Source of the DNA: a virus
DNA: 63,521 bases
Reading direction: 5' to 3' (one strand)
Virus record (IMG/VR): IMGVR_UViG_3300027867_000006
Coordinates: 1-63,521 of that record
Shown: one piece after another, positions 1 through 63,521 of the stretch
Layout of the letters: the number at the start of each line of letters is the position of its first letter
How positions within the stretch are numbered: position 1 is the first letter of the stretch
The notes under the pieces: model-generated
Database searches by the model: none
The model's input: only the letters and a program-made list of their open reading frames with translations
Told to the model about the DNA's origin: nothing
Translations under genes and position numbers: made by a program

Positions 1-147
1 GCGTCGAGCCGCAGCAGTTGCGGGGTACGCGACCAGCACTCGATCCCCCGCCTTTATGTCGTCGCCTCTCAAGTGCCGGGTTCCTTCGATTCGGGGGTTG
101 AGATCCGCTGCCAGACGACTACGCCATCTTCACGCAGCCCGACTTGT
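1..147. repeat. Terminal copy of the genome-end repeat (left copy)
   Basis: These 147 bases are repeated at 63374-63521, the only difference being four G here against five G there at about base 22-26. The repeat shows that the molecule closes on itself, as a circularly permuted genome or an assembly overlap. The five-G version keeps the gene at 63156-63446 open, so the left copy probably holds a one-base error or variant. Confidence 0.93.
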
Positions 148-317
148 ACGTCACCGACCAACAGGATGACATCATCTCGTCCGATGATGAGGTAGCCCAC
201 CCAGTGCACCTTGGCGGGGGCCTTGTTATCCAATCCGATCAAGGCAAAGAACCCGATGCCCAGCATGGCGACCAATGCCCAGCCCAAGATCAACAGCGCC
301 TTTTGCCAATCTTTCAT
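69..317 (-). CDS. Small single-pass membrane protein (82 aa)
   Basis: Begins MKDWQKAL and has one hydrophobic segment at about residues 6-29, followed by a short polar domain. The start at 317 is preferred over the ATG at 323 because GAGGAG lies six bases before it and because ATG 317 overlaps the upstream stop by four bases (ATGA), as in most genes of this operon. Function unknown. Its start resembles the next gene upstream (MKDLKRLQF), so the two may be distant duplicates or share an inner-membrane role. Confidence 0.7.
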   Translation of the reverse strand: MKDWQKALLILGWALVAMLGIGFFALIGLDNKAPAKVHWVGYLIIGRDDVILLVGDVQVGLREDGVVVWQRISTPESKEPGT

Positions 318-661
318 TTGCATCTCCTCGTCCGCTCGCGCCGGATCTCCAACAGCAGCCGAGCGAAAGCGGGGTACTCGGTGCCGTAGTTCTTGTCCGC
401 CGCCGCCTTTTTCAGCTCGGCCTCGGTGCCCTCGATGAGGATCTCGCCTCCCGGAGTGACGCGGCCCAGCTCCTTTCCGCTGCCCTCAAGGATGAGGTTG
501 CCGGGCGGTGGCAGCTTGACCTGAAAGTCCGCCGTGCTCGTGGCAAACCCAGCGGGCGAGAGTACGACCAAGACGAAGGCAGCAAGTGCAAAAATTAGAA
601 TCACGCCCAAGAATATAAGGCCGATTCCCTCTACAAATTGTAGACGTTTAAGGTCTTTCAT
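314..661 (-). CDS. Small membrane protein, unknown (115 aa)
   Basis: The start at 661 forms an ATGA overlap with the previous stop. A transmembrane stretch lies at about residues 13-36 (IGLIFLGVILIFALAAF), followed by a soluble domain of about 75 residues rich in Gly and Glu, and a basic tail. No family recognised. Its place in an early operon of tiny genes fits a host-takeover or membrane role, which is inference only. Confidence 0.7.
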   Translation of the reverse strand: MKDLKRLQFVEGIGLIFLGVILIFALAAFVLVVLSPAGFATSTADFQVKLPPPGNLILEGSGKELGRVTPGGEILIEGTEAELKKAAADKNYGTEYPAFARLLLEIRRERTRRCK

Positions 662-870
662 TTGTGTCTCCATTCGCCACACCACCAATTGCGCAGCACG
701 CGGGGGAAATCCGATACGAAGGTTTGCTTCTGCGGCATCGGCACACGCGAAGGCGGGAACCGCCGGCAGACGTGCCCGATGACCGTCCCTGTGGTGTCGC
801 CCTCAGCGACGACATCGACGCAGAACCGGCAATCGACGCAGATCTTTCGTTTCTTGCTCCACCAGCTCAT
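658..870 (-). CDS. Cys-rich small protein, possible zinc binder (70 aa)
   Basis: Starts MSWWSKKRK at 870, overlapping the upstream stop by four bases. It contains CVDCRFC at residues 11-17, then CRRF in the middle and WWCGEW near the end. This Cys spacing suggests metal binding, but no known family is evident. The longer reading that begins 15 bases upstream lacks the operon's usual ATGA junction. Confidence 0.65.
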   Translation of the reverse strand: MSWWSKKRKICVDCRFCVDVVAEGDTTGTVIGHVCRRFPPSRVPMPQKQTFVSDFPRVLRNWWCGEWRHK

Positions 871-1031
871 AAGAAGTCCCTCCATTGACCGTGGCGCTGA
901 TGCTCCAGTTCGCGGCGGATGCGGATGTCCTCGTCTCCTACTTCAGCGATCGAGCCTAAAGCAATGATTCCAACCAGCACTGCTCCCTCCGTGATCAATC
1001 CCGCGCAAAAGCCCCACCAGAATAAGCTCAT
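867..1031 (-). CDS. Small membrane-associated protein (54 aa)
   Basis: A short gene starting MSLFWWGFCAG, with an N-terminal hydrophobic segment (residues 3-28) and a charged C-terminal half. Both ends form ATGA overlaps with its neighbours, which is the main reason to believe it. No homology recognised. Confidence 0.6.
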   Translation of the reverse strand: MSLFWWGFCAGLITEGAVLVGIIALGSIAEVGDEDIRIRRELEHQRHGQWRDFL

Positions 1032-1249
1032 CGGTATCTCCTGAAGATGTCATGTTGATCCCACTCGTGCTGATCGCGCCCGCTGAGCCCGCGCACGTCA
1101 CCGGCTCGAACTTCAATCGTATCACCGCAGCACTGCTGCCCGACGTATCCGCCAGGCGTCCATCGATCGATGCGCATCAGCGCTGTCGGCCCGACGCCAT
1201 AGCGCACCAGCGCGCCGATCTTGAAGCGGATGATCTGCTTTACGGTCAT
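1028..1249 (-). CDS. Small phage protein, SH3/KOW-like (73 aa)
   Basis: Starts MTVKQIIRFKIGALVRYG at 1249 in an ATGA overlap. The text GALVRYGVGPTALMRID followed by GGYVGQQCCGG-like residues resembles small phage proteins with a beta-barrel, KOW/SH3-like core. Fold and function are inferred from the pattern only. The last 12 residues are rich in Arg, Asp and His. Confidence 0.65.
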   Translation of the reverse strand: MTVKQIIRFKIGALVRYGVGPTALMRIDRWTPGGYVGQQCCGDTIEVRAGDVRGLSGRDQHEWDQHDIFRRYR

Positions 1250-1659
1250 AGTGTGCCGTCCGACCCGATGAGGTAGCTCCACCCGTGCACCTGGAGATAC
1301 TCGAACGCTCGGCCATCGCCATAATCCGTCGTGTAGTACCCCCGATCTACCCACGCGACTTCGAGTTTCTGATCGTACTCGAGCGTGTCGTCATGCCGAC
1401 CCAATACGATCGCCACAGTTCCCCGCACGCACAGCCAGAAGTCCGTCGGGTGAAAAAACGCTACATCCGGGGGGTCGTCCTTCGGTCGCCCGAGACGTTC
1501 CCAACGCTGGTGAGCGCGGACCGACTCATTCGCGTTTCGGTGATGGCTCCAGATCCGCTCGATCCACTCTCGATCGTCGCAACTGATGTACAGCAGCCAG
1601 AAGACGGCTCCGCTGCTGCCGAGTGAAAGTACGCTGATGAGTATGAGAATCGACATCAT
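1246..1659 (-). CDS. Membrane-anchored protein, unknown (137 aa)
   Basis: The true start is the ATG at 1659, overlapping the stop of the primase-helicase gene. The longer open frame upstream is only a shadow of that gene. The N-terminus (MMSILILISVLSL...) forms one transmembrane segment up to about residue 25. The remaining soluble part is rich in Trp, Tyr and Asp. Role unknown. Confidence 0.7.
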   Translation of the reverse strand: MMSILILISVLSLGSSGAVFWLLYISCDDREWIERIWSHHRNANESVRAHQRWERLGRPKDDPPDVAFFHPTDFWLCVRGTVAIVLGRHDDTLEYDQKLEVAWVDRGYYTTDYGDGRAFEYLQVHGWSYLIGSDGTL

Positions 1660-3611
1660 GGCTTCTCCTTTCGCGTCCCAGGGACGCTCTCGACGAACTT
1701 GTACCCGCCCCCGATCCCCCGCTTCACCGTCAAGCGCCATCCGAGGTAGTTGCTCCCCTCGCGCATCGCCTTGTTGAGTATCGCGTGGACCTTCTTTGGG
1801 GGTGTGCGTGCTCCAACCGCTTTTGCGATTTCCTCGGCGGACACCCACTTCTCGGTGCCTCCGGCTCTCATCAGCGCTTCGTAGTACGTCTTCAGCGCGT
1901 CGCTGGTCAGCTCGTCGTGCACCAGGCCGAGAGCGATCCACACGCCAGTCGTAGGCGATTGCTCGACCAGCACGCGCTGCTCCCGGGTGTACCGGCCGTG
2001 CAAGTACAGCTCGCGTCGCTTCGGGATCAGGCCGCCTTTGCCTTCGGTGGCGTTCAGCGACTCGGGCACGGGCAGCAATGAGATCGTCGTGATCGCGGCT
2101 GCGCCAAAACCGGTCGTCCCGGCGATCATGTCGCCGGGATCCGATCCGTCGTGGTCGCGCTTGTTCTTGCCGTGGTGCATCGAGATGATGATCACGAGGT
2201 CGTCATACTTCTGCGCCACTTTCGTATAGTAGCGCATCGTATGGAAATCTCGAGCGTGGGCGTTCATCCCCTTCGACGTGCCGGGGTACTCATCGACGCG
2301 CAGCGCGGCCTCGAGCACGCGCAGCGGATCGACCGCGATGATCCGATACCCCTGCTTGTACCACCGCTCGATCAGCGTCTCGAACAGCGCCAGGCCGTGG
2401 ATGCGTCCGCCGATGCGGCGCACCTCGTCCAGATCGTCATTGAACACCAGCTTGATGTCGTCGTTCTTCCCGATCGTCGGAAGATGCCCGGCTGCGATCG
2501 AGCCTAAGAACCGGTGGGCGATGCCGCCTGCGGTGTCCTCGCCGGCGATGATGATGGTCTTCTGCTTGGCGCGCACCGGAAAGCCCATGTGCTTCGGGGC
2601 GTTCGCGAGAAACGGCACGGCTGTCGCTACAGACAGGGCGAGCTGCATCGCGATGTACGACTTGCCCTCCTTCATCTTCGCGCTGATCATCGTAGCGCCG
2701 GGGTACAGGAAATCTCCCACTAGCGACGGCGGCAGCTTCGCCGTGCGTATCTCGTTCGAAAGCAACCCGACGCCGATATCCGGCAAATCATCGACGCTCA
2801 GGTGACCGCGCCATGCGTCAGCTCGGCGTGACAGGCCGTCGCCGCGCTGCATCCAGCGCCACTTCTTCACTACGACCTGGCGTACCTCGTGCCGCGGCAT
2901 CGGATCTGGCAGCCGCGAGTTCCACTCGAGCGCTATCTCGAGCAGCTCGGCTTGCGACTCGCAGCGCAGCGCGTCAGCCTCTCCCAGGCGGATGACCAGC
3001 GTGGAATTGCGCTCGCCTTTGCCGATTTCCTCGGGCTTGTTCGCCATGCGAACGCCCGTGAAGTCGACCTTGATGACCTCCGAGTCGCGTATCCAGGAGC
3101 CCGAGTTCGTCCAGATCGTGTGGTTGCTGGCCTGCGATCGCTTGTGGATCGGGCAAAACCACAACTGCTCGGGCATGCGCGATCGAACATCGATCTTGGC
3201 ATTCTTGCCGATCGGAGAGAGTACTTTGTCCACGATCGCTCCGAATCGATCGAGGTCTATGCCACCCTCCACAGGCAGCACGACACGCCACCGGGGTTCC
3301 TCAGGCGTGGAATTCCAGGTCGTCCACGCGATGTACTCCCACCGGCTCAACGCCTTGAGCACCTTCTTCTCGTCGAACACCCCATCGAGGTCAGCGACCA
3401 CGGCCCACGGCTTGCCGATGATGTTCTCGCGCCGCCGTAAGTTCCCGCGGTACTCTGAGGTTGAGAACCAGTACGCCGCTCGCTTCGTCTCGTTTGATTC
3501 ATCGGCCATTGCGACGCTGTAGGAGCGCATCAACGCGCAGAACGCCGACCACGACACCTCGTGGGACTTGCCGACGTTTGATGTGACGCCTTTCGCAACG
3601 AGGAGCTTCAT
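1656..3611 (-). CDS. Primase-helicase replication protein (AAA_25/RepA-like ATPase)
   Basis: A 651-residue replication protein. Residues 1-160 resemble plasmid/phage prim-pol-type primases: an acidic motif VVADLDG at 71-77 and SRMPEQLWF at 144-152. Residues about 290-550 form a RecA/RepA-type helicase: Walker A-like AKMKEGKSY at 311-319, Walker B-like YRIIAVDPLR at 422-431, and IIISMHHGK at 474-482. The Walker A lacks the usual GxxGxGK glycines, as in some AAA_25 proteins. The C-terminal 70 residues look like a winged helix. It likely opens and primes the phage origin. It is the largest gene of the early leftward operon, coupled by ATGA overlaps on both sides. Confidence 0.85.
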   Translation of the reverse strand: MKLLVAKGVTSNVGKSHEVSWSAFCALMRSYSVAMADESNETKRAAYWFSTSEYRGNLRRRENIIGKPWAVVADLDGVFDEKKVLKALSRWEYIAWTTWNSTPEEPRWRVVLPVEGGIDLDRFGAIVDKVLSPIGKNAKIDVRSRMPEQLWFCPIHKRSQASNHTIWTNSGSWIRDSEVIKVDFTGVRMANKPEEIGKGERNSTLVIRLGEADALRCESQAELLEIALEWNSRLPDPMPRHEVRQVVVKKWRWMQRGDGLSRRADAWRGHLSVDDLPDIGVGLLSNEIRTAKLPPSLVGDFLYPGATMISAKMKEGKSYIAMQLALSVATAVPFLANAPKHMGFPVRAKQKTIIIAGEDTAGGIAHRFLGSIAAGHLPTIGKNDDIKLVFNDDLDEVRRIGGRIHGLALFETLIERWYKQGYRIIAVDPLRVLEAALRVDEYPGTSKGMNAHARDFHTMRYYTKVAQKYDDLVIIISMHHGKNKRDHDGSDPGDMIAGTTGFGAAAITTISLLPVPESLNATEGKGGLIPKRRELYLHGRYTREQRVLVEQSPTTGVWIALGLVHDELTSDALKTYYEALMRAGGTEKWVSAEEIAKAVGARTPPKKVHAILNKAMREGSNYLGWRLTVKRGIGGGYKFVESVPGTRKEKP

Positions 3612-3859
3612 CGCTGCAATCGTCGAAGCGTCTTCGCTTCTCGTATGGTATTTAGATTCCGCTGAAGTCTGAAATTTGCTTCAGCGAGTGGATCACCTGT
3701 GACCTCCATACATTCCTTCGCAATCTCGTAAGCGTTGTGACTCGATAAGCATTCGACATAGCAGTCGCTCTCGGGGTGGTACCACAATGATCGGTGTGCC
3801 TTGATGAAAGGCCCCACGCGGACGAAAGATCCCGTGGACGTTCGGCTATACCGTGCCAT
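3608..3859 (-). CDS. Hypothetical protein (83 aa)
   Basis: Starts MARYSRTSTGSF at 3859 and overlaps the preceding gene by 14 bases and the primase-helicase by four. It has an Arg-rich start, a middle containing Cys and Tyr (SDCYVECLSSHNAYEIAKE), and a basic coiled end. No family recognised. Its position just ahead of the replication protein suggests an accessory role in replication or regulation. Confidence 0.6.
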   Translation of the reverse strand: MARYSRTSTGSFVRVGPFIKAHRSLWYHPESDCYVECLSSHNAYEIAKECMEVTGDPLAEANFRLQRNLNTIREAKTLRRLQR

Positions 3860-4079
3860 GTGGACCCCTCTCTCCGAGTTTGTAGCGACGCCCGGACGTC
3901 GTGAGGACGATCTCTCTCAGTGTCGAAACGTGCTTCTCCGGGATGCTCCACAGGCGTCCACGCTTGCGCGCCCGCAGTCGTTTAGAGTGTTGGCGGAGTT
4001 TCGTCTGAACGTGTGCTCGAGAGTAGTTGAGTTCTCGGCAGATCGCCGTGACGGCATCCGCGGCTAGAATCATTTGCAC
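3846..4079 (-). CDS. Small helix-turn-helix-like protein, first gene of leftward operon
   Basis: A 77-residue basic protein. Residues 4-30 (ILAADAVTAICRELNYSRAH) read like a helix-turn-helix that places a recognition helix after NYSRAHVQTKL, as in excisionase or MerR-type small regulators. The GTG start at 4079 has GGGGGAG nine bases upstream; an ATG at 4073 is an alternative. It faces the divergent control region, so autoregulation is plausible. DNA binding is inferred from the pattern. Confidence 0.6.
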   Translation of the reverse strand: MQMILAADAVTAICRELNYSRAHVQTKLRQHSKRLRARKRGRLWSIPEKHVSTLREIVLTTSGRRYKLGERGPHGTV

Positions 4080-4237
4080 CTGATGTCGCTCCCCCGAGTT
4101 GGAAAGTAAATGGTCGATGAAATACTATTCCAAAAAGCTCGTCGCGGGAACATCGTCGGAAAATAGTTTTTCCGTCGGTTTTCCGATCAGGTACAATTCG
4201 CATCGTTCGAAATCGTGGTCATTTTAAGGAGCGCTAC
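4080..4237. promoter_or_regulatory. Divergent control region between the two transcription blocks
   Basis: An AT-richer, gene-free 158-bp stretch between oppositely directed genes. It holds two adjacent dyads, CGGAAAA-TAGT-TTTTCCG (4157-4174 area) and TCGG-TTTT-CCGA (4175-4186), followed by a TACAAT -10-like box at 4192-4197 for rightward reading. A TAGTAT box lies on the minus strand at 4122-4127. Neither has a convincing -35. AAGGAGCG precedes the ATG at 4238. The dyads could be operators, perhaps for the helix-turn-helix protein at 3846-4079. Confidence 0.55.
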
Positions 4238-4693
4238 ATGGCGACAGCCCTGCCGGGTGTTACACCCCCACCCGTTTTCCCGAAGCGAACGATCGTCTGC
4301 CTCTGCGGCTCGACGAAATTCTACCAGGCTTTCGCTCAAGCGAACGCCGACGAGACCCTCGCCGGGAAGATCGTCTTGTCGGTAGGATTCTTCCTCCACT
4401 CGACGCATCACACTGGCATCGGTCCGAGGGTAATTTCCCCCCACGAGAAAGAAAACCTCGACAGTCTGCACATGTCGAAGATCGATCTTGCCGATGAGAT
4501 CCTCGTGCTGAATGTCGGGGACTACATCGGGATGTCCACCCGGCGTGAAACCTGGTACGCCTTCCACAAGGGCAAGAGCGTCCGGTTCCTCGAGAAGATC
4601 CACGGCGCACGGGAAATCAACTCGTGGTTCGCTAACTGGGGCGCCTGGTCCGTTGCCGCGTCTGCGGCGTCGATTCAGCCGAGCGGGTCATGA
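4238..4693 (+). CDS. Nucleoside 2-deoxyribosyltransferase-like protein
   Basis: A 151-residue protein of the nucleoside deoxyribosyltransferase-like fold. It begins with the typical VCLCGSTKFYQAF (residues 20-32) and continues with LDSLHMSKIDLADEILVLNVG and YIGMSTRRETWYA, motifs shared by phage and bacterial members annotated as deoxyribosyltransferase or DUF4406-like. It may move deoxyribose between bases or cleave a dNMP N-glycosidic bond. It heads the rightward block with AAGGAG before the ATG and overlaps thyX by four bases, so a part in nucleotide metabolism is likely. Substrate unknown. Confidence 0.75.
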   Translation: MATALPGVTPPPVFPKRTIVCLCGSTKFYQAFAQANADETLAGKIVLSVGFFLHSTHHTGIGPRVISPHEKENLDSLHMSKIDLADEILVLNVGDYIGMSTRRETWYAFHKGKSVRFLEKIHGAREINSWFANWGAWSVAASAASIQPSGS

Positions 4694-5445
4694 TCAATGT
4701 CCTCGATCACGGCTATGTGAAGTTCATCGAGTGCTGGGGCTCGGACGAGCGCGTCATCGAAGCCGCCCGCATGTCGACCGACAAGGGCTTCAACGGGTGG
4801 GGACCGATTCACGAGTCCAGCTGTCATTCGCTCCATGAGCCCACTTTCCCTTGTACCTGTACGCCGAAAGCAGGCGACGAGAAGCTCCTCGCGTTCCTGT
4901 ACAAGAACAAACACATGACGCCTTTCGAAATGGGGGGCATCGTCATCGAGGTGATGGCGCCGATCTTCGTCTTTCGCGAGTGGCACCGTCACCGCACGCA
5001 GTCATATAACGAGATGTCGGCGCGATACATCCCGCTGCCCAACGTGAACTACGTTCCATCGATCGATCGCATCCTCAACGGCATCGCCAGCGTCGGAACG
5101 AACAGACAGGCTGCTGCACTCAACGCGAAGGGAGACCCGATCGAGGAGCCCGACTTCGAGAACTGGTTAGGAGATTTGGAGTCGGCCTACAAGTATTCGC
5201 AAGTGGTGTACGAGCGGGGCCTGAAGCTTGGTGTTCCGAAGGAACTCGCACGTCTGCCCGTTCCTGTCGCTCGATACAGCCGCATGCGGGCCTCAGCGAA
5301 TCTGCGAAACTGGCTGCAATTCCTGACGCTGCGCCAAGCGCCGAACGCGCAGTGGGAAATTCGGCAATATGCTGAAGCCGTTGGAATTCTAGTCAGCGAG
5401 TCCTTCCCGCGAACTTACGCACTATTCAAAGGAGAACCGAAATGA
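4690..5445 (+). CDS. thyX: Flavin-dependent thymidylate synthase ThyX
   Basis: A 251-residue ThyX. The family signature RHRxxSxNExSxR is present as RHRTQSYNEMSAR at residues 100-112. HMTPFEM (about 75-81) and the C-terminal NLRNWLQFLTLRQAPNAQWE (about 210-229) match the substrate and flavin regions. It converts dUMP to dTMP using methylene-tetrahydrofolate, NADPH and FAD. It is coupled by ATGA overlaps to its neighbours. With ThyX present, the separate ThyA-fold protein at 8759-9571 is free to do something else. Confidence 0.96.
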   Translation: MINVLDHGYVKFIECWGSDERVIEAARMSTDKGFNGWGPIHESSCHSLHEPTFPCTCTPKAGDEKLLAFLYKNKHMTPFEMGGIVIEVMAPIFVFREWHRHRTQSYNEMSARYIPLPNVNYVPSIDRILNGIASVGTNRQAAALNAKGDPIEEPDFENWLGDLESAYKYSQVVYERGLKLGVPKELARLPVPVARYSRMRASANLRNWLQFLTLRQAPNAQWEIRQYAEAVGILVSESFPRTYALFKGEPK

Positions 5446-6173
5446 TCGCATTCCACGGTGATAGCAACCTCAAGGCCCGCTACGTTGACCGCCTAAAGGC
5501 GCACGAAGTGGCCGACGAAATCATCCACGGCACCTATTGGGAGAACGGTAAGGGCTGCGCCGTGGGCTGCACGATCCACAGCAGCAATCATGGTGCCTAC
5601 GAAACGGAACTCGGCATTCCGATGATCCTGGCGCGACTGGAAGATCGCATCTTCGAAGGCATGAGCAACGGCAACTCGAAAGAGTTTCCCATGCGCTTCC
5701 TGAACGCGATTCCGGTCGGTGCTGACCTCTCCAGCGTCTGGTATCAATTCGCGCACTGGCTGCTGGTGGACGAAAAGGATGGTGTTCTGCGCTTCGCCAA
5801 GACTGACCGGACGAAGAAGGCCATTCAGGACGTAGCAGACCTCTATGCTCGCGCCGGGCGCGGCGAGAAGGTAGCAACGAAAGAATGGCAAAGCGCCCGG
5901 CAGTACGCCGCCGCCGCCACCGCCGCCGCCGCCGCCTACGCCGACGCCGCCGCCGCCTACGCCGCCGCCGCCGCCCCCGCCGTCGACGCCGCCGCCGCCT
6001 ACGCCGCCGCCGACGCCGCCGCCGCCGCCCCCGCCGTCGACGCCGCCGCCGCCGCCGCCGCCGCCGCCTACGCCGACGCCGCCGCCGCCGCACGGCGAAA
6101 AGCCTACAAGCGGCAGGCCGACAAACTGATCGAGCTGCTAATGGCAGCGCCTATTCCTGAGGGGGTCACATGA
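5442..6173 (+). CDS. Conserved phage protein with alanine-rich C-terminal tract
   Basis: 243 residues. The first 145 match a widespread but uncharacterised phage family (IAFHGDSNLKARYVDR, GKGCAVGCTIHS, YETELGIPMILARLEDRIFEG). Residues about 153-220 are nearly pure Ala broken by YADA, PAVDA and YAAAD units, encoded by GCC triplets; this should form a long helix. A basic end follows (RRKAYKRQADKLIELL). ATGA overlaps join it to thyX and the kinase. Function unknown; the alanine tract looks like triplet-repeat expansion. Confidence 0.8.
   Translation: MIAFHGDSNLKARYVDRLKAHEVADEIIHGTYWENGKGCAVGCTIHSSNHGAYETELGIPMILARLEDRIFEGMSNGNSKEFPMRFLNAIPVGADLSSVWYQFAHWLLVDEKDGVLRFAKTDRTKKAIQDVADLYARAGRGEKVATKEWQSARQYAAAATAAAAAYADAAAAYAAAAAPAVDAAAAYAAADAAAAAPAVDAAAAAAAAAYADAAAAARRKAYKRQADKLIELLMAAPIPEGVT
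5907..6093 (+). repeat. GCC-triplet low-complexity tract
   Basis: About 187 bases of GCC repeats interrupted by TAC, GAC, ACC and GTC codons, including two near-identical units encoding APAVDAAAA. In frame it codes the alanine-rich segment of the gene at 5442-6173. The open frames of arginine or arginine-like repeats read from other phases here are artefacts. Confidence 0.9.
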
Positions 6174-6673
6174 TCATCGTCGTGGAAGGATGCGATAACG
6201 CCGGCAAGACCACCTTGGCTTTGGATCTTGCCAAGAGGCTTCGCGCCGTGTTCCTGAAGGTCGAGCGTCCTGCGAGGGGAGTCGACCTCATGGCGTTTGC
6301 CAATCTGCTCGAGGTGGCGAAGAGTTACTCAGGTATCGTCGTAACTGATCGTCACGTCGCTATCAGCGAGCCGATCTACGGCAATATCATTCGAGGTGGG
6401 CACTCACTCAAGACCGAAGACCTTGCGTTGGCTCGAGAACGAATCGACCTCGTGGTCTATTGCCGACCCCCTAACGCTCGGATCTTCTCGACTATGGCCG
6501 ATCGCGAGCAGATGGAAGGTGTCATCGAGCAAGGCGAATCGATTCTCTGCGCCTATGATGATCTGTTTTTCACACCCGGTCCTCGGCACACCCGGTACGA
6601 CTACACGACGATGACGGTGGACGATCTGCTTCAACGCATCGCTCCGCTATTCAATCCGGCCCAAAGGAGCTGA
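6170..6673 (+). CDS. Deoxynucleoside monophosphate kinase (thymidylate kinase-like)
   Basis: 167 residues with a P-loop EGCDNAGKTTLA (6-17), a DR motif VVTDRHVAISEPIYG (about 58-72) and VVYCRPP (about 94-100), as in thymidylate kinase-like proteins. It would phosphorylate dTMP or a related, possibly modified, dNMP. It follows ThyX and precedes a MazG-like protein, so it belongs to the phage nucleotide pathway. Exact substrate cannot be read from sequence. Confidence 0.85.
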   Translation: MIIVVEGCDNAGKTTLALDLAKRLRAVFLKVERPARGVDLMAFANLLEVAKSYSGIVVTDRHVAISEPIYGNIIRGGHSLKTEDLALARERIDLVVYCRPPNARIFSTMADREQMEGVIEQGESILCAYDDLFFTPGPRHTRYDYTTMTVDDLLQRIAPLFNPAQRS

Positions 6674-6674
6674 A

Positions 6675-7382
6675 ATGCACGAAAGAAACGACTTCCTCGA
6701 TGTGCGCGAGTTCCACGTCAAATTTGGCGTACCGATCGATCACCCGGGCGTGCCAGTCCACTGGATGGACGATTCGATGTTCAGGTTCCGGCAGAAATTT
6801 CTGACCGAGGAGCTCAGCGAGTACGCTGATGCAGTCAACCGCAGCGACCTCGTGAAGACCGTCGATTCTCTGATCGACTTTGTCTATGTCGCGATGGGAA
6901 CCGCGCTGTTCATGGGTGCGGGGGAAGTCTACGTCGAGTGGCCAAAGTTCGCTCCAGTACGCCAGCGCGTCTTGCGCAACCGCTGGAACATGCCCCACAC
7001 ATCGGCCCCGATTTTTCTGACGGGTCAACTGAACCTCGAGATGCACGACCGCATGGCTCGGTTGATCGGTCAGTTCTGTCTTAATCACGTGTCGAAGAGC
7101 AAAGGTGAATGGGCGCATGACGTCACCGTGGGAATCCTGAAGATGGCCGTGCTCGAGGCGTATTTGACCGCCGCGATGATGAACGTCCCGTGGGTCGAAT
7201 GCTGGCAGCACGTTCACGACGCGAACATGAAGAAGATTCGAGCTGCATCAGATGGATCGGACTCCACGAGAAAGTCTCCCTGGGACGTGGTTAAGCCCGT
7301 TGGCTGGCTGCCCCCCGATCCTTCGATCCGACTCGAACTCGAGATGCGCGGCGCAATCATTCACACTCAGGGTGGAGTCTGA
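6675..7382 (+). CDS. MazG-like all-alpha NTP pyrophosphohydrolase
   Basis: 235 residues. FLTEELSEYADAV (about 43-55) followed by DLVKTVDSLIDFVYVAMG (about 58-75) gives the ExxE...D acidic pattern of all-alpha NTP pyrophosphatases (MazG / phosphoribosyl-ATP pyrophosphohydrolase-like). A second Glu-containing helix and PWVECWQHVHDANMKKI follow. Such enzymes remove unwanted (d)NTPs, for example to bias pools toward a modified nucleotide. It sits between the dNMP kinase and an unknown protein, with TGATG coupling to the latter. Confidence 0.75.
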   Translation: MHERNDFLDVREFHVKFGVPIDHPGVPVHWMDDSMFRFRQKFLTEELSEYADAVNRSDLVKTVDSLIDFVYVAMGTALFMGAGEVYVEWPKFAPVRQRVLRNRWNMPHTSAPIFLTGQLNLEMHDRMARLIGQFCLNHVSKSKGEWAHDVTVGILKMAVLEAYLTAAMMNVPWVECWQHVHDANMKKIRAASDGSDSTRKSPWDVVKPVGWLPPDPSIRLELEMRGAIIHTQGGV

Positions 7383-8167
7383 TGCTCATAGGATTGATCA
7401 AGCACGCTGTTGCGCTGCCGACGTTCGTTCTGCACGGCGTGCGCAAGATCGTTCAGGGCGTGCGGTGGGACGAAAAAGAACTCCCGCCCGCGCTGGACAT
7501 CTTGCGCGATCTGGGCTATAAGCCCGTGAAAGTGACCAGGTTGCTGAATCTCTACTACAACAAGGAGGAGGTCGCTAAAGCCAAAGCGAAGCTGAAGCAG
7601 CGTGTCGGTGAAGAGCATTCCTCGGTGTCGATCCTGACGCGCAACATGGAGAAGACGCATCCCATCACGCAGGGCTGGTGCATCCAGAACGTGGTCATCT
7701 CGCAGCGCTGGCACCGAAAAGAGCTGACCACCACGGCAGACGTCTTCTACCGCAGCACGGAAGCGATTATGAAATTCGGGGCGGATATCACATTGCTCCA
7801 CAACATATTCGATGGTGTCGGGGTCAAGCCATCGGTCGTACGGTTCTACTTCGCCAACCTGTACGTTTCGGCCGTCTTCTTCCCGCTGCTGTTTCGACAC
7901 ACAGACGGAGTCGCCTTCTTTCAGCACATCCGCAAGCATGACCCAGCGTTCTGGTGGTTGGCGACGAAAGCTGTGAGCCGTTATCTCGATCCGGTGAATC
8001 GCTACACCTACCGCGCTCAGGTGAAGCAGCGAGAGCTGGCGCAAGGACTCGATCGAGTGCCACTCGATGAGTACTTCTTCAATCGCTGTGGGCCTGAGAT
8101 GGCCGAGTATCATCGAGCGCACGCACCCCGGAAATCTACCGTGAGGAAGAAACGTGCAGTCGAATAA
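7382..8167 (+). CDS. Unknown conserved-looking protein in nucleotide-metabolism cluster (261 aa)
   Basis: I do not recognise this family. After a hydrophobic start (MLIGLIKHAVALPTFVLHG) comes a Lys-rich helix (KAKAKLKQRVG), then aromatic-rich sequence: GWCIQNVVISQRWHRKEL, TLLHNIFDGVGVKPSVVRFYF and FWWLATKAVSRYLDP. Conserved-looking His, Trp and Arg residues hint at an enzyme. It is translationally coupled to the MazG-like gene and overlaps the methyltransferase gene by 14 bases, so it may belong to base synthesis or modification. That is inference from position. Confidence 0.75.
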   Translation: MLIGLIKHAVALPTFVLHGVRKIVQGVRWDEKELPPALDILRDLGYKPVKVTRLLNLYYNKEEVAKAKAKLKQRVGEEHSSVSILTRNMEKTHPITQGWCIQNVVISQRWHRKELTTTADVFYRSTEAIMKFGADITLLHNIFDGVGVKPSVVRFYFANLYVSAVFFPLLFRHTDGVAFFQHIRKHDPAFWWLATKAVSRYLDPVNRYTYRAQVKQRELAQGLDRVPLDEYFFNRCGPEMAEYHRAHAPRKSTVRKKRAVE

Positions 8168-8756
8168 TGTTTTCTCAAATTCAGCCGAGAATATAGCCGC
8201 AATTTTGAATCTCCACTTCCCTAGAGGAACGATACTGGATGTGAACTATGGACTCGGTAGGTTCTATCGGAACGTCAAACATCGAAAAATAACGGGGGTA
8301 GATATTCGACCTGGTGCAACTGTGAAATGTGATAATCGCCAATTGCCATTCGAAGACGATTCGTTCGATATTGACGTATGTGACCCTCCGTACAAGAGGG
8401 GGGATGGAGTTCGATACGAAAAGTCTTATGGGAAAGCACCGAAGACCGAGACCCAAGTGACCTGGAGTTATCATGAGACACTTACCGAATTGTTGAGGGT
8501 TTCGCGCCACGGCCTCATTGTTAAGCTTCAAGACGGGACTGACGGTCATCGGTTTTTTGACCGCCGATTCCACATCACGACCTGGTTGAAGGATAAAATC
8601 GGTCTTGAACCTCACGATGTCTCTTGCAATGTCAGATTTTCCCTCGCTTCAACACTGGTTCCTGGTCGAGTTCCTCATTTCTTCCAACAGGGTGTGAGCT
8701 ATTTCTTGATCTACCGTTGGTCTCAAAAAAACCCATACAAAAGAGCGAGATTCTAA
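8154..8756 (+). CDS. DNA methyltransferase, DPPY-type
   Basis: 200 residues with a SAM-binding motif TILDVNYGLGRF (26-37) and the amino-methyltransferase catalytic motif DPPY (77-80). It should methylate exocyclic amino groups (N6-adenine or N4-cytosine). The GTG start has GAGGA ten bases upstream. The gene is clearly AT-richer than its neighbours and no restriction partner is visible, so recent acquisition as an orphan methyltransferase, perhaps anti-restriction, is likely. Target sequence unknown. Confidence 0.85.
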   Translation: MQSNNVFSNSAENIAAILNLHFPRGTILDVNYGLGRFYRNVKHRKITGVDIRPGATVKCDNRQLPFEDDSFDIDVCDPPYKRGDGVRYEKSYGKAPKTETQVTWSYHETLTELLRVSRHGLIVKLQDGTDGHRFFDRRFHITTWLKDKIGLEPHDVSCNVRFSLASTLVPGRVPHFFQQGVSYFLIYRWSQKNPYKRARF

Positions 8757-8758
8757 AA

Positions 8759-9571
8759 ATGTCTACAGCTCATCCCTCATTCGACATTGCTATTTCGCGC
8801 ACGAGCGACGCGATGCGCGACTACTCTCGCGTGATCAAGACGGAGAAGTGGCAAGGCATCGACATCTCGAAACGTCCTGAGGCCGAGATGCGAGAGGTCA
8901 TCGGCTGGGACTTCCGCGTCCAAATGCCCAGCGAGGATCCGGCGTACTACGCCGAGCAGATCAAGCCGAATCTGCCGTGGGCCGACGATCACTTTGTCGA
9001 GCGCGTCTGCGGATATCCGATGAACCCTGGCGAGACGTGGAAGGACTGGCCGTTCGCGCACTCAGCCAAGGGGTTCCTCGACGCCAAGGGGAGGTTCGAG
9101 GTCAACTACATGGAGCGTTTCTGGGGCGGAGCGGACAAAGGATTCCAAGATACCCCCGATACGGGTGTGACGTCTGGGTTATTCGGCATCCGCGGGCGCC
9201 CGTACGGCGACCTCGACAGCATCATCAGACTTCTAACCGAGCAGCCGCTGACGCGGCAAGCCTACTTGCCGATCTACTGGCCGGAAGATACAGGTGCAGG
9301 GGGTCGCGTTCCATGCAGTCTCGGCTATCACTGGATCATGCGAAACGGGCACTTGCATGTGCACTACCCGATCAGGTCGTGCGACTTCTACCGGCACTTC
9401 CGCGACGACATGTACCTGTGCATCCGACTGACGCTGTGGCTTCTCGAGCGCCTGCGCGTTGCTAATTTCCGAGTATGGAGGCAGGTCAAGCCCGGGTTCT
9501 TCTCGATGTGGATCGGCAGCTTGCACTTGTTCGTCAACGACTATCGTCTGCTCTTCGGAGATCGGCCATGA
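8759..9571 (+). CDS. Thymidylate synthase-fold protein, candidate dCMP hydroxymethylase
   Basis: 270 residues starting MSTAHPSFDI. The ThyA fold is recognisable from a catalytic-Cys motif RVPCSLGY (C186), the phosphate motif RSCD (206-209) and GSLHLFVND (253-261), which parallels the ThyA motif GDTHLYSNH. The residue eight after RSCD, Asn177 in E. coli ThyA, is Asp217 here. T4 dCMP hydroxymethylase makes the same change to read cytosine. The GLPFN segment is replaced by HFRDD. Since thymidylate supply is covered by ThyX, hydroxymethylation of dCMP (or dUMP) is my preferred role; this is inference. Confidence 0.78.
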   Translation: MSTAHPSFDIAISRTSDAMRDYSRVIKTEKWQGIDISKRPEAEMREVIGWDFRVQMPSEDPAYYAEQIKPNLPWADDHFVERVCGYPMNPGETWKDWPFAHSAKGFLDAKGRFEVNYMERFWGGADKGFQDTPDTGVTSGLFGIRGRPYGDLDSIIRLLTEQPLTRQAYLPIYWPEDTGAGGRVPCSLGYHWIMRNGHLHVHYPIRSCDFYRHFRDDMYLCIRLTLWLLERLRVANFRVWRQVKPGFFSMWIGSLHLFVNDYRLLFGDRP

Positions 9572-10302
9572 GCGACAAGCCGACACCGAGGACGGATGCG
9601 GTGCTTGCAACTCAACCGAACAACGGCTTCGGACTCGACAAGGGCCAATGTATTTGCCAGTGGTACGACTTCGCCCGCCAGCTTGAGCGCGAGCTTGCGG
9701 ATATGACTACCAGGCTCGACGCCTGCGAAACTGGCTGGGCCGAGGACACCGCAGAGGCGGCGCGACCCTCCACACCACCAAGAATGATTTGCCCTGTTGG
9801 TGGCGAGAAGCACATGCACATTTCGCCGCACCATCACGGCGACCGCATGACCTGCGGGCAATGCCAGCGCGTGCTTGTAGAGGCCACGGAGCCACTATCC
9901 CACGTCGCCGCCAGCACCGAAGCTGTCACGGTGGACGGCCCGCTCGGCGGGTTTTCAGTGGTCGGGCAAGCGGCGAATGAACTGGATCTGATGCTGACGC
10001 AGTTCCAACTCGAACTGGAGGCGGGAGCAGACCAAGATAGCCCCATCGAGGAACAGCAATTTCACTCCGCGATGGCGCTGGACTTGAAGCGCGGAATCAT
10101 CGACAGGTACACGCCGCCATCCGCAAGAGCGGACATTATGGAGGAATGTGCCGTTCTCGCGGGTAAGAAGTCCGATAACCCGAAGGAATACACCGACCAG
10201 CCGGAGGATTATGAGTACTGGCGAGGTTACGCAAAAGGCCGCGAGGACGCTGCGACGGAAATTCGAGTGAACGCTGCTTCTGACAAGAGCGCGAAGCCGT
10301 GA
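9568..10302 (+). CDS. Hypothetical protein with zinc-ribbon-like segment (244 aa)
   Basis: Starts MSDKPTPRTDAVLAT, overlapping the previous stop by four bases. Residues about 70-105 contain CPVGGEKHMHISPHHHGDRMTCGQCQ split by a short linker, a CxxG...CxxC pattern suggesting zinc binding. The C-terminal part (EYWRGYAKGREDAATEIR) resembles small phage proteins of unknown function. No assigned role. Confidence 0.7.
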   Translation: MSDKPTPRTDAVLATQPNNGFGLDKGQCICQWYDFARQLERELADMTTRLDACETGWAEDTAEAARPSTPPRMICPVGGEKHMHISPHHHGDRMTCGQCQRVLVEATEPLSHVAASTEAVTVDGPLGGFSVVGQAANELDLMLTQFQLELEAGADQDSPIEEQQFHSAMALDLKRGIIDRYTPPSARADIMEECAVLAGKKSDNPKEYTDQPEDYEYWRGYAKGREDAATEIRVNAASDKSAKP

Positions 10303-10550
10303 ATAAAAAACAAGCTATAGAAAGGGTGCGCCGGAAATTTCCTGAAGCATTTGCTATGAATGATGGCATTCCACACATTGATCCTTTGGAGGGGTTGAGA
10401 AGCGGCCCTGCCACATGGAAAATAATTTCGCCATCAGGTTATTTCCCGAGCGGGACTAAATTTCTAGGTGAGGGGTTGACTACAACGCAGGCATGGAAAC
10501 AGGCGGCGGAGAATATCCGCCGAGCAGACGAGAGGAACAAGAAGCCGTGA
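10299..10550 (+). CDS. Small hypothetical protein (83 aa)
   Basis: GTG start in a GTGA overlap with the upstream stop. It begins MNKKQAIERVRRKFPEAFA and has ISPSGYFPSGTKFLGEG in the middle and a basic helix TTTQAWKQAAENIRRADERN at the end, as in small phage proteins with an S-G-x-x-L-G-like motif. AT-rich relative to neighbours. Function unknown. Confidence 0.65.
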   Translation: MNKKQAIERVRRKFPEAFAMNDGIPHIDPLEGLRSGPATWKIISPSGYFPSGTKFLGEGLTTTQAWKQAAENIRRADERNKKP

Positions 10551-10795
10551 GCGTCGCCCACGAAACCCTGATATATTGCGACGGCGGCAAGGAATGTCCG
10601 ATGGACGGTTGCTATTGCGACGGAGATTCGCGGCACCAACTGGCTAAACAACAACGTGCCAGTTTCCCGATTAATGGTTGGCTATATAGAAACGGCAAAG
10701 ATTACTGTGGCGCGTGTGCGAAACGACTGTTCAATGTCGAGATAGGCGACACAGCAATCATCGCCACTCGTGACGAAACCACCAAAGGAGATTGA
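10547..10795 (+). CDS. Cys-rich small protein (82 aa)
   Basis: Preferred start is GTG 10547, giving a GTGA overlap with the stop of the gene before. It has CDGGKECPMDGCYCDG (about 11-26) and CGACAK (about 54-59), a spacing that suggests zinc coordination. No family recognised. The reading that begins at 10493 would overlap its neighbour by 58 bases and is less likely. Confidence 0.6.
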   Translation: MSVAHETLIYCDGGKECPMDGCYCDGDSRHQLAKQQRASFPINGWLYRNGKDYCGACAKRLFNVEIGDTAIIATRDETTKGD

Positions 10796-10796
10796 A

Positions 10797-10997
10797 ATGG
10801 AAAATGAGAATGAAGCTAACATCGAATCCCTGCGTGGCCGCGTGGAAAATTTGGAGCGGTTGGTCGAGGAAGAACGCAAAGCAAAGCAACAGTGGGAGCA
10901 GAAGGCGCAGGAATATTTCGACCTGATTACCGAGAAGAACAAAGTGTTGGATGGCCTGCACGCCACGATCACGGAAGCGGTGAAGGTCAAAGAGTAG
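10797..10997 (+). CDS. Short coiled-coil protein (66 aa)
   Basis: Starts MENENEANIESL with AAAGGAG seven bases upstream. Heptad-like Leu/Ile/Val and high Glu/Lys (RGRVENLERLVEEERKAKQQ) indicate a single coiled coil for most of its length. It may be an oligomeric scaffold or anti-host peptide. Function unknown. Confidence 0.6.
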   Translation: MENENEANIESLRGRVENLERLVEEERKAKQQWEQKAQEYFDLITEKNKVLDGLHATITEAVKVKE

Positions 10998-11024
10998 TAT
11001 GAACAACAAACGAGAGGTTTCCAA

Positions 11025-11072
11025 ATGATACTTACACCAGAGCAGCGCAAGGACTTCGAGGCCAAGAGATGA
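11025..11072 (+). CDS. Mini-ORF (15 aa) coupled to the deaminase gene
   Basis: Reads MILTPEQRKDFEAKR with GAGAGG about seven bases upstream, and its stop overlaps the deaminase ATG (ATGA). A nine-codon ORF (10999-11028, MNNKREVSK) overlaps it in the same manner. Either these are true coupled leader peptides or they are remnants of a longer gene; the start resembles that of many small phage proteins. Support is only positional. Confidence 0.3.
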   Translation: MILTPEQRKDFEAKR

Positions 11073-11506
11073 TCGATCGAATCTCTCGCGAGCAGATGTT
11101 GCTGGAAATAGCCCATGCTGTGGCTCTTCGAGGAACCTGTCGAAGACTCTCAGTGGGTGCTGTGATCGCCCGAGAGTATCATCCATTGGAGTTCGGGTAC
11201 GTCGGTGCGCCCCCTGGAGAAGCTCATTGCGACGAGTTCAATTGTGACCTGACTCAACCCTGTACTCGAACTTGGCATGCTGAATTCAACGTCATTAGAC
11301 GATCCAAAGAGCGTTCAATCAATCTACTGGGGGCTTCGATGTTTTGCACCGATTCGCCATGCCTCCAGTGCGCCATGAACATTCGGGACTCGGGCATCAC
11401 ACGAGTTTATTACGATCGCCGGTATAGACGACCAGAAGGAATTTTATATTTGGAATCGAACAATGTGGTTGTTGTACAGCTGAAGCGTTATGTCACGCAA
11501 TCCTAA
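11069..11506 (+). CDS. Deoxycytidylate (dCMP) deaminase
   Basis: 145 residues of the zinc-dependent cytidine/dCMP deaminase family. The catalytic HAE is at 70-72 (TWHAEFN) and the zinc Cys pair at 98 and 101 (SPCLQC). Extra Cys residues (CDEFNCD, PCTR) may bind a second zinc, as in phage dCMP deaminases. It makes dUMP from dCMP, feeding ThyX, and would compete with any dCMP hydroxymethylase for the same pool. ATGA-coupled upstream; its end overlaps the polymerase start by 17 bases. Confidence 0.88.
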   Translation: MIDRISREQMLLEIAHAVALRGTCRRLSVGAVIAREYHPLEFGYVGAPPGEAHCDEFNCDLTQPCTRTWHAEFNVIRRSKERSINLLGASMFCTDSPCLQCAMNIRDSGITRVYYDRRYRRPEGILYLESNNVVVVQLKRYVTQS

Positions 11507-14030
11507 CTGCACCGACTGCATGTTGCACGAGTCGTCCAAGCACGTATGCATCTGGGGCACAGGCGACGGCCCGGGATTCCTCGTAGGTGAAGCGCCAGGC
11601 CGCGAAGAAGGGCGCACTGGCAAGCCGTTCATGGGACAAGCCGGGCAACTGATGCGCCCGATTCTCGAGGAACTTGGCATTCACGACCCGTATATCACCA
11701 ACGCGGCGAAGTGCCGCCCCCCATCAAATCGGAAACCCGAGCCGAGCGAAATTAAGATCTGCAAGAAGTATCTCCTCGAGGAAATTCAAGACCGAAAACC
11801 GAAAGCGATTCTGCTTCTCGGAGCGATCGCGATGCGGTCGATGCTGAATCGCACGGGCATCACCGAGATGAATGGGCAGGTAGTCGAAAGGGACGGCCAG
11901 CAGTATGTTTGCGCTTTTCACCCGGCATACGTTCTGCGCGATCCGTCTAAGGAGAGCGCCTTTCGCATGGCGGTCGCTCGGTACGCCTCGGTGTTGAATG
12001 GCAGCTTCTCGAACGAGATGCCAAAGTGGAGCCCGATCGATCACGAGCACTTTGATGAATTCATCAGCGATTGGATACTCGCTGACGCTATCTCCTTCGA
12101 CACCGAAGGCGCCGGCGAAGATGAAGGAGACGGTCTGAAGTGGTGGAAAGAAGGATATGAGGTGACATCCATCTCGTTCTCGCTTCGGATTTCATCGAAC
12201 AGTGACGAAATGGAAAAGAACTGGGCGCTTGCGATGCCCGGTCACGCGGGGGCGGTTCTGAACGAGGAGATGTGCAGACTCCTGCTTGAGGAACTGGTCA
12301 CTATGACCGCCGGGAAGCGCATGGTCGCGCACAATGGAAAATACGACAACCTCTGCCTGATGCGCCGGTTTGGTGTTCGATTCCCACTGGCGTCAGACAC
12401 CATGCTGGCCAGTCACCTGACAGATGAGAACTCCAGTCACGGTTTGAAGATCCTCGCTCGTCAACATTGCGGGGCTCCAGATTATGATCTTTCGATGAGA
12501 GAGAAAAAAAATACGCGAAATGTGCCGATCCACAAGTTATTAGGCTATAACGCCGGTGACTCGGCTTGGACGCGACGCCTCGATCCGATCTTCCGCAAGA
12601 AGATGGACGATCAAGAGCGGTGGCTGTACGAGAAAGTGATCATGCCCGCAGCTCGAGCGTTCGAGCAGATCGAAGAGAACGGCCTGTATGTTGACCTCGA
12701 CTACCTCGCGCAATCGGAAGTCGATGAGAAGCGCAAGATGGTCGACACCATCAAGAAGCTGAATCGCATCGCGAAGCGCGAGGTCAACTGGAACGCGCCC
12801 GCTCAGGTCGCCGAGGTGCTGTACAAAGACCTCGGTCTCGAGCCGACGATCTTCACGGACAAAGTCAACCCCGACACCGGCGAACGCGACACACCTTCAA
12901 CCGGCGAGGAAGCGCTAGTCGACATCAAGCACCCGATCGGCAAGCTGCTCGAGGCGTACCGCGGGCACAAGAAGTTCCTCTCGACGTACACGGGCGAGCG
13001 TCAGGAAGACGGAACCTACGCCGGCGGGTGGCGCGACTACATGGACGGCCCGCGACTGTACCTCAGCACGAAGCTGCACGGCACCGTGACGGGCCGATAC
13101 TCGAGCCGCCTGCACCAGACGCCACGCGATGGGACGATCCGCAATGCGATCATCGCCCCGCCTGGGTGGAAGTTCGGCCAGCTCGACCTGTCGCAAGCCG
13201 AGTTGAAGACGATCGCCGTGGTCTCACGCGACCCGGAACTGCTGTCGTGCTTTAAGAAGGGCGAGGACGTTCACTGGCGCACGCTGATGGAGGCCGTGCG
13301 TGCAGGTGGCGGCGAGTACATCGATCTGGTGATGAGCACAGCGAAGCAGATCACCAAGCGAAAGCTCGAGTTCCCTGATGCGATGGACCTCGTGCACGAC
13401 TACGGGCGGCTGGATCCTGATGTGGCGATCGCCCTCAACGGCGACTGGAAGGAAGCACGGAAGAAAGCCAAGGGCATCAACTTCGGATTCGCTTTCGGTC
13501 AGAGTGCGAACGGCTTCATCAACTACGCTAAGACCAAATACGGATTCGAACCGACGTTGCAGGAATCCACGACGTTCCGCGATGCGTACTTCAACCTGTA
13601 TCACGCGCTACCAGCCTGGCACGAGCGACAGATCAAGCTCGCCAAGGCGGACGGGTTCGTCCGAAACCTGTGCGGGCGCAAGCGTCGCCTGCCGGGGATC
13701 TGGTCGAGTGATCGATCGCTCGTCGCTGAATGCGAGCGGCAAGCGATCAACGCGCCAATCCAGGGATTCATAGGTGACTACAAGGCGATGATCCTCGCCG
13801 AGTTGATGGAGACGTTTCCGTGGGAACGCTTCCGCATCGTCGGTGAGGTACACGACTCGATTCTCTTCTGGTTCAAGGACGACTCGATTCTCGAGGAGAT
13901 CCGCCAGGTAGCAGATCACCCACGGCTCGCGAAAGAATGCGGGCTCAATTTTCCAATCAACTTCAACGTCGACATCGAAGTCGGCCGATGGGGCAAAGGA
14001 ACTAAAATCAAAAGGAAACAACATGTTTGA
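11490..14030 (+). CDS. Uracil-DNA glycosylase / family A DNA polymerase fusion
   Basis: 846 residues in two parts. Residues 1-170 are a family 4-type Fe-S uracil-DNA glycosylase: CTDC (7-10), motif A GEAPGREE (33-40), Fe-S Cys at 75 and 91 and the HPAYV motif (144-148). The rest is a family A DNA polymerase with 3'-5' exonuclease: FDTEG (203-207), AHNGKYDN (about 281-288) and YNAGDSAW for proofreading, then motif A LDLSQAE (about 566-572), motif B KGINFGFAFG (661-670, Phe where Pol I has Tyr766) and motif C GEVHDS (about 785-790). It should replicate phage DNA while excising uracil. The fusion is unusual. Confidence 0.93.
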   Translation: MSRNPNCTDCMLHESSKHVCIWGTGDGPGFLVGEAPGREEGRTGKPFMGQAGQLMRPILEELGIHDPYITNAAKCRPPSNRKPEPSEIKICKKYLLEEIQDRKPKAILLLGAIAMRSMLNRTGITEMNGQVVERDGQQYVCAFHPAYVLRDPSKESAFRMAVARYASVLNGSFSNEMPKWSPIDHEHFDEFISDWILADAISFDTEGAGEDEGDGLKWWKEGYEVTSISFSLRISSNSDEMEKNWALAMPGHAGAVLNEEMCRLLLEELVTMTAGKRMVAHNGKYDNLCLMRRFGVRFPLASDTMLASHLTDENSSHGLKILARQHCGAPDYDLSMREKKNTRNVPIHKLLGYNAGDSAWTRRLDPIFRKKMDDQERWLYEKVIMPAARAFEQIEENGLYVDLDYLAQSEVDEKRKMVDTIKKLNRIAKREVNWNAPAQVAEVLYKDLGLEPTIFTDKVNPDTGERDTPSTGEEALVDIKHPIGKLLEAYRGHKKFLSTYTGERQEDGTYAGGWRDYMDGPRLYLSTKLHGTVTGRYSSRLHQTPRDGTIRNAIIAPPGWKFGQLDLSQAELKTIAVVSRDPELLSCFKKGEDVHWRTLMEAVRAGGGEYIDLVMSTAKQITKRKLEFPDAMDLVHDYGRLDPDVAIALNGDWKEARKKAKGINFGFAFGQSANGFINYAKTKYGFEPTLQESTTFRDAYFNLYHALPAWHERQIKLAKADGFVRNLCGRKRRLPGIWSSDRSLVAECERQAINAPIQGFIGDYKAMILAELMETFPWERFRIVGEVHDSILFWFKDDSILEEIRQVADHPRLAKECGLNFPINFNVDIEVGRWGKGTKIKRKQHV

Positions 14031-14265
14031 GTCCTTCGCCAATGATGCTTATCATCGAGACAAGTGCCTGACGTGTAAACATTCTGCGGCCGATCCCGAC
14101 GGTGCATTCTGTGGCCACCCAAAGAGTTTCAAGATGACGATCTACGGCCAAGGGATCACCCTCGCTCGTTCAGTGTCAGGAGTATGTGGCCCGTCTGCCA
14201 AATTATTCGAGAAGTGTACCTGTCATGATCGATACTGTATGAGACACCAACGGAGACAAGCATGA
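14023..14265 (+). CDS. Cys-rich small protein, likely zinc binder (80 aa)
   Basis: Starts inside the polymerase stop region and ends in an ATGA overlap with the nuclease gene. It has nine Cys, with CLTCKH (15-20), FCGHP, VCGPS and CTCHDRYCMRH at the end, suggesting one or two metal sites. Position between polymerase and nuclease genes suggests a replication accessory. Family unknown. Confidence 0.65.
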   Translation: MFESFANDAYHRDKCLTCKHSAADPDGAFCGHPKSFKMTIYGQGITLARSVSGVCGPSAKLFEKCTCHDRYCMRHQRRQA

Positions 14266-15350
14266 GCGCACACTTGAAAGTTGTTCGTCCTCAAGGCGAA
14301 AAGTCGCAAGGACCATTCGAAGTCAGTCAGTCTACGATCAAGACGTGGCGCCGCTGCCATGCAATGTACGACTACCGGCACGTTCAGTTACTCGAGCGCA
14401 AGAAGCCTGTCATCCAGCTGATCCGGGGGACGATGATCGGCAAGTGCGCCGACGCGATGGCTCTGCGCCGCGTGAACCCGAAGGCGCCGAAGTGGGAGAC
14501 TGCTCTCACGCCATTCGAGAAGCAGTACGCCAAGATGTTCGCGGCCGAGCAGGAGTACTACGGCGATCCGATCACTGAGGTCAAGCGCATCATGGCGCGC
14601 TACGAGCAGATCTACGCTAAGGATGGTTTGACGTATTTGATTCCACCGCAGAAAGAAGGGGTGTTAAATTCGAACACCCCCTACGAGCTGCCAATCCGTG
14701 TCGACCTGGCGCCGGGCATCGTCTTCACTGGGCACATCGACAAGATGCCACGCGACAAGCAAGGGCGCGTCTGGGACATGGATCACAAGTCGCACAAGAA
14801 CATCCCCGATCACGAGGCGCGCTTCGGCGATTTGCAACAAACTTTTTATCAGTGGGCGATGCCGCTGTCCGGGTATCCGAAACCCGCAGGCGTCATCTGG
14901 GACTACATCCGGACGAAGCCACCAGCGATCCCCGAGACGTTGGTGAAGGGAGGTCTGTCTCAACGGCAGAACATCGACACCGACTACGACACCTACATGT
15001 CGGAGATTGTCCGCAACAAGCTGAACCCGAAGGACTACAAGAAGATCCTCGTGCCACTGAAGGAACGGGGGACGATGGACTTCTACCAGCGCGTGCAGCT
15101 GCCGACGCCGAACAAGGCGATGATCGAGACGATCGTGGCCGACGCGAAAGCGTCCGCCCTCGAGATGCAAAAGCTCGGCGGCGTGGATAAGACGCGGAAT
15201 ATGACTCGCGACTGCAAGGGCTGCGAGTACTATAATTTGTGTCAAGCCGAGCTGCGAGGACTCGACGCAAGTTTCATCCGCAAGAGCGACTACCAGATCA
15301 ATCAGGACCCCCGTCACGTTCACAGGAGCGATACCAATGCCAGCGATTAG
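14262..15350 (+). CDS. Cas4/RecB-like PD-(D/E)XK exonuclease with Fe-S cysteines
   Basis: 362 residues. The nuclease core is GHIDKM (157-162), then WDMDHKS (171-177, the DxK part), then a Q-motif LQQTFYQWAM (191-200). A Cys near the start (C32, WRRCH) and three near the end (DCKGCEYYNLC, about 317-327) are placed like the 4Fe-4S ligands of Cas4/AddB-type nucleases. It is likely a 5'-3' exonuclease making single-strand ends for the annealing/recombination proteins encoded next. It overlaps the Sak4-like gene by 14 bases. Confidence 0.85.
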   Translation: MSAHLKVVRPQGEKSQGPFEVSQSTIKTWRRCHAMYDYRHVQLLERKKPVIQLIRGTMIGKCADAMALRRVNPKAPKWETALTPFEKQYAKMFAAEQEYYGDPITEVKRIMARYEQIYAKDGLTYLIPPQKEGVLNSNTPYELPIRVDLAPGIVFTGHIDKMPRDKQGRVWDMDHKSHKNIPDHEARFGDLQQTFYQWAMPLSGYPKPAGVIWDYIRTKPPAIPETLVKGGLSQRQNIDTDYDTYMSEIVRNKLNPKDYKKILVPLKERGTMDFYQRVQLPTPNKAMIETIVADAKASALEMQKLGGVDKTRNMTRDCKGCEYYNLCQAELRGLDASFIRKSDYQINQDPRHVHRSDTNASD

Positions 15351-16152
15351 AAAGAAGGCCAGCAACAAGCCCCCGATCGAATTCACCGCAGTCGATCAGG
15401 TCCCGGAGGTCGTGGCCTGTCTGGCCTGGGGACGCTCGGGGACGGGGAAGACCACGTTCGCTTCGACGTTCCCGAAGCCGATGCTGTTTCTGGACGTGCG
15501 CGAGAAGGGTACCTCCTCTATCTCGAACGTCAAGGGCATCAAGGTCGGTCGAATCACGGAGTGGGACGAACTCGAACAGGTCTTCTGGTACCTGAAGAAG
15601 GGCGAGCACGAGTTCAAGACCGTGGTGATCGATCAGATCACGACGCTCCAGGATCTCGCGATGTCCAAAGCGAAGAAGGACGAAGGCAAGGAAGACAGCG
15701 ACGCTTCCTCGAAGCGGATCTTCGGTCTGACCGGCGGTCTGATGAAGACCTGGCTACTGAACTTCCGGGACCTGACCGAAGAAGGAATCCACGTCATCTT
15801 CATTGCGCATGATCGAACCACGCGCCCAGCGGATGACGCTAGCGGAGATGACCAGCTCGAGCCGGAAGTCGGGCCTCAGGTCATGCCGAGCGTCGCGTCG
15901 TTTCTCAACGGATGCGTCGGAATCATCGGCAACACGTTCATTCGAGAGAACTTCACAGTCGAGAACAAGCGCCGCGTGCGCCATGTCGAGTACGGCATGC
16001 GTCTCGGCCCGCACGCTTACTACACTACGAAGGTCCGGAGTCCGGTTGGAATAGCGGCCCCCGAATCGATCGTGGACCCCACATACGATAAGCTGGTGGC
16101 GATCGTCCGGGGGGACTATTCCGAAACCGCCACCGCCAAGAAGAGGAAATAG
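15337..16152 (+). CDS. Sak4-like RecA-fold ATPase (AAA_24), recombination
   Basis: 271 residues. Walker A GRSGTGKTT at 32-40, Walker B-like TVVIDQ at 95-100, and an IFIAHD segment typical of the AAA_24/Sak4 group. These phage ATPases assist single-strand annealing with a cognate SSB. The neighbours (nuclease upstream, DUF669/SSB-like protein downstream) complete a standard phage recombination set. Confidence 0.85.
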   Translation: MPAIRKKASNKPPIEFTAVDQVPEVVACLAWGRSGTGKTTFASTFPKPMLFLDVREKGTSSISNVKGIKVGRITEWDELEQVFWYLKKGEHEFKTVVIDQITTLQDLAMSKAKKDEGKEDSDASSKRIFGLTGGLMKTWLLNFRDLTEEGIHVIFIAHDRTTRPADDASGDDQLEPEVGPQVMPSVASFLNGCVGIIGNTFIRENFTVENKRRVRHVEYGMRLGPHAYYTTKVRSPVGIAAPESIVDPTYDKLVAIVRGDYSETATAKKRK

Positions 16153-16154
16153 CC

Positions 16155-16769
16155 ATGAAGAAGGGAAAGTCCGTGAAGGTTGACTTCACTGGCGTCGATG
16201 TCACCGGCGGCGGCAAGCTGCTGCCGGAGGGACCGATCCAGCTGGAGCTGAAGGAAATCGAAGAGAAAGAAGGCGAAGACAGCGGCAAGCCGTACCTGGA
16301 AGGCCGCTTCGAAGTCGCCGAGCCGGGCGAGAACGAAGGCGTCACGGTGTACGACAACTTCTCGCTGCAGCCGAAGGCGCTGTGGAAGCTGCGCTCGGTG
16401 ATGGAAGCCGGCGGCATCCAGACGGTGGACGGCCCGATGTCCATCGATCTGGACGAGCTCGTTGGAATCGTCGTGGTGGGAGACATCATCCACGAGGAAT
16501 ACAAGGGCAAGCAGAAGAACCGCGTCAACGGGTATTCGTCCGTGGACGGGGGCAGCACTGCGACTGAAGAATCGACGCCGGCGAAGCGCAAGCGCCCGGC
16601 GCGTGGTGGCGACGATGAGCCGACGTGGAAGCTGAAACAGGCGGTGACGTTCAAAGACGGCAAGAAAACCCTGTCGGGCGTCATCACCGAACTCAACGGC
16701 GAGAAGGTGACCGTCAAGGTAAACAAAGACGAGTATGAAATGGAGACCAGCGACCTGACGGCCGCCTGA
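16155..16769 (+). CDS. DUF669-like / SSB-like recombination partner
   Basis: 204 residues. The N-terminal 135 (LPEGPIQLELKEIEEKEG, SGKPYLEGRFEV, YDNFSLQPKALWKLRSVMEA) match phage DUF669-type proteins, which sit beside Sak4 ATPases and probably bind single-stranded DNA. A Lys/Arg linker (about 140-158) leads to a small C-terminal beta domain (WKLKQAVTFKDGKKTLSGVI) resembling a KOW/SH3 fold. It is the last gene before the terminator at 16793. Confidence 0.75.
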   Translation: MKKGKSVKVDFTGVDVTGGGKLLPEGPIQLELKEIEEKEGEDSGKPYLEGRFEVAEPGENEGVTVYDNFSLQPKALWKLRSVMEAGGIQTVDGPMSIDLDELVGIVVVGDIIHEEYKGKQKNRVNGYSSVDGGSTATEESTPAKRKRPARGGDDEPTWKLKQAVTFKDGKKTLSGVITELNGEKVTVKVNKDEYEMETSDLTAA

Positions 16770-16792
16770 TCGAGTTTCGACCGTAAGAATTC

Positions 16793-16817
16793 GACCCGCT
16801 TCGGCGGGTCTTTTTTT
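16793..16817 (+). terminator. Rho-independent terminator
   Basis: A 7-bp stem GACCCGC/GCGGGTC with a TTCG loop (16793-16810) followed directly by seven T. It ends the long rightward operon after the DUF669-like gene and insulates it from the homing endonuclease gene. Confidence 0.93.
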
Positions 16818-16825
16818 GATATAAT
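16817..16825 (+). promoter_or_regulatory. Extended -10 promoter for the homing endonuclease gene
   Basis: TGATATAAT gives an extended -10 (TGn then TATAAT at 16820-16825), placed immediately after the terminator T-run. No -35 is needed or seen. Predicted start of transcription is about 16832, exactly at the GTG of the next gene, so the message may be leaderless. Confidence 0.55.
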
Positions 16826-16831
16826 TTCAAT

Positions 16832-17368
16832 GTGTCTAAGGTCAATTCCAACCGAGTTGGTACTCTCTACTCGATGATCTCACCGAGTGGAAAGACTTAC
16901 ATTGGGATCACGGTTCAAAGTCTTGCTCGTCGAATAAGTGGCCACCTCAGATGTGCCGTTCATCATTACAGTTCCAGACCACTTTCTAGAGCTATTCGAA
17001 AGTACGGCATCAAGAGCTTCGAGCTTAAAGCTCTAGCAATTGGTCAGTGGGACTATCTAGTTTTACTTGAGATCCGAGCCATCGATCGGTTTAACAGCCG
17101 AGCTCCGGAGGGCTATAACTCAACCGATGGAGGAGAAGGAATGTTGGGTTATAACCCCACAGCTGAAACTCGAGAGCGACTTTCCCGTTCAAATAGCGGA
17201 AAGACCCATTCGATTCGAACTCGTAAGAAAATCTCAATGGCGAATCGAGGGAGAACTCCCTCAATCGAGACGCGACAGCGACTATCAGTCGCTCACCAAG
17301 GACATCGACATTCGCTCGAGACACGTCGAAAGATCTCTATCTCAGCCAAAGCTCGATTCTCGGGGTAA
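16832..17368 (+). CDS. GIY-YIG homing endonuclease with NUMOD3 repeats
   Basis: 178 residues. The nuclease domain starts with TLYSMISPSGKTYIGIT (11-27), the GIY-YIG pattern. The C-terminal part carries three NUMOD3-type DNA-binding repeats (SGKTHSIRTRKKIS, RGRTPSIETRQRLS, GHRHSLETRRKIS). It has no ribosome site; GTG 16832 lies at the predicted transcript start. AT-richer than neighbours and flanked by its own promoter, it looks like a free-standing mobile gene that cuts a related phage lacking it. Confidence 0.88.
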   Translation: MSKVNSNRVGTLYSMISPSGKTYIGITVQSLARRISGHLRCAVHHYSSRPLSRAIRKYGIKSFELKALAIGQWDYLVLLEIRAIDRFNSRAPEGYNSTDGGEGMLGYNPTAETRERLSRSNSGKTHSIRTRKKISMANRGRTPSIETRQRLSVAHQGHRHSLETRRKISISAKARFSG

Positions 17369-17911
17369 AACTCACGTAACTCATTGATTTATAAGTGTTA
17401 ATAATAAATGATCAACCATTTACTTTCTCAAGATTACCCCTTAGAATTCATAGTGTTAGGTGATTTACCAGTCGACGGGGACTGAGGGGCGCAACGCCCA
17501 AACCCGCGGGTCGTCCGGGAGCGCTGTCCTCCCGGGGTCGGGAGGATACCCCGATCGCGTCAGGCACCTCAGGGCATCCCCGCTCTCGCCGAAGCGCAGA
17601 ACCTGACCTATGTCCACGCCAGCTCGAAGTCGAAGTCTGGGGCATCCCGCGGGGCCGGTCCATCGTCTGATGGGCGTCCGGCACAGTCGCACCGCGCATC
17701 TCGCCGTTCGATCGAAAGCCTAAGTCAGTCGTGAACGACAATCAGATGATCGGCGCCTAACCAGCGCGGCAACAGAAAACGGTGCAGCTAACGTCTAGCA
17801 AGCGCGACGCTGCGAACACTCAAGGTAAAAAACGAATCGCAACAGTCTGCCCAGCTTCGGCTGGGCAGCATGATGCGATTGTCGCATCGTTCTCACTCAA
17901 GGAGAAACCAA
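17369..17911 (+). other. 543-bp structured non-coding region
   Basis: No convincing gene on either strand. The first 90 bases are AT-rich and include the motif at 17375-17410 that recurs at 21644. The rest is GC-rich and full of dyads: GGGCG-CAA-CGCCC (about 17488), CCTCCC-6-GGGAGG (about 17528), CTGCCCAGC-TTCG-GCTGGGCAG (17847-17868) and GATGCGA-TTG-TCGCATC (17872-17888). GGGCATCCC occurs twice. It could be a structured RNA, a degraded intron linked to the endonuclease, or an origin. Confidence 0.55.
17375..17410 (+). repeat. Dispersed AT-rich repeat, copy A
   Basis: This 36-base element starts CGTAACTCATTGATT and ends ATAATAAATG. It matches copy B at 21644-21675 (CGTAACTCGTTGATT ... ATAATAAATG) with a four-base length difference. 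It lies directly after the homing endonuclease. Unlike copy B it lacks the matching inverted arm. Confidence 0.6.
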
Positions 17912-18469
17912 GTGAAATTCAGTAAAGATGAACTGAGGTTGGTCGCAAGATCGAAGGGCTGGACAGGTGGCCGCGCGTCGAAGGACGACGTCCTCACCTG
18001 GTTGAATCAACGTGGCGTGCAGTTCCAGGACATCGCGAAAATCGTTGGCGACATGCGCCGTTCGGCGCGTGGCGTCGCGCCGTCGACTGCGCCGGCAGTC
18101 GCAGTACCGGCAGGCCTGTCGAAGACGGAAGTCGAGCAGATGATCGCTGAGAAGTTCTCGCCGGCCGCGGCGCTCGACATGAAGGAGGTACGTCGCATCA
18201 TCGCCGAGGCGGTCGCGAAGCAGCAGCCCGCCCGGGTCGTGGTCGATGGAACGAGCAAGCCCATCCTCCTGAAGGAACGCACGCATCCCCTGTTCGAGAA
18301 GGTCTTGCGCTGCGTGCGCGCTGGCATGAACGTCCTCCTGGTCGGCCCCGCTGGCTGCGGCTCAGCTGGCAGGTACGCCCGGTCTCGAGCGTGTCGCCAA
18401 GCTGTTCGAGACCGCTCGATCGAACGGTCTCAGACGTGCTCAGATCGACATCGCTGTGATGCTGGGTGA
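17912..18469 (+). pseudogene. Truncated AAA+ (MoxR/CobS-like) ATPase, 5' fragment
   Basis: The GTG start is preceded by CACTCAAGGAGA. 185 residues: a Lys/Arg-rich start, a helical middle, then HPLFEKVLRCVRAGMNVLLVG and PAGCG, the beginning of a MoxR/CobS-type Walker A. Right after GPAGCG, where KT should follow, the reading becomes an unrelated Arg-rich tail. Walker B and sensors are missing. The gene looks cut by an internal deletion, near a short GCTGGC homology (about 18348 and 18365). Its 3' half continues in another frame (next entry). Confidence 0.7.
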
Positions 18470-18827
18470 GGACATCGTGCCGCTTCAGCTGAAGCCCGCC
18501 AAGAACGACGGGAAGAATCCTGGAGCGATCTACGTCAAGTGCGGTGGCACCGACGCCTACTTCGGGAAGATCCTGAAGGATGGGACCTTCCTGAAGTCGG
18601 GCGATTGCGGGCCAGACGAGCTCGCGGCACTCACGCTGTTCGCCAATGATCCAGTCGGCGTCTCGAGGGCGTCGGGCAAGCTGACTTCGAACTGCTGCTT
18701 CTGCCGGCAGAGATTGACCACGGAGGAATCCGTGGCGGTGGGATACGGTCCGACCTGCGCTGAGCATTACGGCCTGCCCTGGGGCGATGACCTTGTGGAG
18801 ACGCGGAACATTCCGCTGCCGCCATGA
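18456..18827 (+). CDS. DUF6011-like protein / 3' fragment of the AAA+ gene
   Basis: 123 residues. GKLTSNCCFCRQRLTTEESV and VGYGPTCAEHYGLPWG form the CxxC...C zinc signature of DUF6011-like domains, often found at the end of phage AAA+ proteins. The open frame extends upstream to about 18360 without a start (LAGTPGLERVAKLFETA), consistent with it being the C-terminal piece of the broken ATPase. GTG 18456 or ATG 18459 could restart translation. ATGA overlap with the next gene. Confidence 0.65.
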   Translation: MMLGEDIVPLQLKPAKNDGKNPGAIYVKCGGTDAYFGKILKDGTFLKSGDCGPDELAALTLFANDPVGVSRASGKLTSNCCFCRQRLTTEESVAVGYGPTCAEHYGLPWGDDLVETRNIPLPP

Positions 18828-19213
18828 AATGGGACAGCCCCGCGACGCAGATGTTGGCGGAGTCGCTCGCCACAGCCTTCGGTGTTCCTATCGATCAGAT
18901 CGAAGCGTATGTTGAAGCGCGACGCGAGAAGGCGCGTCAGCGTTTCGAGCGGCATCAGCGGAAGTGGGGCGCGGCGCTAGCCGCCCTCACAGACGTTCAG
19001 GCCGTTCTGGTATCGCAGGCTGAAGCCGATGGGCACTCGATCAACAAGCTGTATACTAATCGAGCGTCTCGGCGAACAGCTGTGATGATGGTGAAGTATC
19101 CCGTGTGGGACAATCGCAAACACCGCATGGGCACGAAGCTGTTGATGGTGTATCCGGATGGATCGAGGTCCACCACGATGGAGAAGTCAATTTCAATTAA
19201 GCAGTCGTTCTAA
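18824..19213 (+). CDS. Hypothetical protein (129 aa)
   Basis: Starts MKWDSPATQMLAESLATAFG in an ATGA overlap. The first 70 residues are helical and charged (EARREKARQRFERHQRKWG). The end is beta-like and basic (VWDNRKHRMGTKLLMVYPDG). No family recognised. Function unknown. Confidence 0.65.
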   Translation: MKWDSPATQMLAESLATAFGVPIDQIEAYVEARREKARQRFERHQRKWGAALAALTDVQAVLVSQAEADGHSINKLYTNRASRRTAVMMVKYPVWDNRKHRMGTKLLMVYPDGSRSTTMEKSISIKQSF

Positions 19214-19242
19214 ACCGTAGTCAACCCAAGGAGAGCAGCAAA

Positions 19243-19422
19243 ATGGAAAACATCAAGTGCACGGTGAAAGCAAACGTCCTCACGATCGAGGTCAAGCTGG
19301 ACGTGAAGGGAACCGAGTCGAAGAGCGGCAAGTCGATGGTACTCGCTTCGACCAAAGGGAACGTCGATGTCCCCGGCGCCGCGGGCGTGAAGTTCGGCCT
19401 CAACATCTACAAGAAGAAGTAG
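19243..19422 (+). CDS. Small beta-rich protein (59 aa)
   Basis: Reads MENIKCTVKANVLTIEVKLD onward and ends NIYKKK. AAGGAG lies ten bases before the ATG. Alternating Val/Ile/Leu with Lys suggests a small beta barrel or a DNA-mimic/nucleic-acid-binding fold. It was checked codon by codon (60 codons to TAG 19420-19422). Function unknown. Confidence 0.7.
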   Translation: MENIKCTVKANVLTIEVKLDVKGTESKSGKSMVLASTKGNVDVPGAAGVKFGLNIYKKK

Positions 19423-19471
19423 CGACAACTCCCGGCCGCCGCAAGGCGGCTGGGAACTCAAGGAGACTCGA

Positions 19472-19609
19472 ATGAACAAGTACTTCGTAAAGTACCAGAC
19501 CTGGGGAGTGAACATCATCCACTGGTTCCCGGATGCGATCAAGCGTGACGCCTACGCGGCCGCCCTGGTGATGAAAGCGACCGTAGTCGTCTGCGGGAGG
19601 CTTCCATGA
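19472..19609 (+). CDS. Very small protein (45 aa)
   Basis: Starts MNKYFVKYQTWGVNIIHWF after ACTCAAGGAGA, the same ribosome-site context as at 17894 and 20031. Its stop overlaps the next ATG (ATGA). Rich in aromatic residues. No similarity recognised. Confidence 0.55.
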   Translation: MNKYFVKYQTWGVNIIHWFPDAIKRDAYAAALVMKATVVVCGRLP

Positions 19610-20022
19610 AACGTCACAGAACCAAAGGAGTCGGCAAGATCAAAGGCACTCAGCGACAGGTCATGGTCAAGTTCGAAGGGAAAGGTCATGTCCTGACCTT
19701 CGTGCCCGACTACAAGCTCCACGGCGGCTGTGGAATCCATCATCTACCCGAGCCGTACACCGGACCGAGATCCCGAGTCGTCACCAAGGGCACGCGGCAG
19801 TTCGTCGTGACGCGCATGAATCGATCTCCCACAGGCTCGGCCCACGGAAGTTTCCAGATCGAGGAGCAAGTCGGCGAGAAGTTCATCGTCCGAGGCTTTC
19901 ATTGCAGCTGGCCGGACGAGGACACCTGCCTCAAGATCGCCCGCGATGACGAGCAGCATCGTCGGATCGGATACCACCCGCGTCTGTTCGCACGCTCAAA
20001 GCGCGTGTCGGAGAACGGGTAA
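19606..20022 (+). CDS. Hypothetical basic protein (138 aa)
   Basis: Starts MKRHRTKGVGKIKGTQ and is strongly basic throughout. The segment FHCSWPDEDTCLKIARDDEQHR near residues 98-119 is the only acidic stretch. A beta-rich core with many Gly and Val is likely. No family recognised; nucleic-acid binding is possible from charge. Confidence 0.65.
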   Translation: MKRHRTKGVGKIKGTQRQVMVKFEGKGHVLTFVPDYKLHGGCGIHHLPEPYTGPRSRVVTKGTRQFVVTRMNRSPTGSAHGSFQIEEQVGEKFIVRGFHCSWPDEDTCLKIARDDEQHRRIGYHPRLFARSKRVSENG

Positions 20023-20047
20023 ATCGTAGTCACTCAAGGAGAGAACC

Positions 20048-20695
20048 ATGTCCGTGAAGAAAAAACCCAGCGTCAAGAAAGGAATGACCAAGCGCTCTGC
20101 GCCTCGCAACGCTGAGGAGATTGTGTCCGCAGTCCGCTCGAAACAGATCGTCTTGATGGTGGACGTGAAGAAGATCGTCGGACCGATCCCTCTCAAGATC
20201 GAACCCGAAGTGAAAGCGGTCGAGCCCCCTCTGCTGGAAGGCCTAGCCGAGTTCGCTGTGAAGGACACAGCGTACAAGCTGGTCGGGATGATCGATCCGA
20301 GCCAGGAGCCGACGATCGAACAGCGCCGTGCAATAGCGCGTCGCCTGATCGACATCGGTCCGAAGCTGCCGCAGTACATCCAGGGCGCCGCGATGCCCGC
20401 GCACATGTTCCACTCGAGCGCGATGGGACGCACCAAGACGAAGGAAGGTGGCGAAGGTGACGCCACGAGTTCGACGCCACGCGCCGCGAAGAAAGCGACA
20501 GCTGAAGGAATCCCGAACGGCGTGCCGCTGAAGAAGGTCTGCGCTCAAGCGAACGTGGACCCGAAGGTGGCGCGTCGCATCCTGAGGTCGAAGGGCAAGA
20601 AGCCCGCCGGCCGCTGGGAGTGGACGCCCGAAGACGTCCCCGCAGTCGTCGAGCTGCTGAAGATCGAAGCGGCCAAGCTGGAGAAGAAGCCATGA
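20048..20695 (+). CDS. Lys-rich protein with C-terminal putative DNA-binding domain (215 aa)
   Basis: The N-terminus is very basic (MSVKKKPSVKKGMTKRS). A middle domain (about 60-120) of unknown type is followed by a Lys/Ala linker. The last 55 residues contain LKKVCAQANVDPKVARRILR, then PAGRWEWTPEDV, a helix-turn-helix-like unit shared with the protein at 23153-23590. Preceded by CACTCAAGGAGA. It may coat or organise DNA or act as a regulator. Confidence 0.7.
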   Translation: MSVKKKPSVKKGMTKRSAPRNAEEIVSAVRSKQIVLMVDVKKIVGPIPLKIEPEVKAVEPPLLEGLAEFAVKDTAYKLVGMIDPSQEPTIEQRRAIARRLIDIGPKLPQYIQGAAMPAHMFHSSAMGRTKTKEGGEGDATSSTPRAAKKATAEGIPNGVPLKKVCAQANVDPKVARRILRSKGKKPAGRWEWTPEDVPAVVELLKIEAAKLEKKP

Positions 20696-20877
20696 ACAGA
20701 AAGACACGACGTGATCGAGAACGGACCTTTCCAAAGTGTCCTTGTGGTGCGACACTTGGATTGAGGATTCAGGAAGACGGAATGACCGTCTGTAGTCGAT
20801 GTGCAGAATTACTCGAAAAAATCAAAGACCAAGTTTGGGTTAGAGAACAACGTCTAGCGAAAGCGGGGGAATCATGA
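20692..20877 (+). CDS. Zinc-ribbon small protein (61 aa)
   Basis: Starts MNRKTRRDRERTFPKCPCG in an ATGA overlap with the previous stop. CPCGATLG and CSRCAELL form a CxCx...CxxC pair suggesting one zinc. The C-terminal helix is charged. Function unknown. Confidence 0.65.
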   Translation: MNRKTRRDRERTFPKCPCGATLGLRIQEDGMTVCSRCAELLEKIKDQVWVREQRLAKAGES

Positions 20878-21095
20878 GTCGAAAGACACTGGAGAAGAAG
20901 ATGATAGATAGTTCTCTCTTAACCGAAGCTCGTAAGAAGATTGAGGAGTTGCGAGAGCAGCGTGATCGAGCACTCCGTGCATTGTGGCGAATCGCTGAGA
21001 GCGTTGATGTGGTAACCGCTTCTCGAGCGTTCCCGAAGCGCCTGCGTCCAGGCATGGACGCGATCGCCCGGGAAGCGCGGGAGTACGCCAAATGA
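20874..21095 (+). CDS. Small coiled-coil protein (73 aa)
   Basis: ATGA overlaps on both sides. A charged helix (EARKKIEELREQRDRALRAL) forms the core and a second basic helix ends the protein. This pattern is common in small phage proteins. No function assigned. Confidence 0.6.
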   Translation: MSRKTLEKKMIDSSLLTEARKKIEELREQRDRALRALWRIAESVDVVTASRAFPKRLRPGMDAIAREAREYAK

Positions 21096-21364
21096 GCGCG
21101 AAGAAGATGATCGCACGCCGGATCGATCGAGCTGTGGAACGGGCCAACCGAAGAGCGAAGCGCGACGCGATCAAGAAAGTGCAAGCGGATCGCGGGCGCG
21201 CTCGACGTTTCCTGGCACAGCAGATGGGGGTGTTCATGCTCAACGAACTCGAGCACGTCGGATGCTTCTCGATCAAGGATTATGCGAATATCCGACCGAA
21301 GTCCGTGATCAATGCTTGGGTCAATGAGTTCGGGATCCGTCGTATCGAAGCTCGAAGGAAATGA
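21092..21364 (+). CDS. Basic helical protein (90 aa)
   Basis: Starts MSAKKMIARRIDRAVERANR. Arg/Lys-rich helices lead to a C-terminal motif FSIKDYANIRPKSVINAWV followed by EFGIRR, which may be a helix-turn-helix. Possible DNA-binding protein by charge and pattern. ATGA overlaps with its neighbours. Confidence 0.6.
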   Translation: MSAKKMIARRIDRAVERANRRAKRDAIKKVQADRGRARRFLAQQMGVFMLNELEHVGCFSIKDYANIRPKSVINAWVNEFGIRRIEARRK

Positions 21365-21636
21365 TGATGAAACTCAATCCGCGTTGGCGTCGTGTCCAAG
21401 ATGGAAAAAATCCGCCCATCGGTCGGCCCTGTATCGTAGCTAAGAGGAGAGAACCGAATGAGCACAACCCTGCCCACTTCACGATCGAGTTCGCACAGCG
21501 AGAGCCCGACTCGAATTCCGATCGCGGAGGAGCGTGGTCGTGGTCGTGTGCTGATGGTGAGATGGCAGGCTCTCAGTACTTCGACGCTTGGACTCTCGCC
21601 CCCCGAGTCGTCCAGGGCGAGGACCCTCAGATCTAA
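21361..21636 (+). CDS. Hypothetical protein, DUF551-like pattern (91 aa)
   Basis: Three ATG codons in a row (21361, 21364, 21367); the third is best spaced from AAGGA, the first gives an ATGA overlap. The sequence has short tryptophan motifs (NPRWRRV, WSWSCADGEM, FDAWTLAP) of the kind seen in small phage proteins that end in a W-x-P motif. Function unknown. Confidence 0.6.
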   Translation: MMMKLNPRWRRVQDGKNPPIGRPCIVAKRREPNEHNPAHFTIEFAQREPDSNSDRGGAWSWSCADGEMAGSQYFDAWTLAPRVVQGEDPQI

Positions 21637-21851
21637 GGCCCCTCGTAACTCGTTGATTATTAAGGATAATAAATGCTTGTAAATCAACGAGTTACGAGTG
21701 TCGAGCTTTCGACACTGAAGCGATTTGCGGCGGTGGGAGCTCGTTCGGGCATAGGGACAGGTCGAACCCTCGAAAACGCCGCAAATCACGCTCAAATCGC
21801 CTGGGTTCAGGCCTCGCGACCCCCTCGAAACATGCGCTTTTCGACCTCGAG
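21637..21851 (+). other. 215-bp intergenic region with multiple dyads
   Basis: No gene seen. It contains a perfect 17-bp inverted repeat (21642-21658 and 21682-21698), a hairpin GTGTCGA-4-TCGACAC (21698-21715), and an 11-bp inverted repeat GATTTGCGGCG/CGCCGCAAATC (21722-21732 and 21777-21787). It lies between a small-gene run and the helicase gene. It may hold a promoter, a terminator without T-run, or an origin; the sequence does not decide. Confidence 0.6.
21642..21698. repeat. 17-bp perfect inverted repeat carrying dispersed repeat copy B
   Basis: Left arm CTCGTAACTCGTTGATT (21642-21658), right arm its exact complement (21682-21698), loop 23 bases. The left arm and loop (21644-21675) match copy A at 17375-17410. 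The arms could form a cruciform or RNA hairpin, or be recombinase sites. Confidence 0.8.
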
Positions 21852-23156
21852 GTGCGCCTGGTGACGACACCCCCCCTCCTATCCCACCAGGTCGAGGCTC
21901 GCGATCGAGCCCTCAAGCACGATGGGTTCGCGCTGTTCATGGAGCAGCGGACGATGAAGACGCGAGTGTCCTACGAGGTGATCAAGGAGCGCTCCCCGAA
22001 GCGTCTGCTGATCGCGTGCCCGGAAATCGCTATCGCCGTGTGGGAAGCGCACAGGGAATGGGGCTACGGTCTGCCTGGCACTGAGGTTCGCATCATGACG
22101 TGGGACTCGCTGTGGTCGAACCGACGCCGGCTAAAGACGTGGTGTCCTGACTTCGTTGTGGCGGACGAGCTTCACTACGCGAAGAACCGCCACTCGAAAC
22201 GATCGAGGGTCATCCGCGCTTGCGGGCGTCGAGCGAAGTGGCGCTTGGGGCTGACGGGTACGCCACAGGAGACGGGTCTCGAGGACTACTGGGCGCAGAT
22301 GAACTTCGTTGACCCAGAGCTGTTTGGCGAGTGGAGTTTCTTCAAGGAGCGGTACCTGATCATGGGGGGCTTCAAAGGCAAGCAGATCGTCGGCTACCAG
22401 AACGAGGGGGAATTCACCAAGCTGCTGTACACCCGGGCCTTCCGCGTCGAGCTGGAAGAGATCAAGCCCCACAAGACGGACATCGCGCCACCGAACATCG
22501 TCCGCTTCGACCTCGAGGAGACTGACTCGACGTACCGAGCGATGGAAAAGGACTTCATGATCGCGCTCGAGGACCGGAAGATTAAAGCCCGAACGATCAG
22601 CGGCGAGTTCGTCTGGACCGAAAAGCGAATCACCGCACCACGTGCGATCACACTCGCTATGAAGCTCCACCAGCTGTCAGGCGGGTTCCTGATGGATGAG
22701 AACCGCCGACCCATCTGGTATGGCTACGAAAAGCTGACGTGGACAGGCGCACTCCTGCTCGAGCTAGGGCGCGTCCCCGTGGTGATCTTCGTTCGGTTCA
22801 TCCCTGAACTATATCGGCTCGGGCAGCTGTGCCGCGTGCTCGGCCGATCAGTGACGCTGGTATCCGGCAAGAACAAGTTCCGGGGGTTCGACACTGACGT
22901 CATCGTGGTGCAGATCCAGTCCGGCATCTCGATCGACCTATCACGCGCCGAGGAAGCGATCTTCCACTCGTGGACCTACAGCCACCTGACGCATGACCAG
23001 TCGAAATCACGCATTCTGTCTTACTGGGGCCTGCGGGCGAGGTATCACTATCTCGTAGCAAACGGCACCGTGGACGAAGATCTGCTCAAAGCGGTGATGG
23101 ACAAGGTTAGTTTTGCAAAACTTATTCTCAACAAGTATCGGAGAAAATACCAATGA
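21852..23156 (+). CDS. SNF2-type (superfamily 2) helicase
   Basis: 434 residues, GTG start. SF2 motifs: FALFMEQRTMKT (27-38, motif I), VVADELHYAKN (102-112, motif II as DELH), LGLTGTP (132-138, motif III). The C-terminal half (VIFVRFIPELYRLGQL, IVVQIQSGISIDLSRAEEA, THDQSKSRILSYWG) parallels SNF2 motifs IV-VI. Motif I has Met where GKT needs Gly, which may weaken ATP binding. Phage proteins of this type remodel replication forks. Its end overlaps the next gene by four bases. Confidence 0.83.
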   Translation: MRLVTTPPLLSHQVEARDRALKHDGFALFMEQRTMKTRVSYEVIKERSPKRLLIACPEIAIAVWEAHREWGYGLPGTEVRIMTWDSLWSNRRRLKTWCPDFVVADELHYAKNRHSKRSRVIRACGRRAKWRLGLTGTPQETGLEDYWAQMNFVDPELFGEWSFFKERYLIMGGFKGKQIVGYQNEGEFTKLLYTRAFRVELEEIKPHKTDIAPPNIVRFDLEETDSTYRAMEKDFMIALEDRKIKARTISGEFVWTEKRITAPRAITLAMKLHQLSGGFLMDENRRPIWYGYEKLTWTGALLLELGRVPVVIFVRFIPELYRLGQLCRVLGRSVTLVSGKNKFRGFDTDVIVVQIQSGISIDLSRAEEAIFHSWTYSHLTHDQSKSRILSYWGLRARYHYLVANGTVDEDLLKAVMDKVSFAKLILNKYRRKYQ

Positions 23157-23590
23157 CCGTGAGAAAGAAGATTGTTGACTCTCAGCCAAGTGGTGATACG
23201 ATGAGATTGTCCCGCCACCTCTTACGAGTACGCGAGGCGATCAAAAACCTACCAACCGATGAAGGAGCGAACATGCAAAACGATGACACCCCTGGCACTG
23301 CCGGCAGCGACGCTGGTTCCGATGCATCCAAGACCACGGTGAAGAAGAAGCCGAAGAAGGTCGTGAAGAAAGCGGCCAAGAAGTCCACCGTGAAGAAGGT
23401 CGTGAAGACCGCGACGAACCAGGTCACTCTGGCCGAGGTTGCCAAGGAGCTCAAGATGGAACCGCGCACGGCGCGCCGGATCCTCCGGAACTCCAAGGTG
23501 AAGAACCCCGGTCGCTGGGCGTGGGACAAGGGCAGCTCCGGTCTCGCGGCCGCGAAGAAAGCCCTGAAGGAATCTCAGGCCGACAAGTAA
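23153..23590 (+). CDS. Histone H1-like Lys-rich protein with paralogous C-terminal domain
   Basis: 145 residues from ATG 23153 (ATGA overlap), or 105 from ATG 23273, which has GAAGGAG seven bases upstream and may be the main start. The middle is a Lys/Ala/Val tract (KKKPKKVVKKAAKKSTVKKV). The end (LAEVAKELKMEPRTARRILR, then NPGRWAW) matches the C-terminus of the protein at 20048-20695. Probably a DNA-binding, nucleoid-like protein. Confidence 0.7.
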   Translation: MTVRKKIVDSQPSGDTMRLSRHLLRVREAIKNLPTDEGANMQNDDTPGTAGSDAGSDASKTTVKKKPKKVVKKAAKKSTVKKVVKTATNQVTLAEVAKELKMEPRTARRILRNSKVKNPGRWAWDKGSSGLAAAKKALKESQADK

Positions 23591-23673
23591 TCGAATAGCC
23601 GCGAGCGCTGCGGCCCGCTCTTGGCGGGGTCATCCTTCTCCGATCCCGCCACGAGCTATCCTTGAACCCTGCT

Positions 23674-23715
23674 GTCCCCCTCCGGGTACGTTTTAAGCGC
23701 AAGGGGGACTTGTTT
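23674..23715 (+). terminator. Probable rho-independent terminator
   Basis: An 8-bp stem GTCCCCCT (23674-23681) pairs with AGGGGGAC (23702-23709) around a 20-base loop, followed by TTGTTTT. It sits after the histone-like gene. The large loop lowers confidence. It overlaps the upstream open part of the next reading frame. Confidence 0.45.
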
Positions 23716-23777
23716 TAAAACTCCACTACTTCCAGCAGGCGGCGCGAGACCCCGACGATGAGGCTCTTGCGTTCGCC

Positions 23778-24011
23778 GTGCAGTGGGGACTGGTGCCCCA
23801 AGGATGTCTCCTTGGTGGTCGCGTTCTGTCTCCGATCCTATCCCTCAAGAAAGATCCCTGCAAGACCTGTCCAGGTCCACGTGTCCGTTGCGGCGGCAGG
23901 TCCCCGTCCACGCTCGAAGAGCGCATCCAGGATTTGAACGAAGGGCGCATACGATCGATCCTGCTCGGCACGGACGAGTCCGTGATCGATCAGTTACTCA
24001 AACGTCACTAG
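23778..24011 (+). CDS. Hypothetical protein (77 aa), start uncertain
   Basis: From GTG 23778: MQWGLVPQGC, then DPCKTCPGP and a C-terminal helix (TLEERIQDLNEGRIRSILLG). The frame stays open back to 23697 and reads like protein (LHYFQQAARDPDDEALAFA) but has no ATG, GTG or TTG. Either the start is non-canonical, a base is missing upstream, or this is a damaged gene. Confidence 0.5.
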   Translation: MQWGLVPQGCLLGGRVLSPILSLKKDPCKTCPGPRVRCGGRSPSTLEERIQDLNEGRIRSILLGTDESVIDQLLKRH

Positions 24012-24020
24012 GAGCCTATC

Positions 24021-24239
24021 ATGGCCAAGGTGCTCATTGTTGTCGAAGACGGGCCGATCGTCAACGGCGTTCAGAAAGTCGAAGTCTCTGTCGTGTTCGA
24101 CCCGCCGGTGAAGGACCCAAACGACTCGCGCACCTGGACTGGTGCTCAGCGAATCGGCAACGCAGCGATCGAGATAGCTCTCAAGAGAAAGGGCGTCCGA
24201 CGTAAGTCAGATGCCCCATTGCCGAAGCACACTTCTTAG
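24021..24239 (+). CDS. Hypothetical protein (72 aa), last gene of rightward block
   Basis: Starts MAKVLIVVEDGPIVNGVQK with AGGAG nine bases upstream. A beta-rich start and a basic end (ALKRKGVRRKS). Its stop TAG overlaps the stop of the convergent lipase gene (24236-24239). Function unknown. Confidence 0.7.
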   Translation: MAKVLIVVEDGPIVNGVQKVEVSVVFDPPVKDPNDSRTWTGAQRIGNAAIEIALKRKGVRRKSDAPLPKHTS

Positions 24240-24859
24240 CTTGTGACCAGAGCGGCCCCTGCAAGGTAAAGCTTGACATGATGATCGCGCACTGGTGAGA
24301 AGTCCCCCGGCGCCGCGGCTTGATCCATCCCTCCTGGCGCTTCGGTGTGTTCCCAAAGTGGTAAGATTCCAGGCACGCATGGAATCGGATCGTTCCGGTT
24401 TCGCCATGAAACGTGCCGCATGCCAGACTTCTCGATCACGCGACGCAGATTGGCGAAGCCCGGACGAGGCGATCCGAAGACATGGACCTCTTCGACGGGT
24501 ATGCCCATCACCACGAACATCCCTGCTTGGACTCTCGCCTCAGCACCACCCAGCGAGTGGCCAGTGAAGCAGTTGCGCTTGCCGGCTACTTGGCTGATCG
24601 ACTTGTAGACATCATCCTCGCCGTGCAGAAACCCGGCGTGAATGAAGCCGAGCATCGGATGCCAGACCGGAAACACCTCGGCGTCACGGATGAAGTCCTC
24701 CGGTGCCTTTGTTCCTTCGAAGGCGAACAAGTCCACGTCTTCGATCTTTCGATGGCAGACGTGGACTCCATCAATGCGCCACTCATGATCCCACTTGGCA
24801 GCAGGATCATAAGCATCCGAGCTCGCTTGTGCGTACTGCGAGCAGGTCGGGTTCATCAC
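24236..24859 (-). CDS. Class 3 lipase (alpha/beta hydrolase), lysis region
   Basis: 207 residues from GTG 24859 (GTGA overlap; ATG 24856 follows directly). The Lipase_3 nucleophile elbow is FTGHSLGGAEA (98-108, Ser102). FGSPRPG (128-134), RND (155-157, likely Asp157) and RDHHVKLYL (191-199, His193 or 194) complete the triad region. No signal peptide. It could degrade host phospholipid at lysis or modify lipid during infection. It is the last gene of the late operon, behind a lipoprotein and a papain-like protein. Confidence 0.88.
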   Translation of the reverse strand: MMNPTCSQYAQASSDAYDPAAKWDHEWRIDGVHVCHRKIEDVDLFAFEGTKAPEDFIRDAEVFPVWHPMLGFIHAGFLHGEDDVYKSISQVAGKRNCFTGHSLGGAEARVQAGMFVVMGIPVEEVHVFGSPRPGFANLRRVIEKSGMRHVSWRNRNDPIPCVPGILPLWEHTEAPGGMDQAAAPGDFSPVRDHHVKLYLAGAALVTS

Positions 24860-25416
24860 TTGCCGATGCTTGGTGCGGCCACCGGCAATGAAGCCGCAGG
24901 ACCACTCAGCAGCCCGAGCGGATCCACGATTCCGACCTGGATGTCCATTTGCAGCGCGCCGCAGGCCATGTTAATCTCCTGTCGGAAGTGATTGAACTGC
25001 GCCGGGCTGATGAAAAAGGCCAGCGAATTGATTGCGGCTTTTTCGTCACGCAGTCTCTGAAAATCCGAAAAGGCGCAAGGCGCGGACGCCACGCAGCTCG
25101 GCACGCCGCCGGGAGGCGCTGGTGGATTCTTGGCCGCCATGAACGCCTGGATCTCCTGCGCCACAGGAATCAGCCCTGTCCAGCACTGATTGGCAACCGG
25201 GTCATTGTGCGCGACCGCGTCTGCTGAGGCGCTTTGCAGGTCAGGAATCGCCGCTGTTGCGAGCTTGGTGATGATGTCTGGCGGCGGTGTGGCGGTTGCG
25301 GGACCGCCGACACTGACGGAAGCCTTGGCGATTTCATTGTTCAAGCCAACAGACCCCGAGGTCACGCACCCGGCGAGTGCTGCGACTGCAACTGCTACGG
25401 CGATAAAGCGTTTCAT
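24856..25416 (-). CDS. Putative lipoprotein (186 aa)
   Basis: Starts MKRFIAVAVAVAALAGCVTS: a Sec signal with lipobox LAGC (Cys17) for lipid attachment. AAGGAG precedes the ATG. The mature part is Ala/Pro-rich with four Cys (NQCWTG, PSCVASAPCAF, NMACGAL). In this position it could be an outer-membrane lysis factor analogous to an o-spanin, but it is longer than known ones, so that is a guess. Confidence 0.72.
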   Translation of the reverse strand: MKRFIAVAVAVAALAGCVTSGSVGLNNEIAKASVSVGGPATATPPPDIITKLATAAIPDLQSASADAVAHNDPVANQCWTGLIPVAQEIQAFMAAKNPPAPPGGVPSCVASAPCAFSDFQRLRDEKAAINSLAFFISPAQFNHFRQEINMACGALQMDIQVGIVDPLGLLSGPAASLPVAAPSIGK

Positions 25417-25445
25417 AATCGCTCCTTCAGTTGACAACGATTGGA

Positions 25446-26207
25446 CTACGAAAGGTACTGGAGGTCCGAGACCAGTTGTTCGAGGTCGAACCCCGGAGGG
25501 GCGGTGCCCGTCGACTTGATCCAATCGAAAAACACCTCAGCATGAGCCTCGTCGGCGAACTGCTTGAAGAACGCCGGCGTCATTGCTTGGAGTTTCCCCC
25601 AAGTCACGACGTAGAAGTACTGCCCATCATACTTGACGATCGGCACGTCATGGCCGCCTTCAATGTCCTGTGAGGCAGGGGGGTTCAGGTCCCACGGCTC
25701 GTTCCGATCGAACTGGTCCATTGCGAAAGTGGGCATATTCAACCCGATGCGGCAGTGGCCCATCAACTGCACAGCCCACTTTACATGATCGAGATTCGCG
25801 GGATCGATCATTCCATCAGCGTCAGATTTGTGTCCGAGGAAGCCGGTGGCCTTGAGGTAGTCGCACATGGCGCTCTCGTCGCAGCCGTTGTCGGTGTTGT
25901 CCGGGTTGGCCGGATTGTAGCCGCCGACCGCTTCGTAGAGCGCGATGACGTCAGCATCCGTCGGCACCACAATCGTAGATGCATTCGCTGTGCGCAGCAT
26001 CAGGGTGTGTCCAGTATCAGCGCAAACGCAATCCCCCAGAGTGTCGTTTCCCATCATGCCCCAGTCCTTGCCACTTTTGACGACTGCAGCAACGTAGTCG
26101 TCCGATGCGGTGGGCGGAGAACCGAGATCATTCAGATGCTGCGCCAGAATCAATGCACCTCGCATTGAATGTAGTGTATGACGTGCTGGATGTTTGCCAA
26201 GCTTCAT
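25446..26207 (-). CDS. Papain-like cysteine peptidase-fold protein (253 aa)
   Basis: ATG 26207 overlaps the upstream stop by four bases. WGMMGNDTLGDCVCAD (49-64) gives a likely nucleophile Cys60. GGHDVPIVKYDG (184-195) supplies His186, and VVTWGK (200-205) matches the papain-fold end. Proteins of this pattern occur in bacteria and phages as unknowns. In the lysis region it may cleave peptidoglycan peptides, acting as an endolysin. Activity is inferred from fold-like motifs only. Confidence 0.7.
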   Translation of the reverse strand: MKLGKHPARHTLHSMRGALILAQHLNDLGSPPTASDDYVAAVVKSGKDWGMMGNDTLGDCVCADTGHTLMLRTANASTIVVPTDADVIALYEAVGGYNPANPDNTDNGCDESAMCDYLKATGFLGHKSDADGMIDPANLDHVKWAVQLMGHCRIGLNMPTFAMDQFDRNEPWDLNPPASQDIEGGHDVPIVKYDGQYFYVVTWGKLQAMTPAFFKQFADEAHAEVFFDWIKSTGTAPPGFDLEQLVSDLQYLS

Positions 26208-26710
26208 GGTTTTACTCCGGGGTTGGTGGTGGCGACATCGCCATTGCCCTTGGTGCCCTTGTTCGCCATGCTGTCGAAGATGTAGCCGGATTTCAGCGCT
26301 GTGGCGATCACCATCGACCAGCCGACAAATTCTCCGGAGGCAGAGGTAAATAACCCAAGGCCCACTTCGCCAAACAGTTCCGCCGCGATGCTGCAAGCCG
26401 CGAGCATGGTTGCCCGGGGATGCTGACGGAACATATAGTCGAACAGGGAGCCAGCGATCTCGCCAGTCAGCCAGCGTTTTGTGTAGTTGCCGATCATCCC
26501 GATCACGCCGAAGAAAAGCAAAGCGCCGTAAATTTCAGTTTCTCGACCCGTGAGGAAAGCGATCAGGTATTGGAAGAGCGACTGATTCTGGGCGCTGGCG
26601 TTGGCGAGCGCGTCTTGCACCGGGGGGCCAATGGCGAGCGCCAGTACCGGAGAAAAGAACAGCCAGAAAACCAGCCAAGCGGTAAGGATCAGGGACTGTC
26701 GTTTGCTCAT
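26204..26710 (-). CDS. Multi-pass membrane protein, candidate holin (168 aa)
   Basis: Starts MSKRQSLILTAWLVFWLFF, with hydrophobic segments at about 7-28, 57-75, 92-112 and 120-140. The polar C-terminus is short. Location between a DUF5675 gene and the papain-like gene fits a holin or holin-associated role. Not a member of a holin family I recognise. Confidence 0.65.
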   Translation of the reverse strand: MSKRQSLILTAWLVFWLFFSPVLALAIGPPVQDALANASAQNQSLFQYLIAFLTGRETEIYGALLFFGVIGMIGNYTKRWLTGEIAGSLFDYMFRQHPRATMLAACSIAAELFGEVGLGLFTSASGEFVGWSMVIATALKSGYIFDSMANKGTKGNGDVATTNPGVKP

Positions 26711-26711
26711 A

Positions 26712-27179
26712 TCAGGCCTCCACGGTCAATATAAAGGAATCGAGCCCGGCTTGCAGGTCCATAAACTTAGCGAAAGTCTTTCGACTATTGGTGATCATTT
26801 CAGTCGGAGGACTGTTCGGAGAATAGCCGATGACTTCTTGATCGCCCATCAGCGGACAGCCCTTGGAATCCTTGTTGAAATTTCCCCAATGAAACACTAT
26901 ACCGCTGTGGCCCGGTATGCCGGTGATCTCGAACGTCTCGAATTTGGTGCCGTCCTCCAGCTCGTGAGGTCCGCGCCGGCAGATAAAAACCCCTGGCGTC
27001 AGTTTGGGGATGAGTGGGGTGTTGGGGTATGCCCCTGCTGCGGAAGCCACTTCCGGATCGTCCCGGTCGTATGCGTGCTCTAGGATAATAGCAACCTCGT
27101 CTTCGGCGATGTCGTCAGTCAGCAAGCCGCTGAAGATCCCATCGAGTTGGTACTTGTCGCGCTTGAGTCTGAGATTCAT
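26712..27179 (-). CDS. DUF5675 protein, possible cell-wall enzyme (155 aa)
   Basis: Matches the DUF5675 pattern found in phage lysis regions: LRLKRDKYQLDGIFSGLL at the start, then FEITGIPGHSGIVFHWGNFN and DSKGCPLMGD (about 83-112), with the His and Cys placed as in YkuD-like L,D-transpeptidase folds. It may act on peptidoglycan. Function has not been shown for the family as far as I know. Confidence 0.75.
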   Translation of the reverse strand: MNLRLKRDKYQLDGIFSGLLTDDIAEDEVAIILEHAYDRDDPEVASAAGAYPNTPLIPKLTPGVFICRRGPHELEDGTKFETFEITGIPGHSGIVFHWGNFNKDSKGCPLMGDQEVIGYSPNSPPTEMITNSRKTFAKFMDLQAGLDSFILTVEA

Positions 27180-27424
27180 TTGCGCTCCTCTTTTTTGCCG
27201 ATGGCCATCAAGGCCGTTTGCGCCGCAGAAGCGACCGCATTAGCGGCCGCAGCGATCGCGTTGGCCGAGGAAAGGGCATTGGCGTTGACCAGATCCTTCA
27301 AAGTGCTGATCTCTTTCCGGTTTTCCCGCGTCTCGCGAATCATGCTCAGATAATGAGCACCGATAAGCGCCGCGATGATCCCGATCAGCGCCAAAATAAT
27401 TGTGATGTAAGATTCAGCACTCAT
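27176..27424 (-). CDS. Small membrane protein with coiled coil (82 aa), candidate holin/spanin
   Basis: Starts MSAESYITIILALIGIIAAL: one N-terminal transmembrane helix (about 6-25). A charged linker leads to an Ala/Asn-rich helix (NANALSSANAIAAAANAVAS). ATGA overlap with the DUF5675 gene. The single N-terminal helix with a long periplasmic helix resembles an i-spanin or type III holin-like layout. Confidence 0.62.
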   Translation of the reverse strand: MSAESYITIILALIGIIAALIGAHYLSMIRETRENRKEISTLKDLVNANALSSANAIAAAANAVASAAQTALMAIGKKEERK

Positions 27425-27427
27425 AAG

Positions 27428-27703
27428 CTACCCTTTGATGAATTGGGATCTGATCCACATTGTCGCCGCGTAAAGCATCACCCCTCCAATGCCGAGGAGC
27501 ACCGCCCATATCCCCTTCTGGATGAGGCGCACCCGCATATCGCGCCATAGGTCGCGCCATGCCTCCTCGCGCTCTATCTGCGCCTGTATCCATTTGTGGT
27601 GATCGTAGTGCACGGAGTCTGAAACGCTCCGCGCCTGCTGCAACGTCTCGGCCATCCCCTGAATGAGCCTGGCAGCAAGAGCCTCGATCTGTTTTTCGTC
27701 CAT
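27428..27703 (-). CDS. Small protein with C-terminal transmembrane helix (91 aa)
   Basis: Start chosen at ATG 27703 because AAGG lies seven bases before it; ATG 27709 is too close. An amphipathic, charged N-terminal half (AQIEREEAWRDLWRDMRVRL) precedes one transmembrane segment (about 68-84). It resembles XhlA-type hemolysin/holin accessory proteins. First of the lysis cluster after the fibre gene. Confidence 0.62.
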   Translation of the reverse strand: MDEKQIEALAARLIQGMAETLQQARSVSDSVHYDHHKWIQAQIEREEAWRDLWRDMRVRLIQKGIWAVLLGIGGVMLYAATMWIRSQFIKG

Positions 27704-27711
27704 GCTCATCC

Positions 27712-28635
27712 TTAGAGTTTGATCATCACGTTGACAAACGAAGTTGGCTGCATATTGTTGTGTGCTCCGCCGCCACCATTGGCCACAGTCGTTACTCCGG
27801 TGCCGGAGGCATTGATGGTGATCCCGGTGAGTGCCGCATTGGTCGGCAAAGTTCCTTCTGCGACCGCTGCTGCCACTTCTGCGATGCCAGTGACAGCACC
27901 TCCGTCGCTGAAAACCGAAACTTGATGCAAGTGGCCGGGATCATTTACGCCGTGATTGTGGCCCGGATCGTTGATGCCGTGGTTATGTGTCGGCATCTCG
28001 GCGTTAGTCAGTAAGTGGGTCTCTTCACCAACGATCGACCCGAGAGCGCGTACAGTTAGCCCCACACCAGCTCCAGCGATCGCCAGAGCTCGACCGAGCA
28101 TCAACGTCAGATTGATAGTCTTGTTCGCGGCGAAGTCCGCCGCCGCGTTCGCGCCACGTCCTCCAGGCAGAACCGGGCACAGTGCATTCGAGAACGTGTT
28201 GTACAGCAGCGTGAACAGCGGCTGCGTGTCGGCGTTAGCTCGAGCTGTCGCGCCGCTAACGGCGTTGCCGATTGTTCCATCGTTACACAGGACCCAACCG
28301 GCATCTGCCGCGGTCTTCAGCGTTAGTTTTAAGTCCCCCGTCGAAGCCGGTGCAGCGATGGTCTGAATCGTCGAAATGAGTTCGGCGATCAGGTTCGGCA
28401 GATTGCCATCATCCAGTACGTTGATGTTTAACGTCTGAGCGATGACGTTAGCCCAAGCGGCAGTCATCATGCTGGATTGACGCACGACCTTGTTCACCTG
28501 AGCAGATTGCGCCACGCCTGCGATGAAGCCGTTCCCGAGCTCAGCTGGATTCGCTAAGTCAAGAATAAACTGAGCTTGCGTCTCGACGTTCGCGCCGCCG
28601 CCATTTGCGATTGGTTGGTAGTCTACGGTGAGCAT
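27712..28635 (-). CDS. Tail fibre protein with collar-like and His-rich metal-binding region
   Basis: 307 residues. GDLKLTLKTAADAGWVLCND (about 122-141) is a phage tail-collar motif. HNHGINDPGHNHGVNDPGH (about 219-237) is a HxH repeat as used for metal-coordinated fibre tips. The end (NNMQPTSFVNVMIKL) is a typical collar-domain C-terminus. SD AGAGGAA precedes the ATG. It likely contacts the host receptor, just downstream of the baseplate genes. Confidence 0.85.
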   Translation of the reverse strand: MLTVDYQPIANGGGANVETQAQFILDLANPAELGNGFIAGVAQSAQVNKVVRQSSMMTAAWANVIAQTLNINVLDDGNLPNLIAELISTIQTIAAPASTGDLKLTLKTAADAGWVLCNDGTIGNAVSGATARANADTQPLFTLLYNTFSNALCPVLPGGRGANAAADFAANKTINLTLMLGRALAIAGAGVGLTVRALGSIVGEETHLLTNAEMPTHNHGINDPGHNHGVNDPGHLHQVSVFSDGGAVTGIAEVAAAVAEGTLPTNAALTGITINASGTGVTTVANGGGGAHNNMQPTSFVNVMIKL

Positions 28636-28647
28636 TTTCGATTCCTC

Positions 28648-29205
28648 TTAAACGAGTTGAACTCCCGCTGGATGAAGCGGGATATATCCTTGTTGCACGA
28701 GCGATAGAAACAACGCGCTAGGAGCGTCGCCAGCCACAATCAAGGAGTACGTCATATTGAAATTATCTTTCATCTGAACCGATCCATTAGGAAAAATTTT
28801 AGCTAGCCCTTCATTCGCCATACCTAATGAACCATCCCAGGTGTTAGCTAGGATTTTAGCACGAATCATGATCCGGTAGGTACCATCATCCATCGTGACG
28901 ATACCCTCGGGGGGGTTTTGTGAATCAAACCAAATTCCCTGATCGAATCCCAGCCCCACCGTGTCGAACGAAAAGTACTTCCCTGGAATCGGGACGAGGA
29001 GAGATCGAGAGATTCCAACCCATTGACCCACGAAGTCAAGTTGTTGTCCTGAAGCTTGATCCAGATCAAAAAGCGACGGGAGAGACAATGCCAAGTTGAC
29101 CCCGTCAACGATGGGCGACAGCGCAGCCGTCAATACCGCCAAGAAGTTTGGCTGATTGGCGTGTTCTGGCGGAATCAGTGCCAGATAATCAGAAACGGCT
29201 TTCAT
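28648..29205 (-). CDS. Baseplate wedge protein, DUF2612 (Mu gp48-like)
   Basis: 185 residues. LFDLDQASGQQLDFVGQWVG (about 45-64) and YRIMIRAKILANTWDGS (about 109-125) are hallmarks of DUF2612 / Mu gp48-type proteins. It should link gpJ-type wedge proteins to the fibre. ATGA overlap with the J gene. Confidence 0.87.
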   Translation of the reverse strand: MKAVSDYLALIPPEHANQPNFLAVLTAALSPIVDGVNLALSLPSLFDLDQASGQQLDFVGQWVGISRSLLVPIPGKYFSFDTVGLGFDQGIWFDSQNPPEGIVTMDDGTYRIMIRAKILANTWDGSLGMANEGLAKIFPNGSVQMKDNFNMTYSLIVAGDAPSALFLSLVQQGYIPLHPAGVQLV

Positions 29206-30368
29206 GTGATATCGATGGTGATGTCACTCGCTTGGCATTTTCCAACTTGATTGAAAGCCACCGGAACGTCTACCGTTCCTCCATTGATTGTCAAAGCCGT
29301 GATCTCATAGGTGGCGTTGTCTACTCCACCATTGAGATACGCCGGCGGGATCAATCTCAGGTACTCGATCGACTTCCCAATCGGAAGCGAATTGATGTAA
29401 GCCGCAATAGAATTCTGGATCTCTACTCCCACGTTGCTGTTATATCCAGCCTTCTGATTCCCCGTGACCACGATCGCCTTCTCGACATAGCCCAAGATGA
29501 AGAAGTTGATGGTATAAGCGATCCCAGTAATGGGATCGATGTAATTTTCCGAGGTGGTTCCATACGTCGCGGCACCTGGGGTCTTCTTCTGACCGATCGT
29601 CTGGGCGATCTCCATGACGTCTCCGCCCTCGACCACTACATAAATCGAGTGAGCTGGAGCCCCGTTTCCATCCGCTGCGTTAGTGTCGTTCTCGTAGCAC
29701 TGAACCCGAGTGACGCCTGGGAGCTGAGCAAGTTGAGCAGCGACTCCGGCTAGGGGAGACTGCGACGGGAGCGACGCCGCTGTAGCCTGCCTTCGCCGGA
29801 GCGCCGCATCCGTTTCGACGGGTGACCCCGGCACCGCGTCTGAAGTCGATAGGAAGGATTGCCACCCGAGCGTGGGAGAATTGATCTTGTTGATCGTCCC
29901 CGCGGGTGCTGCGATCGCACCAGGCTGCTGAGCCGTGACGGTAACTGCAATCACCCCCGACATAGGAATCGCAATCGGCCCAGGCAGATTCCACAGGTTT
30001 CCATTGTCATCTTCAACTACGCCGAAGGGGATCTGAGTCCCCGAAACTCCAACGATGTTACCCACCGCACTCGAAAACGAAGCTGTTTGGCGGGTGATGC
30101 CATTGATCTTCACTACGGAAGACAACCCCGCTCCTTGCGCGAACCCCGGCGAGTAGGCTTGATAACTCGCGATGAGAGCATCATTCATGTCGTGAACGAC
30201 ATCCGACAAGATAGCAATCCACGCTCCATCCTGGGAGTCGGGCGCGATATACGCATCAGCCCCATAGATGGATTGAAACTGCTGCTGGAACCACGCCAAA
30301 ATCGTGACGAAGCTCGGGGCAGTAATCCCCGTGGGAGAAATCTGCGCTACGATAGGAGTAAGCGACAT
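29202..30368 (-). CDS. Baseplate J-like wedge protein
   Basis: 388 residues. FQQQFQSIYGADAYIAPDSQ (about 29-48), DAALRRRQATA (about 191-201), VTRVQCYEN and VVVEGGD are baseplate J/gp47 family features. It forms part of the baseplate wedge that changes shape on contact and triggers sheath contraction. It lies between a small secreted-like protein and DUF2612. Confidence 0.92.
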   Translation of the reverse strand: MSLTPIVAQISPTGITAPSFVTILAWFQQQFQSIYGADAYIAPDSQDGAWIAILSDVVHDMNDALIASYQAYSPGFAQGAGLSSVVKINGITRQTASFSSAVGNIVGVSGTQIPFGVVEDDNGNLWNLPGPIAIPMSGVIAVTVTAQQPGAIAAPAGTINKINSPTLGWQSFLSTSDAVPGSPVETDAALRRRQATAASLPSQSPLAGVAAQLAQLPGVTRVQCYENDTNAADGNGAPAHSIYVVVEGGDVMEIAQTIGQKKTPGAATYGTTSENYIDPITGIAYTINFFILGYVEKAIVVTGNQKAGYNSNVGVEIQNSIAAYINSLPIGKSIEYLRLIPPAYLNGGVDNATYEITALTINGGTVDVPVAFNQVGKCQASDITIDIT

Positions 30369-30369
30369 G

Positions 30370-30996
30370 TCAGACCCCTCCCCGTTCGCATTGAAACACG
30401 TAGATGTCCGAGTTCGAAGGCGCGGTGCCGTTAGTAGTAATGGTCAGCGTGCTCAGCGTGGGTGATGCGACCATCGGAAGTTTGCCGATGACCATTCCAG
30501 CCTTCGCCATCTGTGCAAGACAGGCAGGCATCGCCGACCAAGCTTGATTGAAAGTGATAACGAACCCAGAAGTGGGAGTACCAGTAGCTCCCATCGTAAG
30601 CGTCATCACTGAGTCGGTTCCCACAATCGTTGGAGTTGCTCCACAACCTGAGGTGCAAGTCGGCGCAGTTGGTTGCGAAGTTCCAATGTGAAGCGCCCCT
30701 GTTGGAGTAGACTTCAGTAGGACCTCATTCAATGCCGCTTGGAACGCCAAAGAAGCCACCGTATTGGCCGTGGCTGTGCTGAATACTCCCGTCGTGGCAT
30801 TCAGAATCGTGAAGGTCCCTGCCGCGGGGATGGTTCCGCCAATGGGGGTGCCGTTAATCGATCCACTTGTGATGGCGGGTGAGGCCAAAGCCGCATTAAG
30901 TGCCGCGGCGTTTAGCACCTGTCCTGGAACGAACTGAGCCGACGCTGGCAGACAAGCTAGCGCCATGATGAGGAAAATGATAAGGGGTCTTCTCAT
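30370..30996 (-). CDS. Signal-peptide-bearing fibre-like protein (208 aa)
   Basis: Starts MRRPLIIFLIMALACLPASA, a clear Sec signal with cleavage after ASA-Q. The mature part opens FVPGQVLNAAALNAALA, a phage fibre-like leader, then Gly/Thr-rich repeats (NGTPIGGTIPAAGTFT). Two Cys pairs lie in the C-terminal half. It sits inside the baseplate operon, so a virion role with unexpected export potential is likely. Confidence 0.75.
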   Translation of the reverse strand: MRRPLIIFLIMALACLPASAQFVPGQVLNAAALNAALASPAITSGSINGTPIGGTIPAAGTFTILNATTGVFSTATANTVASLAFQAALNEVLLKSTPTGALHIGTSQPTAPTCTSGCGATPTIVGTDSVMTLTMGATGTPTSGFVITFNQAWSAMPACLAQMAKAGMVIGKLPMVASPTLSTLTITTNGTAPSNSDIYVFQCERGGV

Positions 30997-31406
30997 GTGA
31001 GTACTCCAACGTCCAATTGAGATTGATTGAGAATGAACCCCGTCGGGGTATTCTCCTGACCAGATCCACTAATCGATGCGACACCGAAATCCGTTTGGAC
31101 CAAGCAGTTGATCGTCAACTTCCGTTTCGAGTCCAGGTTGCTCGAGTAAGAGAGAATCGATTGGACATTTGGTGTCCCTAAGATCCGCGCCTGAATCGCT
31201 GCATCGTAAAGGCCTTGAGTACCTGTACCGAGTACCTGTGTAGCCCAAGGAGTCCCTTCAGTGACATCGAGGAACCATTCACCCTGAGACAATAGCAGTC
31301 GAGTAGCAATCGCTTGAGCTACAGCCTGGGGAGAATCCACTAGGAATTCTCCCATGCCGGAACCAAAGACGTAGTCACCCGTTGGTGAGAGTGTGCGGTA
31401 TCTCAT
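30993..31406 (-). CDS. Baseplate wedge protein, gp25-like
   Basis: 137 residues. LLLSQGEWFLDVTEGTPWA (about 38-56) is the core T4 gp25/lysozyme-like wedge motif. ILGTPNVQSILSY and the beta-rich end fit the family. It nucleates the baseplate wedge. ATGA overlaps with both neighbours. Confidence 0.88.
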   Translation of the reverse strand: MRYRTLSPTGDYVFGSGMGEFLVDSPQAVAQAIATRLLLSQGEWFLDVTEGTPWATQVLGTGTQGLYDAAIQARILGTPNVQSILSYSSNLDSKRKLTINCLVQTDFGVASISGSGQENTPTGFILNQSQLDVGVLT

Positions 31407-32143
31407 GATCCTGCATTCGGTGGGCCAGTGTTGCCGCCTTGCGGATCAGGGTGGGTGTGGGTCTGCAATCCAACTGAATCGGCACCGCCAAATCCGCCCT
31501 TGATGCTTCCATCTACCTCCAGAGTCCCGGTTACAACTCCATTGCCATTGAGTTGTAGATTGCCGTTGACAGTGGCATTACCGTTGACAGTAGCAGTGGG
31601 ACATGTGATGTTCACACCCCCGGGCGCGACGATGTTGACGATGTGACCGCCTGCAAGTTCGATGTAGCAATCCCCATCATCGCTACGCAGCTGAGCGCTC
31701 GTGGTAGATACTCCACCGGATACTACTCGAGGCTGAGACCGAGGACCGATGATGGCAAAACCATCTGACAGGTCGTGCATCCGTAGTTCGGGTGGGACAA
31801 CAGAGCGAGTCGCTGCGCCCGATTGCCACCAGCTGTCAATGCATCTCGAAGCGAGTACCACGAGCGCTTCGTCGCCCGGTTGAACCGGAAACGTCAGCGA
31901 GAACCCCCCGCCGTTCTGGAAAACCACGGGAACATCCTCAAGTTGATTTATCGTGACCCAACTGTAATTCCCGAGAGTGTCCTGAACTCGAGCTTGGACC
32001 GCGGGTCGGATGATACAAGTTTCGGCATCGGGATCGAATGAGATGACGATCCCGGGGAGCGCAGTCCACAAGCTCGGCTGCCAGCCCTCCAATACGGCTC
32101 GCATCGCCACACTGAGGTTATTGAATCGTTCTCTCGGGTCCAT
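31403..32143 (-). CDS. Baseplate spike protein, gp138/gpV-like
   Basis: 246 residues. The N-terminal OB-like domain (PGIVISFDPDAETCIIRPAV) matches gp138/gpV spikes. The middle has the triple beta-helix repeat (NGNATVNGNLQLNGNGVVTG) and the C-terminus is a short His/Pro tip (LQTHTHPDPQGGN). It forms the membrane-puncturing needle under the tail tube. Confidence 0.9.
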   Translation of the reverse strand: MDPRERFNNLSVAMRAVLEGWQPSLWTALPGIVISFDPDAETCIIRPAVQARVQDTLGNYSWVTINQLEDVPVVFQNGGGFSLTFPVQPGDEALVVLASRCIDSWWQSGAATRSVVPPELRMHDLSDGFAIIGPRSQPRVVSGGVSTTSAQLRSDDGDCYIELAGGHIVNIVAPGGVNITCPTATVNGNATVNGNLQLNGNGVVTGTLEVDGSIKGGFGGADSVGLQTHTHPDPQGGNTGPPNAGS

Positions 32144-33097
32144 CTAAGGAAGAATCCCCATAGGAGCTACCTTGCCATTGTTCACGGCCAAGCAGATCAG
32201 GTCCGAGTACCATTCGACGCCACGAGTGTCACCGCTGTGTTCGATCACATACACTCGATAGAGGCCGTCAGCTGAGAGCGAAGCCAAATGTTGAATCGCC
32301 GCTACTGAATTAAAGACTCGAGGATCATTCGGGTTGGCTTGGATGATTTGATTCAGCTCCGCATTATTGATCTTGATCAACCCCCCGACTACAATCTTCG
32401 GATTGACCAAGCACCGAATGCTCACTCCCTGCTCAGTCAGTTCCGGGACTCCAATCATCCCTGACCCCGTATTGATTTCTACCACAGCCCCGGGCTTGTA
32501 ACTGTCCGTAGAGATCATCTGAAGCTGGCCATTCTGGATCGACCAAGTGCATTGATTTGTCACGGCCGCGTCTCGAATATAATCTCGAGCCATACCGAAG
32601 AGAACTTTCCCCCGCAACGACTCAGTGCCGTTCAAAATCGTCGGAAGAGTGTCTATCGGCAGCGGTTCGCTGCTGACCCGAGCTATCCGTCGCACGATCG
32701 TATCTTGTGTTGCTCCTTTCGGGACGGTGTCGTTGACCACTCCAAATCCGTATGGAAGGTCACCGTCAGCCGCTAAGATGTCTAGATAGCTGTCTAAAGC
32801 GTTCTCGCGACCGACTCGGAACTGTCGGATTGTTCCGTCGAACAATTGGCCTAATGTGGAGTTTTGATACCCCGCGGCCAACTTCACTCTTGTGTATTCT
32901 TCTCGAACCTTCTTCACTGTGGCGGGTGAGAGGTTGTACACTCGAATCTCGCAAGTGTTAGGAGATTCTTCATCGAACTGTTGTGTCCGGAATCGAAACT
33001 TCAGGGATGATAGATCCAGAATATCCGTCTCAACCGTCCCCCCAACAACCACCAGCGACCAACTCCGGAGCCATTGCTGTTTCTGAATCGCACTCAT
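32144..33097 (-). CDS. Baseplate hub protein (gp27/gpD-like)
   Basis: 317 residues. LKFRFRTQQFDEESPNTCEI (about 31-50) and VYNLSPATVKKV, then LAAGYQ, are features of phage hub proteins that bridge the tube and the spike. Located between plug and spike genes, as in related myoviruses. Confidence 0.85.
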   Translation of the reverse strand: MSAIQKQQWLRSWSLVVVGGTVETDILDLSSLKFRFRTQQFDEESPNTCEIRVYNLSPATVKKVREEYTRVKLAAGYQNSTLGQLFDGTIRQFRVGRENALDSYLDILAADGDLPYGFGVVNDTVPKGATQDTIVRRIARVSSEPLPIDTLPTILNGTESLRGKVLFGMARDYIRDAAVTNQCTWSIQNGQLQMISTDSYKPGAVVEINTGSGMIGVPELTEQGVSIRCLVNPKIVVGGLIKINNAELNQIIQANPNDPRVFNSVAAIQHLASLSADGLYRVYVIEHSGDTRGVEWYSDLICLAVNNGKVAPMGILP

Positions 33098-33357
33098 GTC
33101 GTCGGCGTCGAGAAGAAGTATAGGTGTCCTGAGGCCCCGAGGTTCGTGAAAGTGGGGGGGGTATCCGGCGAGTTATCGGTCTGGACGATCAACTCCCCGC
33201 CAAGGCCCAGGTATCCATACTGCCCGAGGAGATCCGCGCCACAGACTAACGGGATCCCCTGAACCAGGGGATTCCCGGAACTGTCACTGATGTCGATCAC
33301 CCAGCAGCTAGCGGCTTGATTCCAAGCCACGGAATAGTTGATATTGACTGCGGCCAT
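33094..33357 (-). CDS. Baseplate plug-like protein (DUF6983 type, 87 aa)
   Basis: 87 beta-rich residues (NYSVAWNQAASCWVIDISDS, GNPLVQGIPLVCGADLL, LGGELIVQ), a pattern shared with small baseplate proteins of the DUF6983 type, which occur between the hub and the Dit-like gene and are thought to plug or stabilise the baseplate centre. Overlaps the neighbouring stop/start codons. Confidence 0.75.
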   Translation of the reverse strand: MAAVNINYSVAWNQAASCWVIDISDSSGNPLVQGIPLVCGADLLGQYGYLGLGGELIVQTDNSPDTPPTFTNLGASGHLYFFSTPTT

Positions 33358-34508
33358 CAGTTGACTCCCACCTTGCTCAACTGGGCGATCGCATTCGAAA
33401 TTTGTTCTTGTACCATAGCAATCGTAGGAGCAAGGTCTGTCAAATTGGTGGGTAGAGTACTCGCTACGGCCGGTAGCTGTTTAGCCGCGCCTTCCAGTCC
33501 CGCTTGAGCTTCAGTCAATGCGGCGGGCAGGCTATTTAACTGAGCCATGAAATCCGACCCTAGACTTGTCGTTCCCAACGGGATCGAAAGCGTCTGAGGA
33601 TTCGCTATTAGGGGTATCTCGTTCGCTCCTGGAATCAAAGCGATCACAGGACTTAGGGAACTGACTGCAGTATTAAGGACGCCTGGCAACTGAGACAGTG
33701 GACCATTTACGCTGTTGAGATAGGTCAATGACTGATTTGTCATTGACGTCAACTGAGAGAATCCTCCCTGGACGGCTGTCAGTGCACCCGTAACCGTACC
33801 GGTGTCAGGAGTCGCGGTAGGCGCGGGTTGTAGTGATTGATTCCCCCGATCCTGCGGGCCGGCTGTTGCAGATGGATTGGCTTGCGTCGCGGCCGACAGT
33901 GGAACCACTTGAGTAGTCACTAGAATGACTTCCCGACAGGTGGCAGTGACCACCAATGAATTTTCGCTGTGCTCCGACGTATCGACGCGCAGAGATTGGA
34001 ATAGCATGTTCTGGTACTGTCGCTTCCCCGTTAAAATCGTGAAAGGAATAAGCGAAGCCTGCAGTGCCCTCAGCTGCTGATAGATACTCTTGACCTGACT
34101 GGGGGCGCTATTCCCCGTGAGCAGCGAGGAAGCGGCTGCGATCGTTGGTTGTGCTGCAGCTACCAGCGCAATAGGGTTGCCGAAGATTGACGCGACGATC
34201 CCAAGCGCTTGACTAACAATCCCCGAAGGGGGAGATGGGCTGTTCGACCAGGCGCAGCGGATAATGACCCGAGCGGGTCTGCGATACGCATGGTCAGAGA
34301 TGACCGCCCCCACTTCAATCGGATGATCGGTGATTTCGTATTCATCCTCATGTATCTCTTCGACTGTAGCCTGAGCTACGATCTTCAAGGCCGGTAGGGG
34401 ATTTCCGCTCGCGTCTGAGGGGATGAATCCTCGGGGATTCGGCTGGAATGTCACGGCTCCCGCGCCTAGCGCGAGTCCGGGTAGAACGAATCCGAGAGCT
34501 GATGCCAT
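33357..34508 (-). CDS. Dit-like tail/baseplate protein
   Basis: 383 residues. Residues about 55-90 (YEITDHPIEVGAVISDHAYR) and about 155-205 (LTGKRQYQNMLFQSLRVDTS) are the N-terminal domain of Dit-like phage tail proteins. The C-terminal half is Ser/Thr/Leu-rich and repetitive (LPGVLNTAVSSLSPVI), resembling a flexible extension. Adjacent to the tape measure gene as expected. Confidence 0.82.
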   Translation of the reverse strand: MASALGFVLPGLALGAGAVTFQPNPRGFIPSDASGNPLPALKIVAQATVEEIHEDEYEITDHPIEVGAVISDHAYRRPARVIIRCAWSNSPSPPSGIVSQALGIVASIFGNPIALVAAAQPTIAAASSLLTGNSAPSQVKSIYQQLRALQASLIPFTILTGKRQYQNMLFQSLRVDTSEHSENSLVVTATCREVILVTTQVVPLSAATQANPSATAGPQDRGNQSLQPAPTATPDTGTVTGALTAVQGGFSQLTSMTNQSLTYLNSVNGPLSQLPGVLNTAVSSLSPVIALIPGANEIPLIANPQTLSIPLGTTSLGSDFMAQLNSLPAALTEAQAGLEGAAKQLPAVASTLPTNLTDLAPTIAMVQEQISNAIAQLSKVGVN

Positions 34509-36026
34509 CTACCCTACCTTGGACGCAAAATCCCTAACTAGCGATTGGTTCACGTCCCTCTGACCGTCACGGACCAGCTGAGCTACTTCTCGGGGAGAAC
34601 CGGTACCAGCCACTTGAATCGTAGTACTTTGATTCAATATGACCCCAGCGTCCGAACGCGGCCCCGGATCAGCGTCGAAACTGATCGTACCACCATGAGG
34701 TCTAACCGCGTGATACATCTTGACGATTTCTCGGTCTCGATCAGCTTTCGTCTCCTTTGATTCATAACCGACATTCGGGTCCCAAGAACTCCGAATCAAT
34801 GCGCGCAGAGTTTCTTCTGCCGAAGCGCCGAAATGGACACCGACCCCCGCAGCTGAGGCCGTGGGGTCTCTCGGTCGAATAGGCTGCGTAAGAGTATGAG
34901 TACCCTGAGTCCCTTCGCCCCTTTCGGGAAATGGATCAGCTGAAGTTCCTTTCACTACAGAGTATTTGATTCCCGCCAGCGCTAGGACTCCGGTCAATCC
35001 AACTGCTGCAAGGAGAGCCGAGAACCCCGCCACCGCAGGTATCGCCATGAACGAAGCGATTGCAATTCCCAAGTTGGCGATCGCCAAGATCAACGGTCCA
35101 GCCAGGACCGCAGCGAAAGCCAACCCCGCGTTCTCCCAACCCCCGATGAACCGAATGAACCGATCGATGCTCTTAAGACCGTCGTCCAGCGCTTTGAAGA
35201 CCTTGTCGAAGTCGATCTTTTGGATCCATCCCACCAGCCCCTTGAGAAACTCATCAAGCCTGGATTTCAACAAGTCTCGATTTAATCCAATCCATCGAGT
35301 AAATCTCTCGATGACCGGACTCAGCCATCCCACAAATTCTCGAAGAGAAGGGAGAAGTGCAATTGCCAAAGCTTGACCCAATATGGATACCTGAGCCCAA
35401 ATACCGCGCAGGGCGTTCAAGTATTCCACCGACGCCTCGGAAGCTTTGTTAGTATCGACGCCCGCTCGCTGCTGCATCTGATGGAATTTCTCCTCCAGTG
35501 CTAGCAGCTTCGGTCCTTGCTGGCTGAACATGAAGAAGGTCTTCTCGTCCATTCCGAACATCGCGGCGATCCGTGCGCCGATGAAATGCGGGTAGCGGGC
35601 GTTCAAGGACTGAACCATCTCGACCATCGCTTGGGCGGTGTCCTGACCGCGAGTGTCGTGGCCTACGATGTTGTTCATGAGACCGCGCAACCCCGGATTC
35701 ATTCGAACCGCAGCGGCCATTGCTTCTAATGACTCTCGAGCGTCTTCGGCTTGAAGGCCGATCTGACGCGCTCCGAACTCAAGAGCTTGAATGTTCTCTA
35801 CCGCTGCGCCAGTTCGCTTCGAGGAGTAGTACAGCTTCTCCATGTTCTCGGCGAAAAGCTGAACATAGGCCTCGACCGCAGCAGCGGCGCCCGTGATGGC
35901 GGCGCTTGTGCCTAACGCGACCTTTGTGACTCGAGTAGTAGCCCCGACGAAGTTCTTGATCCCCGTCTGGTCGATCTTGAATCCCAGACTGACCAGAAAC
36001 TCCTTCAGGACGGTGGGATTAGCCAC
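34509..36026 (-). CDS. Tail tape measure protein
   Basis: 505 residues. N-terminal helices (VLKEFLVSLGFKIDQTGIKN), long alpha-helical stretches, and hydrophobic segments around 300-350 (LAFAAVLAGPLILAIANLG) are typical of tape measure proteins. It is encoded straight after the chaperone pair. At roughly 0.15 nm per residue the tail would be about 75 nm, which fits a short contractile tail. Confidence 0.9.
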   Translation of the reverse strand: MANPTVLKEFLVSLGFKIDQTGIKNFVGATTRVTKVALGTSAAITGAAAAVEAYVQLFAENMEKLYYSSKRTGAAVENIQALEFGARQIGLQAEDARESLEAMAAAVRMNPGLRGLMNNIVGHDTRGQDTAQAMVEMVQSLNARYPHFIGARIAAMFGMDEKTFFMFSQQGPKLLALEEKFHQMQQRAGVDTNKASEASVEYLNALRGIWAQVSILGQALAIALLPSLREFVGWLSPVIERFTRWIGLNRDLLKSRLDEFLKGLVGWIQKIDFDKVFKALDDGLKSIDRFIRFIGGWENAGLAFAAVLAGPLILAIANLGIAIASFMAIPAVAGFSALLAAVGLTGVLALAGIKYSVVKGTSADPFPERGEGTQGTHTLTQPIRPRDPTASAAGVGVHFGASAEETLRALIRSSWDPNVGYESKETKADRDREIVKMYHAVRPHGGTISFDADPGPRSDAGVILNQSTTIQVAGTGSPREVAQLVRDGQRDVNQSLVRDFASKVG

Positions 36027-36641
36027 GGGCTTTCGCTCTCCTCATCGCGTCTGCTTCGATCCGAGACCGGTTCTCGTTGTCCACCCGCATCTTTTCCTTC
36101 ATGCGCCAGATGTCGAACAAATCGAGCGTTCCATTGATGAGACTCTCGTAGTGACACATGACGCCGACGGGCTCCATGACCCAGTCCTCTTTGGTTCCCA
36201 TCTGAACCATCTCGACCCCCACCACATCATGCGTTAGTTCTGCGCTGGGGGGACGGGAAAAAAATTGCCCAGGTTCTCCTTGATAGTTTCGAAAACGAGC
36301 CGCATCATCGTCGGGAGCTTGATGTCATCGAACTGCAGATTGACAGCCCCTTGGACTTTCACGGGTGCCCAGACTCCACCTTCGGCCTGGCGTTTGCAGA
36401 CGAGCAAGCAAGTGTTCAAAACGTATTCGGAATCAGCGTCGCTCAGCTTCGACACAGCCTCAGCGACTGGCCCCATCGCGGCGAGAGCCGAGATGTCGTC
36501 CTGGAGGTTCTTGGGATTCGATCCCACCTCCCCGAGCGCGAAGAGCGCAGGGGCGAGGCGTCGGACGACATGAAACTGCTTGAAGGCGTTTAACCGGCCA
36601 ACGCGGTAGAGGTTCCCCTCGATTTCGATTTCAGCATCCAC
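36019..36641 (-). CDS. Predicted -1 frameshift product, tail assembly chaperone GT
   Basis: If ribosomes slip one base back at the T7 run (36258-36264, minus strand), residue 128 of the first chaperone frame continues into the second frame (SRPPSAELTHDVVGVEMVQM) without a stop, giving a 207-residue fusion. The second frame alone (36019-36225, 68 aa, MVGVEMVQMGTKEDW) has only a GTG start and no good ribosome site. This matches the G/GT arrangement used in tailed phages upstream of the tape measure gene. Confidence 0.75.
36234..36641 (-). CDS. Tail assembly chaperone (G-like, unshifted product)
   Basis: 135 residues starting MDAEIEIEGNLYRVGRLNAF, with a helical core (QFHVVRRLAPALFALGEVG). Size and position between tail tube and tape measure fit the phage tail chaperone. 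The last codons cross a run of seven T in the frame AAT TTT TTT CCC, a slippery site. Confidence 0.82.
   Translation of the reverse strand: MDAEIEIEGNLYRVGRLNAFKQFHVVRRLAPALFALGEVGSNPKNLQDDISALAAMGPVAEAVSKLSDADSEYVLNTCLLVCKRQAEGGVWAPVKVQGAVNLQFDDIKLPTMMRLVFETIKENLGNFFPVPPAQN
36258..36264 (-). promoter_or_regulatory. Slippery heptamer for -1 ribosomal frameshifting
   Basis: On the minus strand TTTTTTT is read as T TTT TTT in the chaperone frame, the X XXX XXX arrangement needed for tandem -1 slippage. A C-rich run follows (CCCGTCCCCCC). No stop lies in the -1 frame before the second ORF. Confidence 0.75.
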
Positions 36642-36681
36642 AGGCTCGCTCCTTCGTTCACGTTAGAAACCCTCTCAGCCC

Positions 36682-37134
36682 CTAGACGCCTGCGCCAAGC
36701 GCCGGGTCCATGATCCCGATATTGAACTCCCATTCGACGAGTCCCCCCTCTCGGGCGTAGTGAAGCTCAGGCACTTTGGAGAATCCCACTTGTTGGCAGG
36801 TGATGACGTCTCCAGAGACCGTGTTCGTGAGTGTCAGGGTATTCTGACCGTAGACCGAGGCGCTGACGCGCTGAGTGGCCTGTGCGGCCATCAACTGAGC
36901 ATTCACGGGGCTGGTCTTCAGCAGACGGACTGTGCATTTCCCAGCTTTATTAGCGCTGAGGTTGTGCATCACTTCGCCCCCAGCTCCCACCGTCATGGTG
37001 CCGATTTCGGAGATGGGAGCAAAGCTGATTCCTTCTTCGGCCGCGCCTGCGTCCGATCCGAGGGAGAACGACACACCCGGCCCAACCAGGGCGCAATTGA
37101 CGTCCTTGAAACTGTAAGTGTTCGGGGTGGGCAT
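36682..37134 (-). CDS. Tail tube protein (DUF3277 type)
   Basis: 150 residues. TYSFKDVNCALVGPGVSFSL (about 6-25), GKCTVRLLKTSPVNAQLMA and YAREGGLVEWEFNIGIMDP match DUF3277 tail tube proteins of contractile phages. Encoded right after the sheath, as usual. AAAGGAGCTA precedes the ATG. Confidence 0.9.
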   Translation of the reverse strand: MPTPNTYSFKDVNCALVGPGVSFSLGSDAGAAEEGISFAPISEIGTMTVGAGGEVMHNLSANKAGKCTVRLLKTSPVNAQLMAAQATQRVSASVYGQNTLTLTNTVSGDVITCQQVGFSKVPELHYAREGGLVEWEFNIGIMDPALGAGV

Positions 37135-37149
37135 AGTCTAGCTCCTTTT

Positions 37150-38628
37150 TCAGCGATTCACGTTGATTGTTACGTCCACCGTCCGGACGGCTCCAGCCAG
37201 TTTCACCGCCACCTGGATTGGGACCGATTTTCTTGCAGCTCGATCAGCGGGGTTCTGCGTATTGACATCGGGCGCGAAGACGTAGAATCCCTTTGCCAGG
37301 AAGTCGCCTTGATTCAGAATACCGAATCCCGCCGAATTCCACTGTCCCGGCGCAAGCAGGCCATTAGCGACCCCTTGCGAGCAGACCGATTCGATCGTCG
37401 TGACAATCAGGTGCTCGCCTGAGTTCGTTTGCGGGATCTTCGTCGGCGAAGTAAACAGTAGGTTGAAGACGCTGTTCTGAATCGTCACGGCCAGCCAGTC
37501 GGTTCCAGTGATAATATCCAGCGGATCGCCGGAAGTCATATTGCCCAACTGAATGATCGCTGTGTCGTTCTGGTACGCCGCGACTACGTTGGCGTTATTC
37601 GCCGCAGCGGCATCCGCTTGACTTTCAGTCAGGTTCTCCGGGATGATTCCGGGCTCCTGTTTATACATCAAGTCGATCACGGTGTTGTTTCCCGTGTAGT
37701 CGACCGTGATGCCCCGAGCGAGCGCCGAGCAGACTGCGTAGGGGTTCGTCGAGCTGTACTGCACGAAGGAGCGCTTGTACTTCAGCTGCGTAAGCAGATA
37801 GGCGATGTTGGAGGTGTCCACCGGTGAAATAGCTCCACCTTCCTGCGTCGTGACGCCGAAGATGTGTTTGGTGTTCGTCCCTTCGATGTACGGAGCGATC
37901 GCCAAGGAATCGGCGTCCACCGAACCAAGCACCGTGACCGCATACCAGGTCTGTCCAAACAGCTGATCGAACAGGGTGACCGCAGCGACCGCAGACTCAG
38001 CCGCCATGCCCGGAACAAGGTAATTCCCCTGGCCCGCTTGTCCGAAGAGAAGAGCGGAGATATCGGTGACAGCTGCTGTGGTCAGGAATGAAACAGACGA
38101 AGCTGCGCCAGTTGCGACGGACTCGAATTCGAACCGGTTGTACACTGCGTTGTAAGTGCAAACGCAACCAGCTAAGGCCGCGGTGATCGCCGCAGCGACG
38201 CCATTCAGATTCAGCTCCCCGTTGAAATCAATGCCGTTAATCGGCGTGACGCCGGCCCCATTGATGTTGATCCCAAACGAGCCGTTGCTGATCGCTTGCC
38301 AAGTGGTAATATTCGAGCTTGTGGCATCGAGAGTTCCACCGATCAGCTTGCCGCTCGTTGGGTTAGCTGCCCAACGGCCGATCGACAAGTTATTGGGTTG
38401 GGGGTTTTGTTCGAACCAGAGCACAGCCGCCAGATATTCCGGCAGCAGCGTGCCAAAATCCGCGGCGACTTCGCCTAGCGTCGTGTAGTTCCGGATCCGC
38501 TGGACGGTGTCGATCACGTCGGACGAACCCAGAACCAACAGGTTGTTCAAGCTCTGAGCTTGAGCCGCCTGCGGCGTCAGGATCACATCGACGTTGATGA
38601 GTCGGCTGATCGGAAGAGAATTCGACAT
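37150..38628 (-). CDS. Tail sheath protein (DUF3383)
   Basis: 492 residues starting MSNSLPISRLINVDVILTPQ; ATG 38628 is chosen because AGGAG lies eight bases upstream. The text matches DUF3383 sheath-like proteins of phages such as BcepB1A (LNNLLVLGSSDVIDTVQRIR, YAVCSALARGITVDYTGNNT). Presence of a sheath makes this a contractile-tailed phage. Confidence 0.92.
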   Translation of the reverse strand: MSNSLPISRLINVDVILTPQAAQAQSLNNLLVLGSSDVIDTVQRIRNYTTLGEVAADFGTLLPEYLAAVLWFEQNPQPNNLSIGRWAANPTSGKLIGGTLDATSSNITTWQAISNGSFGININGAGVTPINGIDFNGELNLNGVAAAITAALAGCVCTYNAVYNRFEFESVATGAASSVSFLTTAAVTDISALLFGQAGQGNYLVPGMAAESAVAAVTLFDQLFGQTWYAVTVLGSVDADSLAIAPYIEGTNTKHIFGVTTQEGGAISPVDTSNIAYLLTQLKYKRSFVQYSSTNPYAVCSALARGITVDYTGNNTVIDLMYKQEPGIIPENLTESQADAAAANNANVVAAYQNDTAIIQLGNMTSGDPLDIITGTDWLAVTIQNSVFNLLFTSPTKIPQTNSGEHLIVTTIESVCSQGVANGLLAPGQWNSAGFGILNQGDFLAKGFYVFAPDVNTQNPADRAARKSVPIQVAVKLAGAVRTVDVTINVNR

Positions 38629-38646
38629 GATCATCACTCCTAGCAG

Positions 38647-39252
38647 TTACGGGCCATTAACGGTAAATGGGGTCACTCTCTCCTGCGGACTCGAGACGTC
38701 ATTGATGATGACGCCCTGAGCCGACCGGAGAGTGAGAATCGGATACACGCGACGGACTTGCCGTCGCAGACTGAGGTTCATGTCGTACTTCCTGAGCCAT
38801 CGGTCTTTCACTAGGGACGGAACCGAAATAATTTCTCCGGTCTCGAGGAATCCCATCCCAACGGATTCCAGCACCGCTAGGTTCTGACTTATTTGGATCC
38901 CGTCTCGAACTTGAGAGAGAATAGAAACAGCATCATCTCCGTAGGACGACAAGAGGATCTCTAAGGTCTCGTGGCGCTGGAGGGTATCGGATCCTTCCCC
39001 ATCGGAATCGTGTTCGAGATAAGCGTAAGCGTCCGCAGCGAATCGAGACACGCCGAAAGACATCCAGTTCACGCCGAAGGTTTCGATATTTGGGGGCTCA
39101 GGCTGCCACCGCGGGCGTACCTCAGTTCCATCAAGTCCCGATAGGCCAACGAGCACGTCATGCAGAAACTTGTCGAGCGCCGCGTCCTGAAGCGGCACCG
39201 GCAGTGGAGCCCCTCCGGGAACAAGATATCCGCCGGTAGAAGAATCGTTCAT
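38647..39252 (-). CDS. Tail terminator / neck protein (LIC_12616-type)
   Basis: 201 residues. NWMSFGVSRFAADAYAYLEH (about 62-81) and LEILLSSYGDDAVSILSQVRD are features of phage neck terminator proteins of the LIC_12616 group. It precedes the sheath and would cap the tail before head joining. ATGA overlap upstream. Confidence 0.78.
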   Translation of the reverse strand: MNDSSTGGYLVPGGAPLPVPLQDAALDKFLHDVLVGLSGLDGTEVRPRWQPEPPNIETFGVNWMSFGVSRFAADAYAYLEHDSDGEGSDTLQRHETLEILLSSYGDDAVSILSQVRDGIQISQNLAVLESVGMGFLETGEIISVPSLVKDRWLRKYDMNLSLRRQVRRVYPILTLRSAQGVIINDVSSPQERVTPFTVNGP

Positions 39253-39635
39253 GACGCTGATTGATCCACGAGGTCCATGCTGCCCACGATCGCCTGGATG
39301 AATCCCTGACCATATTGAGAATATGGATCGACCGTCTTCACCACATAGGTGTCGCCGTTGAAAGTAATCGTATCCGGTTGGAATCCGGGCGACGGGCCAC
39401 GCAAACGGAACTTCGTCACTACGACTAGATTGCGTCCCATCCGCTGGTTGTCGTCCAACCGCTCGAGGTCATTCGGCCCGGCGGACGTGATGACGCACGG
39501 CACGTTCTTGTTTGGGGTCGAAGTGATCACTGATAGGCCCGAATTGGGGTCAATCGCTTCGGCGCGACGATTCACCGTGACTCTCGTAGCGAAGTACGGA
39601 TCGAGTAGCGCACTGGAGACGTTGAGATTGGCCAT
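39249..39635 (-). CDS. Head-tail connector protein (128 aa)
   Basis: 128 residues; beta-rich with GFQPDTITFNGDTYVVKTVD (about 85-104) near the end, as in small head-tail stopper/connector proteins. Located between the gp10-like neck gene and the terminator gene. Exact family not certain. Confidence 0.7.
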   Translation of the reverse strand: MANLNVSSALLDPYFATRVTVNRRAEAIDPNSGLSVITSTPNKNVPCVITSAGPNDLERLDDNQRMGRNLVVVTKFRLRGPSPGFQPDTITFNGDTYVVKTVDPYSQYGQGFIQAIVGSMDLVDQSAS

Positions 39636-40180
39636 TAGGCGAATCTCCCCTGTCCACGATGAGTCTGCTTGCGCAACACGTAAGTGATCGACCGCAGCAA
39701 TTGACCCGTATCGATCAGCGGCGTGACCTGCGAGGGGCGAGTCGCTACGCGGCGATACTTGCTTCCCTTCGAACGCTTGCGGCGATGAGCGACCGTACTC
39801 GCCTTCAAAGGCGGCGGGATACCCGCCCGAATTCGAGCTTGGGCTGCTGACGCAGCCGATTGTCCTGCAGCGCTGAACGCCCTCAGCATGCGCTCGTGAT
39901 CGCTGGCAAACGCTGCGTCGCCGGCCTGCCGGAAGTACTTTTCGATCTTCTGACGCGCATCAACGATCCCAGGTCGAAGGAACGGCCGAGAGGGGATGTT
40001 CACTTCCGGCGCTCCATGTTCGTGGATGTAACCTAGTTCGGCGTTGGTGATTCCATCCTCGTCTTTGCGATCCGTCTTCGGCGCGGGGATCCCGACCAGG
40101 ACTTCGATCTTGGTCAACTGCATCATCGAAGCCACTACGGCTTCGAGATTGTTCCGGACAGTGACAGTTCCACTCTTCAT
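39635..40180 (-). CDS. Neck / tail completion protein (HK97 gp10-like)
   Basis: 181 residues starting MKSGTVTVRNNLEAV at 40180. LGYIHEHGAPEVNIPSRPFL (about 49-68) is the well-known motif of gp10-like and virion-morphogenesis neck proteins. The C-terminal SQVTPLIDTGQLLRSITY is also typical. It likely adapts head to tail. Confidence 0.87.
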   Translation of the reverse strand: MKSGTVTVRNNLEAVVASMMQLTKIEVLVGIPAPKTDRKDEDGITNAELGYIHEHGAPEVNIPSRPFLRPGIVDARQKIEKYFRQAGDAAFASDHERMLRAFSAAGQSAASAAQARIRAGIPPPLKASTVAHRRKRSKGSKYRRVATRPSQVTPLIDTGQLLRSITYVLRKQTHRGQGRFA

Positions 40181-40644
40181 TGGTTCATGTTCGGGAAGAG
40201 TCCTGTCCAGGGCCCCGGCCACGGACCGAATCCTGGAGTGCAGGCTCCAGGAACCCCAATCATCAACGGTCCGGCTCCGCATTGACGGGAGAGCTTGAGG
40301 AACTTCTGACCGTACTGAGTCAGAGCCCAGTGTCCGGCCTGATCCAATGAGGCAGCAGCAGTGTCGAACCCGATGGAGACCTTATCCACCGACTTGTTGT
40401 TGACGGGACCGATTGCCTCTCCAGGAACGCCACCGTTGTCGGCTTCGTCTTGCGCTCGACGAGCAAGGGAGACCTCATGAGCCGTGAAGAGCGAGACGCC
40501 GTGATCGGTCAATCGGCCGAATCGTTGAGCATTCACGCTAAGTACAGCGACGCTGATCCAATAGTCAATCAGTCCATTCGGGTATCGCTCTAGATCAGCG
40601 AACTCGAGGAAACTCTGACGGAAGGTGGCGGCCGAGACGGTCAC
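40177..40644 (-). CDS. DUF4054 head-closure / connector protein
   Basis: 155 residues, GTG start in a GTGA overlap. TFRQSFLEFADLERYPNGLI (about 7-26), then FGRLTDHGVSLFTAHEVSL (about 43-61), match DUF4054. These proteins sit below the portal and connect head to neck. The C-terminal Gly/Pro-rich tail is unusual. Confidence 0.85.
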   Translation of the reverse strand: MTVSAATFRQSFLEFADLERYPNGLIDYWISVAVLSVNAQRFGRLTDHGVSLFTAHEVSLARRAQDEADNGGVPGEAIGPVNNKSVDKVSIGFDTAAASLDQAGHWALTQYGQKFLKLSRQCGAGPLMIGVPGACTPGFGPWPGPWTGLFPNMNQ

Positions 40645-40874
40645 TTGTTCTCGAAGAACTGCCCGCCGGGTTTCTCCCACAGCGCCCGGTTCTTCTCGTT
40701 CAGTTCAGCCGGAGTAACCGTAGAGGGAAGAAACGACGGGCCGGTGTCGTCCTTCGATTTGCCGGCTGTGTTCATCGCGATCGCCACCGCCTGCTTCTCG
40801 GGTTTCCCTTCCGCTCGCTCGGTGGCGATATTTTTGGAGATTGCTTCTTTCGATGATCCAGGTTCGAGCGGCAT
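40641..40874 (-). CDS. Small virion-associated protein with KGG-like repeat (77 aa)
   Basis: SKEAISKNIATERAEGKPEK, then QAVAIAMNTAGKSKD, is a short helical motif frequent in phage structural regions. Located between the capsid and connector genes. Role unknown, perhaps particle stability. Confidence 0.7.
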   Translation of the reverse strand: MPLEPGSSKEAISKNIATERAEGKPEKQAVAIAMNTAGKSKDDTGPSFLPSTVTPAELNEKNRALWEKPGGQFFENK

Positions 40875-40883
40875 AACGTCTCC

Positions 40884-41381
40884 TTACTTGACGATGTGGG
40901 GAACCATCCCGTTGGCTTTCGAGTACGGGTGATCGAAGACGTGCTTCGCCACCTTCTGGACGCCTGCCGCGATTCGGATCTCCTGGCCCGCGATGATCGT
41001 GAGGCGGAATGGCTTCGGGACATTGACGAGGACCTTGCCTTCTTCGTCGGCCTCGGCCATAGCGATCGCCGCTTGATGTTCTTTCTGACGCTCGGTCTTC
41101 AGCTTAGCGGTCTTCTCGCGCAGAGCTTCGGCTCGTTTCTCGATCCGCGGTGTCAGCGAGGCGGGATCCATGAATCGATATTTCCCGGCGATCATCTGCG
41201 CTGCTTCGCTGGCCTTCATGCCACCTTCAGCGACAGACCTCGAGAACTCCTCGATCTGAGCGTCGGCGGCTGCCTGATCAGCTTTGCGCTTCTTCGCGGC
41301 TTCTTCTTGGGCCAGACGTTCCTTCTCATCCGACTCAGCTTGCAGTCGGCGTTTCTCTTCGTCTTTCGATTCCTTTGCCAT
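40884..41381 (-). CDS. Coiled-coil structural-region protein (165 aa)
   Basis: The first 60 residues are almost all charged helix (MAKESKDEEKRRLQAESDEK). The C-terminal part (PKPFRLTIIAGQEIRIAAGV) is beta-rich and ends SKANGMVPHIVK, a capsid-edge motif found in small head-decoration or completion proteins. It lies after the capsid gene and its terminator. AAGGAG precedes the ATG. Confidence 0.7.
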   Translation of the reverse strand: MAKESKDEEKRRLQAESDEKERLAQEEAAKKRKADQAAADAQIEEFSRSVAEGGMKASEAAQMIAGKYRFMDPASLTPRIEKRAEALREKTAKLKTERQKEHQAAIAMAEADEEGKVLVNVPKPFRLTIIAGQEIRIAAGVQKVAKHVFDHPYSKANGMVPHIVK

Positions 41382-41402
41382 GTCGTTCGCTCCTTGCGTT
41401 AG

Positions 41403-41440
41403 TGGAAAGAAAACGGCCCGGGGTTTTAGCCCGGGCCGTT
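41403..41440 (-). terminator. Rho-independent terminator after the capsid gene
   Basis: On the minus strand an 11-bp stem AACGGCCCGGG/CCCGGGCCGTT with a seven-base loop (41412-41440) is followed by TTTTCTTTCC. It lies directly after the major capsid stop and should boost relative capsid expression by partial termination before the connector genes. Confidence 0.9.
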
Positions 41441-41472
41441 ATCGGGTAGCCCTTCAGGCCCGGAAGCTCTTC

Positions 41473-42654
41473 TCAGAAGGTCCCATCGACGTATCCGATT
41501 GTTTCCGGGTAGACTACCTCGACCACGCCCAGCTTGTTGAAGTAGGTCGTCTTGTGGTAGATCGAGTCGTACTGGATCGGTGTGCGCTGCAGCGGCACCA
41601 TCGGGAAGCGAACGCGCTTCTTGTCCTTGGTGTAGATGACCATCCGGTCGTGGCCCGCGCTGCCAGTGCCGATCGTCCCGCCGGCGCCTGCGCCATTGCA
41701 CCATTTGCACGGGAAGATGTCGAGCTTGCCCTTGCCCGTGGTGGTCAGCAGGTTGTTCTCCTGGATGTACTTCAGGATCGACATGTTGCCGGCCAGAGAG
41801 ACCTTCTGCGTGCTGATGTAACCGAACGCCGCAGTGGGCAGAAGGATTCTCGACGGGATCACCGCGAACGCGCTGTTGGTCCAGACCGCGCTCAGCGCTG
41901 TGTTGAAGTCCGTCAGGATTTCGTCCGGGGTCTTCGTAGTCCACAGCGGCGAGCCTGCGGCACCGTTTGCCGCGTTGGTGACCTGCGTCACCAGACTGTT
42001 GTTGACCAGACCGGTGACGTTCAGCGACGTGTCGCCGAAGTAGACCTGCTCGTCCACGTCCATCTGGTACTTGAGCTGCAGCCCGTCGAACTTTTGCTGA
42101 TCGATCGGGCGGCCAGCCTTGGCGGCGGACTCGAGTTCGAAGATCGTGTACTTCAGCTCCATGCCCCACGGCGTCAGGGCATGCGGGACTTTCGCCAGGT
42201 CGATCCCAATGCCGCCGATCTGGTCGGCGTTTCGGCCGATCCAGGACTTGCCGGTGCCGATCGCGGCTTGACCTCCCATGCCCGAGGCGGCGCCGTAAGT
42301 CGTGAGCGTGAAGCTCGAGATGTCGTCGGCCAGCGTGACGTCCTCGCGCAGATCGATGTCTCGACCCCAGCTGACTTCGACCAGGGGCTCATGCATCGTC
42401 GGGTCGAGTCGTTCCAGCTCTCCGACGAAGAACGCGCCGGTGGAGTCCACGAACTTGCCGTCCCAGGTATTGACGCCGGGCCGGCTGCCCGGACCCCCGA
42501 AGGCCAGCGGATTCCCGGGGTGAACCGGGAAGCGGCCGCCGATGTCCATGACCGGAACGCGGTTCTGGTCATAAGTGAACATCGCGTGGTCTCGCGTGAA
42601 GGCGCGTCCCACCGCCCGGCCCAGCGGCGCTTGTTCGATCAGACTGGCTTTCAT
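41473..42654 (-). CDS. Major capsid protein (DUF2184)
   Basis: 393 residues. It matches DUF2184 capsid proteins: FTRDHAMFTYDQNRVPVMDI (about 19-38), LEPLVEVSWGRDIDLREDVT-like text at about 90-105, then AAIGTGKSWIGRNADQIGGI. AAAGGAG precedes the ATG and a strong terminator follows. Position after protease/scaffold and decoration genes is standard. Confidence 0.92.
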   Translation of the reverse strand: MKASLIEQAPLGRAVGRAFTRDHAMFTYDQNRVPVMDIGGRFPVHPGNPLAFGGPGSRPGVNTWDGKFVDSTGAFFVGELERLDPTMHEPLVEVSWGRDIDLREDVTLADDISSFTLTTYGAASGMGGQAAIGTGKSWIGRNADQIGGIGIDLAKVPHALTPWGMELKYTIFELESAAKAGRPIDQQKFDGLQLKYQMDVDEQVYFGDTSLNVTGLVNNSLVTQVTNAANGAAGSPLWTTKTPDEILTDFNTALSAVWTNSAFAVIPSRILLPTAAFGYISTQKVSLAGNMSILKYIQENNLLTTTGKGKLDIFPCKWCNGAGAGGTIGTGSAGHDRMVIYTKDKKRVRFPMVPLQRTPIQYDSIYHKTTYFNKLGVVEVVYPETIGYVDGTF

Positions 42655-42696
42655 TTCGTATCTCCTTTTCGAATTGTTTAGGGCCGAGCTTGCCGG

Positions 42697-43356
42697 TTAC
42701 CGGACGTAGACTTCGGCAACGCCGTTGGCGTCCGGGCCGCCAGCGAAGGCGTAGCGGTTGACGTCCAGCGCCGCAGTGTCGCCACCGGTTGCCGCAGTTT
42801 CGATCCCACCCTGAAGGTGAATGGTGCTGGTAGCTGCGCACCAGACGAACACCGGGTCGCCTTTGACGGGTTTCTGCGTGATGTCGTTCAGCTGCACCAT
42901 GATGTAGCCGAAGCGCAGAACATCGATTTCGCCTGTGGTGGGCGGCGTCGCTGCCCCGAAAGTCGTGGCTCCCATGTCGGCGATCGTGCCGCGCTGCTGC
43001 GCCGGATACGGACGAGCGATAAATCCCCAAGCGTTGGTGACGGCGGTGTCACCCGCGATGAAACCGCGAACCCCGCCGGAAGCGACCCCACCTGGCCCGT
43101 TCGCAGCATCCGCCGTGTCGTTGATGATCACCGGGTAGCCGTACCCGAGCGGCGGGTTGCTGGTGCAGATCAGATTCGGCTCGACCGAAGCCGGGTGCGT
43201 GCGGTTGACGTCACCGGGGAATCCTGCCCCCATCCGAAACGGGAAGGCCGATGCATCGTATGCATCGAATGTCGCATGACGACCCCGTTGGATCGGGCCC
43301 GAGTGGCCCCAGGGGAACATAGCGGCCACAGCGGCGGCGAGGGTTTTCAGTTTCAT
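42697..43356 (-). CDS. Head structural / decoration protein (219 aa)
   Basis: It sits between the DUF2213 protease gene and the DUF2184 capsid gene, where related phages encode a cement or structural protein. Beta-rich with many Gly (GGVASGGVRGFIAGDTAV, RFGYIMVQLNDITQKPVKGD). The start MKLKTLAAAVAAMFPWG is hydrophobic but probably not a true signal peptide. AAAGGAG precedes the ATG. Confidence 0.75.
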   Translation of the reverse strand: MKLKTLAAAVAAMFPWGHSGPIQRGRHATFDAYDASAFPFRMGAGFPGDVNRTHPASVEPNLICTSNPPLGYGYPVIINDTADAANGPGGVASGGVRGFIAGDTAVTNAWGFIARPYPAQQRGTIADMGATTFGAATPPTTGEIDVLRFGYIMVQLNDITQKPVKGDPVFVWCAATSTIHLQGGIETAATGGDTAALDVNRYAFAGGPDANGVAEVYVR

Positions 43357-43397
43357 TTCAATCTCCTTTGCGGGAATAGGTCGCGTGGCTCTGCGGA

Positions 43398-44759
43398 TCA
43401 GGCGCCGTAGAACTTCTTGTTCGCCTCGTTGATGTCGGCGGGCATTCGAGTCAGACCACCTTTGGCTGTATCTCGGTTGGACTGGTGTCTGCCCTTGTCG
43501 GTTTGCAGATTGTTCTTCGCCTTGCGGATTGCCACCGCAGCGCGAAATAGCGCACGCTCCGATGTGCAGCTCAGCGAATCCATCACCAGCGGACGGCCAC
43601 CATTCGCGGATTCGATGATGGTACGCCCCTCGGGCGTCGCATAAGCGAGCTCGAGCGACTTGCGGCGCAGACCGCAGATCGCATCGAGGGTTTTCTTCGG
43701 GGAGGCCTTGCCATCGAAAGTCGGGACGCCGATGCCGGGCGCGAGAATTTCGGCGCCAGAGATGGCTTCCTGGAACGAGACATCGAGGAACGCACTGTCC
43801 TTAGCCTTGCGAGCCTTGTCGCCGGTGCCGGCCGGGGCTTCTTCCTCCAGCTGCCCTTCGATCGCTTCTTCGCCCGCAGCGTCTTCCATGCCCGTGTGGG
43901 CTTTCAGCGCAGCGATGTCGTCGCGGAATTCGGTGTGATCGGCGTCGTTCTGCATCCGATAGGCCTCGTGGTCCTCGTCGGAGAACTTGCTCGACGCGCC
44001 GCCAGTGTGCATGTGGATGTGGGTATCGGCGTCCGGATCATCGTCCTTCGCCTCGAGCCCTTCGGGCATCGCCGCTTCGTCCAGGATTCGAGCCAGCGTG
44101 GCTTCGTCCTTGGTCTTCAGGGCTTCACGGAGACTCTTGGAAATTCCATCCCACCAGACCTTGACTTTCTGGGACGGCTTCAGGTTGGCAGCATCATCGA
44201 TGGTACGGGTTTTCATGGCATCTCCTTTGGAATCTCGAATTGCGCAGACTGGACCGCAGCGGCCGTTATCGACCAGCGCGATGTGATTGGCGAGCATATC
44301 ATATTGGCGGCCGCGACCGGGCGCAAGCTCTTCGTACTCGGCGTCATACCCCAGAGAAATCTCCACCTTCCCATCGAGGACCTCCTGGATGGCTCGAGCT
44401 TCCATGATGAGAAGATCTCCGACGATGTAGTCGGAGAGTTCTCCAGTGCCACGGCGCGGGTTCTGACCGATCCCGCGGGCGTACTGAACCCAGTTGTCCG
44501 GGTTGACGTCGCGAGGCGGGTGATCGTTGCAGACTGGCTTGCCGGCGAGCGACAGAATGAACGTCGGATTGAAGACGTCCTTCTCTTCGCGCACGATCGT
44601 GATTGTGCCGTCCGGCCCCGGGGTGATCGGCACTTCGCGGGGACCGTAGATCATTTCCCCCGTCCGAGCGAGCGGAACCTCCTCGCACAACAGGTAGCCC
44701 TCGGGCGTCCGTGAACGCTTCGGGCCGAGCTGTGTGGTGGTGTAGTACCGCTTGCTCAT
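43398..44759 (-). CDS. Prohead protease-scaffold protein (DUF2213)
   Basis: 453 residues starting MSKRYYTTTQLGPKR at 44759 (one-base TAATG overlap). The N-terminal protease domain has likely catalytic His80 (CNDHPP) and Ser135 (KVEISLGYDAEY). From about 200 onward the protein is acidic and helical with a HIHMHTGG segment (scaffold-like). It would self-cleave and process the capsid during maturation. Confidence 0.87.
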   Translation of the reverse strand: MSKRYYTTTQLGPKRSRTPEGYLLCEEVPLARTGEMIYGPREVPITPGPDGTITIVREEKDVFNPTFILSLAGKPVCNDHPPRDVNPDNWVQYARGIGQNPRRGTGELSDYIVGDLLIMEARAIQEVLDGKVEISLGYDAEYEELAPGRGRQYDMLANHIALVDNGRCGPVCAIRDSKGDAMKTRTIDDAANLKPSQKVKVWWDGISKSLREALKTKDEATLARILDEAAMPEGLEAKDDDPDADTHIHMHTGGASSKFSDEDHEAYRMQNDADHTEFRDDIAALKAHTGMEDAAGEEAIEGQLEEEAPAGTGDKARKAKDSAFLDVSFQEAISGAEILAPGIGVPTFDGKASPKKTLDAICGLRRKSLELAYATPEGRTIIESANGGRPLVMDSLSCTSERALFRAAVAIRKAKNNLQTDKGRHQSNRDTAKGGLTRMPADINEANKKFYGA

Positions 44760-45235
44760 TACTGAACGGAGCAGCCGATGGTGCCAGTGACGATCGGGGT
44801 AGTTCCCCCGACGGTGACGGAAACTCGCCACGCAGCGGCCACCGGGAAGGAGGCGGTCGAGTTGGACGCATTCACCATATCCGCGCCCATCGCGATCGGG
44901 TTGGCTGCGGTGGAGCTGGTGATGGCGGAGCTGGTGATCACGTCGTAGTACTGGCCGCTGGCGGCGTCCTTGTTCTGGATCTTGAAGGTAGTCGACGGCG
45001 AGTTGGTGAAGGTCGACTGCCGAAAGACGCAGATGACCCGCGTGACGTTGAAGCCAGACTGGTCGGCGCTGACCAGTGTGCCTGCGGTCTGAGCGGAGAG
45101 GGAGCGGACGTTCCCGAGGTCTCGAGTCAGCGGCGTGATCGCCTGGAACGCGCCGGCGGGTTGAGCGTGGCTCGGAACCGAGCAGGCCAGCGCCAGAACG
45201 ATCAGTGCAGAGATGGAGACAAGAAGTTTTCTCAT
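44759..45235 (-). CDS. Signal-peptide-bearing structural-region protein (158 aa)
   Basis: Starts MRKLLVSISALIVLALACSV, with Sec cleavage likely after SHA-Q. The mature part is beta-rich (STTFKIQNKDAASGQYYDVI) and ends AWRVSVTVGGTTPIVTGTIG then CSVQ. The end is related to that of the protein at 53836-54273 (SWRVNLAGTSTPSMTFSIDA), so the two are probably paralogues. It lies between MuF and the prohead protease. Virion or exported role unresolved. Confidence 0.75.
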   Translation of the reverse strand: MRKLLVSISALIVLALACSVPSHAQPAGAFQAITPLTRDLGNVRSLSAQTAGTLVSADQSGFNVTRVICVFRQSTFTNSPSTTFKIQNKDAASGQYYDVITSSAITSSTAANPIAMGADMVNASNSTASFPVAAAWRVSVTVGGTTPIVTGTIGCSVQ

Positions 45236-45274
45236 GGCGTTGGGCCCTTTTGAGATGATGTGTTCAGCGTGCTC

Positions 45275-45280
45275 ATTATA
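45275..45280 (-). promoter_or_regulatory. Possible -10 box upstream of the capsid-module genes
   Basis: TATAAT on the minus strand in the 85-bp gap before the gene at 44759-45235. There is no clear -35, so use would need an activator or another sigma factor. AAGGG lies about nine bases before the ATG. Confidence 0.4.
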
Positions 45281-45320
45281 ATTCGCCTCGGTCGTGGAGA
45301 TTAGTTATAAAAGTTACAGG

Positions 45321-46091
45321 TCAGACTACATCTGGCAAGACCGGTTCCATAGAACATCGGCAATTGGGCCCCATCCCCGCGTGATACCTCACGCCATTCT
45401 CTCCGGCGATCGGGGGGTCGTCCCACCTCACCACTTTGCCTTCGAGCTTCTTGTGCTCAGGGCGGACATCCGCATCGCCAGCGGTTCTCCATATATACGC
45501 CTCGCTTCCAATGTGAAGCGAACGCGCCTCGGTCAATGCACCGGCAACACGACCCGTCTCCGTACGAGCGATCAGCTCAGCACGCCCCCTTGTGACGTGG
45601 CCGGTCTTCATGATTTCCTTCGCTAGTTCACCCGCCCTCGAGCCAGTGGTCATAGCCTCGGTGGCAATCCGGTGAACGCGCTTCGCGGCTTCCAGAGGCA
45701 GACTGGTGATCAAATCGACTTGCTCGGCAAGACGCTGGCGCATGATCGCGCCTGTAGGCGCGTTGCGAATCTCTTGTCGCAAGGCGCGTCCGATGTCTCT
45801 TCCCGCTTCGGCCCAAGCGCGTTCGTCTCGCTGAGCTACCTCTCGGATGAATCGATCAGCCGCCGCAGTCGCCCAGGGGCGGATCATATCCGCATAGCGA
45901 TTCAACGTGGACGTCAGCTCCGATAGGTTAGTCACTTCACCTCGAGGGGCGAAGCCTCGAACGATGTTGCCGACTTGTGTTGCGACCTGGCGCAGCTGCC
46001 GAGCGTAAGACTCCTCAGCGCGACGCGCCTTCGCGAACCTGAGGCGCGTGGCCTGGCGACGTTGGCGGGCGCTAGGAGCGCGTGCGGCCAT
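45321..46091 (-). CDS. MuF-like minor head protein
   Basis: 256 residues. The N-terminal half is helical and Arg-rich. The C-terminal MuF signature is clear: GRAELIARTETGRVAGALTE (about 172-191), YIWRTAGDADVRPEHKKLEG (about 202-221), GMGPNCRCSMEPV at the end. It binds near the portal and may enter the host. It directly follows the portal gene (TGATG overlap). Confidence 0.9.
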   Translation of the reverse strand: MAARAPSARQRRQATRLRFAKARRAEESYARQLRQVATQVGNIVRGFAPRGEVTNLSELTSTLNRYADMIRPWATAAADRFIREVAQRDERAWAEAGRDIGRALRQEIRNAPTGAIMRQRLAEQVDLITSLPLEAAKRVHRIATEAMTTGSRAGELAKEIMKTGHVTRGRAELIARTETGRVAGALTEARSLHIGSEAYIWRTAGDADVRPEHKKLEGKVVRWDDPPIAGENGVRYHAGMGPNCRCSMEPVLPDVV

Positions 46092-47869
46092 CAGCGAACC
46101 GTAGAGCTAGCCGGAGAGAATGGAAGACGATCTTCTGACTCGCCAGGCCCGGCTCGCTTCGCGACCTTCTGTGACAGCGATCCCGCGGGCAGCAGCTTCT
46201 TGCCGAATTTGACCCAGGGACTCGTGAACCCTTTGCCATACTTCTTCTCGAACAGTTCGCGCAGTCGATCGCCTGCGACATAAGCGTCTGGCGCTTCTAC
46301 TGTCCCCGAAAGAGCAACGCGCTTTCCCTTGATCACAGCCGAATACTCCCCTGTCCACTTCCCAGCGACGTCTTTGACTTTCCCCACTTCCGCCCCCGGA
46401 TCTATCTCTTTCGCTTCGGCCTGCTGCTGTTGAGCTTGCTGCTCGAGTTCGACTGCTTCGGCCCCAGCCGGCGGCAGATCTTCCGCGGCTTGCTCGATTT
46501 CCGCGTCCGTGATGTTCGTGAAGATCCCAGTGATTTCAGAGGACTGGCGAAGTTCCTTCATCGCGCCTTTTTGCGTGATGAGGCCCTTCTCTTCGGCTTC
46601 GGCTACAGCCGTGGTTGTAGTCTGAGCGATTTCAGATTTCTCTTTCTCGCTCAGCTGCCACAAGGGACGGAACTTCAATGTCGATCCTTCCGGCAACGGA
46701 GTTCCTTCACTCTGAGCTAGCACGCGGTAGATCGTGGTCAGCGCCACCAGCAGATCATCTTGCTGCTGCTGGTTGATGTTGTCGTAGTACATCCGAAGAT
46801 CCGCATCGCCTGTGGAATTCAGACCAGCGGGGGACTGACCGAACAGCCGCACCAGTGGAATCCCCGATGCGCCGGCCAGCTGCTGACCGAACTGGATCAG
46901 CGCGTCGGACAGCCCACTGAATGTCGCATTGGCATGCGCGACGAAATCATCTTTGCTGTCGAGCGCGAGAAGCCCTTCCAAGTTCTGGAAGCGACGCTGC
47001 ATCTCGAGATATTTCACGAGCCCATCCAGCTGGTCGCCGCCGGCCGCGATGATGTCGCGCAGTCCTTCCACCTTGATGGTGCGCAGGTACGCTTTGTATA
47101 CGAGTTGCGCGGCGCCAGTCGTTGCGCTGTCGAAAGCGATCATGCGATCGTACAGCCGCTCGAGGACGCTTTCTCCCCAGAGGTTTTCCATCAGCCGCTG
47201 GTAGTGCGGCAGTTTGATTCCGATCATGCGCAAGCAGCGCGAGTAGTGGACCCGCTTCCCGCGCAACGCAGGCGTATCGAGATTGATGTCATAGAATTTC
47301 GGGAGACCGATATCCGGCCCCATTTCCGTGACGAGATCGTTCAGTGTCGGATTGCACATCCACCGATCGAACACGGACAGGCCTTTGAACTGCCCCTTCC
47401 CGACAGTCTCGATGCGCAGCGGCGTACTCAGGTCCTGGCCATCGATCAGCATCACCGCAATCGAGCCCCCATACAGCTTAGCCCACTGAATCGTTTCTTG
47501 GACGGAGTTCCAGATCTTGAGCCGCGTTGCGCCTTCCTGGATCTTTTCGATCTTGTCAGGTTGCAGTTTGCCTTTGACCTCAACGCCTGCTCGGGTCATG
47601 TCCTTCGCGATGATGTCGATGACCATGCCCGCGATCCACGATCCGCGATGCGCCCACTCGAGAAGCGTGCGGATGCGCGTGATCGGATTAAAGCCGTAAC
47701 TCGATCCCGCAAGGGGGTTATCCGCCCCCAGTCCCATCTTCTGCTGGAAGTTGACGAACGAGTCCGCGGTTGCTACTGGTCCGGTGCCGTCCTTCTGCCA
47801 GCCGCGGAGGACCTTCTTTTCAGCTGCAGCGGCGTGGATGATCGCCTTCTTGACGCTGACCTTTTTCAT
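46091..47869 (-). CDS. Portal protein (DUF1073)
   Basis: 592 residues. FNPITRIRTLLEWAHRGSWI (about 60-79), then AGMVIDIIAKDMTRAGVEV, LYGGSIAVMLIDGQDLSTPL and LFGQSPAGLNSTGDADLRMY mark the DUF1073 portal family. The C-terminal 110 residues form an extra domain (VKDVAGKWTGEYSAVIKGKR) beyond the usual portal core. Twelve copies should form the DNA entry ring. Confidence 0.92.
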   Translation of the reverse strand: MKKVSVKKAIIHAAAAEKKVLRGWQKDGTGPVATADSFVNFQQKMGLGADNPLAGSSYGFNPITRIRTLLEWAHRGSWIAGMVIDIIAKDMTRAGVEVKGKLQPDKIEKIQEGATRLKIWNSVQETIQWAKLYGGSIAVMLIDGQDLSTPLRIETVGKGQFKGLSVFDRWMCNPTLNDLVTEMGPDIGLPKFYDINLDTPALRGKRVHYSRCLRMIGIKLPHYQRLMENLWGESVLERLYDRMIAFDSATTGAAQLVYKAYLRTIKVEGLRDIIAAGGDQLDGLVKYLEMQRRFQNLEGLLALDSKDDFVAHANATFSGLSDALIQFGQQLAGASGIPLVRLFGQSPAGLNSTGDADLRMYYDNINQQQQDDLLVALTTIYRVLAQSEGTPLPEGSTLKFRPLWQLSEKEKSEIAQTTTTAVAEAEEKGLITQKGAMKELRQSSEITGIFTNITDAEIEQAAEDLPPAGAEAVELEQQAQQQQAEAKEIDPGAEVGKVKDVAGKWTGEYSAVIKGKRVALSGTVEAPDAYVAGDRLRELFEKKYGKGFTSPWVKFGKKLLPAGSLSQKVAKRAGPGESEDRLPFSPASSTVR

Positions 47870-48027
47870 TGGCGCTCCCTCGAGAAGACTACCGAATGTG
47901 GCGGGAGCGCGTCAATCAGCGCTTGGCGCAATGCCCGAATGTGCCGGTTCGTTGGATCGAAAGCAACCGCCTCAGTGAATCGCTGAACGAGCTGATCTGG
48001 ATTCAGCTGGCTACCTGAGATCGACAC
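47866..48027 (-). CDS. Small protein upstream of portal (53 aa)
   Basis: Start proposed at GTG 48027 (GGAG about nine bases upstream). It reads (M)SISGSQLNPDQLVQRFTEA and ends VVFSRERQ, with helical text (TNRHIRALRQALIDALPPH). ATGA overlap with the portal gene. The longer reading to 48192 would run 180 bases into the membrane-protein gene and is unlikely. Confidence 0.5.
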   Translation of the reverse strand: MSISGSQLNPDQLVQRFTEAVAFDPTNRHIRALRQALIDALPPHSVVFSRERQ

Positions 48028-49066
48028 TATGCAGTACTCCGCGTACCCGGTAGTCGCGCTGTACCCACACGCGGCCACGAGCCAAAGCGCCGGCAGCCAG
48101 AGCCGCAGCAAAGAGAGTAACGGGTATATGGAGGGGAAATGAAAGGATTCCCACTGCGAAGACTGACGTGAGAACAAGTCGTTCTGGTTCATAGGTTCGC
48201 TCCAACCAAAGATAAACTAGCGCGGCTGCAGGTGCAATCGCGATGACTCCTAACTCGTATATGTAATGGACGACTTCGTTGTGAGCGTACTCGGCGAACC
48301 CGAACGCTATTGGAAAGCTGCCTAAGCCGTGACCGATCCAAGTTGATTGAAGAAGAGCTTCCTTCCAGAATCCCAATCTCTCTACTCCGCTCGGAAACTT
48401 CACAACGAACAACGAAACCATGAGGCCCGCGGCGAGCGCGGCGAGGAGCATCCCCGCTGTTCGCGCTCGACCGCGGTCCCATAGATAAACCGACAAGACC
48501 GCAACGAGAGATCCGAACACCGCAGTGGAGTGTCCCATCGCTACGCAAAAGGCGGGGGCGATCGACCAGCGCCAGTCACTGTGAGCAAGCGTAGCGACGA
48601 GCGCGACCATCCCGGCTTCGGCTAGAAGATTCTTATTTACGAAGAGGCCACCCGGCGTGATGGCCTCCTGGACGAGGTGCCACCCGGACAGCTGACAGAT
48701 AGCGATGACCGCCGAGACACCCATCCCCGCCGCTAATCCACGCCAGAGGTATCTCAGACTGAGTTCGGCGGCTGAAAATCCTACGATGAAAACCCCAGCC
48801 GCTAGCAGCAGATGAATCAACTCCTCGTAAGCGGTCAGCTCGTCTGGAGCCCATTGGGTTGTCAGTCCGATAATCGAGAGAATCAATACCATCAACGCCG
48901 CGACGACTGCGGGCAGAGGCTTCGATCGGTCGCCAAAGAGTATCAGATATAGCGGAGCGCCAATCGCCATGAAGTCCCATCTCAACGTGAATCCAGCTTC
49001 GAGTGCGTCGGGCCACAGTCCCACCGCGACCAGGAACCCGAAACCGAAGAGATAGATATTTCTCAT
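48011..49066 (-). CDS. O-antigen ligase/polymerase-like membrane protein (Wzy_C type)
   Basis: 351 residues with about ten hydrophobic helices. GGLFVNKNLLAEAG (139-152) and AHNEVVHYIYELGVIAI (261-277) match conserved patterns of O-antigen ligases and Wzy polymerases (N..NxLA, and HN..Y..E.G). GFWKEALLQSTWIGHGLG (232-249) fits the periplasmic loop. Start ATG 49066 overlaps the upstream stop. Some temperate phages encode polymerases that change host O-antigen and block superinfection. Its place among head genes is odd. Confidence 0.75.
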   Translation of the reverse strand: MRNIYLFGFGFLVAVGLWPDALEAGFTLRWDFMAIGAPLYLILFGDRSKPLPAVVAALMVLILSIIGLTTQWAPDELTAYEELIHLLLAAGVFIVGFSAAELSLRYLWRGLAAGMGVSAVIAICQLSGWHLVQEAITPGGLFVNKNLLAEAGMVALVATLAHSDWRWSIAPAFCVAMGHSTAVFGSLVAVLSVYLWDRGRARTAGMLLAALAAGLMVSLFVVKFPSGVERLGFWKEALLQSTWIGHGLGSFPIAFGFAEYAHNEVVHYIYELGVIAIAPAAALVYLWLERTYEPERLVLTSVFAVGILSFPLHIPVTLFAAALAAGALARGRVWVQRDYRVRGVLHSVDLR

Positions 49067-49356
49067 GGATTGACGAATGCACTTTGGGCAATGAACGAAT
49101 CTTCTACAGCGGCGGGCGTCGGGCTCGTCCCAGCGAATCGCCACTGATGGAGACCGTTGAGTTCCGGAGTGAATGGGGCAGAGTACTGTCCTATCTGCTC
49201 TCGAGTCACAACCAAGTCTGTATCGTTCTCAGCGGGATCGAGGACGACTCCCGTGACGCCGCCGATTGGGTCCACGGGATTTCCATCTACGTCCGTGAAG
49301 TTCGCTACCAGCTGGATGCTCGTGCCGAGAAAGACGGTAGTCTGTGGCGTCGTCAT
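49063..49356 (-). CDS. Ig-like structural protein (97 aa)
   Basis: Beta-rich: TVFLGTSIQLVANFTDVDGN, then DLVVTREQIGQYSAPFTPEL and LHQWRFAGTSP, an immunoglobulin-like pattern found in small phage structural proteins and in tail/head attachments. ATGA overlaps on both sides. Probably a virion accessory. Confidence 0.7.
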   Translation of the reverse strand: MTTPQTTVFLGTSIQLVANFTDVDGNPVDPIGGVTGVVLDPAENDTDLVVTREQIGQYSAPFTPELNGLHQWRFAGTSPTPAAVEDSFIAQSAFVNP

Positions 49357-50015
49357 GAAGGCACCCGGATGTAAGTCGTCGCGCTCATCGGGCGTCTGAT
49401 TGAAGTGGTAGCGAACATTTCCTGTGGTTGACTGAGCGTGGAAAGAACGCCGAGCGAAGATTCGATCACGAACCCAGAAAGCGGGAAGAAGTTGTTGTCC
49501 TGCTCCGGCGTGAGCGCGCCGAGAGTCGAGGCCATGCGCAAGCCGTGCAGCGCGACCGCATTGCGATCTTGCTCAGGCGTGAGGATGCCGAGCGCCGTGT
49601 TGATGCGGAAGCCGAGTAGTTGCGCCGAATCCGAGACCGAAGGCGTGAGCACCCCGAGCGAACTGTTGATGCGCAACCCGTTGAGGTCAACCGTTGGGCT
49701 GCTTTCCTCCATGAGGAGGCCGAGCGTGCTGGCGATCCTGAACCCCGAAAGCCCGACGCCCGGCCCGACTCCCAAACCTCCGAGCGCGCTATTGATCCGG
49801 AAGCCGACCAGGGACGCGGTCTCGGAAACCTTGACCGTGAGAACTCCGAGCGTGCTGTTGACGCGGAAGCCTTGCAGCGCGACGCCGGTGGAGAGATCGA
49901 GCTGTCCGAGCGAGCTATTGATCCGAAAGCCGACCAGCGGCCCGACATTGTTGCCGGGCGTGCCGCCGAAAGGGTCGGACCCAAATGGACCGCCACCGAA
50001 GACAGGGCCGGGCAT
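49353..50015 (-). CDS. Eight-fold repeat protein (220 aa)
   Basis: After a Gly/Pro start (MPGPVFGGGPFGSDPFGG), the motif GFRINSSLGxL recurs eight times at about 20-residue spacing (VGFRINSSLGQL, QGFRVNSTLGVL, SGFRIASTLGLL, NGLRINSSLGVL and so on). The regular repeat suggests a beta-helix or solenoid spike. A short end follows (TSIRRPMSATTYIRVP). Between fibre and Ig-like genes, so probably a virion fibre component. Confidence 0.72.
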   Translation of the reverse strand: MPGPVFGGGPFGSDPFGGTPGNNVGPLVGFRINSSLGQLDLSTGVALQGFRVNSTLGVLTVKVSETASLVGFRINSALGGLGVGPGVGLSGFRIASTLGLLMEESSPTVDLNGLRINSSLGVLTPSVSDSAQLLGFRINTALGILTPEQDRNAVALHGLRMASTLGALTPEQDNNFFPLSGFVIESSLGVLSTLSQPQEMFATTSIRRPMSATTYIRVPS

Positions 50016-50018
50016 CGG

Positions 50019-53000
50019 TTAGATCGGTTCAAGAAGGACACAGATCATACCGCCTGTGAACGTGCCAACGGTGCCCGCCCACTTGGCGGAAAGCCGGTCG
50101 CCCGCCGCCATGTTGACGGTGGCGATTGTGCCGGTCACCGTCCCTTGAACCACCGTATTGATGCTGCCAGAAAAGGTGATGACCCCCGTCAAGACCGAAG
50201 TGCCTGCGCCGGGTGCGGTGGTGCCGGTGTCTTTGATTATGTCCACGGTCGGCGTCGTGGCGCTGGAAGCATAGACCCGTGCAGCCTTCACGCGCCACGC
50301 CCGGTTGGCGAGAAAAAACGGATAGCTGTTGCCCGAAACCGGCACGCTGGCCGGAAGAAACTGCTCCCAGCAGACTTCCTCCAACCCCGATACGCCGTTG
50401 ACCTGCACCTCGCCCGGGGTGCCGGTGCTGACCGCTGTGCCGCCTGTGATGTTGACGTTGCCGCCGCCGTTGGTGCCGCCTGCGCCCGCGCCACCCGTGA
50501 TGCTGACCGTGTTGCCCGCTGCGGAAGTCGCGGTGCCGACTGCGATGGTCACGGCTCCCGCTTGGCCGGAGGTTGCGCCGCCTGCGCCGCTGGTGATAGA
50601 GATCGCCCCGCCCGTGCCGGTTAGATCGGGCGTGCCCCCAATGAGCTGCACCGGACCGCCGCTCGCAGTGGTCGTGGTGCCGGAACCGGCTGCACCGCCT
50701 AAAAGTGTAAAGGTGCCGCCCACGCCACCGACCGAAGTGGTGCCTGCGGCAGCGCCACCCGTCCCGGCTCTCAACGTGGCGGCACCGCCCTGACCGCCTG
50801 TGGTGGAGGCGGCATTGCTCGCGAATCCAATGCCCCCGGCCAGTTGAACTTGTCCGGCGGTTCCAGCGGTGGAGGTGCCCTGAGAGGCGTTGCCGCCGTT
50901 CAAATTGAGGTTGCCGCCTGATTCCGAATTGCTACTGACGCCAGCGCCACCCGCGACCGTCACCGCGCCACCCGAACCCGTGGAAGTGCTGCCGCCACCC
51001 CCGCCAGTGACCGTGATCTGGCCGCCCACGCCCGTGACTGATTGGCTCCCGGTCAGGACCATAGTTGCGCCTGTGCCACTGCCGACCGAGTTGCCTGCGG
51101 TGATGTTGACGTTGCCGCCTGTAGAGTTAGATCCGAGCGCGTTGGCCGAGGCGAGGGTCACCGATCCCGTATTGCCGCTGGTGGTGGTGCCGCTCTTGAT
51201 GGTCACGCTGCCGCTGGCACCGGAGGTTGCGCCGCCTGCGCCGCTGATCAGACTCGCATTGCCACCCGTGCCGGTCAGGTCCGGGGAGCCGCCTGTGACG
51301 TTGACAGCGCCGCCGTTCGCCGTGGTCGTGGTACCTGCACCCGCCTGCCCGCCAACCAAAGAGGCAATGGCACCCGCGCCCGCGACCGAGGTGGTTCCTG
51401 CCGCCGCGCCGCCCGTGCCTGCTGTGAGGGTGAGTGCCCCGCCAACGCCCGCCGTGGTCGAAGCGGCATTGGTGCGGAAGCCGATGCCCCCGTTGGCAGC
51501 TAAGATTCCACCGGCCCCCGCTGTTTCAGTTCCTTGAGATGCATTGCCACCATTCAAGGTGAGGTTCCCACCACCTTCAGAAGTGCTGGCTGTGCCGCTG
51601 CCGCCTTTGATCAATACAGCGCCGCCCGCGCCCGTGGAAGTGCTGCCGCCCGCGCCACCAAAAATCTGGACAACACCGCCCGCGCCGGTGACCGACTGCC
51701 CTCCGGTCAGTTGCAGCGTGCCGCTAACGCCGGAGCCGATTGAATTCCCGACCGCAATCGAAACTGCGCCTGCGGTGTTGTTCGAAGCCGCCGCATTAGC
51801 GGTGGAAATTGCCACCGAGCCGGAACTGCCGCTGGTCGGTTGAACGGTGGTGATAGTCACCGATCCCGATGCGCCGGATGTGCCGCCACCGTTCCCCCCG
51901 CGCACCAGCACATTGCCTCCCGTGCCCGTCAGGTCTGGATTGCCGCCAAGCAATTGAGCGTCGCCGCCGTTCGCCGTAGTCGTTGTGCCCGATCCAGCCG
52001 CGCCGCCGCGCAGCCTCGCGATGCCCCCCGCACCGGCCACAGACGTGGTGCCTGCTGCCGCGCCGCCTGCGCCTCCGTCCATTTCACTGACAGCACCGGC
52101 CCCTGCGGTGGTCGAAGCGGCGTTGCTGGCGAATCCAGTTCCACCCGTCAGGGTAATCAATCCAGCCGCACCCGCAGTCGAAGTGCCTTGGGAGGCGTTG
52201 CCGCCGTTGATGGAGACGTTTCCACCGGCTGAAGACGAGCTGCTTGTAGGCGTTGCTCCAGAGATGACGACCGCGCCACCCGCCCCGCTCGTCCCGCCGC
52301 CCAAGCCACCCGTGATGTTCACCGCTGCGCCCGCCTGTGCGCTCGTGCCCTGCGCCGCGGTGACGGTCATCCCGGCATGCGTCGCTGTGAGCGTCGTGCC
52401 CGCCGTGCCGTTGAAGGCGACCACACCAGAGGTGACGTCGCCCACAGTCGTCATGCCGCTGCCGCCGCTGATCGAATTGCATCCGAGCGCGTGAGTGCTG
52501 GTGTTGTAGGTCAGCGCGTTGGTCGCCCCGGCGCAGCCGTTGGTGCCTGAGGTCGGCATCGCCACCGCAGTCGGCGCGGCGCTGCTGCCGGTCGCGTTCA
52601 TCACCACTGTGTCGCCCGACTGCGTGGCGAGATGCGCGAGCGGAATCGTGCAGGTGGTCACCCCCGACGAGGAAAGCAGGCAATCGCCCGAGAAACCCAT
52701 CACCTTCGCTGGAAGGTCGGAGAACACGTCAGTCGTGCTGGCGCTGAAGTTGACCGCGCTGCCGCCGTTGGAGGAATCCAGGATCGTGGTGCGCGTCAAC
52801 GTGCCGCCCGTGTTCCAGGTGCCGATCCCCGACTCCCATTGCGTGGAAGGATTGGCGCGGTTGACCGCGAAATACCAGATCGTGTCGCCGTTGTTCATCG
52901 CGCTGCCGAAGGTGCGATACCCGGTCAGCGCACCGCCCAGGGTGAGAGTGCTCGTGCCGCTGGTGACCGTGGTCTCCCAAACGCGGGCGGTCAGGACAAA

Positions 53001-53057
53001 AGCCGCCTGCGCGGGAAAAGCTACCGCCAGCAGCAGCGCTGCAACGAACCGTTTCAT
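50019..53057 (-). CDS. Giant Gly-rich fibre-like protein with three tandem 218-residue repeats
   Basis: 1012 residues. Signal-like start MKRFVAALLLAVAFPAQA (cleavage after AQA). Residues about 240-860 are Gly/Ala/Ser/Thr-rich (GGAGGSTSTGAGGA), with the landmark NGGNASQGT at 284, 502 and 720, an exact 218-residue period. The C-terminal 120 residues look like a compact domain (LEEVCWEQFLPASVPVSGNS). The glycine pattern could form polyglycine-II sheets as in some phage adhesins. Strong SD GAGGAGGG. Confidence 0.78.
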   Translation of the reverse strand: MKRFVAALLLAVAFPAQAAFVLTARVWETTVTSGTSTLTLGGALTGYRTFGSAMNNGDTIWYFAVNRANPSTQWESGIGTWNTGGTLTRTTILDSSNGGSAVNFSASTTDVFSDLPAKVMGFSGDCLLSSSGVTTCTIPLAHLATQSGDTVVMNATGSSAAPTAVAMPTSGTNGCAGATNALTYNTSTHALGCNSISGGSGMTTVGDVTSGVVAFNGTAGTTLTATHAGMTVTAAQGTSAQAGAAVNITGGLGGGTSGAGGAVVISGATPTSSSSSAGGNVSINGGNASQGTSTAGAAGLITLTGGTGFASNAASTTAGAGAVSEMDGGAGGAAAGTTSVAGAGGIARLRGGAAGSGTTTTANGGDAQLLGGNPDLTGTGGNVLVRGGNGGGTSGASGSVTITTVQPTSGSSGSVAISTANAAASNNTAGAVSIAVGNSIGSGVSGTLQLTGGQSVTGAGGVVQIFGGAGGSTSTGAGGAVLIKGGSGTASTSEGGGNLTLNGGNASQGTETAGAGGILAANGGIGFRTNAASTTAGVGGALTLTAGTGGAAAGTTSVAGAGAIASLVGGQAGAGTTTTANGGAVNVTGGSPDLTGTGGNASLISGAGGATSGASGSVTIKSGTTTSGNTGSVTLASANALGSNSTGGNVNITAGNSVGSGTGATMVLTGSQSVTGVGGQITVTGGGGGSTSTGSGGAVTVAGGAGVSSNSESGGNLNLNGGNASQGTSTAGTAGQVQLAGGIGFASNAASTTGGQGGAATLRAGTGGAAAGTTSVGGVGGTFTLLGGAAGSGTTTTASGGPVQLIGGTPDLTGTGGAISITSGAGGATSGQAGAVTIAVGTATSAAGNTVSITGGAGAGGTNGGGNVNITGGTAVSTGTPGEVQVNGVSGLEEVCWEQFLPASVPVSGNSYPFFLANRAWRVKAARVYASSATTPTVDIIKDTGTTAPGAGTSVLTGVITFSGSINTVVQGTVTGTIATVNMAAGDRLSAKWAGTVGTFTGGMICVLLEPI

Positions 53058-53067
53058 GTCGCCCTCC

Positions 53068-53601
53068 TCAAGCCAGTTGCAGCAGGGCGGTCGCCGAAGC
53101 GTTCACCGGCATCGAGACTGTGAACGTGCCAGCCACGACCGGCTCGTCCGCGCCGAAATCGTAGACGAACACCGACCGGTTGCCGTTGGTTGAGTTGTAA
53201 ACCAAGCAGCCGCGCGTGGTGAAAGTCGAAACGGTCCAGACCGCGTTTCCGTTGGGCGTGGTGTAAGCGACCGTGCCGGTAGACAGCGGCGTGGTATTGC
53301 CTAGCGCCACCCCCCCCGTTGTGTAGCCGCTGCCGTTGGCCAGCTCATCAGCGTTGCCGGTGACGTTGGCGTAGTTGGTGGTGGCCGCGCCGTAAGTGCC
53401 CACGATCAACGCGGTCTGCTTGAACAGCATCATGAAGAAGGCGTTGCCGGTGCCGGCGGTGAAATCGTGCTTGGCCTCCATCAGCTCGACCTTGAAGCTG
53501 GTGCAAAGCGCGGTGGTCAACCCGGCGAGAGCGACCAGCCAGCGGCGCATGCGCTCCAGGGCGATGTCGAAGAAATTTGGTGCGAGGGCGAGTGCGTTCA
53601 T
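53068..53601 (-). CDS. Structural-region protein (177 aa)
   Basis: Starts MNALALAPNFFDIALERMRR in an ATGA overlap. A short hydrophobic helix (LVALAGLTTALCTSF) is followed by a beta-rich domain (GGVALGNTTPLSTGTVAYTT, TVSTFTTRGCLVYNSTNGNR). Likely a virion or fibre-linked protein; precedes the giant fibre gene. Family not recognised. Confidence 0.68.
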   Translation of the reverse strand: MNALALAPNFFDIALERMRRWLVALAGLTTALCTSFKVELMEAKHDFTAGTGNAFFMMLFKQTALIVGTYGAATTNYANVTGNADELANGSGYTTGGVALGNTTPLSTGTVAYTTPNGNAVWTVSTFTTRGCLVYNSTNGNRSVFVYDFGADEPVVAGTFTVSMPVNASATALLQLA

Positions 53602-53825
53602 GTGGCAAGTTCTCCTTTTGCTTTGAGGGCGTCTTTCAAAATGCGTGCGCCCATCTCGTCGGGCGCGAGGACGACTTGATGGACATCGCGTTTGACCAGC
53701 TCCCCGGTGTCGGGAAGATAGTATTCGGTCCACTCCGAGTAGCCCAGAGGGCGCTCATGCCGCACAACATTCTTGCGAAGAGTCGATTCCTCAAGCGGGC
53801 CTTTGGTGGTTGGAATCAAAGCCAT
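53598..53825 (-). CDS. Small hypothetical protein (75 aa)
   Basis: SD AGGAG precedes the ATG. Beta/alpha mix (HERPLGYSEWTEYYLPDTGE, then LVKRDVHQVVLAPDEMGARI). ATGA overlap downstream. No family recognised. Confidence 0.65.
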   Translation of the reverse strand: MALIPTTKGPLEESTLRKNVVRHERPLGYSEWTEYYLPDTGELVKRDVHQVVLAPDEMGARILKDALKAKGELAT

Positions 53826-53835
53826 AAGTCGCTCC

Positions 53836-54273
53836 TCAGTTCGCGTAGCAGGCGTCGATCGAGAACGTCATCGACGGCGTACTGGTGCCGGCTAGATTGA
53901 CGCGCCAGCTGCGCGGCAGAATCGCGTTCGCCGTGACGTTGTTCGACGCAGTGATCCCCGGATAGACCGTGAAGATCAGTGGCATGCCCACCGTCGTGGC
54001 GACGGCCGTGCTAGCGAGGATGGTGTAGAAGACCGTCGGCGTCGCGGGAATCGGCGCCTGGACGTTTAAGATGTACTGCCCGCTCGTGAACGCCGTGACG
54101 TTCAGGATCAGCGTGACACCGCGCCACGAGCCATTCGACAATGTATTGGAGTTCACCGCGGCGGCAGTTCGCGCTGCGCTCGGCAAGACGTTAAAGCACT
54201 GGTTCGGGTTCGATTGCGCTGCGGCGAGTGATGTGAACGCAACGAGCAGAGCGGCGAGCAGAAGACGTTTCAT
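53836..54273 (-). CDS. Signal-peptide-bearing protein, paralogue of 44759-45235 (145 aa)
   Basis: Starts MKRLLLAALLVAFTSLAAAQ: a Sec signal cleaved after AAA-Q. The mature part (LILNVTAFTSGQYILNVQAP, SWRVNLAGTSTPSMTFSIDA) is related to the protein at 44759-45235. Two Cys (NQCFNV, DACYAN) could form a disulfide outside the cytoplasm. Role unknown. Confidence 0.72.
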   Translation of the reverse strand: MKRLLLAALLVAFTSLAAAQSNPNQCFNVLPSAARTAAAVNSNTLSNGSWRGVTLILNVTAFTSGQYILNVQAPIPATPTVFYTILASTAVATTVGMPLIFTVYPGITASNNVTANAILPRSWRVNLAGTSTPSMTFSIDACYAN

Positions 54274-54560
54274 TCGGACCCCTTGAGAGTAAGACGGCCA
54301 GTACGGCGGACGTGCTCTACGTCGAATCGTCGGAGCATGCCTGTGATGCAGAAGTCTTCCGCTTTGACGATCACGGGCCTCACAAAAATGTGGCTGACAA
54401 GGTAGCGTCTAGCCACCCCGAGGCGAAATGACAGGGCTAAGAGCGCGTTCAGCTGCGGGCGCGGTGGCGGAGCGTCGCCCCCAGGAGGTTCGCCTTCCCC
54501 GAAATGCGGATTTGCGGATTCGAGGAACTCCCTGATCGCGGCGGAGGATTTCACGCGCAT
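54270..54560 (-). CDS. Hypothetical protein (96 aa)
   Basis: Starts MRVKSSAAIREFLESANPHF; Pro/Gly-rich near residue 25, then LNALLALSFRLGVARRYLVS and VKAEDFCITGMLRRFDVEHV. No clear ribosome site. Ends in an ATGA overlap. Support is mainly open frame and position. Confidence 0.5.
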   Translation of the reverse strand: MRVKSSAAIREFLESANPHFGEGEPPGGDAPPPRPQLNALLALSFRLGVARRYLVSHIFVRPVIVKAEDFCITGMLRRFDVEHVRRTGRLTLKGSE

Positions 54561-54601
54561 ATTCTAAGTCGTCGGGGCCTCAGCGTGGTGTAACAAATGT
54601 T

Positions 54602-54841
54602 TCACGAGAGCTTTCGCCTGAGACGCGGATCGCGCAAGACGATAGCGACCGCGCCGGCTCGAGTGTTCGCGCCCATGTCGTTCAGCATGCGGAAGACCCG
54701 CACCCGGACGGTCTCCGGTTTCGTGTTGGTCAGCTGCGCGATTTCCGGATCGCGCTTGCCTGCGATCAGCCAGCGTAGCAGCTCGAGCTGGACCTCGTTT
54801 GGTTCGAATGCGACACCTTCTTGCATCTGCACGCTCCTCAT
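54602..54841 (-). CDS. LuxR/GerE-type helix-turn-helix protein (79 aa)
   Basis: LELLRWLIAGKRDPEIAQLT, then NTKPETVRVRVFRMLNDMGA and NTRAGAVAI, is a LuxR-type DNA-binding domain without a receiver. Start ATG 54841 gives an ATGA overlap; ATG 54826 is better spaced from AGGAG. It may regulate late transcription or sense host state. Encoded among packaging genes. Confidence 0.75.
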   Translation of the reverse strand: MRSVQMQEGVAFEPNEVQLELLRWLIAGKRDPEIAQLTNTKPETVRVRVFRMLNDMGANTRAGAVAIVLRDPRLRRKLS

Positions 54842-55206
54842 TCCGGTATGTCGAGCATCGGTCGCGTCTGGCCTTTCAACGCGTGTGCGCAATCGCCACA
54901 GTAAGTGATCTGACCTTTGAGGACGACGATGTGACAGGTTGTTTTCTCAGGACCCGTCGGTACCCACTTGCCGTCTTCGTACTTACCGGGGCCGCTCGAG
55001 TACTTCAAGCTGGGAGCGAACGTCGGCTTCTCGGTGTTTCCGTCGAACGTCCACATCGGCCACTTCGGCTTGCCCGGCGGCGGCGGGCGGTTCGGTAGAA
55101 TCCAGGTGCGGAAGTAGTGCGAGTATCCGCATCCCTCGCAGAAGATGCGCCAACCAGACTCGACCTTGACGTCTTTCTCGAACATCTCGTATGGGAGGAC
55201 TTTCAA
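54838..55206 (-). CDS. DUF6527-like small protein (122 aa)
   Basis: TTG 55206 (TTGA overlap with the TerL stop, GGAGAGG upstream) is favoured over ATG 55185. IFCEGCGYSHYFRTW, then MWTFDGNTEKPTFAPSLKY and CHIVVLKGQITYCGDCAHAL match the DUF6527 pattern (FDG, PTF.PS, CH, DC.H). Likely a small zinc protein of unknown role, often near phage structural genes. Confidence 0.72.
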   Translation of the reverse strand: MKVLPYEMFEKDVKVESGWRIFCEGCGYSHYFRTWILPNRPPPPGKPKWPMWTFDGNTEKPTFAPSLKYSSGPGKYEDGKWVPTGPEKTTCHIVVLKGQITYCGDCAHALKGQTRPMLDIPE

Positions 55207-56591
55207 TGGCCTCTCCCCAGTTTCGCCCAGACGCCGGCGGCGCCACGGCGCTGGATGTATCCGTCCAGACCGTAGCGGATCGCGTCGATGTAGTGGTTGT
55301 GCGCGTCCACGATCTCCGGCAGGATCACAGGCGCGTTCGTCTTCGGGTCGATCGTCTTCGGGTCGACTTTCCAGCGGTACAAGACCGTCGCTTCCTCGAT
55401 CGTCTTGACGCAGCGCGGATTGATGATGATGATATGAGAGCGCAGGTGAGCGATCCCGTCTTCGACGCTGCCCTTCCACTTCTCAGCGGCGGATATGTTG
55501 AAGCCCTTATTGCGCACGTGGCTGATCGTTTCCGGTCGGCTGTTATCCGACTTGATCGGCCACTTCCGGCTGAGGGCGATCGAGTCGAACATCGCCTCGA
55601 GCTCGTCCAGCTCGATGCCAGTGCCGCCGGCTTCGTACTCGATGTAGATGCGATCGGATTTCTGGTTCGCGTCGTCTTTCTTGATCAAGCCCAGCTCGTG
55701 GCACTTCTTGTTGCTCAGAATGAAGAAGCGCACCAGCGTTGCGGGGTCGCTCGAGAAGCCGTGGTCGTTCCCGAAGTGGATCCGCTGAGCCTGCCGGTAC
55801 AAGTCGTCGGCGAATTCCTCAATGCGTACACGGTCCCCAAGAATGATGGCGTTCGATGCCTTTCGAGGGTGGCCGAGCCACACGTGGTTAAATACGTTGA
55901 TGTCATTTTCGCGGTCCTTCTCCATGACGCGGCGCAGCGCCGCTGGGAAGTACGGATTCTCCGTGTAGTTGACCTTGTGAACGATCGCGCCAGCGGGGGG
56001 CTTGCTGACGAAGCGGCGGTGCGTCGCGCTGTTTTCGTCGGTCACGTTGAACGACACCCACAGCTCGGAATCTTCCTGCCGGAAGACGGTCGGCTCGAGA
56101 TTGATCCAGGAATCCTCGGTGGTGTTCTGTGCCTCAGCCACCCAGGTGATCTTCACGCCCTCGGTCGACTTGATTTCCTCGACGTTGTGGTGCAGGCCTT
56201 TGAAGATGAACTCCGCGCCAGTCTTCCTGTGGCGGATCGTCTTATCGGTGATGTGAAACTCATCTTCGTATCCGAGGCGGTAGATCATGCTCCGCAGCAC
56301 GCGATGGACCGAGTCCGCGATCGAGTTCTGGTACTCGCGTGTACATAAGACGAGCATGTACTCCGTGCGGCAGCGTTCGATCAAGACCTCGGCCATCGAC
56401 CAGTCTTTCGCTGCGCCGCGCCCGCCGTAGAAGACCTTCGTATGACACGGTTCCCACAGGTCGTGAAATGGGCTGCGCTTGTCCTTAGTGATCGATTTGA
56501 AACTCGCCCGGTTGATGCGCTTGCGCCGTTCGGCCGCGATCAGCGCGCCGACGCTAGCGACGGCCGGAGCAAGCGTGTCGAGATCAGTCAT
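55203..56591 (-). CDS. terL: Terminase large subunit
   Basis: 462 residues. Walker A FYGGRGAAKDW (54-64) has Asp where Ser/Thr follows Lys in most ATPases. Walker B VKITWVAEAQ (146-155). The nuclease domain has acidic residues Asp276 (GNDHGF), Asp349 (SDNSRP) and Asp436 (HNHYIDAIRYG). It cuts concatemers and pumps DNA into the prohead through the portal. ATGA overlap with the gene before. Confidence 0.93.
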   Translation of the reverse strand: MTDLDTLAPAVASVGALIAAERRKRINRASFKSITKDKRSPFHDLWEPCHTKVFYGGRGAAKDWSMAEVLIERCRTEYMLVLCTREYQNSIADSVHRVLRSMIYRLGYEDEFHITDKTIRHRKTGAEFIFKGLHHNVEEIKSTEGVKITWVAEAQNTTEDSWINLEPTVFRQEDSELWVSFNVTDENSATHRRFVSKPPAGAIVHKVNYTENPYFPAALRRVMEKDRENDINVFNHVWLGHPRKASNAIILGDRVRIEEFADDLYRQAQRIHFGNDHGFSSDPATLVRFFILSNKKCHELGLIKKDDANQKSDRIYIEYEAGGTGIELDELEAMFDSIALSRKWPIKSDNSRPETISHVRNKGFNISAAEKWKGSVEDGIAHLRSHIIIINPRCVKTIEEATVLYRWKVDPKTIDPKTNAPVILPEIVDAHNHYIDAIRYGLDGYIQRRGAAGVWAKLGRGH

Positions 56592-56794
56592 CCGGTCCAG
56601 AAACTCCCGGCGATGTTGATCCGACCGAACTTGCGCGCCTTGTCCGAGGACATCGATCCCGTGAGGGAGACCATCGTCCCCGGCGCCTTGTCGATGATCG
56701 CTAAGAGGGCGCGTTTGATCACCGGGTCGTCCGTCTGCTGCTCGAGCTGCTCAGCCGCTTCCAGCTTCGTGCCCGTGACGGAGATGGTGATCAT
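56588..56794 (-). CDS. Small protein upstream of terminase (68 aa)
   Basis: Starts MITISVTGTKLEAAEQLEQQ; alternating strands and a helix, with TMVSLTGSMSSDKARKF at about 40-56. ATGA overlaps with both neighbours. Reminiscent of small phage proteins near TerL; function unknown. Confidence 0.62.
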   Translation of the reverse strand: MITISVTGTKLEAAEQLEQQTDDPVIKRALLAIIDKAPGTMVSLTGSMSSDKARKFGRINIAGSFWTG

Positions 56795-57048
56795 GTCAAT
56801 AGAGCATTGCGTTCGCCACAGGACGGGCAGAACTTCAAGACGTCCAGGTCGTCCCTGAGCAGGTCGATGTCGCTCTTCGCTTCGCCGAGCGCGACCAGAC
56901 GCGGATGCGCATGCGGGTTCGCGGCCCACTTCTCGAACGCAGCGCGACAGCGCTTCTTCGCGGCGGGGAGCTCGCTCAGCTTGAGCAGGTAGTTCTCGTC
57001 ACCTGGGCCACGCGGGTGATGCAGCGCGATGATGTGATCGCAGCTCAT
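56791..57048 (-). CDS. Small protein with C-terminal CxxC (85 aa)
   Basis: Starts MSCDHIIALHHPRGPGD, helical in the middle, and ends DVLKFCPSCGERNALLT, a half zinc ribbon that may pair with the N-terminal CDH...HH. ATGA overlaps on both sides. Unknown function. Confidence 0.62.
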   Translation of the reverse strand: MSCDHIIALHHPRGPGDENYLLKLSELPAAKKRCRAAFEKWAANPHAHPRLVALGEAKSDIDLLRDDLDVLKFCPSCGERNALLT

Positions 57049-57374
57049 GCGACGAGATGGTTGGCCTTCGCGATCAGCAGCATGAAGTCAGCGCAATTAT
57101 CCAGCCAAGCTTCGGGCACTTCGTTGTCTTGCAGTGCGCGGGCGATCTCGCACAGCGGACATGACCCATTCAGCGCTTGCACGCCGAACTCGCGGGCCTT
57201 CGACGCGATCTCAAGCGTGGCGACGACATACGGATCGAATTCTTCTCGGCTGGCTTTGCCTTCGAGCCAGAGTTTGCCGTGAACGGATGCGAGCTCAGGT
57301 CGGATCAGCTTTTTCAGGCCGCGGCGATCGAGCTCATGAATCAGGTCGTGGCTGTGTCCGTTGCAGATTCTCAT
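57045..57374 (-). CDS. Hypothetical protein (109 aa)
   Basis: TAGGAG precedes the ATG. Helical with NGSCPLCEIARAL in the middle (about 69-81), a CxxC pair, and CNGHSH at the start. Possibly metal-binding. In the packaging region. No family recognised. Confidence 0.62.
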   Translation of the reverse strand: MRICNGHSHDLIHELDRRGLKKLIRPELASVHGKLWLEGKASREEFDPYVVATLEIASKAREFGVQALNGSCPLCEIARALQDNEVPEAWLDNCADFMLLIAKANHLVA

Positions 57375-57382
57375 GTCGGCTC

Positions 57383-59110
57383 CTAAGGGAATGCAGCTTC
57401 AATGGCTTTCCGACCGAATTCGGCTTCCATCACCATCATCACCAACGACTCTTTGTCAGCGCCTTTGACATCGACAATCTTGTGATGCTGCTTGACGATT
57501 CCTTCCAAGGTCTGCCGATCTTTGGACTTCAACTGAGCGTACCTCGCTTTGACTTTGTCGGGATCGTTGTATGCGTCCTTGGCGCGCTTGAGATATATCG
57601 ATCCTTTGTCCCCACCCCATTCGCCGACATGCTTGCCGTCTGCGCCGATCGCTGACGCGATGTCTTTGTCACCCTCGAACCGCGTTGCACCCGCAGCTTT
57701 CGCAGCAGCGCGCCACGCGCCGTAGGTCTGGTACTCGCGTTCACCAAGATGATTGAGCGCGTCTTTCGTTCCTTTGACCGCGGCTTCCCACGCGGCTTGC
57801 TGCTCGGGCGTGCGCCATTGCAGATGCTTCGCGTAGTGCTGCATGTCCGCGTCGGTCGGGACGGGCTTCATCTTCGCGGCCGTGGTGCGGATGTAGTTCG
57901 GCACGGACATGTCGTGCGTGCGGTGATCCTCGGGTGTGGTCATGCGATCGAACTTGGCCAACTCCGCGATGAGTTCCTTCTCACGGCGCTCGAGCTGACC
58001 GACGGACGGATCGTAGCCTTTGCTTTTCTTCGCTTGCGCTAACGCGGCGCGCACGCTCTTGAGCTTGCTCTCGACGACCTGGTAGCGCGAGACGCCAAGA
58101 CCGGGCTCCGCGCTGTCCTTGACGCCCAAGAACGATTTGAGCGACGCGGTGCCTTCGCCACGCTTGGTCGACTGGCCCGTCTTCGATCCTTTCGGAACGA
58201 AGCTCCAGTTGCCGCCGTACAGGTGCACGTCCCCGCGTGAGGAAGAGAACTTCGCGCTGGACTCGTGTCCGCCTGTCGCACCCGCGGCTTTCCAGCCGGC
58301 CGCAGCGATCGCTTTTTTGTTCTCGGCGTGAGAGGACTTCATTCCCTCCTGGCGCTGCTTCTCCTCGCGATTGACCGTCGCGTCGGACTTCTTCGGGCCT
58401 GCGCTCTTGCCACCGCCTCCAGACCCGAACTCGCCGTTCGCTGCGCGAGGGTGCTTGTTCTCCTCGAAGCGACCGGCGTCCTTCTGCCCGAGTGCTGCGC
58501 GCATGCGCTTCGTCACGGCAAGAGCTTCCTCCTTCGACTTGAACAATCGGCCTTCGCTCGCGGCTTTCTTGTGCCACTCGTTCGGGAGATAAGTGTTCGA
58601 CGTGAACCCCGTCGAGTTGTTCGGATTCGGGATGTAGTAGCGCTCGCCTTCCTTCCAGATGGCGTCTCTTGATCCAAACGCCTCGCGCTGAGCTCCAGGA
58701 TGTGCCGCTTCGATCGCTCGAGCGCGTTCCTTGATCGAGGCCATCGCCTCTTTTGAGGGGTAGTTGTTCGAGTTGCCGGCGATACGAAAAGCCGTCTTGA
58801 GTTCCGAAACGGCTTGAGCTCGCGTCATCGTCTTCGGGTCCTTGCCCCACGAGTCCATCGCGACGGTGGCGCCGAACTTGAAGCGCAGCTGGCGCATCTT
58901 CTCGAGGAGGCCCGTGAGACGCAGCTTGCCGGTGGCTGACTTGCGTGCTTCCTCCGCCTGGCGCTTGAGCTCGGCGTACTGCTTGCGCGCCTCGGCCTCG
59001 TTCGCCGGTGTCGCTGCATCGTCTTTTCGATCTCTTTGTATGGCGTCGCGTAGCGCAAGGGTCTTTCCGGCTTGGCGAGCGTGATGGATGTGGACGTGGA
59101 CAGCGCTCAT
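57383..59110 (-). CDS. Large charged structural-region protein (575 aa)
   Basis: Starts MSAVHVHIHHARQAGKTLAL at 59110 (ATGA overlap); the longer reading is a shadow. A charged coiled N-terminus (KQYAELKRQAEEARKSATGK), a Gly hinge with the phage motif RFEENKHPRAANGEFGSGGG (about 243-262), two Ala/Lys-rich helical regions (SLKSFLGVKDSAEPGLGVSR) and a C-terminal domain. The HPR...GEFG motif occurs in phage head-associated proteins. Function unknown. Confidence 0.72.
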   Translation of the reverse strand: MSAVHVHIHHARQAGKTLALRDAIQRDRKDDAATPANEAEARKQYAELKRQAEEARKSATGKLRLTGLLEKMRQLRFKFGATVAMDSWGKDPKTMTRAQAVSELKTAFRIAGNSNNYPSKEAMASIKERARAIEAAHPGAQREAFGSRDAIWKEGERYYIPNPNNSTGFTSNTYLPNEWHKKAASEGRLFKSKEEALAVTKRMRAALGQKDAGRFEENKHPRAANGEFGSGGGGKSAGPKKSDATVNREEKQRQEGMKSSHAENKKAIAAAGWKAAGATGGHESSAKFSSSRGDVHLYGGNWSFVPKGSKTGQSTKRGEGTASLKSFLGVKDSAEPGLGVSRYQVVESKLKSVRAALAQAKKSKGYDPSVGQLERREKELIAELAKFDRMTTPEDHRTHDMSVPNYIRTTAAKMKPVPTDADMQHYAKHLQWRTPEQQAAWEAAVKGTKDALNHLGEREYQTYGAWRAAAKAAGATRFEGDKDIASAIGADGKHVGEWGGDKGSIYLKRAKDAYNDPDKVKARYAQLKSKDRQTLEGIVKQHHKIVDVKGADKESLVMMVMEAEFGRKAIEAAFP

Positions 59111-59478
59111 GGCAGGGTGACTCCTATCTTTGTGAAGAGTTTCTCGAGTGTGGCCAGCTCTTTGTCGTCGAGCTTGCCGAGACCAGATTTGACCGCTTCG
59201 ATCTGCACAGGGTTGCCCGGGTCTCCGCCGATCTTCGTCGGGAGCAGTCGCCCGAGCAAGCCACTGAAGGATCGTTTGTCTTTTCGGGCGAGAGCAGCGA
59301 ACCATTCCTCGCCGCCTTGCTTGTGCAGCGCGTTGAGGATCATCTGCTTGAGATCCGACGAGAATTTGTTGGGCACGCCCTTGTCGCGGCCGATCTTCCG
59401 GCGCGGGTCGAAGCCCTTCTTGAAGGCGGTGCGCGGAGCTTTACGTGTCGTAGTCTTGCGGCGGTACTTTCTCGTCAT
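59107..59478 (-). CDS. Candidate small terminase subunit (123 aa)
   Basis: Starts MTRKYRRKTTTRKAPRTAFK (basic), then FDPRRKIGRDKGVPNKFSSD, LKQMILNALHKQGGEEWFAA and SGLLGRLLPTKI, a pattern of small basic phage proteins near TerL. Position ahead of TerL and the charged text suggest the DNA-recognition subunit. Not a confident family match. Confidence 0.5.
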   Translation of the reverse strand: MTRKYRRKTTTRKAPRTAFKKGFDPRRKIGRDKGVPNKFSSDLKQMILNALHKQGGEEWFAALARKDKRSFSGLLGRLLPTKIGGDPGNPVQIEAVKSGLGKLDDKELATLEKLFTKIGVTLP

Positions 59479-59578
59479 CCCATCCCCGTTGAGACTCCAG
59501 CACACAGTCACAAGGTTGCTGACTCACCAGTGCACGCCACACGGCTTTGCACCGTCTAGATTGAGACTTGAGACTACG

Positions 59579-59584
59579 ATTGTA
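59579..59584 (-). promoter_or_regulatory. Weak candidate -10 box ahead of the packaging genes
   Basis: TACAAT on the minus strand in the 180-bp gap between the PD-(D/E)XK gene and the gene at 59107. The same box occurs on the plus strand at 4192. No convincing -35. The rest of the gap shows no gene. Confidence 0.25.
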
Positions 59585-59660
59585 CTGCAGGAAGACTAAC
59601 TAGGACAGCGTATGGAAACGCATCCTATCATGCGCGTTCGCGTTTGTCGAATCGGCACAC

Positions 59661-60044
59661 TTACCGAGATTTTGCCTCGAGTACCTGCATGAGAAACTTC
59701 AGCACGCCTTGGAGGGAGTTCCCCGTCGGACGAGACGACGCTCTTACCGCGTTCATATAGATCGAGTAGCCCGTCAACCACACATTCCCGTTCGGTAGTT
59801 CACACAGCACACGAGCCCCCCCTCCACGTTGGGTGCAGTCAGTGTGCCACACGATCTGCTCCGCAGATAGCGGGTCCGGCCAGACTTTCAGCTCGACCCA
59901 CATGTTTTTTCCGGCCCATCCGAGCGAAGTGTCGGGGGTCCCGGGGTCGCATCCTCCAAGAGAAGCTTCGACGCGACAGGCGTGCCCGCGCCATTCCAAC
60001 CGCACGCGCTTCCAGAATCGCTTCTCGGGCCCAGTGCGTCTCAT
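59661..60044 (-). CDS. PD-(D/E)XK nuclease, VRR-NUC/resolvase-like (127 aa)
   Basis: GTPDTSLGWAGKNMWVELKV (35-54): catalytic Asp38 and Glu51-x-Lys53, followed by a Gln (AEQIVW, Gln63). This is the minimal VRR-NUC/Holliday resolvase-like fold. In a late operon it may resolve branched replication intermediates before packaging. ATGA overlap with the previous gene. Confidence 0.8.
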   Translation of the reverse strand: MRRTGPEKRFWKRVRLEWRGHACRVEASLGGCDPGTPDTSLGWAGKNMWVELKVWPDPLSAEQIVWHTDCTQRGGGARVLCELPNGNVWLTGYSIYMNAVRASSRPTGNSLQGVLKFLMQVLEAKSR

Positions 60045-60289
60045 GGCTTCATCCTCAATGACACGGACAGATCCGACAGCACCTCACTGAGCTCGGACAT
60101 ATCCGTGCTCATACCCATCAGCATCTTAGGCACTTCGTCCCACACGCCGATCAGTATCTCGAGTGTTCCGCGTGACACCTCCATGAGATACTGGGGCTTG
60201 GCTCCCTTTAATCGATCGAGCTCTTCGCGAATCTTGTCGAGCTCCTCGAACACCTGCATCGGTACCATGTGCTTCTTCTTCGCCGGCAT
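60041..60289 (-). CDS. Small helical protein (82 aa)
   Basis: SD TAGGAG precedes the ATG. MQVFEELDKIREELDRLKGA is a clear coiled-coil start and the rest (TLEILIGVWDEVPKMLMGMS) is amphipathic. It sits between the winged-helix gene and the nuclease. Function unknown. Confidence 0.62.
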   Translation of the reverse strand: MPAKKKHMVPMQVFEELDKIREELDRLKGAKPQYLMEVSRGTLEILIGVWDEVPKMLMGMSTDMSELSEVLSDLSVSLRMKP

Positions 60290-60298
60290 CTCAATCTC

Positions 60299-60622
60299 CT
60301 AACGTATGTCCGTTACTCGCCACCTTAGCCGATACCCGCCTTTGCGACCGCGTCCGCTGTCGACTCGCTCGTCTCCTTCGGGTTCCCGGAGGTCGTGACA
60401 CGAGTCGAGTTTCCGGCTCAACCGCTCGATCGCTTTGCGTATCCCTCGGTCTGATACCACGTGCATGTGCTTCTTCAGCATGTAGATCTGCAACTCGCTC
60501 GACGTCACCACTCGATCCCTAGCGCCGAGGGCGATCAGCGCATCATAGTACTGCCACTGGAGCGCTTTTACGTGTGCTGTCTTTTTCACGTTTTTATCTC
60601 CATTCATTATTGGTAGGACCAT
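60299..60622 (-). CDS. Winged-helix DNA-binding protein, first gene of late operon
   Basis: 107 residues from ATG 60622 (GGAGAGG four bases upstream). VKALQWQYYDALIALGARDR, then VTSSELQIYMLKKHMHVVSD, RGIRKAIERLSRKL and a basic wing (GRGRKGGYRLRWRV) read as a winged helix-turn-helix. It is fed by a -10 box at 60644 and sits beside repeated ATGGTAG boxes, so it likely regulates itself and late genes. Confidence 0.72.
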   Translation of the reverse strand: MVLPIMNGDKNVKKTAHVKALQWQYYDALIALGARDRVVTSSELQIYMLKKHMHVVSDRGIRKAIERLSRKLDSCHDLREPEGDERVDSGRGRKGGYRLRWRVTDIR

Positions 60623-60643
60623 ATAACCTCTCCGAAGCAAACA

Positions 60644-60649
60644 ATTATA
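60644..60649 (-). promoter_or_regulatory. Consensus -10 box for the late operon
   Basis: TATAAT on the minus strand, 22-27 bases before ATG 60622. One ATGGTAG box overlaps it. No -35, so repressible or activator-dependent control is likely. Confidence 0.5.
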
Positions 60650-60728
60650 TGGTAGGTAATTGTTTGGTTTTAGGCTGTATATGATACTACCATTAACGCC
60701 GCACGGGGTAAATCGGCTTTTCCAACGA

Positions 60729-60826
60729 GCTTATGGTAGTGTTTCGGTCGTTTTGCGAGCCCCCAAATCCACAATTGCAATTGTTCGCGCTGAGCGCTGC
60801 AAATCGACCCAAACACTACCATAAGC
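60729..60826. repeat. Large nested dyad (28-bp arms around a 14-bp palindrome)
   Basis: The left arm (60729-60756) and the right arm (60799-60826) are inverted copies with 26 of 28 matches; the outer 16 (GCTTATGGTAGTGTTT) are exact. The palindrome ACAATTGCAATTGT (60771-60784) sits at the same centre (60777.5). Such concentric symmetry suggests a multi-subunit binding site or a replication origin. Confidence 0.85.
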
Positions 60827-60827
60827 A

Positions 60828-61271
60828 CTATTTCACCCCTGAACTACCATTAACCGAAAGTACCCTGCCCAGCAGACAGATCCGCCGCCATTCCACTCCG
60901 GTCCCCGTCTGCGCGTTGAACGTCGCCACACCCGGACATTCCTCCCGGGTCAGAGGTGCCCACCCCTCCGAGAACGTCATCCACCCCTCAGGCGACAGCT
61001 CCGACCACGAGTGCGGGCCTCCACGCCGAACGACTCCGCGGCACCGCGTATGGATGCAGCGCTCCATCCACGCGGGCACGCGCCCCCCGGGGATCGGCTC
61101 CGGCTCGTTGCCCCACGTCTCGACCTGCGCGGACCGAACGTCGTCTCCGACGCGCACGCTGACGCGCAGCCGATAGCCTCCATCGTGCGAGGCGTTGATG
61201 AACTCCGTCCCTCGCGGATACGCGACGGCCCAATGACTGACGGCCAGCACTGCGATCAGTATGGCGTTCAT
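60828..61271 (-). CDS. Exported hypothetical protein, end of early leftward operon (147 aa)
   Basis: Starts MNAILIAVLAVSHWAVAYPR, a likely Sec signal. The mature part is beta-rich (DGGYRLRVSVRVGDDVRSAQ) with four Cys in two pairs (MERCIHTRCRG, REECPGV, RRICLLG). ATGA overlap upstream. Export to the periplasm is predicted; role unknown. Confidence 0.65.
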   Translation of the reverse strand: MNAILIAVLAVSHWAVAYPRGTEFINASHDGGYRLRVSVRVGDDVRSAQVETWGNEPEPIPGGRVPAWMERCIHTRCRGVVRRGGPHSWSELSPEGWMTFSEGWAPLTREECPGVATFNAQTGTGVEWRRICLLGRVLSVNGSSGVK

Positions 61272-61606
61272 GATCCTCGTCCTCCAACGGTGGGTGATCC
61301 CTTGCGTAACTCGAACGCGAGCGCTGCCGCAGCGTCGCCGCCCCAGGCGCAGCGCACGATGTCCTCGATATACAGCCGGTAGCGCACGCTCTTCAGGGTG
61401 ACGAGGTACACGCGGTTGTACTTGCGCTCTCGCGACCTCTCCGCCCCGGATGCTTGCGGCGTCAGCAGCTTCGGCCGATACGTCTTAAAGCACCACCCGC
61501 CGCGAGACCCGCCAGTCGTCGTCCTCCCTAACGACATGACCCGACCGTCGCGTGCGACGGCGTACAGCCCCGCGAACCCGCACACGGCCTTCCACTCGCC
61601 GCTCAC
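61268..61606 (-). CDS. NUMOD4-like protein without clear HNH core (112 aa)
   Basis: GTG start in a GTGA overlap. WKAVCGFAGLYAVARDGRVM (about 5-24) and the end (RYLRYIEDIVRCAW-like text, about 75-90) resemble the NUMOD4 DNA-binding part of phage HNH endonucleases, but the His-Asn-His catalytic segment is not visible. It may be a decayed homing protein. Confidence 0.6.
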   Translation of the reverse strand: MSGEWKAVCGFAGLYAVARDGRVMSLGRTTTGGSRGGWCFKTYRPKLLTPQASGAERSRERKYNRVYLVTLKSVRYRLYIEDIVRCAWGGDAAAALAFELRKGSPTVGGRGS

Positions 61607-61767
61607 GTCTTCCTCAGAAGGCGAGCTATCGTGCTCTTCTCGCGCACGGGCGTCGCACGCGCCAGCGCGAAACGGCGCCGCACCTCGCGATCTTGCGCCG
61701 CGATCCGACGCGCCTCGGCTCCAGCTACGCGCTGCGCGTATGTCCCTCTGCGCTTCGCTTCACCCAC
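61603..61767 (-). CDS. Small basic protein (54 aa)
   Basis: Reads from GTG 61767 (GAGAG five bases upstream): GEAKRRGTYAQRVAGAEARR onward to LLRKT. Arg/Ala-rich helix throughout; likely nucleic-acid binding. Same frame as the gene before, nine bases after its stop. Overlaps the next GTG by four bases. Confidence 0.5.
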   Translation of the reverse strand: MGEAKRRGTYAQRVAGAEARRIAAQDREVRRRFALARATPVREKSTIARLLRKT

Positions 61768-61776
61768 GGGACTCTC

Positions 61777-62004
61777 TCATGACTTCAGCACCAGGTACTG
61801 CAGCCAGTAGTGGACGAAGTCCGAGATGAGCGCGATCTCATCATCCGTCATCGTCGGGTCGAGCTTGAACTGCCCCGCGTTCCTCGAGTACGGAGGCCGG
61901 CCGCGCAGATCGAGAATGCGCTGCGCTCGTTCGATCACCTGCGCGGTAGTCATGTGTGGCAACCGGTTCGGCTCTCGGTCAGGTGTGTTCATCCCTTCGC
62001 TCAT
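61777..62004 (-). CDS. Hypothetical protein (75 aa)
   Basis: Starts MSEGMNTPDREPNRLPHMTT in an ATGA overlap; AQVIERAQRILDLRGRPPYS then a C-terminal helix (DDEIALISDFVHYWLQYLVL). A short helical protein in the early operon. No family recognised. Confidence 0.62.
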   Translation of the reverse strand: MSEGMNTPDREPNRLPHMTTAQVIERAQRILDLRGRPPYSRNAGQFKLDPTMTDDEIALISDFVHYWLQYLVLKS

Positions 62005-62291
62005 ATCTTCTCCTTTGGGTTAGCAACTTTGAGTAGCCATTCGCCGTGGCACAGTCGAGGTGCACAGCAGCATACGAGATCGCGTCCGTGTAGCACCGTG
62101 CGCACCCGCGTCAGAAAGCGTTCGTCCTTGCTCTTCTCGTCGATGTACAGCACGACCGCCATCTCTCGCGAAACGCCCGGGCGAATGCGGTGGCCATTGC
62201 CCCATGGCGTGCCGCGCATGATGTTCACCGCCCCCTCGGGTGCGTCGCCGTGGCGCACGTTATACAGCCGTGGCTTCTTGCGGACGGTCAT
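62001..62291 (-). CDS. DUF4326 protein (96 aa)
   Basis: LYNVRHGDAPEGAVNIMRGT, then PWGNGHRIRPGVSRE and LVCCCAPRLCHGEWLLKVA match DUF4326, a family common in phages whose Cys/His end (CCAPxxCHG) is thought to bind metal. ATGA overlaps on both sides. Biochemical role unknown. Confidence 0.85.
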   Translation of the reverse strand: MTVRKKPRLYNVRHGDAPEGAVNIMRGTPWGNGHRIRPGVSREMAVVLYIDEKSKDERFLTRVRTVLHGRDLVCCCAPRLCHGEWLLKVANPKEKI

Positions 62292-62818
62292 GCCACGGTC
62301 TTCCAGGCCTTGCCGTTCCGGATGGCGCAGACCATGCTCTGAGATACTCCGTGCGCCCGCCCGATCGACGCTTGCGATCCCGTCGCTGCGCGAATCGCCC
62401 GCACCTTATCCGCTGTCAGCTTAACACCAGGCTTGCAAGCTCCCGCGGCGACGTTGATATTTCGGAAATAGTCCATCGGCCCCATGAACAGATTTTCTAG
62501 CCGGCAGTCTCGAGCGTCTTCGTTGCGCTGAGAGATCGCGCACCCGACTGGGATTTTCCCTTTGAATGCTGTCCACACGGCGCGAGCCACGCCGATAGAT
62601 ACTACGTCTCGACTCTCAGCAGAGACGTTCACTCGCGCCGCCAGCCAATCATGGTGGAACCACAATTTGATGAACGTTGGCTTCACCCAGCGCTTCCGTG
62701 TGCCGCCACGCCAGTGGCGCATCTCGACATAACGGCCGATCGACCGGATGCGTCCCTGGTCACTCACCTCGAACCGATGCTCATGCCCATCAATCGGGAC
62801 CCAGCGTTCCTCGCTCAT
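62288..62818 (-). CDS. HNH/NUMOD4 homing-endonuclease-like protein (176 aa)
   Basis: RWVPIDGHEHRFEVSDQGRI (about 5-24) is NUMOD4. AVWTAFKGKIPVGCAISQRN then EDARDCRLENLFMGP (about 87-121) is an HNH-like segment ending in LENL, but the first catalytic His of the HNH core appears replaced. The C-terminus (KLTADKVRAIRAATGSQASI) is a helix-turn-helix. It sits in ATGA-coupled order, so it is translated with host-interaction genes. Confidence 0.75.
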   Translation of the reverse strand: MSEERWVPIDGHEHRFEVSDQGRIRSIGRYVEMRHWRGGTRKRWVKPTFIKLWFHHDWLAARVNVSAESRDVVSIGVARAVWTAFKGKIPVGCAISQRNEDARDCRLENLFMGPMDYFRNINVAAGACKPGVKLTADKVRAIRAATGSQASIGRAHGVSQSMVCAIRNGKAWKTVA

Positions 62819-63159
62819 GCGTCCTCCTCGGCGAGTCGTCCCCAAAAGTATGTCAGTTCAGCATCTACATCGCCAAGAATATCATCTGTCATGTCAATCT
62901 TGATGTCGTCCCCGCGCAACTTGATGAAACGGAGGCTGATCCATACATCATACGGGATAAATTGCCAGCACCTCTTACAAACAAAGTGTTGAGCGAAGCG
63001 GTAAGCCACGGTAGAAGAAGGATCGTCTCTAAGACGAAGCCATGTCTTACAAGCGCAGGTATGGGTAGCGGTGACAGTGTAGGTCTTGCCCTCCCTTATG
63101 AAGCCGATAGTGCCTTTTGCGTCGATGCAAAGCACTGTGTCGCCGGGCTTGAAGTTCAT
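62815..63159 (-). CDS. SH3/KOW-like protein with Cys residues (114 aa)
   Basis: Starts MNFKPGDTVLCIDAKGTIGF at 63159 in an ATGA overlap. A GDTVxCID-type start and GKTYTVTATHTCACKTW suggest a small KOW/SH3 barrel with a metal site (CAC, CKRC). Function unknown. Confidence 0.68.
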   Translation of the reverse strand: MNFKPGDTVLCIDAKGTIGFIREGKTYTVTATHTCACKTWLRLRDDPSSTVAYRFAQHFVCKRCWQFIPYDVWISLRFIKLRGDDIKIDMTDDILGDVDAELTYFWGRLAEEDA

Positions 63160-63446
63160 CTGACCTCCGCTTCTTCCTCCGTGATCGTCTCGGCTTGTGG
63201 ATCGACCCCCGGCAGCTTGATCAGCCGGTACGTTGGGACGCCGACGATGATCTTCCCGCTGTTCTCGGTCTCGCCCGTCAGCGCGACGCGCTCTTTCATC
63301 ACTCGAAGACACGACCCGCATTGGCCGAAGTCCTCGATGATCCCCGTGACGTCGAACACCGTGCCCATGCGGTGCGTCGAGCCGCAGCAGTTGCGGGGGT
63401 ACGCGACCAGCACTCGATCCCCCGCCTTTATGTCGTCGCCTCTCAA
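63156..63446 (-). CDS. Small protein across the genome junction, Cys-rich (96 aa)
   Basis: TTG start at 63446 (TTGA overlap with the gene at 69-317 through the circular junction, AAGGA upstream). KAGDRVLVAYPRNCCGSTHR then CGSCLRVM resemble small KOW-like proteins with a CC/CxxC metal site. In the left terminal copy the missing G would break this frame. Confidence 0.65.
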   Translation of the reverse strand: MRGDDIKAGDRVLVAYPRNCCGSTHRMGTVFDVTGIIEDFGQCGSCLRVMKERVALTGETENSGKIIVGVPTYRLIKLPGVDPQAETITEEEAEVR

Positions 63447-63521
63447 GTGCCGGGTTCCTTCGATTCGGGGGTTGAGATCCGCTGCCAGACGACTACGCCA
63501 TCTTCACGCAGCCCGACTTGT
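63374..63521. repeat. Terminal copy of the genome-end repeat (right copy)
   Basis: These 148 bases duplicate 1-147 with one extra G. This copy keeps the gene at 63156-63446 in frame and so is probably the correct version. Confidence 0.93.

Follow-up and report, generated by a model that had tools for sequence, protein, structure and literature searches.

What reaction is catalysed by the thymidylate synthase (TS)-like protein encoded at positions 8759 to 9571 (+) of a virus that also carries a gene for ThyX, the FAD-dependent thymidylate synthase (4690 to 5445, +; PF02511, E 9.4e-36)? We addressed this question in a window of 63,521 nucleotides, the whole stretch of DNA analysed, which covers positions 1 to 63,521 of the IMG/VR virus record IMGVR_UViG_3300027867_000006. 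The reading that we favour, with a probability of roughly 0.6, is that the product modifies dCMP at C5, most likely as a folate-dependent hydroxymethylase of the T4 gp42 kind, acting within a T4-like pathway and accompanied by a partner protein (7382 to 8167, +) that would be a second C5 enzyme or a subunit. The open frame of the TS-like gene runs from an ATG at 8759 to a stop at 9571 and specifies 270 amino acids. A longer version opening at a TTG codon (8624) is not supported, as the homologues start at the position of ATG-8759. When 25 kb of the window were compared with phage sequences by Megablast, no match appeared.

The similarity to the Pfam TS domain (PF00303) was weak, 19.5 bits for a cut-off of 24.3 (E 5.9e-4), and the Pfam scan of the genome itself missed the domain. 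The assignment thus rests on the PHROGs family phrog_160 (E 6.6e-25), on a profile search of the PDB and on an AF2 model searched with Foldseek. The profile was built from 69 members of the TS-like family, leaving out the gene 68 product of phage Huwbert and a paralogue from locus L088, and with a limit of E <= 0.01 it recovered 125 PDB sequences. AfhB ranked first (9iqu; E 3.7e-13, 52.6 bits); the N229D mutant of Lactobacillus casei TS (1njc, E 5.7e-11), the CMP hydroxymethylase MilA (E 1.8e-10, 43.8 bits) and the T4 dCMP hydroxymethylase gp42 (E 1e-7, 34.7 bits) were also found. The model (pLDDT 90.5, pTM 0.90) had the T4 dCMP hydroxymethylase as top match (E 2.5e-11); this enzyme and MilA filled ranks 1 to 9, above AfhB, and all 50 Foldseek matches listed were TS, dCMP/CMP hydroxymethylases or AfhB. 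By its modelled fold, its catalytic Cys and its Arg-Ser-x-Asp motif, the protein belongs to the TS superfamily.

We then looked at the active-site residues. The protein contains Arg166, the nucleophile Cys186 (codon 9314 to 9316, +), the motif R206-S207-C208-D209, Asp217 (codon 9407 to 9409, +) eight residues after Asp209, and His256. Conservation was counted over 112 aligned family sequences, among them the genuine ThyA encoded by Huwbert gene 68 and the Cys-less L088 paralogue: R166, R206 and H256 are found in 112/112, C186 and D209 in 111/112 and S207 in 110/112. The profile behind the gap, neighbourhood and RB69 comparisons given below likewise includes these two sequences. Asp217 is Asp in 110 of the 112, i.e. 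in every true member, and the two Asn cases are the Huwbert ThyA and the L088 paralogue, each the second TS gene of its locus; as judged from this alignment, such conservation is far beyond chance. In the profile alignments Asp217 coincides with the Asp introduced into 1njc and with that of AfhB and MilA, and in the multiple alignment it shares a column with Asp179 of T4 gp42 and with the Asn177 (Escherichia coli ThyA)/Asn229 site. An earlier note on this DNA had proposed both a TS-type protein with Cys186, RSCD and Asp217 and the equivalence of Asp217 with Asn177, and both proposals were borne out.

An Asp at the 177 site selects cytosine, and changing Asn to Asp there switches the substrate from dUMP to dCMP (PMC6400193, PMC5175136); dUMP-type enzymes retain Asn (PMC5175136). 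The MetaGPA study (PMC8670742) likewise describes the switch from dUMP to dCMP, with 5-methyl-dCMP as the product of the N177D ThyA itself, and Asp at 177 is there among the two residues that best mark contigs with modified cytosine. Judged by its residues, the TS-like protein is not a ThyA proper, since it has neither Asn at 177 nor the C-terminal closing tail (it ends about 10 residues past the His256 motif, and T4 gp42 lacks the tail too); nor is it a dUMP hydroxymethylase, which would have Asn in place of Asp217, and it does possess the Asp characteristic of dCMP hydroxymethylases of the T4 gp42 type. The 36 residues from Glu81 to Tyr117 equal the Glu58-Tyr94 spacing of ThyA and the Glu60-Tyr96 spacing of gp42 as counted on the sequences, the automatic alignment putting Glu81 not exactly in that column. 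ThyA Trp80 has no obvious equivalent, and the second Arg of the phosphate clamp (ThyA Arg127) is replaced by Gln167, within a TRQA motif that is common to the hydroxymethylases of Kuttervirus and Mesyanzhinovviridae; AfhB has SRR. Two variants met in the survey lie outside this pattern. The L088 paralogue (5310-6008), which has Thr for the catalytic Cys and Asn at 177 and lies beside a normal family member, is likely a pseudoenzyme, and the thyA gene of Achromobacter phage JWX (L170, 2171-3031), which combines Asp at 177 with a ThyA-like C-terminal tail, is a candidate dCMP methylase.

Several genes around the TS-like gene would fit a nucleotide pathway. Upstream lie a P-loop dNMP/thymidylate-kinase-like protein, the proposed modified-dCMP kinase (6170 to 6673, +; phrog_761 1.8e-24, PF02223 0.003), and a MazG/PRA-PH-like NTP pyrophosphatase, the putative dCTPase (6675 to 7382, +; PF01503 E 6e-10, phrog_671 6e-25). 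Downstream are a dCMP deaminase (11069 to 11506, +; PF00383 1.9e-15, phrog_174 9e-38) and, syntenic with the cassette, a DNA polymerase A to which a uracil-DNA-glycosylase domain is fused at the N-terminus (11490 to 14030, +; PF00476 2e-50, PF03167 7e-28). Within the limits set by locus length, the 87 loci with both the partner and the TS-like gene contained the kinase in 76, MazG in 61, the deaminase in 83 and PolA in 84 cases, and the 19 loci with the TS-like gene only contained them in 1, 1, 8 and 7 cases, respectively. This recurrence around relatives supports a modified-dCTP pathway. Among the neighbours named in the earlier note, the MazG-like protein and the deaminase were confirmed by Pfam and the kinase was recovered more weakly; the supposed deoxyribosyltransferase-like protein (4238-4693) had no family match at all in Pfam or PHROGs. 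The same note had argued that ThyX leaves the TS-like enzyme spare. The ThyX gene itself is clear, but of the 59 carrier records only 19 have a detectable ThyX, with a classical ThyA turning up in about 3. The argument from ThyX is thus weak, and ThyX is not what leaves the enzyme available for a different task; most carriers, to judge from their gene content, probably use host dTMP.

Between the two genes of interest lies a DPPY-type DNA methyltransferase-like gene (8154 to 8756, +; phrog_24333 9e-14). Because its GC content is low (0.459, against 0.56-0.59 in the flanking genes) and it occurs in only 1 of the 87 paired loci, we read it as probably a recent insertion outside the conserved cassette. 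Among those ORFs of the window that were scanned, a part of the total, no glycosyltransferase, carbamoyltransferase or thymidine-hypermodification gene was recognised. Two further genes of the window were recorded in passing: one at 5442-6173 (GC 0.665; weak phrog_3416 match) encodes a protein whose long C-terminal half is of low complexity and rich in Ala, Tyr and Asp, and one at 16832-17368 encodes a NUMOD3-motif protein, probably a homing endonuclease, that adjoins recombination genes.

The partner gene at 7382 to 8167 had been listed before as an unknown protein of the same run. We now identify its product, a member of phrog_34294 (no function label), as a second and highly divergent TS-fold protein on the strength of an AF2 model, Foldseek and profile-profile alignment. 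The model is of good internal quality (pLDDT 90.9, pTM 0.85), and all 46 of its PDB matches at E<=1e-3 fall in the TS superfamily, the best being the T4 dCMP hydroxymethylase (2e-5) with a moderate TM of about 0.4. Searched against viral models, it first found its homologue in PMBT14, and the named matches included T4-type gp42 and thymidylate synthases. A partner profile retrieved nothing from the PDB sequences, and the TS-fold claim thus needs the model; a Pfam scan of 66 partners returned only stray single matches. When the two families were first compared by profile, with 19-20 sequences on each side, the probability was no higher than 0.4%, and a deeper comparison (hhalign) paired C186 with C100, R206 with R124, D209 with E127 and D217 with D135 at P=0.0035, which is weak in sequence.

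The same residues stand out by conservation. Tyr58, Cys100 (codon 7679 to 7681, +), Arg124 and Asp135 (codon 7784 to 7786, +) were found in 89/89 partner sequences and Glu127 in 85/89; in an alignment of 66 partners these five are the only invariant columns, and Arg124, Glu127 and Asp135 follow each other at the spacing seen in TS (Arg, +3, then +8). When the AF2 models were compared without superposition, the order of secondary structures was that of the TS-like protein, save for a missing stretch and extra C-terminal helices. The missing stretch is the one after the helix that bears Glu58 in ThyA: in the partner the next helix follows directly, where ThyA has about 40 residues, including Trp80 and Tyr94. 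The partner, as modelled, apparently has no folate-binding segment (Glu58, Trp80, Tyr94) and is therefore inferred not to use folate. The phosphate Arg pair is also absent from its strand 79-85. By modelled fold and by the order of Cys, Arg and 177-site residue, the partner is a member of the TS superfamily. This relation has already been glimpsed by automatic annotation, in two deposited genomes where the partner is named 'pyrimidine hmase synthase'; phrog_34294 is not labelled as TS, and our literature search found no description of the relation. In six loci an additional, shorter partner-like gene of about 176-212 amino acids, which shares the core FCL...FYRSLELIGGFxYDL, lies downstream of the TS-like gene (L029 8237-8764, L046 7398-7967, L064 2625-3170, L072 6984-7520, L098 6870-7487 and L104 6846-7484), and some phages carry three predicted TS-fold genes in the cassette.

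Are the two genes linked? With the partner as query, 58 of 59 fetched loci (4 kb flanks) contained a TS-like gene, and the exception (L123) is at a contig end, the other end of the same record (L086) having one. Every partner-carrying record found therefore also has a TS-like gene, usually directly downstream of the partner, and in most loci the two overlap by 4 bases (a gap of -3). With the TS-like protein as query, the partner was present in 41 of 55 distinct loci having at least 2.5 kb upstream, and both genes were found in 13/13 named phages examined. Among 23 records seemingly devoid of partner, 22 had no detectable one over their whole length (many of 30-219 kb, three of <10 kb) and one, that of L086, has it; the TS-like genes standing alone keep their catalytic residues. 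Dependence thus runs one way only, from the partner to the TS-like gene. In a quick tree the TS-like family forms a single group, separate from ThyA, gp42 and AfhB (support 92, with very long reference branches); its deepest members have the partner, and labelling presence or absence needs only about 4 changes, from which we infer several losses of the partner. A search for fused partner-TS proteins found none.

The TS-like family comprises 532 candidate loci in viral contigs and is found in 229 phage records, some of them distant. Phages of Mycobacterium, Gordonia, Streptomyces, Serratia, Pseudomonas and Brevundimonas carry the partner beside the enzyme. A scan with the TS-like alignment also yielded 5 MAG or genome contigs, 4 of them with a member of the TS-like family and 3 with the partner. 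Two family members are on contigs binned as Lokiarchaeota (L175) and Pacearchaeota (L176, with partner), probably viral contigs. In a clade that has lost the partner, a divergent C5-cytosine-methyltransferase-like gene stands upstream of the TS-like gene (L001 6441-7697, L050 4851-5972), and L025 and L043 have a DPPY-type methyltransferase at that spot instead; both identifications come from motif reading only. Our literature search turned up neither DNA-modification papers nor nucleoside measurements on this phage or on other carriers.

Taken together, these results suggest the following pathway. The MazG-like enzyme would convert dCTP to dCMP, the role of T4 gp56, and so supply the TS-like enzyme. 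There, Cys186 would add to C6 of cytosine, Asp217 would bind and protonate N3, and the phosphate would be held by Arg206 together with Arg166 of the other subunit; a one-carbon unit transferred onto C5 would be quenched by water to give the hydroxymethyl group. Hydroxymethylation of dCMP by this enzyme is likely, by analogy with T4 gp42. The P-loop kinase may take hm-dCMP to the diphosphate (the role of T4 gp1), and PolA would build hm-dCTP into DNA, giving 5-hydroxymethylcytosine. The partner, with the same Cys, Arg and Asp and apparently no folate segment, would most likely carry out a further reaction at C5 of that product or join the first enzyme in a mixed complex. A more specific and quite tentative proposal, which we consider possible rather than probable, is that it is a folate-free Cys/Asp catalyst acting on its neighbour's 5-hydroxymethyl-dCMP, or on hmC in DNA: the C6-Cys adduct and the exocyclic methylene would be regenerated and another nucleophile attached, the tandem TS-fold pair thus leading to an undescribed cytosine hypermodification.

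Other products have to be weighed against hydroxymethyl-dCMP. The main rival, which we regard as unlikely, is direct hydroxylation by a 5-hydroxy-dCMP synthase like RB69 ORF048c/AfhB, giving 5-hydroxycytosine that is perhaps decorated later. AfhB is the best PDB profile match, but the distance between its 52.6 bits and the 43.8 of MilA or the 34.7 of gp42 is within the range that the N229D TS and MilA also give, and Foldseek reverses the order by putting T4 gp42 and MilA above AfhB. A dNMP/thymidylate kinase lies near the gene in RB69 and in Rhizobium phage N34, which also has an NTP pyrophosphatase, and the 5-hodCMP synthase, which has this fold and this Asp too, is a recognised TS-superfamily member (PMC13390438); the tree, however, groups AfhB with its Rhizobium homologue, apart from the TS-like family (on long branches), and the TRQA of the TS-like protein is the motif of the Kuttervirus and Mesyanzhinovviridae hydroxymethylases, not the SRR of AfhB. 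Sequence leaves hydroxylase and hydroxymethylase undivided, the profile pointing to AfhB and the tree, TRQA and Foldseek ranks to the hydroxymethylases.

Two further products seem much less probable. A dCMP methylase would make 5-methyl-dCMP and have C replaced by 5mC, as phage XP12 reportedly does. It would share the fold and the Asp, and N177D ThyA yields 5-methyl-dCMP (PMC8670742), but the C-terminal segment that serves the reductive step of ThyA is missing, as in T4 gp42, and so is an obvious Trp80; we thus find methylation improbable. The least probable reading is a dUMP hydroxymethylase whose product would go into hypermodified thymine, in the manner of ViI- or SPO1-type phages. The nearby deaminase would supply dUMP and TRQA is common to the Kuttervirus dUMP hydroxymethylase, but dUMP enzymes have Asn at 177 (PMC5175136) whereas all true TS-like members have Asp217, and the scanned proteins included no recognised thymidine-hypermodification gene. 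The earlier note had left the choice between modified cytosine and uracil; with Asp217 at the Asn177/Asn229 site, a fold matching first to cytosine-type enzymes and the recurring kinase, MazG, deaminase and PolA genes, the cytosine part stands and uracil is disfavoured. As to the pair itself, the two proteins might form an obligate heterodimer, each TS-fold subunit supplying what the phosphate site of the other lacks, like the halves of the TS homodimer. The genes are adjacent and usually translationally coupled, and the Arg pair absent from the partner is matched by an Arg166 kept in the TS-like protein; yet in 22 of the 23 records seemingly without partner the TS-like gene indeed stands alone with its catalytic residues kept, meaning that it does not need the partner. 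The one-way dependence argues against an obligate heterodimer, which we hold to be doubtful, and favours a partner that acts at a later step or as an auxiliary.

On these models, the TS-like protein is a further member of the known dCMP-type enzymes; what is new is that two TS-fold genes stand in tandem and that one of the two proteins probably works without folate. Through the former, an established marker of phages with modified cytosine now covers a large family, this member of which is below the Pfam cut-off. The partner weighs more, a conserved 'hypothetical protein' for which a predicted fold, putative catalytic residues and a role open to testing can now be given, and cultured carriers exist (Muddy, PMBT14, Serbin and Zuko).

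Compared with known systems, the closest parallel is T4. The T4 pathway set consists of dCTPase, dCMP hydroxymethylase, dNMP kinase and dCMP deaminase, and the cassette resembles it with MazG, the TS-like enzyme, the kinase and the deaminase in what would be the corresponding roles. T4 gp42 (PDB 1b49, 6a9a) shares the TS fold, catalytic Cys, RSxD, Asp at 177, the Glu-Tyr spacing of 36 and the missing C-terminal tail, but identity is only about 16% over the structural match, Gln replaces the second phosphate Arg in the TS-like protein, and the TS-like gene travels with a second TS-fold gene and PolA instead of a glucosyltransferase. MilA (PDB 5b6d) has the TS fold, Asp at 177 and a cytosine nucleotide as substrate; its ribonucleotide preference is due to Lys133 and Ala176, whereas the alignment suggests the deoxy type here, with Arg166 and Ser207. 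The RB69 ORF048c/AfhB-type enzyme, which makes 5-hydroxy-dCMP (PMC13390438), is represented by HY126 AfhB (PDB 9iqu, 9iqc); these entries name FAD, call the protein a dCMP hydroxylase and were deposited as a flavin-dependent monooxygenase. It shares the TS fold, Cys, Asp at 177 and a kinase nearby, and differs by SRR in place of TRQ, by its separate tree branch and by having no adjacent partner homologue: the partner profile gave no match with the RB69 genes around AfhB, ORF047c included. The Asp177 TS homologues of MetaGPA are also alike in that residue and in the co-occurrence of TS, PRA-PH (MazG-like) and dCMP deaminase domains in modified contigs; they differ in that no carbamoyltransferase is recognised here and our Pfam TS match is below cut-off, and the available part of that study does not mention the partner protein (PMC8670742). 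Finally, both proteins already belong to automatic families, phrog_160 ('thymidylate synthase') and phrog_34294 ('unknown function'), neither of which is functionally assigned.

Follow-up and report, generated by a model that had tools for sequence, protein, structure and literature searches.

A uracil-DNA glycosylase domain at the N-terminus of a phage family A DNA polymerase, and signs in its relatives of repeated loss of chemistry under continued selection

The DNA analysed here is a stretch of 63,521 nucleotides (referred to as the window) from the IMG/VR record IMGVR_UViG_3300027867_000006. Genes for a tail sheath, a portal protein and a maturation protease identify the source contig as that of a tailed phage whose tail is contractile. 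On the forward strand, an open reading frame runs from an ATG at 11490 to a stop ending at 14030 and encodes 846 amino acids with 0 internal stops. The protein begins with a uracil-DNA glycosylase (UDG) domain of the Fe-S family 4, continues with a 3'-5' exonuclease and ends in a family A DNA polymerase. A sequence-only reading had described such a fusion, and this is borne out by the open frame, Pfam, NCBIfam, PHROGs (phrog_17), the solved UDG structure 1ui0 and an AlphaFold2 model of the whole chain with a mean pLDDT of 94.4. Applied to both halves of the protein, Pfam reports UDG at residues 30–157 (E 7e-28), DNA_pol_A_exo1 at residues 278–372 and DNA_pol_A with its best stretch at residues 654–833 (E 2e-50), each of them above its curated cut-off.

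The exonuclease domain (PF01612) is encoded at 12075–12605 (+) and carries D204, E206, D286 and D357. It is followed by the polymerase domain (PF00476; 12606–14015, +), in which D566 belongs to motif A, K661 to motif B, and H788 and D789 to motif C. These residues, including the three polymerase motifs noted in the sequence-only reading, are invariant or nearly so among 139 relatives, and the protein thus has both domains and the catalytic residues of a proofreading family A DNA polymerase. In Foldseek searches with the whole-chain model, the best matches for the polymerase part are to the Klenow fragment of E. coli. Since structure searches with whole-chain models returned polymerases only, the UDG fold was judged by profile comparison instead. 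A 5'-nuclease domain is absent, and the UDG domain occupies the N-terminus, the place of the 5'-nuclease in cellular Pol I. The fusion is the replicative DNA polymerase of the phage, with a family-4 UDG domain at its N-terminus. DpoZ, the aminoadenine-incorporating polymerase, was considered as an alternative assignment and rejected, as the protein scores 53 against 500 bits with NF038380 and 17 against 350 bits with NF038381.

The UDG domain covers residues 1 to about 170 (11490–11999, +; PF03167). The N-terminus of the fusion reaches 132.4 bits with the NCBIfam model UDG_fam4 (TIGR00758; cut-off 125.3), and its best solved match is the UDG of Thermus thermophilus (1ui0, E 2e-35). In the alignment to 1ui0, all four Fe-S cysteines and the pocket residues E34, F47, N71 and H144 are paired with identical letters. 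C7 and C10 form a C-X2-C pair (11508–11519, +), and C75 and C91 a C-X15-C pair, which lies together with the uracil-binding N71 at 11700–11762 (+). The family-4 motif GE(A/G)PG is present with E34 in GEAPGREE (residues 33–40), and the stretch from this motif to the stacking F47 (residues 33–47) is encoded at 11586–11630 (+). The HP(A/S) motif corresponds to HPAYV (residues 144–148; 11919–11933, +), which contains the catalytic H144. The cysteines and both motifs had been pointed out previously, and none of the Fe-S or catalytic residues is lost in the protein. The assignment as UdgX, which binds uracil-DNA covalently, was rejected (TIGR03914, 94.8 against 189.95 bits). Because its pocket is intact, the domain probably acts as an active uracil remover on DNA handled by the polymerase.

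The polymerase gene is part of a replication and nucleotide cassette, all genes of which lie on the forward strand. The dCMP deaminase gene (11069–11506; PF00383, phrog_174) overlaps the start of the polymerase by 17 bases and has the same position in relatives. Further upstream are a thymidylate-synthase-like (TS-like) gene of the conserved cassette (8759–9571; phrog_160 E 7e-25, PF00303 weak) and its conserved partner gene X (7382–8167; phrog_34294 group, E 3e-4), a homologue of which is found in the same place in relatives. Gene X has no Pfam match above chance; its stretch FYRSTEAIMKFGADITLLHNI resembles the active-site region of thymidylate synthase, and the gene may encode a second, very divergent TS-like enzyme. 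These are preceded by a MazG-like nucleotide pyrophosphohydrolase (6675–7382; phrog_671, PF01503), a thymidylate-kinase-like nucleotide kinase (6170–6673; phrog_761 E 2e-24) and the FAD-dependent thymidylate synthase ThyX (4690–5445; PF02511 and TIGR02170, over cut-off). Beside ThyX, a protein encoded at 5442–6173 has an alanine-rich low-complexity repeat as its C-terminal half. Downstream of the polymerase, the conserved genes are a PD-(D/E)XK (Cas4-like) exonuclease (14262–15350; PF12705, phrog_1218), a Sak4-like ATPase/annealing protein (15337–16152; PF13479, phrog_124) and a phrog_3724/DUF669-like protein that is possibly ssDNA-binding (16155–16769; phrog_3724 E 3e-19). Behind this cassette, 16832–17368 encodes a NUMOD3-bearing protein, probably a homing endonuclease of the GIY-YIG type. 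Across relatives, the recurring cassette consists of the kinase, MazG or dUTPase_2, gene X, the TS-like gene, dCMP deaminase and polymerase, followed by the PD-(D/E)XK nuclease, Sak4 and the phrog_3724-like protein. The window corresponds to this cassette with the addition of ThyX.

Relatives of the fusion were collected by scanning IMG/VR. An earlier scan of viral contigs with a single protein query gave 0 matches; alignment queries were then used, and two scans with these yielded 148 loci. Retrieval relied on exonuclease and polymerase motifs with ranking by likeness to the window, and the set is not a random sample. The resulting alignment contains 145 near full-length polymerases from IMG/VR loci and named phages, and the N-terminal domain could be judged in 139 of them. 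The closest relatives are 60% identical in the UDG part and 55–56% in the polymerase part, and the nearest named relatives are less than 40% identical. Among the 50,697 phage records of a separate collection, the UDG part finds a match in 72 and some stretch of the whole protein in 2026. The same domain order in one frame recurs in about 145 contigs and phages, named phages among them. For this reason, there is practically no chance that the fusion arose artificially, through an error of sequencing or assembly that merged separate genes. In L070, L148 and L016 of the collected set, the polymerase is split over two frames or genes. In L142 (1954–6099), an insert of 284 residues with intein-like ends interrupts the UDG domain immediately ahead of its third Fe-S cysteine. 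Inserts of 262–301 residues in the polymerase part, probably inteins, are found in L133 at motif B, and in L096 and L087 after the position of window residue 539.

The pocket of the UDG domain varies greatly among these relatives. Of the 139 judgeable domains, 69 have the complete set of four pocket residues, one residue is lost in 13, and two or more are lost in 57, the last group being termed "lost" in the following. Individually, E34 is kept in 106 domains, H144 in 98, F47 in 84 and N71 in 83. A tree built from just the polymerase part (145 rows, 580 columns) requires about 20 changes of the "lost" label, 17 of which are forced by well-supported branches, compared with 44 for shuffled labels. 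Examples of losses inside intact clades are L019 (N71H, H144S), L108/L109 (N71Y, H144Q) and L114/L036/L051 (N71Q, H144D). The direction of these changes, which the change count alone cannot tell, is taken to be loss and not gain, since the pocket residues match those of cellular UDGs. No description of repeated pocket loss was found in searches of an open-access library.

The altered domains retain much of the remaining architecture. The Fe-S cysteines are each kept in 115–117 of the 139 domains (C7 in 116, C10 in 115, C75 and C91 in 117 each), which is oftener than F47, N71 or H144, and the full set of four survives in 40 of the 57 "lost" domains. Each of the 11 decayed groups matches a profile built from intact UDG domains only, with an hhalign E-value of 4e-14 or better, and an AlphaFold2 model of the decayed L076 has the same order of strands and helices as the intact domain. 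Close pairs give a median dN/dS of about 0.19 for "lost" domains with Fe-S cysteines and 0.18 for those that lack them, compared with 0.11 for intact UDG domains and 0.08–0.12 for the polymerase part; these pairs are few and non-independent, and some have a dS near saturation. Altered UDG domains thus evolve faster than intact ones and are still under purifying selection. The comparison of the 145 relatives suggests that the attached UDG domain has often lost its chemistry and yet stayed under selection. Even where the pocket is altered, Pfam still calls the domain UDG at E-values no worse than 1e-18, and such a match on a phage polymerase does not imply uracil repair. The protein of the window is itself unremarkable, a probably active representative of an architecture already known, and the interest lies in the pattern at the level of the family.

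The sequence-only reading had connected the fusion with strong pressure on uracil in phage DNA. Here, a dUMP-rich pool generated by dCMP deaminase would lead to uracil in the DNA, which the fused UDG would clear at the fork. The intact pocket and Fe-S residues in the window and its nearest relatives speak for this reading, as does the strong selection on intact domains. In addition, the deaminase and thymidylate-synthase genes adjoin the polymerase, and neither the window nor 49 related records yielded a trimeric dUTPase (PF00692). Being absent throughout, the latter is uninformative about pocket state. The deaminase, however, lies directly upstream of the polymerase in 37 of 52 relatives with an intact pocket and in 51 of 55 with a lost one, and a subgroup near L111–L127 lacks the upstream deaminase and TS-like genes and has mostly intact pockets. 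Neither dCMP deaminase nor ThyX, the TS-like gene, the kinase, MazG or dUTPase_2 is significantly associated with pocket state on independent pairs, although informative pairs are few and weak effects could escape this test. As the deaminase is no less frequent beside lost domains than beside intact ones, it is no marker of pressure for uracil removal, and more plausibly supplies dUMP to the TS-like enzymes. The tree, with its roughly 20 changes of pocket state and the pocket lost on many branches where the domain was retained, likewise speaks against uracil clearance at the fork. As to the possible modified bases mentioned in the sequence-only reading, the TS-like gene, ThyX, the nucleotide kinase and the MazG-like gene do lie nearby, but the analysis gave no sign of a modified base. 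Thus, the domain assignment, the Fe-S cysteines and the motifs of the sequence-only reading stand, whereas strong pressure on uracil and its link to the deaminase are not supported, and uracil clearance as the main role of the domain is a doubtful, if still conceivable, explanation.

Two further readings address the altered domains directly. The UDG domain could be a structural remnant in the place of the 5'-nuclease. Its role would then be limited to stabilising the fold or the exonuclease, with no contact to DNA. Decayed domains do keep their fold and often their Fe-S cysteines, and T5-like polymerases retain just part of the domain. A purely structural function is nevertheless unlikely in view of the intact pockets in about half of the family, the dN/dS of 0.11 measured there, and the polymerases that manage without the domain. 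Alternatively, the pocket changes could represent a new specificity, with the domain reading or excising another base in lineages with modified pyrimidines. The UDG-fold enzyme Brig1, which has other residues at the pocket places and excises glucosylated hydroxymethylcytosine (PMC11078745), lends some weight to this. In five relatives E34 and H144 are kept and F47 and N71 are changed, as might be expected of an altered specificity, and TS-like genes are common nearby. Most altered domains also lack E34 or H144, many lack three or four of the four residues, and pocket loss shows no association with the TS-like genes; a changed specificity is therefore quite unlikely as a general explanation.

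The reading preferred here, with about an even chance of being correct, is that the UDG fold is retained chiefly because it gives the polymerase a covalently attached module that binds DNA, for processivity or template scanning, and that the window's copy probably also cuts uracil. The domain would add DNA binding to a polymerase without a 5'-nuclease domain, and glycosylase chemistry would be optional for this role. With its intact pocket, the window's copy would additionally remove uracil from DNA handled by the polymerase. DNA binding, processivity and the glycosylase activity of this copy are what we infer from sequence comparison. The pocket losses, the retention of the Fe-S cysteines and the continued selection on altered domains are in line with an attached DNA-binding module, as are the decayed domain of SPO1, the remnant in T5-like polymerases and, by analogy, the vaccinia virus protein D4, all discussed below. 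Two observations count against it. Selection is tighter on intact domains than on altered ones, and catalysis hence matters where it is kept. Moreover, the domain is dispensable to a family A phage polymerase, since some relatives lack it, such as the polymerase of Microbacterium phage Finny (621 aa), which begins at the exonuclease. Should the domain be a processivity module, this would explain why it outlives its chemistry.

The order of UDG, exonuclease and polymerase is already known, and the protein of the window joins this architecture. It has been described for gp31 of Bacillus phage SPO1 and for Bacillus phage Shbh1 (PMC5135824), and the same phage paper passes on the idea that the UDG domains of polymerases contribute to processivity. 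Like SPO1 gp31, the window's protein is a single chain with an N-terminal UDG fold, an exonuclease and a family A polymerase. SPO1 gp31 keeps the HP but lacks the Fe-S cysteines, reads QENPF in place of GEAPG, and has a serine within a YYTS stretch in place of N71, whereas the window's protein has the cysteines, GEAPG and N71. By its sequence, the UDG domain of SPO1 itself is decayed. The gp31 gene also contains an intron.

The same order is found in gp205 of Pseudomonas phage PaBG, a jumbo phage from a group different from that of the window's phage. The PaBG fusion was proposed to favour accurate replication, and its UDG part is reported to have no close sequence outside its group (PMC7412058). 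The polymerase of Thermus phage phiLo shares with that of the window the UDG-PolA fusion, the four cysteines and an intact pocket. It is larger (1176 aa), only about 22% identical overall, and has different gene neighbours; its sequence matches PDB 9qhs across the stretch compared. The closest named records are MW202455 (Caudoviricetes sp.), Serratia phage Serbin and Pseudomonas phage PMBT14, all of which have the cassette of TS-like gene, polymerase, PD-(D/E)XK nuclease and Sak4 as in the window. The pocket is kept in MW202455, whereas Serbin and PMBT14 lack E34, F47 and N71 and retain the cysteines.

The DNA polymerase of phage T5 is homologous to that of the window, and its first 130 residues are a recognisable remnant of the UDG domain. 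The cysteine cluster is absent, and just the C-terminal half of the UDG domain aligns. Pfam finds no UDG match in T5-like polymerases. In profile comparison, the T5 group (four members) matches the intact UDG profile with an E-value of 6e-9 and single members with about 2e-6 to 2e-7, compared with a lowest E-value of 0.011 among 200 unrelated frames. The aligned part sits just before the exonuclease, which is the expected place. A profile of the whole family also recognises the T5 remnant, and with this profile the signals of Pseudomonas phage UF_RH6 (E 4e-19) and Mycobacteroides phage 8UZL (E 1e-16) are stronger than that of T5. The polymerase of Vibrio phage vB_VhaS-a gives no UDG signal. 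A description of the T5 remnant was not found in searches of an open-access library. A bolder and more tentative proposal is that phage family A polymerases acquired a UDG domain which was converted, on many occasions, into a DNA clamp that has no catalytic activity and often still bears Fe-S. Classical polymerases such as that of T5 would then owe part of their intrinsic processivity to a decayed glycosylase that had gone unrecognised in them, and uracil excision in copies like that of the window would be a retained side activity. This is possible, though the odds are against it. A processivity module would offer a testable origin for part of the T5 polymerase.

The UDG of vaccinia virus, D4, belongs to another UDG family and works with a family B polymerase. 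It is a separate protein, unlike the covalently attached domain of the window. Two papers on D4 describe a role in processive replication that is independent of catalysis (PMC1936997, PMC3946371). The proposed module would resemble D4, by analogy only, as a UDG serving a viral polymerase independently of catalysis. If the attached domain does act in processivity, it would be a parallel to vaccinia D4 in viruses of bacteria.
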